In this document: positions 1 to 33,533 of the stretch, piece by piece
How the letters are laid out: every line of letters starts with the position of its first letter
Position numbering within the stretch: position 1 is the first letter of the stretch
Assembly (NCBI GenBank): GCA_026224975.1
Contig: JAMFRW010000059.1
Location: forward strand, 1-33,533
DNA length: 33,533 bases
Reading direction: 5' to 3'
Origin: Rhodoferax sp.
GTDB taxonomy: Bacteria; Pseudomonadota; Gammaproteobacteria; Burkholderiales; Burkholderiaceae_C
The notes under the pieces: model-generated
What the model was told of the DNA's origin: nothing
Seen by the model: the letters and a program-made list of their open reading frames with translations, nothing else
The model's database searches: none
Made by a program: the position numbers and the translations under genes

Positions 1-249
1 CCAGATCACCAACGCCCCGAAGGCCGCTGCCATCAGCGCACCGGCAATGGCGCCGGCACCGAAGGCCAGCCAGTCGCTGCCGGTATGAACAGCGGTGGCG
101 AAGCCGGCCACGGCAGCGACGAGCATCATCCCTTCCGCGCCCAGGTTCAACACCCCGGCACGTTCGTTGATCAAGAGACCGATGCCCGCCAACGCGAGCA
201 CGGTGCCGGCGTTGAGCGTGGCGGCGATGAGCAGTGCGATTGCGTCCAT
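1..249 (-). CDS. ABC transporter permease (nucleoside/BMP-type), N-terminal part; truncated at window start
   Basis: Reverse translation from ATG at 249 gives MDAIALLIAATLNAGTVLALAGIGLLINERAGVLNLGAEGMMLVAAVAGF..., typical of the second permease of BmpA/NupQ-type ABC importers; open to the window edge. Confidence 0.88.
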   Translation of the reverse strand, partial: MDAIALLIAATLNAGTVLALAGIGLLINERAGVLNLGAEGMMLVAAVAGFATAVHTGSDWLAFGAGAIAGALMAAAFGALVIW

Positions 250-335
250 CTCAGTGGCTCCGGGTTGGGGTGTTCGACATGCGATGTGTGAGCGACGGGT
301 TGCTCGCGCGAAGTTTCGTCTGGCTCTTGTGCGCG

Positions 336-640
336 GCGCGGCAGGGGGTGCGCGGCGTGGTCTCACGCTGGTGCGGTCGGCGGGTACGCCGACTGCGCTG
401 CGCGGCCCAGGGCCAGAGGCCCTGGGCCCTCGCCAGGCACAAACAGTCCTCAAGACTGTTTATGTCCGGGCTCGGTGCTCGGTCCGGGGTCGCGTCGCCG
501 AACTCACCCCGCTCGCCGAGGCGAGCTAAGTTCGAACAACCGCAACGAGTCAGTTCACGGAGCGCGCAAAGCGCGCCGACCCCGGCCCTGTGCGTCTCCT
601 CGCCCCACAGTGAGGCTCCACCGCGCACCCCCTGCCGCGC
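336..640. repeat. Structured intergenic element bounded by a 20-bp perfect inverted repeat and containing serial hairpins
   Basis: GCGCGGCAGGGGGTGCGCGG (336-355) versus CCGCGCACCCCCTGCCGCGC (621-640); inner stems at 373-396, 404-428, 441-461, 511-526, 562-576 and 484-492/577-585. Confidence 0.85.
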
Positions 641-731
641 AGAACCGGCTTTGTGTGTTTGGGCGGAAGAGCCCACAATGTCGTCACCGTGAAGCGGGCG
701 GGCTGCGATGATCGAATCGAAGCATCCCATT

Positions 732-1856
732 TCAAGCCCCTTTCCCGGTCTTGAGCGCAGCAGCATTCAAATGCGCAGCGCTACCGGAGAGTGAAGGGGC
801 ACGAGACGACCAACGCACCCGATAATGAATCAGCGTGTCGCAAGCCAGCAGCGTGAAGAGCAGCAAGCCCTGGAACACGCCGGTCAGCGATTTGGGCAGG
901 CCGAGGCGGGACTGTGCAAGCTCGCCGCCGATGTAGAACATGCTCATGAGGATCGCCGAGAAGACGATGCCGACGGGGTGCAGACGGCCGACGTAGGCCA
1001 CGATGATCGCGGCGAAGCCGTAGCCTGCCGGCACGTAGGGCGTGAGCTGACCGAGCGGGCCTGCGGCTTCCAAACCGCCAGCCAGGCCGGCCATGCCACC
1101 GGAGATGAGTAGCGCAATCCACAGTGCGGCGCGTGACGAAAAGCCTGCGTACTTGGCCGCAGCCGGCGCAAGCCCGCCCACCTGCAACTGGAAGCCGCGA
1201 TAGGTGCGGAACAGGAACACCCAGAACACCGCCACGCTCGCCACGGCGATCAGCACGCCGATGTTGAGCCGCATGCCGTCGAAGAGCCGCGGGATCTTGG
1301 TGACTGCCAGGAAGGTGATGGTCTGGGGGAAGTTGTAGCCGGCCGGGTCTTTCCACGGGCCGTAGATAAGGTAGCCGAGCACGAACTCGGCCACGTAGAC
1401 CAGCATCAGGCTCACCAGAATTTCATTGGCGTTGAAGCGGTCTCGCAACAATGCCACGATGCCGGCCCACAGCATGCCGCCGACCACGCCGGCCAGCAGG
1501 ATCGGGATGACGATCCAGCGGCCGGTTTCCGGCCCGGCCTGCATCGCGACCCAGCCGCTGAAGAGGGCACCGAGGATGAACTGCCCTTCGGCGCCGATGT
1601 TCCACACATTGGAGCGGAAGCACACCGCCAGCCCGAGCGCGATCAGCAACAGTGGCGTGGCCTTGACAGCCAGTTCCGAGAGCGCATAGCCGCTCTTCAA
1701 CGGCTCCACGAAGAACATCTGCAACCCGCGCAACGGGTCCTTGCCCAGCATCATGAACAGGGCCACGCCGATCAGCACCGTGATGGCGAGAGCGAGCAGA
1801 GGCGAGGCGATCGACATCACCTTGGACGGCTGCGGGCGCGCTTCGAGCTTAAGCAT
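732..1856 (-). CDS. ABC transporter permease (nucleoside/BMP-type)
   Basis: 374-aa ORF with multiple TM segments and a conserved CFRSNVWNIGAEGQFILGALFSGW motif; overlaps the end of the ATPase gene by 8 bp. Confidence 0.92.
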   Translation of the reverse strand: MLKLEARPQPSKVMSIASPLLALAITVLIGVALFMMLGKDPLRGLQMFFVEPLKSGYALSELAVKATPLLLIALGLAVCFRSNVWNIGAEGQFILGALFSGWVAMQAGPETGRWIVIPILLAGVVGGMLWAGIVALLRDRFNANEILVSLMLVYVAEFVLGYLIYGPWKDPAGYNFPQTITFLAVTKIPRLFDGMRLNIGVLIAVASVAVFWVFLFRTYRGFQLQVGGLAPAAAKYAGFSSRAALWIALLISGGMAGLAGGLEAAGPLGQLTPYVPAGYGFAAIIVAYVGRLHPVGIVFSAILMSMFYIGGELAQSRLGLPKSLTGVFQGLLLFTLLACDTLIHYRVRWSSRAPSLSGSAAHLNAAALKTGKGA

Positions 1857-3444
1857 GGGCCACCTCCTTCGCGGCGTGGGCGCCGTCCTTCGGCCAGAGG
1901 CCGCTCATCCATTCGCCGATCATCTCGATCGTGGCTTGCGAAGTCGGCACGCTGGGCGACAAACGCCCCTGCGCGATCACCACCAGGCGGTCCGAGATTT
2001 CGAACAACTCGTCGAGCTCCTCGCTGACGATCAAGAGCGCGCAGCCCTCGTCACGCAGCTTCAGCAGCGCCCCGCGAATCTGCGCAGCGGCGCCCACGTC
2101 CACACCCCAAGTGGGTTGCGAAACGATCAACAGCTTCGGGCTGGCATCGATCTCGCGGCCGACGATGAACTTCTGCAGGTTGCCGCCCGAAAGGCTCTTG
2201 GCCGCCGCATCCGGCCCGCCGGCCTTCACGTTGTATTTGCGAATCAAGTCCTCGGCCAGTTTTTGCACCTGGCCCATCGCGATCCAGCCGCTCTTGCCGA
2301 CGGCCTCGGTGCGCGTGAGCAGCGTGTTCTGCGCCAGCGAAAGCGTGGGCACCGCGCCGCGGCCGAGGCGCTCTTCGGGCACGAAATTGAGGCCCAGGTT
2401 GCGACGCTGGCGCGGGCGCGTTTGCGAGATGTCTTTGCCGAACAACTGGATCGAGCCAGCCGGTGCACGCGTGTCTTCGCCCGAGAGCGCAGCCATGAAT
2501 TCCTGCTGGCCGTTGCCCGAGACGCCGGCCACGCCGACGATCTCACCGGCGAGCACTTGCAGCGCGATGTCGGCGAGCGTGGTACCGAAGGGTGACTGCT
2601 TGGCGAGGCTCAAGCCCTTCAGTTCCAACGCGACCGCGCCGAGTTTCGATTGGATGTGCTGCAACTGCGGCGGCTCGGCGCCGATCATCAGGCGCGAGAG
2701 GCTGGCGTTGGTTTCTTTCGTGGGATCGACCTCACCGGTGACCTTGCCGCCGCGCAGCACGGTGCAGTTGTGGCACAGCGCGCGGATCTCGTCGAGCTTG
2801 TGGCTGATGTAGAGGATGCTGCAGCCTTCGCTCGCGAGCTTGCGCAGCGTGACGAAGAGTTTTTCGACCGCTTGCGGCGTGAGCACCGAGGTGGGCTCAT
2901 CCAGGATCAGGCACTTGGGGTTGGTCATCAGCGCGCGCACGATCTCCACACGCTGGCGCTCGCCGACCGAGAGCGAATGCACCGGCCGCAGCGGCTCCAC
3001 ATCCAGCCCGTAGCCCTTGGAGACCTGCGTGATGCGCTGGGTGACTTCGGCGAGCGAGAGCGACTTGTCGAGGCCGAGCCACACGTTCTCGGCCGCGGTG
3101 AGCGTGTCGAACAGGCTGAAGTGCTGGAACACCATGCTGATGCCCAGCGTGCGCGCCTCTTGCGGGTTGCGGATGTTCACGGCCTGGCCGTTCCAGCGGA
3201 TCTCGCCTTCATCGGGCCGCACGGCGCCGTAGATCATCTTCATCATGGTCGACTTGCCGGCACCGTTCTCGCCGAGCACGGCGTGGATTTCGCCGGGCTG
3301 CACACGCAGGTTCACGCGGTCGTTGGCCTTGACGGCCGGGTACTGCTTGCTGATGTCGACGAGTTCGAGTCGCAACACGGGCTTCTCCGGTAGAAAACAT
3401 TCGGGGCGGCTTTCGAATGAAGCACGGCCGGGGGCCAGCGTCAA
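1849..3444 (-). CDS. ABC transporter ATP-binding protein with two nucleotide-binding domains (purine/nucleoside uptake type); true start may be a GTG near 3379
   Basis: Walker A GENGAGKST, signature LSVGERQRVEI and LSGGNLQKFIVGREI, Walker B CLILDEPTSVL; adjacent to two cognate permeases. Confidence 0.93.
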   Translation of the reverse strand: MTLAPGRASFESRPECFLPEKPVLRLELVDISKQYPAVKANDRVNLRVQPGEIHAVLGENGAGKSTMMKMIYGAVRPDEGEIRWNGQAVNIRNPQEARTLGISMVFQHFSLFDTLTAAENVWLGLDKSLSLAEVTQRITQVSKGYGLDVEPLRPVHSLSVGERQRVEIVRALMTNPKCLILDEPTSVLTPQAVEKLFVTLRKLASEGCSILYISHKLDEIRALCHNCTVLRGGKVTGEVDPTKETNASLSRLMIGAEPPQLQHIQSKLGAVALELKGLSLAKQSPFGTTLADIALQVLAGEIVGVAGVSGNGQQEFMAALSGEDTRAPAGSIQLFGKDISQTRPRQRRNLGLNFVPEERLGRGAVPTLSLAQNTLLTRTEAVGKSGWIAMGQVQKLAEDLIRKYNVKAGGPDAAAKSLSGGNLQKFIVGREIDASPKLLIVSQPTWGVDVGAAAQIRGALLKLRDEGCALLIVSEELDELFEISDRLVVIAQGRLSPSVPTSQATIEMIGEWMSGLWPKDGAHAAKEVAHA

Positions 3445-3492
3445 TCGGGTGCCGCAGCAACGGCTCGCGGTATCGATGGAGTGTTAAACCAT

Positions 3493-4788
3493 TCAGCCGC
3501 CGCCGAGGTAGATGAACTTGCCGAGGAAGACCGCCGCGATGATCCACACCATCCAGTGCACGCCCCTGGCCTTGCCGGTGAAAAGCTTCAGCGCCGCATA
3601 GGTGATGAAGCCGAAAGCGAGGCCGTTGGCGATGTTGTAGGTGAAAGGCATCATCAGCGCCGTGACGGCCGCGGGGATGACTTCGGTGGTCTCGTCCCAG
3701 TCCAGTTCTGTCAGTTCCCTAAGCATTAAACAGGCCACGAAGAGCAGCGCCGGTGCGGTGGCATAGGCCGGCACCGAGCCGGCGAGCGGCGAGATGACGA
3801 GGCAGGCGAGGAAGAGGATCGCCACCGTCAGCGCCGTCAAGCCGGTGCGCCCGCCGGCCTGCACGCCGGCTGCGCTTTCCACATAGGCCGTGGTGCTGGA
3901 GGTGCCGAGCAGCGAGCCGGCGAAGATGGCGACGCTGTCGGCCAGCAGCGCCTTGTTGAGCCGTTCCATCTTGCCCGGCACCAGCAGGCCGGCGCGCTTG
4001 GCCACGCCCATCAGCGTGCCGGTGGCATCGAAGAGTTCCACCAAGAAGAAGACCAGCACCACGTTCAAAAGGCCACCGGCGAGTGCGCCCTTGATGTCGA
4101 GCTTGAGAAAGGTCGGCTCGATCGACGGTGGCGGCGAGAAGATGCCGTGGAACTCATTGCCGCCGAAGACGAAGGAGGCCAGCGTGACGGCGACGATGCC
4201 GATCAGAATCGCGCCCGGCACCTTGAGCCGGTCGAGCACGACGATCAGGATGAAGCCGATCGAAGCCAGCGCCACCGGTGCGGTGTGCAGGTCGCCGAGG
4301 GTCACGAAGGTGGCATCCGACTTGGCGACGATGCCGGCGCTCTTGAGCGCGATGATCGCGAGGAAGAGCCCGATGCCGACAGTGATCGCGACCCGTATCG
4401 AATGCGGTATGCCGCGGATGATCAACTCGCGGAGGCCAAACAGCGTGACGATCAGGAAGAGGCAACCCGAGATGAACACCGCGCCGAGTGCCGTCTGCCA
4501 GGTGAAGCCCATGTGCAGCACGACCACGAAGGCGAAGTACGCGTTGAGCCCCATGCCCGGCGCGAGCGCGATCGGGTAGTTGGCGTAGAGCGCCATGATG
4601 CCGGTGCCGAGTGCGGCGATCAGGCAGGTGGCGACGAACACCGATTCCTTCGGCATGCCGGCCGCACCGAGGATGGAAGGGTTGACGAAGATGATGTAGG
4701 CCATCGTCAGGAAGGTCGTCAGGCCGGCGACGACTTCGGTCCTGACGTTGGTGTTGTGCTCTCGCAGCTTGAAAAGTCTCTCTAACAT
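3493..4788 (-). CDS. NCS2 family permease, AzgA/GhxP-like (adenine/guanine/hypoxanthine)
   Basis: 431-aa ORF, N-terminus MLERLFKLREHNTNVRTEVVAGLTTFLTMAYIIFVNPSILGAAGMP and GTSSTTAYVESAAGVQAGGRTGLTALT are hallmarks of AzgA-type purine permeases. Confidence 0.93.
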   Translation of the reverse strand: MLERLFKLREHNTNVRTEVVAGLTTFLTMAYIIFVNPSILGAAGMPKESVFVATCLIAALGTGIMALYANYPIALAPGMGLNAYFAFVVVLHMGFTWQTALGAVFISGCLFLIVTLFGLRELIIRGIPHSIRVAITVGIGLFLAIIALKSAGIVAKSDATFVTLGDLHTAPVALASIGFILIVVLDRLKVPGAILIGIVAVTLASFVFGGNEFHGIFSPPPSIEPTFLKLDIKGALAGGLLNVVLVFFLVELFDATGTLMGVAKRAGLLVPGKMERLNKALLADSVAIFAGSLLGTSSTTAYVESAAGVQAGGRTGLTALTVAILFLACLVISPLAGSVPAYATAPALLFVACLMLRELTELDWDETTEVIPAAVTALMMPFTYNIANGLAFGFITYAALKLFTGKARGVHWMVWIIAAVFLGKFIYLGGG

Positions 4789-4816
4789 GTGTCTTGTCTC
4801 CGATTGTTTTGAGGGA

Positions 4817-6160
4817 TCAGGCAGTCGCGAGCCGGTCGATGCCGGCTACATACGCTGCCTTCAGGTTGCGCTCATCCGAGAGCGTCAACCATGCGAACAC
4901 TTTTTCGTGCAGGGCCGTCGCCACCTCGTGGCGGCGCGTGGCGACCGGGCCGACGGCCCACTCCCAAACGCACACGTCGGCGGTACGGCCGATTTCCAGC
5001 GAGCCGATTTCGTCCTCCAGATGCAGCGCTTCGGCAGAGCCCAGCGTGGCGGCATGCAATGCCTTCCAGGCGGTGAGCCGCTGGCCGGCCATGGCCTGCA
5101 CCTTATAGGCATCGGCCAACGTGCGCTGCATGGAGAGGCCGGTGCCGCCGCCCACATCGCTCGCCACGCTCACGGCCGCGCCACCTTCGATGGCAGCACG
5201 CCAATCGAACAGGCCGCTGCCGAGGAAGAGGTTGGAGGACGGGCTGTGCGCGATCTGCGCGCCGGTCTCGCGGATGACGGCGCGGTCGTTGTCGTCGAGC
5301 CAGATGCCATGCGCCAGCACGCTGCGCGAATGCATCAGGCCGGCGCGTGCGTACACATCCAGGTAGCTGCGCGCCTCGGGGAAGAGCTCGCGCACCCAGG
5401 CGACTTCATCGCGATTTTCGGCCACGTGGGTCTGCATGTAGATGCTGGGGTAGGCGGCGCAGAGCTTGCCGGCCATCACCAGTTGCTCCGGCGTGCTGGT
5501 GGGCGCGAAGCGCACGGTCACGGCGTAGGCCAGGCGGTCCTTGCCGTGCCAGCGGTCGATGAGGTCGATGCAATCGGCCTCGGCCAGAGGAACGTCGTCG
5601 CGCAGGCCATCGGGCGCATGGCGGTCCATCAGCACCTTGCCGGTGATGAGGCGCATGCCGCGGGCTTGTGCCCCGGCAAAGAGCTTGTCGGCGCTGACCT
5701 TGTGCACGGTGGGAAAGACGACGGCGCTGGTCGTGCCGCTGGCCAGCAGCGCATCGAGAAATCGCGCCGCGCCGGCTTCGGCTTCGTGCGGATCGGCAAA
5801 GCGCATCTCGGCCGGGAAGGTGTAGGTCTCGAGCCAGTCGAGCAGCGCCGTGCCGTAGCTCGCGATCACGTCGATCTGCGGGCTGTGCACGTGGGTGTCG
5901 ATGAAGCCGGGCATCAGCAACTTGCCGGCATGGTCGACCTGCCGCCAGCTGGCATCCGGCGTTTGCGCGGCCGGCTGCGCGCCAACGATGCGGCCGCCTT
6001 CGATCAGCAGCCAGTGGTCGGGCCGGTAGCGCACTGCGGGCGATTCGATCGCGCCCCATTCCGGGGGGCCGGTGAAATCGAGCAGGTCGCCACGGAGTGC
6101 CAAACGAGCGGCAACACGCTGGGCCGGGGAAGATGAAGCAGTGCTCATGGGCGGACTCAT
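4817..6160 (-). CDS. guaD: Guanine deaminase
   Basis: 447-aa amidohydrolase; PGFIDTHVHSPQIDVIASYGTALLDWLETYTFPAE and THVAENRDEV/HGIWL motifs characteristic of guanine deaminase. ATGA overlap with upstream LysR gene. Confidence 0.93.
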   Translation of the reverse strand: MSPPMSTASSSPAQRVAARLALRGDLLDFTGPPEWGAIESPAVRYRPDHWLLIEGGRIVGAQPAAQTPDASWRQVDHAGKLLMPGFIDTHVHSPQIDVIASYGTALLDWLETYTFPAEMRFADPHEAEAGAARFLDALLASGTTSAVVFPTVHKVSADKLFAGAQARGMRLITGKVLMDRHAPDGLRDDVPLAEADCIDLIDRWHGKDRLAYAVTVRFAPTSTPEQLVMAGKLCAAYPSIYMQTHVAENRDEVAWVRELFPEARSYLDVYARAGLMHSRSVLAHGIWLDDNDRAVIRETGAQIAHSPSSNLFLGSGLFDWRAAIEGGAAVSVASDVGGGTGLSMQRTLADAYKVQAMAGQRLTAWKALHAATLGSAEALHLEDEIGSLEIGRTADVCVWEWAVGPVATRRHEVATALHEKVFAWLTLSDERNLKAAYVAGIDRLATA

Positions 6161-7167
6161 TGCAAGTTTGGGGCAGAGGCCGCGTCGCGCCGCCGCACCA
6201 TGCCGTGCGTGGCAAGGCCGCGGGCCACGTCGCGCACCTGCTCACGCAGCCAGCGCAGCGAGGCCGAGGCGTGCGTGAGGTCATGCCAGAGCTGGTAGTA
6301 GGTGAGCGCAGGGAAAGGCGCGGGGCAGCGCACCACCTTCACCGGCAGCGTGTCGGTATAGCGCGAGCAGAAGAGGCGGCCTGTGGTGAGCACCAGCAAG
6401 CTCTGCGCCACCATCAGCGGGATCAGGCTGAAGTGCGCGCTGCGCACCACGATGTTGCGCGAGAGGCCGAGCGATTCGAGGTGCTCGTCGATCACGCCCG
6501 GCGCCGCGCCTTGCAGGCCGGCGTGCAGCGGCGTGGGCGCCACATGCTCGCAGGCGAGGTAGCGCTCGACCGTCCAGGCGCGGGTGCCGGCGCTGCGGGC
6601 CACGGGGTTGTCGTCGGCCACCAGGCAGACGATCTCGTCGGACATCAGGCGGCCCAGGTGCAGTTCTTCGGGCGGCTGCAGCCAATTGCCGATGACCAGA
6701 TCGACCTCGCCGGCCGCCAGGCTGCGCCGGTAGTCGAAGCCGCCCGAGAGCGGCATCAATTCGAGCCGCACGCCGGGCGCGGCGCGCTTGAGCTGCACCA
6801 CCAGCTCGGGCAGGAAGAGCGGATCGAGGTAATCGCTCGCGGCAATGCGAAAGGTGGTGTCGCTCGCCAGCGGGTCGAAGCCGCGCTGGCGCGAACGGGG
6901 GCTGAAGAGGCGGTCGGCGTCGTCGAGCAGGCGGGTGGCCGGGTCCAGCAATTGCAACGCGATGGCGGTGGGCGTCATGCCGTTGCCGGCGCGCACCAGC
7001 AACGGGTCTCCCGTCAACTGCCGCAGCCTTTTCAGTTGGGCACTCACGGCGGGCTGCGTGCTGTTCAAGCGCATGGCGGCCCGGGAAACGCTGCGTTCGG
7101 TGATCAAGGTCTGCAACACCCGTATGAGGTAGATCTCGATCTTGTCGAAAGCCGGGCGTGCTGTCAT
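6157..7167 (-). CDS. LysR family transcriptional regulator
   Basis: N-terminal HTH LIRVLQTLITERSVSRAAMRLNSTQPAVSAQLKRLRQLTGDPLLVR; divergent from xdhA and overlapping guaD by 4 bp. Confidence 0.93.
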   Translation of the reverse strand: MTARPAFDKIEIYLIRVLQTLITERSVSRAAMRLNSTQPAVSAQLKRLRQLTGDPLLVRAGNGMTPTAIALQLLDPATRLLDDADRLFSPRSRQRGFDPLASDTTFRIAASDYLDPLFLPELVVQLKRAAPGVRLELMPLSGGFDYRRSLAAGEVDLVIGNWLQPPEELHLGRLMSDEIVCLVADDNPVARSAGTRAWTVERYLACEHVAPTPLHAGLQGAAPGVIDEHLESLGLSRNIVVRSAHFSLIPLMVAQSLLVLTTGRLFCSRYTDTLPVKVVRCPAPFPALTYYQLWHDLTHASASLRWLREQVRDVARGLATHGMVRRRDAASAPNLQ

Positions 7168-7281
7168 ATGGCCAGAAGCATATCTACTATGGATCTTGAT
7201 GTATACCGTTGGCGCGGAAAGCGACTAAGTTTCGATTGATCAGCGCGCCCGAATCACATTCATCTCTTTCGTCCACCCGAG

Positions 7282-8883
7282 TTGCTCATGGAAAACTGCC
7301 CCATCCGTTTCTTTCACCGTGGCGCCGTCGTCGAAGTCACCGGCGCGCACCCCACCCGCAGCGTGCTCGACTGGCTGCGTGAAGACGCGCGCTGCACCGG
7401 CACCAAGGAAGGCTGCAACGAAGGCGATTGCGGCGCCTGCACCGTCGTCATCGGCGAGTTGCCCCAGCATGCAGGCAGCAGCGGCTCGGCGGTGCGCGGG
7501 CTGAACCTGCGCACCGTCAACTCCTGCATCCAGTTCCTGCCGACGCTGGATGGCAAGGCGCTGTTCACGGTGGAAGACTTGAACGCGATGACTCCGGCGC
7601 CGGCTGTTGCTCGTGCGGCCGAAGCGCTGCACCCGGTGCAACAGGCGATGGTCGAGTGCCACGGCTCGCAGTGCGGGTTCTGCACGCCGGGCTTCGTGAT
7701 GTCGCTCTGGTCGACCTATGAGCGCAGCAGCGCTTGCGGCATGCAACCAACGCGCCAGCAACTGGCCGACGAACTCTCGGGCAACCTGTGTCGCTGCACT
7801 GGCTACCGGCCGATCCTCGATGCCGGCCAGCGCATGTTCGACCTGCCCGCCGTGGCGCTCGACACGGCGCCTGTCATCGAGGCCTTGACATCACTGCAAG
7901 CGGGCGAAGCATCGCCGACCTTCGACTACGCCGCGGCCAACCCCAAGAACCGCCTCGACCACTTCCACGCGCCGAAAACGCTCACCGCCCTCGCCGAACT
8001 GCGCGAGCACAACCCCAAGGCGCAACTGCTGGCCGGCTCGACCGATGTGGGCCTCTGGGTCAACAAGATGTTCCGCGACCTCGGCGACATCATCTACGTG
8101 GGCGATGTGGACGAACTCAAGACCATCGAAGAACGCAGCACCGCGCACGGCAATGAGCTCTACATCGGCGCCGGCGCCTCGCTCGAATCGGCTTGGCGCG
8201 CACTTGCCGAGCGCGTGCCGTCGCTGACCGACGTGTGGCTGCGCTTTGCGTCGCCGCCCATCCGCAACGCCGGCACCATGGGCGGCAACGTGGCCAACGG
8301 GTCGCCCATCGGCGATTCGCCGCCGGTGCTGATGTCGCTGGACGCGCAGATCGAACTGCGCCGTGGCGCGCGCGTGCGCCGCATGCCCCTGGAAGCCTTC
8401 TACCTCGACTACATGAAGAACGAGCTCGAGGCCGGCGAGTTCGTGCAGGGGCTGGCGATTCCTGTCGAGGCGATGTCACGCCAGGTGCGCGCCTACAAGA
8501 TCAGCAAGCGTTTCGATTGCGACATCTCGGCGCTGCTCGGTGGGTTTGCGATCGCACTCGACGGCGATGTGGTGAAGGAGGTTCGCCTGGCGTTCGGCGG
8601 CATGGCGGCCACCGTCAAGCGTGGTGCGAAGGCCGAAGCGGCGCTCGTCGGCAAGGCCTGGTCGCAAGAGACAGTGAATGCCGCCAAGGCCGCGCTCGCC
8701 GAAGACTTCAAGCCGCTCTCCGACATGCGCGCCAGCGCCGCCTATCGCCTGCAAGTGGCGCAGAATTTGTTGCAGCGCTTCTGGCTCGAAACCCGCCGCG
8801 TCGACCCGCTGCCGGCTGCGGCCACGAGCGTGTGGAGCGTGATGCCGCACGACACGTCCATCGCCATCCGCGTGGTTGCGTGA
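7282..8883 (+). CDS. xdhA: Xanthine dehydrogenase small subunit (2Fe-2S and FAD domains)
   Basis: CTGTKEGCNEGDCGACTVVIGEL and CGFCTPGFVMSL...GNLCRCTGYRPILDA iron-sulfur motifs, plus FAD domain IRNAGTMGGNVANGSPIGDSPPVL. First ATG at 7288. Confidence 0.96.
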   Translation: MLMENCPIRFFHRGAVVEVTGAHPTRSVLDWLREDARCTGTKEGCNEGDCGACTVVIGELPQHAGSSGSAVRGLNLRTVNSCIQFLPTLDGKALFTVEDLNAMTPAPAVARAAEALHPVQQAMVECHGSQCGFCTPGFVMSLWSTYERSSACGMQPTRQQLADELSGNLCRCTGYRPILDAGQRMFDLPAVALDTAPVIEALTSLQAGEASPTFDYAAANPKNRLDHFHAPKTLTALAELREHNPKAQLLAGSTDVGLWVNKMFRDLGDIIYVGDVDELKTIEERSTAHGNELYIGAGASLESAWRALAERVPSLTDVWLRFASPPIRNAGTMGGNVANGSPIGDSPPVLMSLDAQIELRRGARVRRMPLEAFYLDYMKNELEAGEFVQGLAIPVEAMSRQVRAYKISKRFDCDISALLGGFAIALDGDVVKEVRLAFGGMAATVKRGAKAEAALVGKAWSQETVNAAKAALAEDFKPLSDMRASAAYRLQVAQNLLQRFWLETRRVDPLPAAATSVWSVMPHDTSIAIRVVA

Positions 8884-8908
8884 GTCACAAGAATTCGAGG
8901 ACATCGCC

Positions 8909-11341
8909 ATGAACAAGCCCATCGATCCTTCGCTGCTGCAGCCGACAGAAAACTTCGCGCACTACCTGAAGAACACCGCCGCGCGCATCGATCAAACCGC
9001 CGAAGCAACCGCCGAGCGCGATGGCGCGCGCGTGGGCGTGAGCCGCGCGCACGAATCGGCCCATCTGCACGTGGCCGGCGAAGCGACCTACATCGACGAC
9101 ATTCCCGAACTGGCCGGCACGCTGCACTGCGCACTCGGCCTCTCGCCGGTCGCCAACGGCGTGCTCACCGCCATGTCGCTCGACGTGATCCGCGCGCTGC
9201 CCGGCGTGGTGGCGGTGATCAGCGCCGAAGACATTCCCGGCCCGAACGACTGCGGTTCGATCATCCACGACGACCCGATCCTGCTCTCGCTCAAAGACGG
9301 CGGCGAGGTGCGCTACCTCGGCCAACCGGTCTTCGCGGTGATCGCACAAACCCGCGATGCCGCACGCCGCGCCGCCGCCAAGGCCAAGGACGTGCTGAGC
9401 ATCACCGCCCAACCGCCCGTCATCACGCCGCAGCAGGCGCACGCCAAGCAGCAATACGTGCTGCCGCCGATGCACCTGGCACGCGCCACGAACGAAGGCG
9501 GCGCGCAAGCGGCCATCGCCAAGGCGCCGCGCCGACTGAAGAGCACCTTCGAAGTCGGCGGTCAGGAGCAGTTCTACCTCGAAGGCCAGATCAGCTACGC
9601 CATTCCGAAAGAAGGCGGCGGCATGCATGTGTATTGCTCGACGCAGCACCCGAGCGAGATGCAGCATCTGGTGGCGCATGCGTTGCACCTCTCGGCCAAC
9701 CAGGTGCAGGTGGAATGCCGGCGCATGGGGGGAGGATTCGGCGGCAAGGAGTCGCAATCGGCCATCTTCGCCTGCGTGGCGGCAGTGGCCGCGGCGAAGC
9801 TGAAGCGCCCGGTCAAGCTGCGGCTGGACCGCGATGACGACTTCCTGATCACCGGCCGCCGGCACTGCTTCTGGTACGAGTACGAAGTGGGCTACGACGA
9901 CGAGGGCAAGGTGCTGGGCGCCGAGATCAGCATGGTCTCGCGGGCAGGGCATTCGGCCGACCTCTCGGGCCCGGTGATGACGCGCGCGCTCTGCCACTTC
10001 GACAATGCCTACTGGCTGCCCGATGTGTCGATGCACGGTTATTCGGGCCGGACCAACACGCAGTCGAACACCGCCTTCCGCGGCTTCGGCGGGCCGCAGG
10101 GCGCCATTGCGATCGAGAACATCCTCGACACCATCGCGCGCGCGCTCGGCAAGGACCCGCTCGATGTGCGCCGCGCCAACTTCTACGGCACCGAGACGAA
10201 CAACGTCACGCCCTATGGTCAGGTCGTCACCGACAACATCATCCACGAGCTGACCACGCAGCTGGAGGCGAGCAGCGGCTACCGCGAACGGCGTGCCGGC
10301 ATCGCAGCCTTCAATGCGACCAGCCCGGTGCTCAAGCGCGGCATTGCATTGGCGCCACTCAAGTTCGGCATCTCGTTCAACGTCAAGCACTTCAACCAGG
10401 CCGGCGCGCTGGTGCATGTCTACACCGATGGCTCGATGCTGGTGAACCACGGTGGCACCGAGATGGGCCAGGGCCTGAACACCAAGGTGGCGCAGGTGGT
10501 AGCGCACGAACTCGGCGTGAGCTTCGACTGCGTGCGCGCCACCGCGACCGACACGCAAAAGGTTGCCAACACCTCCGCAACGGCCGCTTCGACCGGTGCC
10601 GACCTGAACGGCAAGGCGGCGCAAGACGCCGCGCGGCAGATCAAGGAGCGGCTCGCGGTGTGCGCCGCCAACCTGCATGGCGGTGATCCGTCGACCGTGC
10701 GCTTTGCGAACGACACGGTTCATGTGAACGGCAAGACCATGAGCTTCGTCGCGCTGGTGGCCCAGGCCTACCTCGACCGCGTGCAGCTCTGGTCCGACGG
10801 CTTCTACGCCACGCCCGGCCTGAGCTGGAACCGCGAGACCATGCAGGGCCGGCCGTTCTACTACTTCGCCTACGGCGCCGCCGTGAGCGAGGTCGTGGTG
10901 GACACACTCACCGGCGAATGGAAGCTGCTGCGCGCCGACATCCTGCACGACGCCGGAAAGTCGCTGAACCCCGCCGTGGACATCGGCCAGGTCGAAGGCG
11001 CGTTCATCCAGGGCATGGGCTGGCTGACCACCGAAGAGCTGGTGTGGCACCCCACCAGCGGCAAGCTCACCACGCACGCGCCCAGCACCTACAAGATCCC
11101 GACGGCCAACGACTGCCCGCCCATCCTGAACTGCACGCTGTTCGAGGGGCAGAACACCGAAGACAGCATCCACCGCAGCAAGGCCGTGGGCGAGCCGCCG
11201 CTGCTGCTGCCGTTCTCGGTGTTCTTCGCGATCCGTGATGCGGTCTCGGCCGCAGGCGGCCACCGCAGCGACCCACCGCTGACGGCGCCCGCCACCAGCG
11301 AAGCGATCCTGCGCGCCATCACGGCGGTGCAGGCCGCCTGA
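8909..11341 (+). CDS. xdhB: Xanthine dehydrogenase molybdopterin-binding large subunit
   Basis: ORF 8876..11341 with likely start at ATG 8909; RMGGGFGGKESQSA, NTAFRGFGGPQGA, and GGTEMGQGLNTKVAQV molybdenum-hydroxylase motifs. Confidence 0.96.
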   Translation: MNKPIDPSLLQPTENFAHYLKNTAARIDQTAEATAERDGARVGVSRAHESAHLHVAGEATYIDDIPELAGTLHCALGLSPVANGVLTAMSLDVIRALPGVVAVISAEDIPGPNDCGSIIHDDPILLSLKDGGEVRYLGQPVFAVIAQTRDAARRAAAKAKDVLSITAQPPVITPQQAHAKQQYVLPPMHLARATNEGGAQAAIAKAPRRLKSTFEVGGQEQFYLEGQISYAIPKEGGGMHVYCSTQHPSEMQHLVAHALHLSANQVQVECRRMGGGFGGKESQSAIFACVAAVAAAKLKRPVKLRLDRDDDFLITGRRHCFWYEYEVGYDDEGKVLGAEISMVSRAGHSADLSGPVMTRALCHFDNAYWLPDVSMHGYSGRTNTQSNTAFRGFGGPQGAIAIENILDTIARALGKDPLDVRRANFYGTETNNVTPYGQVVTDNIIHELTTQLEASSGYRERRAGIAAFNATSPVLKRGIALAPLKFGISFNVKHFNQAGALVHVYTDGSMLVNHGGTEMGQGLNTKVAQVVAHELGVSFDCVRATATDTQKVANTSATAASTGADLNGKAAQDAARQIKERLAVCAANLHGGDPSTVRFANDTVHVNGKTMSFVALVAQAYLDRVQLWSDGFYATPGLSWNRETMQGRPFYYFAYGAAVSEVVVDTLTGEWKLLRADILHDAGKSLNPAVDIGQVEGAFIQGMGWLTTEELVWHPTSGKLTTHAPSTYKIPTANDCPPILNCTLFEGQNTEDSIHRSKAVGEPPLLLPFSVFFAIRDAVSAAGGHRSDPPLTAPATSEAILRAITAVQAA

Positions 11342-11344
11342 GCC

Positions 11345-12286
11345 ATGCCGAACCTGCGTGACACGGCGAAGGTGTGGCTGGCGGCACGGCGCGCGGCCGT
11401 CGTCGTCGAGGTGACGCAATCTGCGGGCTCGGTGCCGCGCGAAGGCGGCACGCGCATGCTGGTCGCGGCGCAGCAGACGGCCGGGACAATAGGCGGCGGG
11501 CATCTGGAATTGAAGGCGATCGCAGAGGCGCGGGAGATGTTGGCGGGCGTGGCTTCTCGCGCGGCTACTCCGCAGATGTTGGCGCAGATGGCCTCGGCCT
11601 TGCGAGCATCGGATGGCGACGTGGCCTTCATCGATGCAGACACGGACGCCCGCATCGAACGCCCTGCCCCGCGGTCTGCGCATTACCCGCTCGGCCCGGC
11701 CCTCGGCCAATGCTGCGGCGGCGCGGTAACGCTCGGTTTTTCGTCCCTCGATGCTCAAGCTTTGGCCACATGGCCGGAGACCCCGCCGCGGTTTCATCTG
11801 CAGCTCTACGGTGCCGGCCATGTGGGCCGCGCCATCGCACGGGCGCTGGCACCGTTGCATGTGCTCGTGGACTGGATCGATGAGCGGGAAGAAGAGTTTC
11901 CCGCGTCGTTCCAATCCGCCGATTTCGGCGGAACAGGAAGCACCTGGCCGGCGCACATCCGCAAGGTCTGCGTCGATGGTGTCGATGCCGAAGTGCGCAG
12001 CGCGCCGCCCGGCGCGTTCTATCTCGTGCTGACGCACCAGCACGACCTCGACCTGCAGATCACCGAAGCGATCCTGAGGCGAGGCGACTTCGGCTTTCTC
12101 GGCCTGATCGGCTCGAAGACGAAGAAGCACCGCTTCATCCACCGCTTCGAGCAACGCGGCATCGCGCCCGAAGTGATCGCCCGCATGACCTGCCCGATCG
12201 GCATCGAAGGCATAGACGGCAAGGAGCCGGAAGTGATCGCGGCCAGCGTGGTCGCGCAGTTGCTGCGCGCCTCGCCCGTCAGATGA
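11345..12286 (+). CDS. xdhC: Xanthine dehydrogenase accessory protein XdhC
   Basis: GSVPREGGTRMLV, GTIGGGHLE, YGAGHVGRAIARALA, and FLGLIGSKTKKHRF motifs; immediately follows xdhB. Confidence 0.94.
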   Translation: MPNLRDTAKVWLAARRAAVVVEVTQSAGSVPREGGTRMLVAAQQTAGTIGGGHLELKAIAEAREMLAGVASRAATPQMLAQMASALRASDGDVAFIDADTDARIERPAPRSAHYPLGPALGQCCGGAVTLGFSSLDAQALATWPETPPRFHLQLYGAGHVGRAIARALAPLHVLVDWIDEREEEFPASFQSADFGGTGSTWPAHIRKVCVDGVDAEVRSAPPGAFYLVLTHQHDLDLQITEAILRRGDFGFLGLIGSKTKKHRFIHRFEQRGIAPEVIARMTCPIGIEGIDGKEPEVIAASVVAQLLRASPVR

Positions 12287-12749
12287 TGGCGCCCGGCTGG
12301 CTCTCCCACTCATCATGGCGCTCGCGCCGCTCCTGCCGGTAGTTGGTGACTTCGAGGCGGATGCCGTCGGGATCACTCAAAAAGCTTGCCCAGTAGTCGG
12401 GCGCATAACCAGGATGCAAGGCCGCCTCGGTGGCTGCCAGCCCGGCCCCACGCCAGCGTGTGGCCACGGCCCGCACATCGTCGATGGACTCCACCCGCAG
12501 GCACAGGTGGTGCAGGCCCGGCGCGTACGGGTCGTGGGACACGGCCGAACGCGCCGGCCGCAGCACATAGCCGAAGTGTCGGCCGTAGTACTGCACGTGC
12601 GGCTCACCACCGATCGCAAAGGTGTTCTTGCGAAAACCTAGCCCGGCCAGCGCGAGGTCGTAGAAGCGCTCCGAGCGCGATACGTCAGAGACGGTGATGT
12701 AGAGGTGATCGATGCCGATGATTTGCGTCACGTGCTTTGCTCCACCCAC
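12279..12749 (-). CDS. VOC family (glyoxalase/dioxygenase-superfamily) protein
   Basis: IGIDHLYITVSDVSRSERFYD...HHLCLRVESIDDV...FLSDPDGIRLEVTNY; 3' end overlaps xdhC end by 8 bp. Confidence 0.85.
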   Translation of the reverse strand: MGGAKHVTQIIGIDHLYITVSDVSRSERFYDLALAGLGFRKNTFAIGGEPHVQYYGRHFGYVLRPARSAVSHDPYAPGLHHLCLRVESIDDVRAVATRWRGAGLAATEAALHPGYAPDYWASFLSDPDGIRLEVTNYRQERRERHDEWESQPGAII

Positions 12750-12752
12750 CGC

Positions 12753-14072
<1,320 letters not shown>

Positions 14073-14089
14073 CCTCCGATTTTCGCCGA

Positions 14090-14992
14090 TCAGCCGGCCG
14101 CCACCTCGTGGTTTGCCATGAGTTCGAGCGCGCGCACCAGAGCCGAATGGTCGAGGTCCTGCATGCCATTGGCAGCACAGGTCTGCATCAGTTGCGCCGC
14201 GCCGGCCGTCTGCGGCAACGAGACGCCCAGCGCACGCGCGCCGGCCAGCGCCAGGTTCAAGTCCTTCTGGTGCAGGCCGATGCGAAAGCCCGGCGCAAAC
14301 GTTCGCTTGACCATGCGCTCGCCATGGACCTCCAGGATGCGCGAGGCCGCAAAGCCGCCCATCAGCGCCTGCCGCACCCGCGCCGGGTCGGCACCGGCCT
14401 TGCTCGCGAACACCAAGGCCTCGCCGACGGCGGCGATGTTCAGCGCCACGATGATCTGGTTTGCGACCTTGCAGGTCTGCCCATCGCCATTGCCTCCCAC
14501 CAGCGTGATGTTCTTGCCCATCGTCTGGAACAGCGGCAGGATGCGCTCGAATGTGGCTTCCGGCCCGCCGACCATGATGGTGAGCGACGCCGCCTTGGCG
14601 CCGACCTCGCCGCCCGACACCGGCGCATCGAGGTAATCGCAGCCGAGCGCGTTGATCTTCTTGGCGAACTCCTTGGTCTCGATCGGCGAGATCGAGCTCA
14701 TGTCGACCACAGTCTTGCCCTTCGACAAGCCAGCAGCGACGCCATCGGCCTCGAACAGCACCGCCGCCACATCGGGCGTGTCGGGCACCATGACGAAGAT
14801 GATGGCCGAGCGCTCGGCCACTTCCTTCGACGTGGCGCAAACAGTCACGCCCGCCTCGGCAATCTCGGGCCGCAGCTTGCCGTGGGTGAAGACCGAGAGC
14901 CTGTGGCCGGCGGCGATGAGGTGCAGCGCCATCGGCGCGCCCATGATGCCCAGGCCGATGAAGCCGATGTCGAGTGGAGTCGTCGTTGTCAT
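14090..14992 (-). CDS. glxR: 2-hydroxy-3-oxopropionate (tartronate semialdehyde) reductase
   Basis: GFIGLGIMGAPMALHLIAAGH Rossmann motif and DYLDAPVSGGEVGAKAASLTIMVGG beta-hydroxyacid dehydrogenase signature; next to gcl and hyi. Confidence 0.92.
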   Translation of the reverse strand: MTTTTPLDIGFIGLGIMGAPMALHLIAAGHRLSVFTHGKLRPEIAEAGVTVCATSKEVAERSAIIFVMVPDTPDVAAVLFEADGVAAGLSKGKTVVDMSSISPIETKEFAKKINALGCDYLDAPVSGGEVGAKAASLTIMVGGPEATFERILPLFQTMGKNITLVGGNGDGQTCKVANQIIVALNIAAVGEALVFASKAGADPARVRQALMGGFAASRILEVHGERMVKRTFAPGFRIGLHQKDLNLALAGARALGVSLPQTAGAAQLMQTCAANGMQDLDHSALVRALELMANHEVAAG

Positions 14993-15034
14993 GGTGGTGT
15001 CGCTTCGATGTGTTGATGTGGCCAGTGGCCGCGG

Positions 15035-15823
15035 TCAGGCAGCTCGCGCCTTCTCTGTCGTCAGCCAGCCCAGGCCCGCTTCGGTCACGCCGGCCGGCTT
15101 GTATTCGCAGCCGATGGCGCCGGTGTAGCCAATGCGGTCGAGGTGCGCGAACAGGAATGGGTAGTTGATCTCGCCCGTGCCCGGTTCATTGCGGCCGGGC
15201 GTGTCGGCGATCTGGATGTGGCCGATGCGTGCAAGGTTCTTCGCGATCGTCGCGGCGAGTTCGCCTTCCATGCGCTGCATGTGATAGATGTCGTACTGCA
15301 ACTTCAGGTTATCGGCGCCCACCTCGTCGATGATCGCCAGCGCCGGCGCCGAACGGTTGATGTAGTAGCCCGGAATGTCGTAGTGGTTGATCGGCTCGAT
15401 CAGCAAGGTGAGCCCGGCCTTCTTCGCTTCGCCAGCGGCATAACGCAGGTTGGTGACGAAGGTTTCGCGCAGCAGTGCATCGCTCACGCCGGCCGGCACC
15501 TTGCCGGCCATGCAGTGCAGGTTGGGAGAGCCAAGTGCACTGGCGTACTCCACGCCGAGCGCCACGCCGCGGCGGAATTCTTCGACACGCGACGGGTCGC
15601 AGGCCATGCCGCGGTCGCCGGCATCCCAGTCGCCGGCGGGCATGTTGTGCAGCACCACCTTCAGCTTGTCAGCAGCAAGCGTCGCCTTCAGCTCGGCAAT
15701 GGCGTGCGCATACGGGAACAGGAACTCGACCTCGGTGAAGCCCGCTTGCGCGGCGCGGGCAAAGCGCTCGATGAACGGCGCCTCGGTGAACATCATGCTG
15801 AGGTTGGCGGCAAAGCGGGGCAT
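15035..15823 (-). CDS. hyi: Hydroxypyruvate isomerase
   Basis: MPRFAANLSMMFTEAPFIERFARAAQAGFTEVEFLFPYA...LLIEPINHYDIPGYYIN...LKLQYDIYHMQRMEG; start at 15823 inside ORF 15035..16003. Confidence 0.93.
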   Translation of the reverse strand: MPRFAANLSMMFTEAPFIERFARAAQAGFTEVEFLFPYAHAIAELKATLAADKLKVVLHNMPAGDWDAGDRGMACDPSRVEEFRRGVALGVEYASALGSPNLHCMAGKVPAGVSDALLRETFVTNLRYAAGEAKKAGLTLLIEPINHYDIPGYYINRSAPALAIIDEVGADNLKLQYDIYHMQRMEGELAATIAKNLARIGHIQIADTPGRNEPGTGEINYPFLFAHLDRIGYTGAIGCEYKPAGVTEAGLGWLTTEKARAA

Positions 15824-15846
15824 GGGATCTCCTGGTGTGATGCGGG

Positions 15847-17622
<1,776 letters not shown>

Positions 17623-17699
17623 GTGAGTCTCCTTGGGGTTGTCGCTTCGGTTTGTCGCGGGTTTATCGATCGGTTGCCGCCATGGTCCGCTCACGCGGC

Positions 17700-17747
17700 G
17701 CATTCGGGAATGCCAGCCTGTCGATAAGAACTATTCCGCCGAGGAAT
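17700..17747. promoter_or_regulatory. Pair of short inverted repeats in the gcl/prsT divergent region
   Basis: GCATTC-GG-GAATGC (17700-17713) and ATTCC-GCCGA-GGAAT (17733-17747), sharing GGAATGC/GCATTC-type half-sites. Confidence 0.4.
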
Positions 17748-17803
17748 GCGGCCACCCGGTGCCTGCACCGGATTCGCCTCGTCAAGGGCGCTACATTGCC
17801 CGA

Positions 17804-20587
17804 ATGCACCATCGCCTTGCCAAGCCGTCCATCGCCCTCCTCGCCTCCCTGTTGCTTGTGCTGCTTCAAGCTTGTGGCGGGGGCCAGTCGGAGCAGCAAC
17901 TGCTTGCGTCGGCCAAGACCTACCTCGCGGCCAACGACATCCCCGCTGCCATCATCCAGCTGAAGAACGCGCTGCAGAAATCGCCCGATTCCGGCGAGGC
18001 CCGCTACCTGCTCGGCAAGGCACTGCTGGACAAGGGCGAGCCTGCCGCCGCCGGCCTGGAGCTGCGCAAGGCAGCGCAGGTGGAATACGAGCCGTCGCTG
18101 GTCACGCCGCTGCTGGCCCAGGCCTTTCTGCTGACGGGCGAAGACAAGCAGATCACCGACCGCTTCACCGCCACGACGCTCCCCGACAGGTCCGCCCAGG
18201 CCGAGTTGCAGACGACAGTCGGCGTCGCTTACGCACGCCAAGGCGACCTGGGCAAAGCGGGTGACGCCTTGCAGCGCGCCTTGGCCGCCGCGCCGGAATC
18301 GGCACGCGCGCGAGTCTTCGAGGCGCAGATGAGCGCCCAGCGGCGGGATTTCGCCGGCGCCCTGACGCAACTGGCGGCCGTGACCACCCGCGACCCGGCC
18401 AACGCCGATGCCTGGCTGCTCGAGGGCCAGATCCGCCTTCAGCAAGACGCCGACCCAGCCGCAGCGCTCGCCGCGTTCCACAAGGCCGTGGCGGTACGTC
18501 CGAAGCTCCTGCAGGCGCGCGAAGCCATCGTGCTGATCCTGCTGCGCCAAAACGACCTGGCCGGCGCGCGCGCGCAGGCGGCGGAGCTGAAGGCTCTGCT
18601 GCCAGGCCATCCAAGGCCCGCCTATCTGGAAGCCCGCGTGGCCTACCTGGCGCAGGATTTCAAGACCACGCAGGAGATCACCCAGCGCCTGCTGCAAACT
18701 ACGCCCAACGACCCCGAAATCCTCGAACTCGCCGGCGCTGCCGAATACGGCCTCAAGTCGTATTCGCGCGCCGAAGCGATGCTCGCGCAAGCCGTGCAGG
18801 CCGCACCGCGCTTGCAGATGGCGCGGCTGCTGCTCGCGCGAACCTACCTGCGCAACAGCGACGCGGCCAAGACATTGGCGGTGCTCAAACCCCTGCTCGA
18901 CCAGCCCACGCCGAGTGCCGATGCGCTGGCGGCCGCGGCCGAGGCACATCTGCTGAACGGCGATGCGGCGGCCTCGGAAGCGGCGTTCAAGCGTGCGGTC
19001 GCCGCCCGGCCCACCGACCCACGCATCCGCACCGAGCTCGCGCTCACACAGCTCGGCAAGCCCGGCAGCGGTGACAAGGCACTCGCCGATCTGGAGAACA
19101 TCGCTTCGACCGACACCGGCGTGCTGGCCGATCTGGCGCTGATCAGCGAACACCTGCGCAACAAGCGGTTCGACAAGGCGCTGAAGGCCACCGACGCACT
19201 CGAAAAGAAGCAGCCCGACAAGCCCCTGGCCGCCCACCTGCGTGGCCGCGTGCAATTGCTGGTCAGTGACCCGAAGTCGGCGCGGGCGAGCTTCGAACGT
19301 GCGCTGGCCATCGACCCGACCTACTTTCCCGCGACGCTCAACCTGGCCGCACTCGACCTCGCTCGAAGCGGCCCGGCGGCGGCACGCAAGCGCTTCGATG
19401 ACCTGCTGCGCCTCGACCCCAAGAATTCCATGGCGATGCTGGCCGTGGCCAACCTGCTGGCGCGCACCGGCGGTGACCCGAAGGAAATCGCCACCCTCCT
19501 CACCAAGGCCGTGGCCGACAACCCGACGCTGGCGGCGCCGCGCATCCGCCTGGTCGACCATCACTTGTCGACCGGCGATGCGAAGGCGGCGCTGGCTGCA
19601 GCGCAAGGCGCGGCCGCAGCCCTGCCCGGCAATGCGGACGTGCTGTTCGCGCTCGGCCGCGCGCAGCTCGCCGCCGGCGCACCGGAGCAGGCCGTCAGTT
19701 CCTTCAGCCAGCTCGCCACGCTCGAACCCACCTCGCCGCGCGGGCTGCTGGGTCTGGCCGATGCGCACCTCGGCTCGAAGGATTCGGCCGGCGCGGTGAA
19801 AGACCTGCGGCGCGCGCTCGAAGCGTCGCCCGGCCTGCTGATCGCCCAGCGCAAGCTGATCGAGTTGGCCATGGCCAGCCAGCGCCCGGCAGACGCGCTC
19901 GAGGTGGCGCGCCAGGTCAAAACGCAGCGGCCGAAAGAAGCCATCGGTTATCTGCTGGAAGGACAAATCGAAGCGGCCGGCAAACACTCGGACGCCGCCA
20001 TCGCCCAATTCCGCGCCGGCTTGCAACAGCAGAAGTCCAGCGAACTCGCCATCGCACTGCACAAGGCCTTGCTGGCGGCCGACAAACGCGCCGACGCCGC
20101 CAAATTCGCCGCGAGCTGGTCGGCAGAGCCTTCGGCCGGCAGCGGCTTCACGTTCTACCTGGGCGACATCGCCGTCGACCAGCGCAATTACGAGGAGGCC
20201 GAAAGCCGTTACCGCCAGGTCCTGAAAGCGCAACCCGGCAACGCGCTGGCCATGAACAACGTCGCGTCCATGCTGCTGAAACAGGGCAAGCCGGGCGCGT
20301 TGCCGCTGGCTGAAAAAGCCAACCAGGCGATGCCCGAGCAGGCGCCGTTGATGGACACGCTGGCGACCGCACTGGCCGCCGAGAACCAGGTCGCGAAGGC
20401 ACTCGAGGTGCAACAGCGCGCCGTGGCCAAGGCAACGGCCGACCCTTCGCTGCGGCTCACCATGGCGCGCTTGCTCATCCTGTCGGGGGACAAGGCGCGG
20501 GCTCGCGCAGAGCTGGAAACGCTCGCCAAACTCGGCGCGGGCTTTGCGGAGCAGCCGGAGGTGATGCGGCTGCTCGGTCAGGTGTAG
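17804..20587 (+). CDS. prsT: PEP-CTERM/XrtA system-type TPR-repeat lipoprotein (PrsT-like)
   Basis: MHHRLAKPSIALLASLLLVLLQACGGG lipobox, then QQLLASAKTYLAANDIPAAIIQLKNALQKSPDSGEARYLLGKALLDKGEPAAAGLELRKAAQ and many TPR units over about 925 aa. Confidence 0.82.
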   Translation: MHHRLAKPSIALLASLLLVLLQACGGGQSEQQLLASAKTYLAANDIPAAIIQLKNALQKSPDSGEARYLLGKALLDKGEPAAAGLELRKAAQVEYEPSLVTPLLAQAFLLTGEDKQITDRFTATTLPDRSAQAELQTTVGVAYARQGDLGKAGDALQRALAAAPESARARVFEAQMSAQRRDFAGALTQLAAVTTRDPANADAWLLEGQIRLQQDADPAAALAAFHKAVAVRPKLLQAREAIVLILLRQNDLAGARAQAAELKALLPGHPRPAYLEARVAYLAQDFKTTQEITQRLLQTTPNDPEILELAGAAEYGLKSYSRAEAMLAQAVQAAPRLQMARLLLARTYLRNSDAAKTLAVLKPLLDQPTPSADALAAAAEAHLLNGDAAASEAAFKRAVAARPTDPRIRTELALTQLGKPGSGDKALADLENIASTDTGVLADLALISEHLRNKRFDKALKATDALEKKQPDKPLAAHLRGRVQLLVSDPKSARASFERALAIDPTYFPATLNLAALDLARSGPAAARKRFDDLLRLDPKNSMAMLAVANLLARTGGDPKEIATLLTKAVADNPTLAAPRIRLVDHHLSTGDAKAALAAAQGAAAALPGNADVLFALGRAQLAAGAPEQAVSSFSQLATLEPTSPRGLLGLADAHLGSKDSAGAVKDLRRALEASPGLLIAQRKLIELAMASQRPADALEVARQVKTQRPKEAIGYLLEGQIEAAGKHSDAAIAQFRAGLQQQKSSELAIALHKALLAADKRADAAKFAASWSAEPSAGSGFTFYLGDIAVDQRNYEEAESRYRQVLKAQPGNALAMNNVASMLLKQGKPGALPLAEKANQAMPEQAPLMDTLATALAAENQVAKALEVQQRAVAKATADPSLRLTMARLLILSGDKARARAELETLAKLGAGFAEQPEVMRLLGQV

Positions 20588-20623
20588 CGTGGCCTCATCG
20601 GCGTAACAGCGCGTCGGCCACGC
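20587..20623 (+). terminator. Possible terminator-like hairpin at the end of the prsT-like gene (no U-tract)
   Basis: GCGTGGCC (20587-20594) / GGCCACGC (20616-20623), directly after the TAG stop. Confidence 0.35.
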
Positions 20624-20664
20624 AAAGAGCGGGCATCATCCTCCGCTGGAGGAAGACAAGCACC

Positions 20665-21582
20665 ATGGACCGAATCACCGGCGTTCAGCTCTTCGTGCGC
20701 ATCGTCGAAACGGGCAGCTTCTCGAAGGCCTCGGCTGATCTGGGCCTCACGCAGCCGACGGCCACCAAGCACGTGGCGGCGCTCGAAGCCAAGCTCGGCG
20801 CGCGGCTGCTCAACCGCAACACGCGCGGTGTGAGCGCGACCGAGATCGGCGCGCTCTACTACGAGAAATGCAAGGCGATCCAGCACACACTGGAAGAGGC
20901 CGACAACCTCGCCTCGCTGCTGCAATCGCGCGTGAGCGGGCAGTTGCGGGTGAGCACCTCGGTGGCCTTCGGCCGCAGGGTGCTGACGCCGATGGTGCTG
21001 GCCTTCATGCGGCAGCACCCCGACATCTCGATCGACCTCAGCGTGGAAGACCGCTACGCCAACCTGGTGGAGCAAGGCATCGATGTGGCGATCCGCATGG
21101 GGCGCCTCGCCGATTCCTCGCTCGGCTCGCGCTACCTTGGCACCAACCCGTGGGTGCTCGTCGCATCGCCCGAGTATTTGAATTCGTTCGGCGCGCCGGA
21201 GAGCCCGGCCGAGGTGGCGCGCCACGCATGCCTGGTCTACAGCAGCGTGCAAGGCGATGACCGCTGGCATTTCACCGGCGCGGGCGGCGACACCTCCTTG
21301 GCCGAATCGGTGCGGGTGCAAGGCCCGCTGCGGTCGAACAGCCTCTCGGCCCTGCTCGACGGCGCTTGCCGCGGCCTGGGCCTGGCGATCCTGCCTTGGT
21401 ATGTGGCGCAACGTGCGGTAGCCGAAGGCCGGGTGCATACGCTGCTGACCGAATTCAATCTGCCGGTTCAGGAGATGAACGCCGTGTTCCCGAGCCCCAA
21501 ACTCGTGCCGTCGAAGGTCAATGCCTTCATCACGTTTTTGCAGGAGCAGTTCGGCCCGGAGTGGTGGCGGAACGAGCGCTGA
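20665..21582 (+). CDS. LysR family transcriptional regulator
   Basis: MDRITGVQLFVRIVETGSFSKASADLGLTQPTATKHVAALEAKLGARLLNRNTRG HTH; SD GGAGGA upstream. Confidence 0.93.
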   Translation: MDRITGVQLFVRIVETGSFSKASADLGLTQPTATKHVAALEAKLGARLLNRNTRGVSATEIGALYYEKCKAIQHTLEEADNLASLLQSRVSGQLRVSTSVAFGRRVLTPMVLAFMRQHPDISIDLSVEDRYANLVEQGIDVAIRMGRLADSSLGSRYLGTNPWVLVASPEYLNSFGAPESPAEVARHACLVYSSVQGDDRWHFTGAGGDTSLAESVRVQGPLRSNSLSALLDGACRGLGLAILPWYVAQRAVAEGRVHTLLTEFNLPVQEMNAVFPSPKLVPSKVNAFITFLQEQFGPEWWRNER

Positions 21583-22279
21583 AGCCCGGCCCGATCGGCG
21601 CCAGCAAAGCACGCAGCCGCTCGCGCGCATCGGGCGCCTGCACCGATTGGCCCAGGCCGCTTTCCACGCTGCCGATGTGCGCCAGCATCAGGACCGCCGC
21701 CCCCTCCACATCGCCCGCCTCGATGGCGCCGACGATCCGCGCGTGGTCGGCGCAGGACTGCACCGCGTCGTGCGTCGATTGATAGAGCGAGGCGACCAGC
21801 GTGGTGCGCGCGGTCAGGTCGCGCAGCATGTCGCACAGCATGCGGTGGCCCAGGCATTCGGCCAGGCACACGTGAAAGTCGGCGAGCAGGAAGGTGCGCG
21901 TGGCCACGTCGGCCCCGGCGATGGCCGCTTCTTCATCGGCAATGTGGCCGCGCAGGCGCTTGATCACCGCCTGCAGCGGCCGGCCAGCTTCGCGCAGCAC
22001 CGCAGAGTCACGCAACATGCCGGACTCGACCGCGCGCCGCGCCGCAAACGCATCGTGCGCCTGTGCCAGCGAAGGTTCCAGCACATACCAGCCCTTGCGC
22101 GAGCGCACCTCCACGAAGCCGCGCGCCTGCAATTGCATCAGCGCCTCGCGCACCAGCGTGCGGCTCACGCCGAACATGTCGGCCAGCTCCTGCTCACCCA
22201 GCCGCTCACCGGGCGCGAGCTTCTGGGCCAGGATGGATTCGACGACGCGCTGGGCGATTTCGGTCTGGTTGATGGTCAT
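21530..22279 (-). CDS. GntR family regulator with FCD effector domain
   Basis: AQRVVESILAQKLAPGERLGEQELADMFGVSRTLVREALMQLQARGFVEVRSRKGWYV winged HTH; FCD-like C-terminus. Confidence 0.92.
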   Translation of the reverse strand: MTINQTEIAQRVVESILAQKLAPGERLGEQELADMFGVSRTLVREALMQLQARGFVEVRSRKGWYVLEPSLAQAHDAFAARRAVESGMLRDSAVLREAGRPLQAVIKRLRGHIADEEAAIAGADVATRTFLLADFHVCLAECLGHRMLCDMLRDLTARTTLVASLYQSTHDAVQSCADHARIVGAIEAGDVEGAAVLMLAHIGSVESGLGQSVQAPDARERLRALLAPIGPGFSARSATTPGRTAPAKT

Positions 22280-22310
22280 GGGCGGATCAGGAAACGGAAC
22301 CCGGACGATA

Positions 22311-22413
22311 AGGCTCGGGCCGGGACGAAGCGCCTACGAAGTTGCGCAGAGCAGGCCTGAGCACGAGTCGCCTGCGCTGCCCAGTTTCACAGGGGCTTCG
22401 CTTCAACGACTCA
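22311..22413 (-). repeat. Copy A of a 103-bp dispersed repeat; its first 3 nt are the dctA TGA stop codon
   Basis: Reverse complement TGAGTCGTTGAAGCGAAGCCCCTGTGAAACTGGGCAGCGCAGGCGACTCGTGCTCAGGCCTGCTCTGCGCAACTTCGTAGGCGCTTCG... matches 28905..29007 at 94 of 103 positions by eye. Confidence 0.9.
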
Positions 22414-23733
22414 GGCAGCGACCGCCCCCACCGGCGCCGCCGGCTCCAGCCCCAGTTCCATGTCGTCGGCCACCGGCCGCCCATCCAGCACCGCATGCGC
22501 GCGCTCGCGGTCGATGTCGCCTTCCCACGCGGCCACGGCCACGGTGGCCACGCAATTGCCGATCAGGTTGCCGAGCGCGCGGGCGATGCCCATGAACCAG
22601 TCGACCGAGAGCACCATCACCAGGCCGATCGCGGGGATGGCGGGAATCGCCTGCAGCGTGGCGGCCAGCACCACGATCGCCGAGCCTGGCACACCGTGCG
22701 CGCCTTTGGAGGTGACGAGCGAGATCGCCAGGATCGTCAGCAGGTCGGTCATCGAGATCGGCGTGTTGGTGGCCTGCGCGATGAACACGGCGGCGAGCGT
22801 GATGTAGATCGAGAAGGCGTCGAGGTTGAACGAGTAGCCGGTGGGGATCACCAGGCCGACCGTCGAATCGCGAATGCCCATGCGCTTCAACTTGGCCATG
22901 ATCTGCGGCAGCACGCTGTCCGACGAGGTCGTCGCGAAGACGATGGTCAGCTCTTCACGCAGGTAGCGCAGCAGCTTGAAGAGGCTGAAGCCTGAAAGCC
23001 GCATGATCCCGCCCAGTATGACGACGACGAAGATCGCGACTGCCGCGTAGTAAAGCACCACGAGCATGCCGAGCTGCTTGAGCGAGCCGATGCCGTACTT
23101 GCCCACGGTAAACGCGATGGCGCCGAACACACCGAGCGGCGCCAGCTTGATGATCAGCCCCATGGTCTTGAAGAGGATGCCCGAAAGGTCTTCGATCAGC
23201 CCGGCGATCTTGGCGCCCTTCTCGCCGACGAGCGAGAGCGCGCAGCCGAAGACGATGGAGAACAGCAGCACCTGCAGTACGTCGCCGGTCGCGAAGGCGC
23301 TGACGGCCGTCGTGGGAATCAGCTTCAAGAAGAACTCGGTGAAGCCGCCGCCGGAGAGCTTGCCAGCGTTCTCGACATAGGCGCTCATCGCCTTGGCGTC
23401 CAGCGTGTGCACATCGACATTCATGCCGACGCCAGGCTGGAAGACGAAGGCCAGCACCAGGCCGAGCACGAGGGCGACTGTCGTCAGCACCTCGAAGTAG
23501 ATCAGCGCCTTGACGCCGACGCGGCCGACGCGCTTCAGGTCGCCGGTGCCGGCGATGCCGTGCACGATCACGCAGAAGACGATCAGCGGCACCAGCATCT
23601 TGATGAGCTTGATGAAGCCGTCACCCAGCGGCTTGAACTTGGCGGCCGTGTCGGGCCACAAGAACCCGACCAGCACACCGAGGATGAGGGCCAGCACGAC
23701 CTGGCCGAACAAGGAGCGAAAAAAACGAGGCAT
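22411..23733 (-). CDS. dctA: C4-dicarboxylate:cation symporter (DctA family)
   Basis: MPRFFRSLFGQVVLALILGVLVGFLWPDTAAKFKPLGDGFIKLIKMLVPLIVFCVIVHGIAG...FATTSSDSVLPQIM...VIPTGYSFNLDAFSIYITLAAVFIAQATNTP; start at 23733. Confidence 0.94.
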   Translation of the reverse strand: MPRFFRSLFGQVVLALILGVLVGFLWPDTAAKFKPLGDGFIKLIKMLVPLIVFCVIVHGIAGTGDLKRVGRVGVKALIYFEVLTTVALVLGLVLAFVFQPGVGMNVDVHTLDAKAMSAYVENAGKLSGGGFTEFFLKLIPTTAVSAFATGDVLQVLLFSIVFGCALSLVGEKGAKIAGLIEDLSGILFKTMGLIIKLAPLGVFGAIAFTVGKYGIGSLKQLGMLVVLYYAAVAIFVVVILGGIMRLSGFSLFKLLRYLREELTIVFATTSSDSVLPQIMAKLKRMGIRDSTVGLVIPTGYSFNLDAFSIYITLAAVFIAQATNTPISMTDLLTILAISLVTSKGAHGVPGSAIVVLAATLQAIPAIPAIGLVMVLSVDWFMGIARALGNLIGNCVATVAVAAWEGDIDRERAHAVLDGRPVADDMELGLEPAAPVGAVAA

Positions 23734-23828
23734 GGGACTCTCCAACAAGAGGAAGGACGACGAACTCCGGACCCGCTGCGAATTGCCGAGTCCTGCAATT
23801 ACCTGACCAGTGCCTGCACTCAAGTTTT

Positions 23829-23852
23829 CTTGATCACAAGCTTGTGTACAAG
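23829..23852. promoter_or_regulatory. Candidate GntR/FCD operator upstream of dctA: CTTGATCACAAGCTTGTGTACAAG
   Basis: Perfect 12-bp palindrome CACAAGCTTGTG flanked by CTTG/CAAG arms; includes CTTGTGTACAAG resembling the TTGTnnACAA core of FadR/VanR-type operators; GntR gene adjacent to dctA. Confidence 0.5.
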
Positions 23853-23925
23853 CAATGTAGTCAACATTAGCAATCGTCGTGCCCGTGGTTTCCCTAGTTT
23901 TTGGCGCTGCGGATCACCGCCGAAT

Positions 23926-23968
23926 CACACCGCGCGCAGGGCTGGTGCGTTAGCAAACGCGCGGTGTG
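23926..23968. other. Inverted repeat/hairpin, perfect 11-bp arms and 21-nt loop, in the dctA/ModA-like divergent region
   Basis: CACACCGCGCG (23926-23936) and CGCGCGGTGTG (23958-23968). Confidence 0.7.
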
Positions 23969-24056
23969 CAACGACGGTGCGTGATCCCGGGCATCATCGA
24001 ACGAATCGGTGCGAATCGTCGTTTTCGCGGCGCGCCATCCAAACCGGAGAACTTCG

Positions 24057-24827
24057 ATGAATTCGCTGGCGCGGCTGATGCCGCTCGCCCTCCTTCTCGC
24101 CCCGCTGGCGGCACCCCGCCCCGTTGAGGCGGCGGACGCCGCATCCCTCGCCGTGCTGAGCGCAGGCGCCATCGAGCCGGGTGTGCGGCCGGCGCTTGCA
24201 GCATTCGAGAAGGCCAGCGGGCTGCACGTGACGCTGGCGTTTGCGACCGCGCCCGAGATCCGCCAACGTATGGCGGCCGGCGCCTACGCCGATGCGGTCT
24301 TCGCGCCGCCGGCGGTGCTCGACCAGCTGGCGCGCGCCGGGCAACTGGCGCCCGCACGAGCGGCGATCGGCCGCGTCGGCCTGGGCGTGGCGGTGCGGCC
24401 GGGCGCGCCGCAGCCCGGGATCGGCACGGCAGACGAGCTGAAGCATTCGCTGCTGCAGGCCGATTCGGTTGTCTTCAACCGCGCATCGACCGGGCTTTAT
24501 GTCGAAGGCCTGTTGAAGACGCTGGGCGTCACGGCTGAGCTCGAAGGCCGCACCACGCGCTACCCGGACGGCGCTTCGGTGATGAGGCACCTGCTCGTCG
24601 GCAGCGGGCGCGAGTTCGGTTTTGGCGCGATGACCGAGATCGCGCTCTTTCGCGCCGAAGGTTTGGTCCTTGTAGGACCGCTGCCGCCGGAGCTGCAGAA
24701 CATGACCTCGTACGCCGCGGCGCCGGTCACGCGCGGCAACGCAGAAGCGGCCGGCGCGCTGATGAGATTCCTTGCCTCCGATGCCGCCCGCGCGGTGTTC
24801 ACGGCGGCCGGTATCGAACCGCCATGA
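24057..24827 (+). CDS. Periplasmic substrate-binding protein, ModA-like (molybdate/anion-binding fold)
   Basis: Signal peptide MNSLARLMPLALLLAPLAAPRPVEA, then LAVLSAGAIEPGVRPALAAFEKASGLHVTLAFATAPEIRQRMAAGAYADAVFAPPAVLDQLARAG; no ABC permease/ATPase partner adjacent. Confidence 0.83.
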   Translation: MNSLARLMPLALLLAPLAAPRPVEAADAASLAVLSAGAIEPGVRPALAAFEKASGLHVTLAFATAPEIRQRMAAGAYADAVFAPPAVLDQLARAGQLAPARAAIGRVGLGVAVRPGAPQPGIGTADELKHSLLQADSVVFNRASTGLYVEGLLKTLGVTAELEGRTTRYPDGASVMRHLLVGSGREFGFGAMTEIALFRAEGLVLVGPLPPELQNMTSYAAAPVTRGNAEAAGALMRFLASDAARAVFTAAGIEPP

Positions 24828-24840
24828 ACCGAAGGGCTGA

Positions 24841-25494
24841 TCAGCGCGGCTGCGGCGTGGTGCGCAGGTAGGGCTTGATGGTCTTGAAGCCAGGGAAGGA
24901 CTTCTCCGCCTCTTCGTTGCTGACCGCGGGCGTGATGATCACGTCGTCGCCCTGCTTCCAGTTCACCGGGGTGGCGACCTTGTGCTTGGCGGTGAGCTGC
25001 ATCGAGTCGAGTACGCGCAGGATCTCGTCGAAATTGCGGCCGGTGGTCATCGGGTAGGTGAGCATCAGCTTGATCTTCTTGTCGGGGCCGATGATGAAGA
25101 CCGAGCGCACCGTCGCGTTGTTGGCGGCGGTGCGGCCATCGGCGCCCACCTCGTCGGCCGGCAGCATGTTGTAGAGCTTGGCGACCACCAGGTCGGCGTC
25201 ACCGATCATCGGGTACTTGACAGCCGAGCCTTGCGTTTCCTCGATGTCCTTGGCCCATTCGCCGTGGCGCGCGACAGGATCGGCGCTCAGGCCGATCAGC
25301 TTGGCGTTGCGCTTGGTGAACTCCGGTTCGATGCGGGCCATGTAGCCGAGTTCGGTGGTGCAGACGGGCGTGAAGTCCTTGGGGTGCGAAAACAGGATCG
25401 CCCACTGGTCGCCAATCCACTCGTGGAACTTGATCTTGCCTTGCGTGGTGTCGGCTTCGAAATCGGGGGCGATGTCATTGATGCGCAGGGACAT
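24841..25494 (-). CDS. 1-Cys peroxiredoxin (Prx6 subfamily)
   Basis: MSLRINDIAPDFEADTTQGKIKFHEWIGDQWAILFSHPKDFTPVCTTELGYMARIEPEF; PVCTTE active site. Confidence 0.95.
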   Translation of the reverse strand: MSLRINDIAPDFEADTTQGKIKFHEWIGDQWAILFSHPKDFTPVCTTELGYMARIEPEFTKRNAKLIGLSADPVARHGEWAKDIEETQGSAVKYPMIGDADLVVAKLYNMLPADEVGADGRTAANNATVRSVFIIGPDKKIKLMLTYPMTTGRNFDEILRVLDSMQLTAKHKVATPVNWKQGDDVIITPAVSNEEAEKSFPGFKTIKPYLRTTPQPR

Positions 25495-25584
25495 GGTGGC
25501 TCCTTGGGTGCGTGTTCTCGGGGCAAAGATTGTGGATCGATTCCGGCGACGGGGCGATCCATGAAAACCGCATGTCGATGCGCG

Positions 25585-25815
25585 TTATACGGCGGTGCCA
25601 TCCGCCGTGGGCGTCGCTGGCGCGGCGGCGGCCTTGTCGCTCCACAGCTTGCCCCCGGTCGCCCAGTCCTGGCGCTTGATGTCGTAGAACAGGATGTCGA
25701 CGCTTTCCGGCGAGCCGCCGAGCGCGCGCACGACGCCGTCGGTCAGTTCCTTGGCGAGCGCGCGTTTTTGTTCCGGGGTGCGGCCTTCGAAAAGTTCGAC
25801 GCGGATGGTGGGCAT
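25585..25815 (-). CDS. 4-oxalocrotonate tautomerase family protein
   Basis: MPTIRVELFEGRTPEQKRALAKELTDGVVRALGGSPESVDILFYDIKRQDWATGGKLWSD; Pro2 catalytic N-terminus; start 25815 inside ORF 25585..26007. Confidence 0.88.
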   Translation of the reverse strand: MPTIRVELFEGRTPEQKRALAKELTDGVVRALGGSPESVDILFYDIKRQDWATGGKLWSDKAAAAPATPTADGTAV

Positions 25816-25885
25816 GGTGGGGACTCCTGTGTGTTTGCAAAAAATCGATCGTGTGGGTCGATCGTCATGAATTGGTCTGCATAAA

Positions 25886-26656
25886 TCAGTCAGCGTAGCC
25901 GGGCGAGAGCCGATCGAGACGGCGCAGCAGCGACGGCCATTCGACATCGCCGTCCCACTCGCTGCCGTCGCCCACCCATTGGCGGTGCGTGCGCGCGGCG
26001 AGTTCATCGCTCGCCACCAGCACCTGCCCGCCGGCGGCCGCCATGCCGCGCAACTGGGCCTGCGCGGCGCGCTCCAGCAAGTGCATCAGCATGTAGGCCT
26101 CGGCGATGGTCCGGCCGACGGTGAGCGTGCCGTGGTTGTCCAGGATCAGCCCGTCCAGCGAGCCGAGGTTGGCGACGAGCCGGCGCTGCTCATCCGCGCC
26201 CAGCGCCAGGCCTTCGTACGCATGGCGCCCGAGCCGGCCGTGCAGACGCATCGCGTACTGCGAGGTCGGCTGCAGACCGCCGGGCAGCATCGCGAGCGCC
26301 ACACCCCAGGGCGTGTGCAGGTGGATCACGCATTCGACATCCGGCCGCGCCGCGTGCACCGCGCCGTGGATGGTGAAGCCGGTCGGGTTGACGGCGCGGC
26401 GCGAACCATCGACCACCTCGCCGCGCACGTTGACCTTGACGAGCGACGAGGCGCAGATCTCGTCAAAGCTCAATCCAAATTCGTTGATCAGATACACGCC
26501 CAACTCTCCCGGAACCGTGGCCGAGAGGTGCGTGTAGACCGTGTCGTCCCAGCCGTTGAGCGCGGCCAGCCGGAAGGCGGCGGCGAGGTCGGTGCGCACC
26601 TGTTGTTCGGTGCGTGGTGGGCGCCGCACGGCGGCTGCAGGAGGATGATCGGTCAT
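25886..26656 (-). CDS. Class II aldolase/adducin family protein
   Basis: NGWDDTVYTHLSATVPG...YLINEFGLSFDEICASSLVKVN...CVIHLHTPWGVALA...ILDNHGTLTVGRTIAEAYMLM motifs. Confidence 0.92.
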   Translation of the reverse strand: MTDHPPAAAVRRPPRTEQQVRTDLAAAFRLAALNGWDDTVYTHLSATVPGELGVYLINEFGLSFDEICASSLVKVNVRGEVVDGSRRAVNPTGFTIHGAVHAARPDVECVIHLHTPWGVALAMLPGGLQPTSQYAMRLHGRLGRHAYEGLALGADEQRRLVANLGSLDGLILDNHGTLTVGRTIAEAYMLMHLLERAAQAQLRGMAAAGGQVLVASDELAARTHRQWVGDGSEWDGDVEWPSLLRRLDRLSPGYAD

Positions 26657-26824
26657 GGATGGTGAAGAGAAGGAAGGCGGTTATACAACTCTCCCGTGCC
26701 AGCCGTGGCACACGTCCGAGGACGCGCCACCCGCAGCTGGGCGAAGCTATCCGGCGGGTTGCCATTGAAACCCCACCCAGCGGACCCACCTCCCCTGTCC
26801 ACCTGCCAACGCGAGCCTCACCCT

Positions 26825-27646
26825 GTGCCCATCGCCATCGTCCTCGGCTTGACCCTGCTGCTGGTGCTGTGGCTTCTCGGCGAGCCGTGGTGGGTGGAGC
26901 GCCGCCGCGAGCGGCTTCGGCGCCAGCCCTTCCCGGCCGCCTGGCGCACCATCCTGCGCAAGCGCGTGCCCTATGTGCGCCTGCTGCCGGCCGATCTGCA
27001 ACTGCAGCTCAAGCGTCACATGCAGGTCTTCCTGGCCGAAAAGCCCTTCATCGGCTGCGACGGCCTGACGGTCACCGACGAGATGCGCGTCACCATCGCC
27101 GCGCAGGCCTGCCTGTTGATCCTCAACCGGCGTCGCACCGACTACTACCCCGAACTGCGCGAGATCCTGGTGTATCCCGGCGCCTTCGTCGTCGACCGGG
27201 TGCATGCCGAGCCAAGCGGCGCCTTGCAGGAGCAACGGCGCGCGCTGTCGGGCGAATCATGGTCGCGCGGGCAAGTGATCCTGTCGTGGCAGGACAGCGT
27301 GGAAGGCGCAGCCGTGGTGGACGACGGCCGCAACGTGGTGATCCACGAATTCGCGCACCAGCTCGACCAGCAGGCGGGCCACGCCAACGGTGCACCGATG
27401 CTGGGCCGGCGCGAGCGCTATGCGCGTTGGTCGCAGGTGCTGAGCGCCGAATACACGACCCTGCGGCAGCGCTCGCAGGACGGCGAACCGACGCTCTTCA
27501 GCAGCTACGGCGCCACCGATCCGGCGGAGTTCTTCGCCGTGGTGTCGGAGGTGTTCTTCGAGCAGCCGCAGCGCATGGCGGCGGAGCACACCGCGCTCTA
27601 CATCGAGCTGGCCCGCTTCTACCGGCTGGACCCGGCGAGCTGGTGA
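26825..27646 (+). CDS. mtfA: Zinc-dependent peptidase, MtfA family (M90)
   Basis: HEFAHQLDQQAGHANGAP zinc motif, PYVRLLPADLQLQLKRHMQVFLAEKPFIGCDGLTVTDEMRVTIAAQACLLIL; likely GTG start at 26825 within ORF 26696..27646. Confidence 0.87.
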   Translation: MPIAIVLGLTLLLVLWLLGEPWWVERRRERLRRQPFPAAWRTILRKRVPYVRLLPADLQLQLKRHMQVFLAEKPFIGCDGLTVTDEMRVTIAAQACLLILNRRRTDYYPELREILVYPGAFVVDRVHAEPSGALQEQRRALSGESWSRGQVILSWQDSVEGAAVVDDGRNVVIHEFAHQLDQQAGHANGAPMLGRRERYARWSQVLSAEYTTLRQRSQDGEPTLFSSYGATDPAEFFAVVSEVFFEQPQRMAAEHTALYIELARFYRLDPASW

Positions 27647-27667
27647 GCGTCGAAAAAACTCTGAAGC

Positions 27668-27871
27668 TCAAACGTAGGTGTTGACCTGCGTGCCGAGCGG
27701 GCCGCTGCCGGCGAGCGGCGGCTGCTTCGGGATGGCGTTGATGAGCCCGAGCGCGCCAGCGGCTTGCGAATCGAGCGCTTTCTTGAGCACGAGGACTTGC
27801 GCGTCACTGGTGACCGAGCCTTGGGTGGCGCTGGTCGCGGCCTGGACGGCGGAGGTGCTGGCGATGTTCAT
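27668..27871 (-). CDS. YjfB-like putative motility small protein
   Basis: 67-aa MNIASTSAVQAATSATQGSVTSDAQVLVLKKALDSQAAGALGLINAIPKQPPLAGSGPLGTQVNTYV resembles the YjfB motility family pattern (xxVLKKALDxQAxxALxLIxAIP). Confidence 0.7.
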   Translation of the reverse strand: MNIASTSAVQAATSATQGSVTSDAQVLVLKKALDSQAAGALGLINAIPKQPPLAGSGPLGTQVNTYV

Positions 27872-28016
27872 GGCGGCCTTTCGGGGAGTCGTTCATCGAT
27901 TTCGGTCGGGCGCGGCGCAACTTGAGGACGGCATGTCGTCCGATCACGGGAGAGACGGCTCATCGGCACAATGACCCGGCCATCTCTCACCGCTCATATC
28001 TCACGCCGACCGCCGC

Positions 28017-28907
28017 ATGCCCCGCACCGCCCAGACGAACCTGCCCATCGATCCCGCCGAACGCTTCGGCCGGCCCGAGGGCGGCCTGCGGCTGCGCCTC
28101 TACACCATCATCTTCGAGGCCGACACCCGCGCCGGCCGCGCCTTCGATGTGGCGCTGCTGTGCCTCATCGTCTCCAGCGTGATCGTGGTCATGCTCGACA
28201 GCGTGCAGGCCATCCACGCCCGCTGGGGCGACTGGCTCACCGTGCTGGAGTGGGGCTACACCGCCCTCTTCACCACCGAGTACCTACTGCGCCTCATCGC
28301 CGTGCGCAAACCGCAGCGCTATGCGCGCAGCTTCTTCGGCATCATCGACCTGCTGTCCATCCTGCCGACCTGGCTGGCGCTCTTCTTCCCGGCCACGCAT
28401 GCGTTGATCGATGTGCGTGTGCTGCGGCTGCTGCGCGTCTTCCGCATCCTCAAGATGGCCGCCTACGTGGCCGAGTTCGGCGCGCTCGGCGAGGCGCTGG
28501 TGGCCAGCCGGCGCAAGATCTTCGTCTTCCTCTCGTTCGTACTGCTCGTGGTCGTGGTCATGGGTACGCTGATGTACGTCATCGAAGGCCCGGCGAACGG
28601 CTTCACCAGCGTGCCGGTCTCGGTCTACTGGGCCATCAGCACGATGACGACGGTGGGCTTCGGCGACATCACCCCCAAGACCGACCTGGGCCGCCTGATC
28701 GCCTCGGCCATGATGCTCGTCGGCTGGGGCACGCTGGCCGTGCCGACAGGCATCGTCGGTGCCGAATTCACAGCTCAGCGCCTGCGCCCGTACTACATCA
28801 CCACCCGGACCTGCCACGAATGCCTGAGCGAAGGCCACGAGCCCACGGCAAAATTCTGCAAGGATTGCGGCGCCGCGCTGCCGCGGTATCAGCGGGATGA
28901 GGGGTGA
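28017..28907 (+). CDS. Voltage-gated-type ion transporter (K+ channel-like) with C-terminal zinc-ribbon
   Basis: S1-S6 organisation, VRVLRLLRVFRILKMAAY S4 segment, TMTTVGFGDITPKT selectivity filter, C-terminal TCHECLSEGHEPTAKFCKDCGAALP. Confidence 0.92.
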   Translation: MPRTAQTNLPIDPAERFGRPEGGLRLRLYTIIFEADTRAGRAFDVALLCLIVSSVIVVMLDSVQAIHARWGDWLTVLEWGYTALFTTEYLLRLIAVRKPQRYARSFFGIIDLLSILPTWLALFFPATHALIDVRVLRLLRVFRILKMAAYVAEFGALGEALVASRRKIFVFLSFVLLVVVVMGTLMYVIEGPANGFTSVPVSVYWAISTMTTVGFGDITPKTDLGRLIASAMMLVGWGTLAVPTGIVGAEFTAQRLRPYYITTRTCHECLSEGHEPTAKFCKDCGAALPRYQRDEG

Positions 28908-29007
28908 GTCGCCGCAGCGAAGCCCCTGTGAAACTGGGCAGCGCAGGCGACTCATGCTCAGGCCTGCTCTGCGCAACTCCGTAGGCGCTTCGATTCGGCC
29001 TGAGCCT
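28905..29007 (+). repeat. Copy B of a 103-bp dispersed repeat; its first 3 nt are the ion-channel TGA stop codon
   Basis: TGAGTCGCCGCAGCGAAGCCCCTGTGAAACTGGGCAGCGCAGGCGACTCATGCTCAGGCCTGCTCTGCGCAACTCCGTAGGCGCTTCG...; internal 9-bp perfect stem TGAGTCGCC (28905-28913) / GGCGACTCA (28946-28954). Confidence 0.9.
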
Positions 29008-29012
29008 GCGGT

Positions 29013-29270
29013 CTAGATCGGGGCTCCGGATACCAAAGGGAAAGCCGACGGGTCGCGGATCGATCGAACGGACAAATCCACGTCCAGTTGCGGCCAGTAA
29101 AGATGGTCGGCGCTCGGCCATTCCACATTGGCCAACTGCTCGATCGTCGCCTGCTTGAACCACGGGAAATCGGCGAACGGCACAGCCAGCTCTTCGTCGC
29201 CGAGCAGCACCCAGAAGCAGTGCGTCGACACGTTGGTGACTTCAACCGCCGAAGTGACGATGCCAGGCAT
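29013..29270 (-). CDS. DUF2442 domain-containing protein
   Basis: 85-aa MPGIVTSAVEVTNVSTHCFWVLLGDEELAVPFADFPWFKQATIEQLANVEWPSADHLYWPQLDVDLSVRSI; FADFPWFxxATxxQLxNxE...LHWPxLDxDLSxxSI pattern. Confidence 0.88.
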   Translation of the reverse strand: MPGIVTSAVEVTNVSTHCFWVLLGDEELAVPFADFPWFKQATIEQLANVEWPSADHLYWPQLDVDLSVRSIRDPSAFPLVSGAPI

Positions 29271-29481
29271 TTTCGATCTCCCGAATGTGCGCTTCGACCA
29301 CGACCTGCGCTTGCCGAATCTGCGAGGGTGACAAACCGATGTTCGTGGCCAAGTGTACGGTCGGCGTCAGCCAGAACTTGGCCTCGCCGTCGGCGTGCGA
29401 TACGTGGACATGGATTCGCGATTCTTCGCGCGAGAAAAAGAACAGCCGGAATTGGCCGTCACGAACGATGGTGGGTGCCAT
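29242..29481 (-). CDS. DUF4160 domain-containing protein
   Basis: 79-aa MAPTIVRDGQFRLFFFSREESRIHVHVSHADGEAKFWLTPTVHLATNIGLSPSQIRQAQVVVEAHIREIENAWHRHF. Confidence 0.88.
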   Translation of the reverse strand: MAPTIVRDGQFRLFFFSREESRIHVHVSHADGEAKFWLTPTVHLATNIGLSPSQIRQAQVVVEAHIREIENAWHRHFGG

Positions 29482-29525
29482 GACCCCACTGTATCGAACG
29501 GCCTTTCACCGGTCGATTCCGCCAA

Positions 29526-30917
29526 CTATCTGGTGGAATAAGCCGCGTCCGCCAACTGCGCCGCGAGCCGGTTGTGCCGCTCGATCAGCACCGGCAATTC
29601 CAGTGAGGTGATCTCGCCCGAGCGCACGACGAAGCGGCCGTTGACGATGGAATGTTCTATGCGCGGGACGTTGCAGAACATCAGCGCGGCGAGCGGGTCT
29701 TGCTGGGCCCCGGCCATGCCGATCTGGTTGAGGGAGACGGTGACGATGTCTGCCGCCATGCCGGGCGCGAGGGCGCCGATGTCGTCGCGGTTCAGCACTT
29801 GTGCGCCGCCCAGCGTGGCGATCTCCAAGACCTCGCGTGCTGTCATCGCCGATGGCCCCTTGACGGCGCCATGCGCCACGCGCTGGAGCAGCATCGCGAG
29901 GCGCGCTTCGCCGAGCAGGTGACTGCTGTCGTTAGACGCCGAGCCATCGACCGCGATCGAGACGGGCACACCCGCATCACGCATCTCGCGGATGGGCGCG
30001 ATGCCCGAGGCGAGCCGCATGTTGGAGCACGGGCAGTGCGCCACGCCGGTGCCGGTGCGGGCAAATTGCGCAATGCCCGATGCATCGAGCTTGACGCAAT
30101 GGGCGCACCACACATCGTGGCCCAGCCAGCCGAGTTGTTCGGCGTACTCGGCCGGCGTGCAGCCGAACTTCTCGCGGGTGTAGGCGATGTCGTTGTCGTT
30201 TTCGGCCAGGTGGGTGTGCAGGGAGACGCGGTGCTCGGCGCCGAAACTGCGGGCGAGCAAGGCCGAGTCACGCATCAGCTCGCGGCTGACGGAGAACGGC
30301 GAGCATGGCGCCACCACCACTCGCTGCATCGCAAAGCGGCCGGGGTTGTGCCAGCGTTCGATGAGGCGCTGGGTGTCTTTCAGGATCGAGGCTTCGTCTT
30401 CGACGACGCTGTCGGGCGGCAGGCCGCCCAAACTCTGGCCGACGCTCATGGAGCCACGCGCCGCGTGGAAGCGCATGCCGATCTCTTGCGCGCCTTCGAT
30501 GCTGTCTTCGAGCCGAACGCCGTTGGGGTAAATGTAGAGATGGTCGCTGCTGGTGGTGCAACCCGAGAGCAAGAGTTCCGCCATCGCGGTCTGCGTACTC
30601 ACCTTGACCATCTCGGGCGTCAAATTAGCCCAGATCGGGTACAGCCCCTGCAACCAGCCGAACAGCTCGCAGTCCTGCACCTGCGGCACTGCGCGGGTGA
30701 GGGTTTGGTACATGTGATGATGGGTGTTGACGAGGCCGGGGATGACGATCTGGTCGGTGGCGTCGATCACCTCATCCGCAGTTTGTGGCAGCTGATCCGT
30801 TGTTCCCACCGCCTCGATGGCGTGGTCGCGGACGAAGACTGCGCCGTTGGGGATTTCGCGGCGTTGAGCGTCCATGGTGACGACCACTCGCGCGTTTTTG
30901 ATGAGTAGCGTGGGCAT
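29526..30917 (-). CDS. 8-oxoguanine deaminase-like amidohydrolase (AtzB/TrzA superfamily)
   Basis: PGLVNTHHHMYQTLTRAVPQVQDCELFGWLQGLYPIWANL, HTHLAENDNDIAYT, AHCVKLD, and SIAVDGSASNDSSHLLGEARLAMLLQR motifs; located next to purine genes. Confidence 0.88.
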   Translation of the reverse strand: MPTLLIKNARVVVTMDAQRREIPNGAVFVRDHAIEAVGTTDQLPQTADEVIDATDQIVIPGLVNTHHHMYQTLTRAVPQVQDCELFGWLQGLYPIWANLTPEMVKVSTQTAMAELLLSGCTTSSDHLYIYPNGVRLEDSIEGAQEIGMRFHAARGSMSVGQSLGGLPPDSVVEDEASILKDTQRLIERWHNPGRFAMQRVVVAPCSPFSVSRELMRDSALLARSFGAEHRVSLHTHLAENDNDIAYTREKFGCTPAEYAEQLGWLGHDVWCAHCVKLDASGIAQFARTGTGVAHCPCSNMRLASGIAPIREMRDAGVPVSIAVDGSASNDSSHLLGEARLAMLLQRVAHGAVKGPSAMTAREVLEIATLGGAQVLNRDDIGALAPGMAADIVTVSLNQIGMAGAQQDPLAALMFCNVPRIEHSIVNGRFVVRSGEITSLELPVLIERHNRLAAQLADAAYSTR

Positions 30918-30982
30918 GGTGGTCGGTGGTTGTCGGTGGTGGTCGTGGCGTTGTTAGTGTTCGCGGCTTCGGTGGTTCCCGT

Positions 30983-31053
30983 GGCAGGGCATGGGGCCGC
31001 CGCCTCCGTTCAGGGAATTCTTATTCACTCCGGCGACGGCCCCATACCCTGCC
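30983..31053 (-). other. Intergenic RNA stem-loop, 22-bp arms (20 Watson-Crick plus 2 G-U on the minus strand), 27-nt loop
   Basis: GGCAGGGCATGGGGCCGCCGCC (30983-31004) versus GGCGACGGCCCCATACCCTGCC (31032-31053). Confidence 0.8.
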
Positions 31054-31094
31054 CACCGGAGGACTCGCTGGCGTTGAGGAGCGCAAGAAGAGTT

Positions 31095-32612
31095 TCAGTG
31101 AGCTTCCGCCATCTTCGCCGCGGCAACAGCATCCTCCGCCCCACCCTTGCTGCCGTTGAAGTAGAGGTTCAAGGCGACAGCGGCGATGGCGGTCAGCAAG
31201 ATGCCCGACTCCAGCAAGGGAGCCAATGCATGCGGCATCTGCTGGCTCCAGCGCGGGGCCACGAGCGGGATCATGCCGGCACCGATGCTGATGGCGACGA
31301 TGTAGAGGTTGTGGCGGTTGGTCTTGAAATCGACGTTGGCCAGGATGCGGATGCCGGTCGCGGCCACCATGCCGAACATCACCAGGCCGGCGCCGCCCAA
31401 CACGAATTGCGGCACCGACTCCACCAGCGCGCCCATCTTCGGCAACAGCCCCAGCACGATCATGATGATGCCTGCCGCCACGCAGACGAAGCGGCTGCGC
31501 ACGCCGGTCACGCCCACCAGGCCCACGTTCTGCGAGAAGCTGGTGTAGGGGAAGGTGTTGAAGATGCCGCCGATCAAAGTGCCCAGGCCATCGGTGCGCA
31601 GGCCGGCGGCGAGTTCGGTTTGCGAGAGCGGTTTGTCGGTGATGTCGGAGAGCGCCAGGAACATGCCGGTCGATTCGATCATCACGACGACCATCACCAG
31701 CGTCATCGTCAGCACCATCACCAGATCGAAGGTCGGTGCGCCGAAGGCAAAAGGTGTTACCACATCGAACCAGTGCGCCTTGCCCACTTTCTCGAAGCTC
31801 ATCTTGCCCATGCCGACCGCGAGGATGCAGCCGGCGACGATCCCCAGCAGCACCGAGATGTTGGCCAGGAAGCCGCGTGAGTAGCGCGTGATCAGCAGGA
31901 TCACCACCAGCACGAAGGCTGCGATCGCCATGTTGTCGAGAGCGGCGTAGTTGGGGTTGTCGATCATCGGGATCGGGCCGAGCTTCAAAGCCGGCGCGCT
32001 GGCACTTACACCCGCAGCCGCGGCCGACGCCGTGGCTGCTGCTGCGCTCGCCTTTGCGCCATCGACCATAGCCACCAGCTTGGGCACATCCACGCTCTGC
32101 GCCATCGGCGGCACGCCGCCCATCGCCCAGCCGATGCCCACGCGCATCAGGCTGATGCCGATGACCGCGATGATGGTGCCGGTGACCACCGGTGGGAAGA
32201 AGCGCAGCAGCCGGCTCACGATCGGCGCGATCAGCATCGCCAGAATGCCCGCGCCGATGATGGCGCCGAAGATCGCCCTGGCCCCATCGGTCCCCGGCAC
32301 CGCATTGGCCATGGCGACCATCGGGCCGACCGACGCGAAGGTCACGCCCATCATGACCGGCAACTTGATGCCGAAATAGCGGCCGAAGCCCAGCGACTGG
32401 ATCAGCGTGACGAGGCCGCAGCAAAACAGGTCGGCCGAGATGAGCTGCACCACCTGGTCGGGCGAGAGCTTCAAGGCGCGGCCAACGATCAAGGGCACCG
32501 CCACTGCGCCGGCATACATCACCAGCACGTGTTGCAGACCGAGCGCGGCCAGCCGCGGCGTGGGGAGTCTTTCATCGACGGGGTGGACGGCGGTGGGTTG
32601 CATCGTGGCCAT
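31095..32612 (-). CDS. NCS2 family nucleobase:cation symporter (xanthine/urate/uracil type)
   Basis: 505-aa; LGLQHVLVMYAGAVAVPLIVGRALKLSPDQVVQLISADLFCCGLVTLIQSLG...VMMGVTFASVGPM...GLVGVTGVRSRFVCVAAGIIMI. Confidence 0.93.
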   Translation of the reverse strand: MATMQPTAVHPVDERLPTPRLAALGLQHVLVMYAGAVAVPLIVGRALKLSPDQVVQLISADLFCCGLVTLIQSLGFGRYFGIKLPVMMGVTFASVGPMVAMANAVPGTDGARAIFGAIIGAGILAMLIAPIVSRLLRFFPPVVTGTIIAVIGISLMRVGIGWAMGGVPPMAQSVDVPKLVAMVDGAKASAAAATASAAAAGVSASAPALKLGPIPMIDNPNYAALDNMAIAAFVLVVILLITRYSRGFLANISVLLGIVAGCILAVGMGKMSFEKVGKAHWFDVVTPFAFGAPTFDLVMVLTMTLVMVVVMIESTGMFLALSDITDKPLSQTELAAGLRTDGLGTLIGGIFNTFPYTSFSQNVGLVGVTGVRSRFVCVAAGIIMIVLGLLPKMGALVESVPQFVLGGAGLVMFGMVAATGIRILANVDFKTNRHNLYIVAISIGAGMIPLVAPRWSQQMPHALAPLLESGILLTAIAAVALNLYFNGSKGGAEDAVAAAKMAEAH

Positions 32613-32667
32613 GGGTCGCTCTCTCCTTCGGGTCGGGTCGGTTCGAAACAGTCGTGGCGGGTTCAGG

Positions 32668-33533
32668 TCACTTCGTCGGCGCGCCGGCGGTGTACCAGCG
32701 GCCGAGCAGCGCGCGCTCGTCGTCGGTGATCTGCGTGGCGTTGTTCATCGGCATGAGCTTTTGCACCACGGCCTGCTGGTAGATCTGCTGGGTGTGCTTG
32801 GCGATCTCTTCCGGCAGGTCGAGCCGCACGTTCTTGTTGATGACCTGCGCGTTGTGGCACAGCACGCAGCGCTGGGCCAGCACGGCCTGGACCTGCGCAA
32901 AGGTCGGCGGCGGTGCAGCGGCCGCACCGGGTGCAGGCGCGGGCGTCGGGGCCGGCGCGGTGACGACGATGGTGGCGAGCAGGATCAGCGTGCCGATCAC
33001 CGCAAAGCGCCATGGCACCGGCTGCCCGTAGGCCAGCGCCTTGTGGCGCAGCACGAACGAAGTGCGGATGAGCGCACCGCCCAGCATGATGGCCACCAGC
33101 ACCAGCCAGTTGTATTTGCCTGTGTAGGCGAAGCCATAGTGGTTGCTCAGCATCGCGAAGATCACTGGCAGCGTGAAGTAGGTGTTGTGCACGCTGCGCT
33201 GCTTGCCGCGCTGGCCGTGGATCGGGTCGATGGGTTCACCGGCGCGCAGGCAGGCCACGACCTTGCGCTGCCCGGGAATGATCCAGAAGAACACGTTACC
33301 GCTCATCGTCGTGGCGATCATCGCGCCCACCAGCAGGAAGGCGGCGCGCCCGGCGAACAGGTGGCAGGAGAGCCACGAGGCGAATACGATGAAGACGAAG
33401 ATCAACACGCCGACGATGACATCGCCGTTCTTCATGCGGCCGAAGGTGCGGCAGATGGTGTCGTAGATCAGCCAGAAGGCGACGAAGAAGCCGAGCGCCG
33501 TGGTCACCACTTCCATCGGCCGCCAGTCGAACA
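32668..33533 (-). CDS. puuD: Membrane urate oxidase/hydroxylase PuuD with C-terminal cytochrome c domain; 5' end beyond window
   Basis: Frame open to window edge; WIIPGQRKVVACLRAGEPIDPIHGQRGKQRSVHNTYFTLPVIFAMLSNHYGF...VLAQRCVLCHNAQVINKNVRLDLPEEIAKHTQQIYQQAVVQKLMPMNNATQITDDERALLGRW (CxxCH heme motif). Confidence 0.92.
   Translation of the reverse strand, partial: FDWRPMEVVTTALGFFVAFWLIYDTICRTFGRMKNGDVIVGVLIFVFIVFASWLSCHLFAGRAAFLLVGAMIATTMSGNVFFWIIPGQRKVVACLRAGEPIDPIHGQRGKQRSVHNTYFTLPVIFAMLSNHYGFAYTGKYNWLVLVAIMLGGALIRTSFVLRHKALAYGQPVPWRFAVIGTLILLATIVVTAPAPTPAPAPGAAAAPPPTFAQVQAVLAQRCVLCHNAQVINKNVRLDLPEEIAKHTQQIYQQAVVQKLMPMNNATQITDDERALLGRWYTAGAPTK

Follow-up and report, generated by a model that had tools for sequence, protein, structure and literature searches.

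The window analyzed here, a 33,533-nt stretch of a Rhodoferax sp. contig, begins within an operon on the minus strand encoding what is presumably a nucleoside ABC transporter of the BmpA/PnrA type. The ATPase gene (1849–3444, -), taken from the list of open reading frames, and the gene for the first permease (permease 1; 732–1856, -), supported by the same list and by orthologues, are tightly packed, with the ATPase stop at 1849 and the permease 1 start at 1856, and the previously described overlap of 8 bp was confirmed. Only the N-terminal part of the second permease gene (permease 2; 1–249, -) is present; it was delineated from the open reading frames and by tblastn to orthologues, begins with a start codon at 247–249, and leaves the contig at its start. 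The two permease genes are separated by 482 bp, in agreement with the preliminary description of this locus, and a GGAG motif read from the sequence at 258–261 (-) may represent a ribosome-binding site retained upstream of permease 2. On the other side of the transporter genes, and adjoining them on the same strand, is a purine permease-like gene (3493–4788, AzgA/NCS2-type as judged by eye), an arrangement that would fit a purine uptake cluster.

To place the gap in an evolutionary context, we compared 22 other loci in which both permeases were present, drawn from the same genus, the same family and further families of the order. In 20 of these loci the orthologous permeases, located by tblastn, had spacings that ranged from -16 to 40 bp, so that the genes essentially abut, indicating that the 482-bp gap is a derived state; the remaining two gaps measured 87 and 109 bp. 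The 109-bp gap is that of G009 and includes GTGTCGCGGCAGGCTGCACCCGGGCGCGCCTTTGCCGCTC, a sequence that looks like the outer ends of a repeat element of the kind described below, fused together. Read along the operon, this sequence has the opposite orientation to the window copy, which suggests that it arose by an independent insertion event. Open reading frames are present in the gap on both strands (for example 251–766, -), but they were not common to the repeat copies with which the region aligns, which are non-coding and rich in indels. A conserved protein is thus unsupported, a protein-coding gap was rejected, and the earlier reading that the gap holds no convincing coding sequence stands.

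The gap is highly structured on both strands. All seven inverted repeats listed in the preliminary description were recovered at their positions, six of them perfect and one with a single mismatch. The outermost is a 20-bp stem without mismatches, with its left arm at 336–355 and its right arm at 621–640 (+). Among 60 dinucleotide shuffles of 250–731, none had an inverted repeat longer than 12 bp (mean of the longest per shuffle, 9), and the observed 20 bp is far beyond chance. Comparison of folding with shuffled sequence gave the same picture for 334–642 (z = -9.1 on the plus strand and -8.5 on the minus strand), with 0 of 100 shuffles as stable. Inside the outer stem, again in plus-strand coordinates, are the conserved hairpin GCGGTCGGCG-GGTA-CGCCGACTGC (373–396), which corresponds to consensus helix 4, has double changes in other copies, and carries the one mismatch between its arms (373–382/387–396); an internal stem corresponding to consensus helix 7, in which the 5' arm CCGGGGTCG (484–492) pairs perfectly with the 3' arm CGACCCCGG (577–585), and in which the window copy has a G-C pair in place of an A-U pair seen in sister copies; the hairpin GCTCGCC-GA-GGCGAGC of the core loop region (511–526, perfect arms 511–517/520–526); and the hairpin GCGCGC-AAA-GCGCGC (562–576, perfect arms 562–567/571–576), which is helix 12 and nearly invariant in the family. 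The conserved core at 468–600 (-) matched the family covariance model, R1, with 105 bits.

A BLAST search of the host genome with the gap as query revealed 53 matching stretches, the better of which were 60–190 bp long with 72–89% identity, demonstrating that the sequence is multi-copy. Dozens of partial and full copies are present, and many of them are broken by contig ends, indicating that copy number is underestimated. Iterated profile HMM searches defined a repeat unit of about 224–230 bp that occurs in two sub-types, A and B, which have a common interior and core but different outer stems (GCGCGGCAGGGGGCGCCCGGCGGGGGC...GCCCCCACCGGGCACCCCCTGCCGCGC in type A and GGCGCGCCCGGGCAGGCGTCGGTGC...GCACCGACGCCTGCCCGGGCGCGCC in type B). 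A complete element spans about 500–650 bp and is a doublet in which a type A unit is followed, after a short spacer, by a type B unit in inverted orientation: all 26 doublets were convergent (+ then -) with short spacers, typically joined one A to one B, and in most cases had a non-coding spacer of 64–190 bp. In the window, own-genome BLAST copies, the HMM and the alignment place a type A unit at 334–641 (+), interrupted by a nested repeat at 403–474, and the start of the A-B doublet spacer (GAACC...GGAAGAGCC) follows at 642–673 (+), as identified by a spacer profile match with E 1e-5 in a small search. Unit B was not found in the window beyond ~673, and the window therefore retains the A unit and some spacer. 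The proposal that 250–731 forms a single element was accordingly not borne out, given a unit at ~334–641, spacer homology to ~673, and the separate insert at 403–474.

The complete genome G299 has six doublets of ~529 bp that are 89–97% identical to each other's reference, pointing to recent spread, and copies in the window's own genome are mostly diverged, which makes present mobility of the window copy unlikely. In G299 several doublets (L208–L210, L213) are enclosed by an additional outer inverted repeat, GGCCCTTTnCTGAAGTTCG, which represents either the true ends of the element or another nested repeat.

To determine whether the fold itself has been maintained, we analyzed covariation in 38 aligned units over 69 pairs predicted from both strands. 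The two positions were paired in 86.5% of cells, compared to 75.6% in shuffled alignments and 39–46% in slid controls, and 40 of the 69 pairs were changed on both sides. Double-change cells numbered 303, against a shuffled mean of 116, and the covariation score was 0.285, against 0.112; none of 500 shuffles reached the observed value for paired cells, double changes or covariation score, although the count of further pair types was not above the shuffles (82/500). These cells do not represent independent events, as the sequences are related and fall into two sub-types, but the slid controls retain this relatedness and are still far below the observed values. The fold of a single-stranded RNA or DNA is conserved in this family via compensatory changes, despite the outer-stem differences between sub-types. 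The earlier suggestion of a large structured RNA is therefore supported in part, by strong covariation above both kinds of control among the homologues, although covariation cannot separate RNA from single-stranded DNA. Relative to the sister consensus, the window copy has four double changes that keep pairing and 13 broken model pairs, the latter indicating that it is partly decayed.

The 72-bp insert at 403–474 (+) is a copy of a second repeat, element C, nested in the type A unit; in most sister copies it is missing and the sequence is continuous from ~402 to ~475. It consists of a self-complementary hairpin I of variable sequence (404–428, perfect arms 404–414/418–428) and a hairpin II, AAACAGTC-CTCAA-GACTGTTT (441–461, perfect arms 441–448/454–461), both on the plus strand, and the general layout of the element is a variable hairpin followed by CGCCAGGCACAAACAGTCC-nn-GGACTGTTTGTGTCCGGGCTC. 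We identified about 17 further copies, with stems that covary, and element C occurs by itself in other genomes. Its position in the unit is identical in the window and in L095, a locus from another genus, and L036 and L040 carry it at a second place. Sequence resembling CCTGCG-(G/C)TnCTCGG, as read by eye, is present at both insertion places, which suggests a site preference. In G021, two copies of element C lie in tandem with a spacing of 72 bp (L110:1157–1300, minus-strand offsets), and the main unit was not found in that genome.

The distribution of the family was surveyed with R1, the covariance model built from the 133-nt core. It had 24 matches in the window's genome, 40 in G015, 15 in G004, 13 in G010 and 9 in G009. 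Across Burkholderiales, where no more than 11 candidates were scored in any genome, 20 of 300 genomes had a match; strong matches were found in three families (f1, f10 and f20), and weak matches (E above 1e-5), some of which may be due to chance, in five more. In a phylum-wide survey, 10 of 399 genomes had a match; nine of these belong to the window's family, and the tenth match, a weak one, is in a genome of a different family in the same class. Named carriers are Methylibium sp. NZG and a Burkholderiales MAG. A doublet of Methylibium sp. NZG (L076) had no match in either the plasmid or the phage collection, and an origin from plasmids or phages was rejected. Rfam 15 gave nothing at the gathering score in the window and nothing at E <= 1 in four unit-bearing loci, and we found no description of the repeat family in the literature searched. 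Being outside Rfam and not found in that literature, the family is apparently uncatalogued.

Taken together, these results are best explained if the gap holds a copy of a palindromic mobile element, dispersed and non-autonomous, that inserted between co-transcribed genes, a reading to which we assign a probability of about 0.7. Multi-copy dispersal, recent copies, nesting, a conserved fold, and empty orthologous sites, all of them in other species, stand behind this interpretation. The possibility of an inserted non-autonomous repeat raised in the preliminary description is supported: the sequence has multiple copies in the host genome, occurs in relatives and in other families, and the permeases abut elsewhere. 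A doublet would have entered the operon between the two permease genes and then lost unit B, after which the remaining A unit would have been invaded by element C, a smaller, apparently site-preferring palindromic repeat. Each unit is predicted to fold as a single strand, with a long outer stem closing several hairpins, and a recombinase or transposase acting in trans may recognize the folded strand or its ends and move the element. In the operon transcript, the fold could form a stable barrier after permease 1, with permease 2 presumably translated from its own GGAG site. By analogy with REPs, effects on the operon such as transcript stability or altered distal expression are plausible. No target-site duplication was recognized by eye at the doublet ends inspected, whose outer boundaries are not sharp. 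An apparent diverged duplication, TTGAAATGG at the end of permease 1 versus CTGAGATGG at the start of permease 2, was dropped because both are stop/start contexts and because the recognizable element ends lie 60–90 bp inside. No transposase or other mobility gene linked to the units was found, the transposase search covering Y1_Tnp only.

The strong covariation might also be expected of a functional RNA that is transcribed with the operon and regulates expression through its fold, by 3'-end protection of the permease 1 mRNA, processing or attenuation, its dispersal being secondary. Such an RNA would also account for the nearly invariant core loops and for the strand on which wobble pairs occur. 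On the plus strand of the unit, A-C mismatches outnumber G-T (90 versus 62 over the 69 pairs, and 32 versus 9 in type A alone), indicating that G-U wobble favors the minus strand, which in the window is the operon coding strand. However, this bias could stem from strand-biased mutation, nearly all orthologous operons are without the unit, units are found in either orientation beside unrelated genes, and no intrinsic terminator was found when we looked for one; we consider this explanation distinctly unlikely. It is also unlikely, if somewhat less so, that the element is a classical MITE, a decayed and internally deleted IS remnant on which the IS transposase acts through double-stranded terminal inverted repeats. 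Like bacterial MITEs such as QMITE2 of Coxiella and Chunjie of Geobacter, whose transcripts are predicted to be very stable (PMC10969869), it is short (about 500–650 bp), non-coding, mostly intergenic and present in many copies with inverted ends. Unlike them, it has two outer-stem sub-types with the same interior and compensatory changes in the internal hairpins of a conserved fold, which would not be expected of an IS remnant; moreover, no direct repeats were recognized at the ends inspected, and the search for Y1_Tnp revealed no parent IS. A third possibility, a REP/BIME/REPIN-type repeat moved by a RAYT (an IS200/IS605-like Y1 transposase), is suggested by palindromic, extragenic, inverted doublets, apparently without target duplication. 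The repeats linked to RAYT/TIRYT, which are 20–40 bp long with a GTAG or CGTC tag (PMC3733652), are similarly palindromic and extragenic, often located downstream of genes in many copies and as inverted dimers, and in both cases the single-strand fold is thought to matter. However, the present unit is about 230 nt long with several hairpins, and its carriers can be entirely without Y1 transposases: Y1_Tnp (PF01797) was not found in the window's genome (G000, 87% complete), G004, G009, G305 or G299, the last of which is complete and carries young copies, up to 97% identical. G015, G010, G239 and G252 have Y1_Tnp once each, with no R1 match in those four loci. The RAYT/REPIN route is therefore largely refuted, and we regard it as highly improbable.

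The places where doublets occur provide a further comparison. Among 24 doublets with a gene called on each side by a simple composition-based gene caller, 14 had tandem, 8 convergent and 2 divergent flanks, a distribution that fits tolerance at promoter-free places. The doublet at L027 splits a pair of genes that we take to be dihydropyrimidine-dehydrogenase-like preT and preA. Single accessory loci have a unit on each side in five cases, which come from G015 and G305. At L186:1390–2653, inverted units surround a weak RelE-type toxin match and an HTH antitoxin, and at L191:1161–2212, direct units surround a BrnT/BrnA-like pair read by eye. At L190:939–1826, two units that share the outer stem GCAAAGCCGCAGGCGGGAGG lie on either side of one small ORF, for a small membrane protein with a C-terminal hydrophobic stretch, in an arrangement resembling a one-gene cassette; at L037 and L095, paired units bracket orphan ORFs. 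Integron attC sites, which are recognized as folded single-stranded DNA, and pdif modules similarly bracket toxin-antitoxin or other accessory genes, and two units might in the same manner delimit and mobilize such genes. However, unlike attC and pdif, the unit is longer and usually found in inverted doublets without a gene, and most doublets enclose a 64–190 bp non-coding spacer. Ten loci in other genomes with homologues of the L037 cargo had no flanking units, and that cargo was rejected as a mobile gene. Given so few cases, which could reflect the chance neighborhood of frequent repeats, a cassette boundary appears improbable, and the accessory genes between paired units are a lead, not a result.

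We file the family under interspersed palindromic repeats; its size and the lack of a RAYT set it apart from REPs, and the conserved fold of its interior and the two types of outer stem distinguish it from MITEs. The motif 'Burkholderiales-1' of Weinberg et al. 2010, a structured motif that has no Rfam number and is doubtful as an RNA (PMC2864571), likewise comes from Burkholderiales, and is set beside the present family by name and description, not by sequence. Returning to the mobile palindromic element, it is conceivable, though we hold it to be unlikely, that an undescribed mobility system of Burkholderiales, neither RAYT nor classical MITE, recognizes the units as folded single strands of DNA or RNA. 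An inverted pair would then delimit a mobile segment, usually empty and sometimes containing toxin-antitoxin or other accessory genes, and the window would hold a decayed empty one.

The family described here adds a large, covariation-supported repeat to Burkholderiales genomics. It breaks assemblies, in that many contigs end in copies; it splits operons, as in the present transporter and the preT-preA-like pair; and it serves as a target for a second repeat family, element C. Its presence in RAYT-free genomes raises the question of which enzyme moves the folded repeats there, and whether toxin-antitoxin genes may be moved as well.
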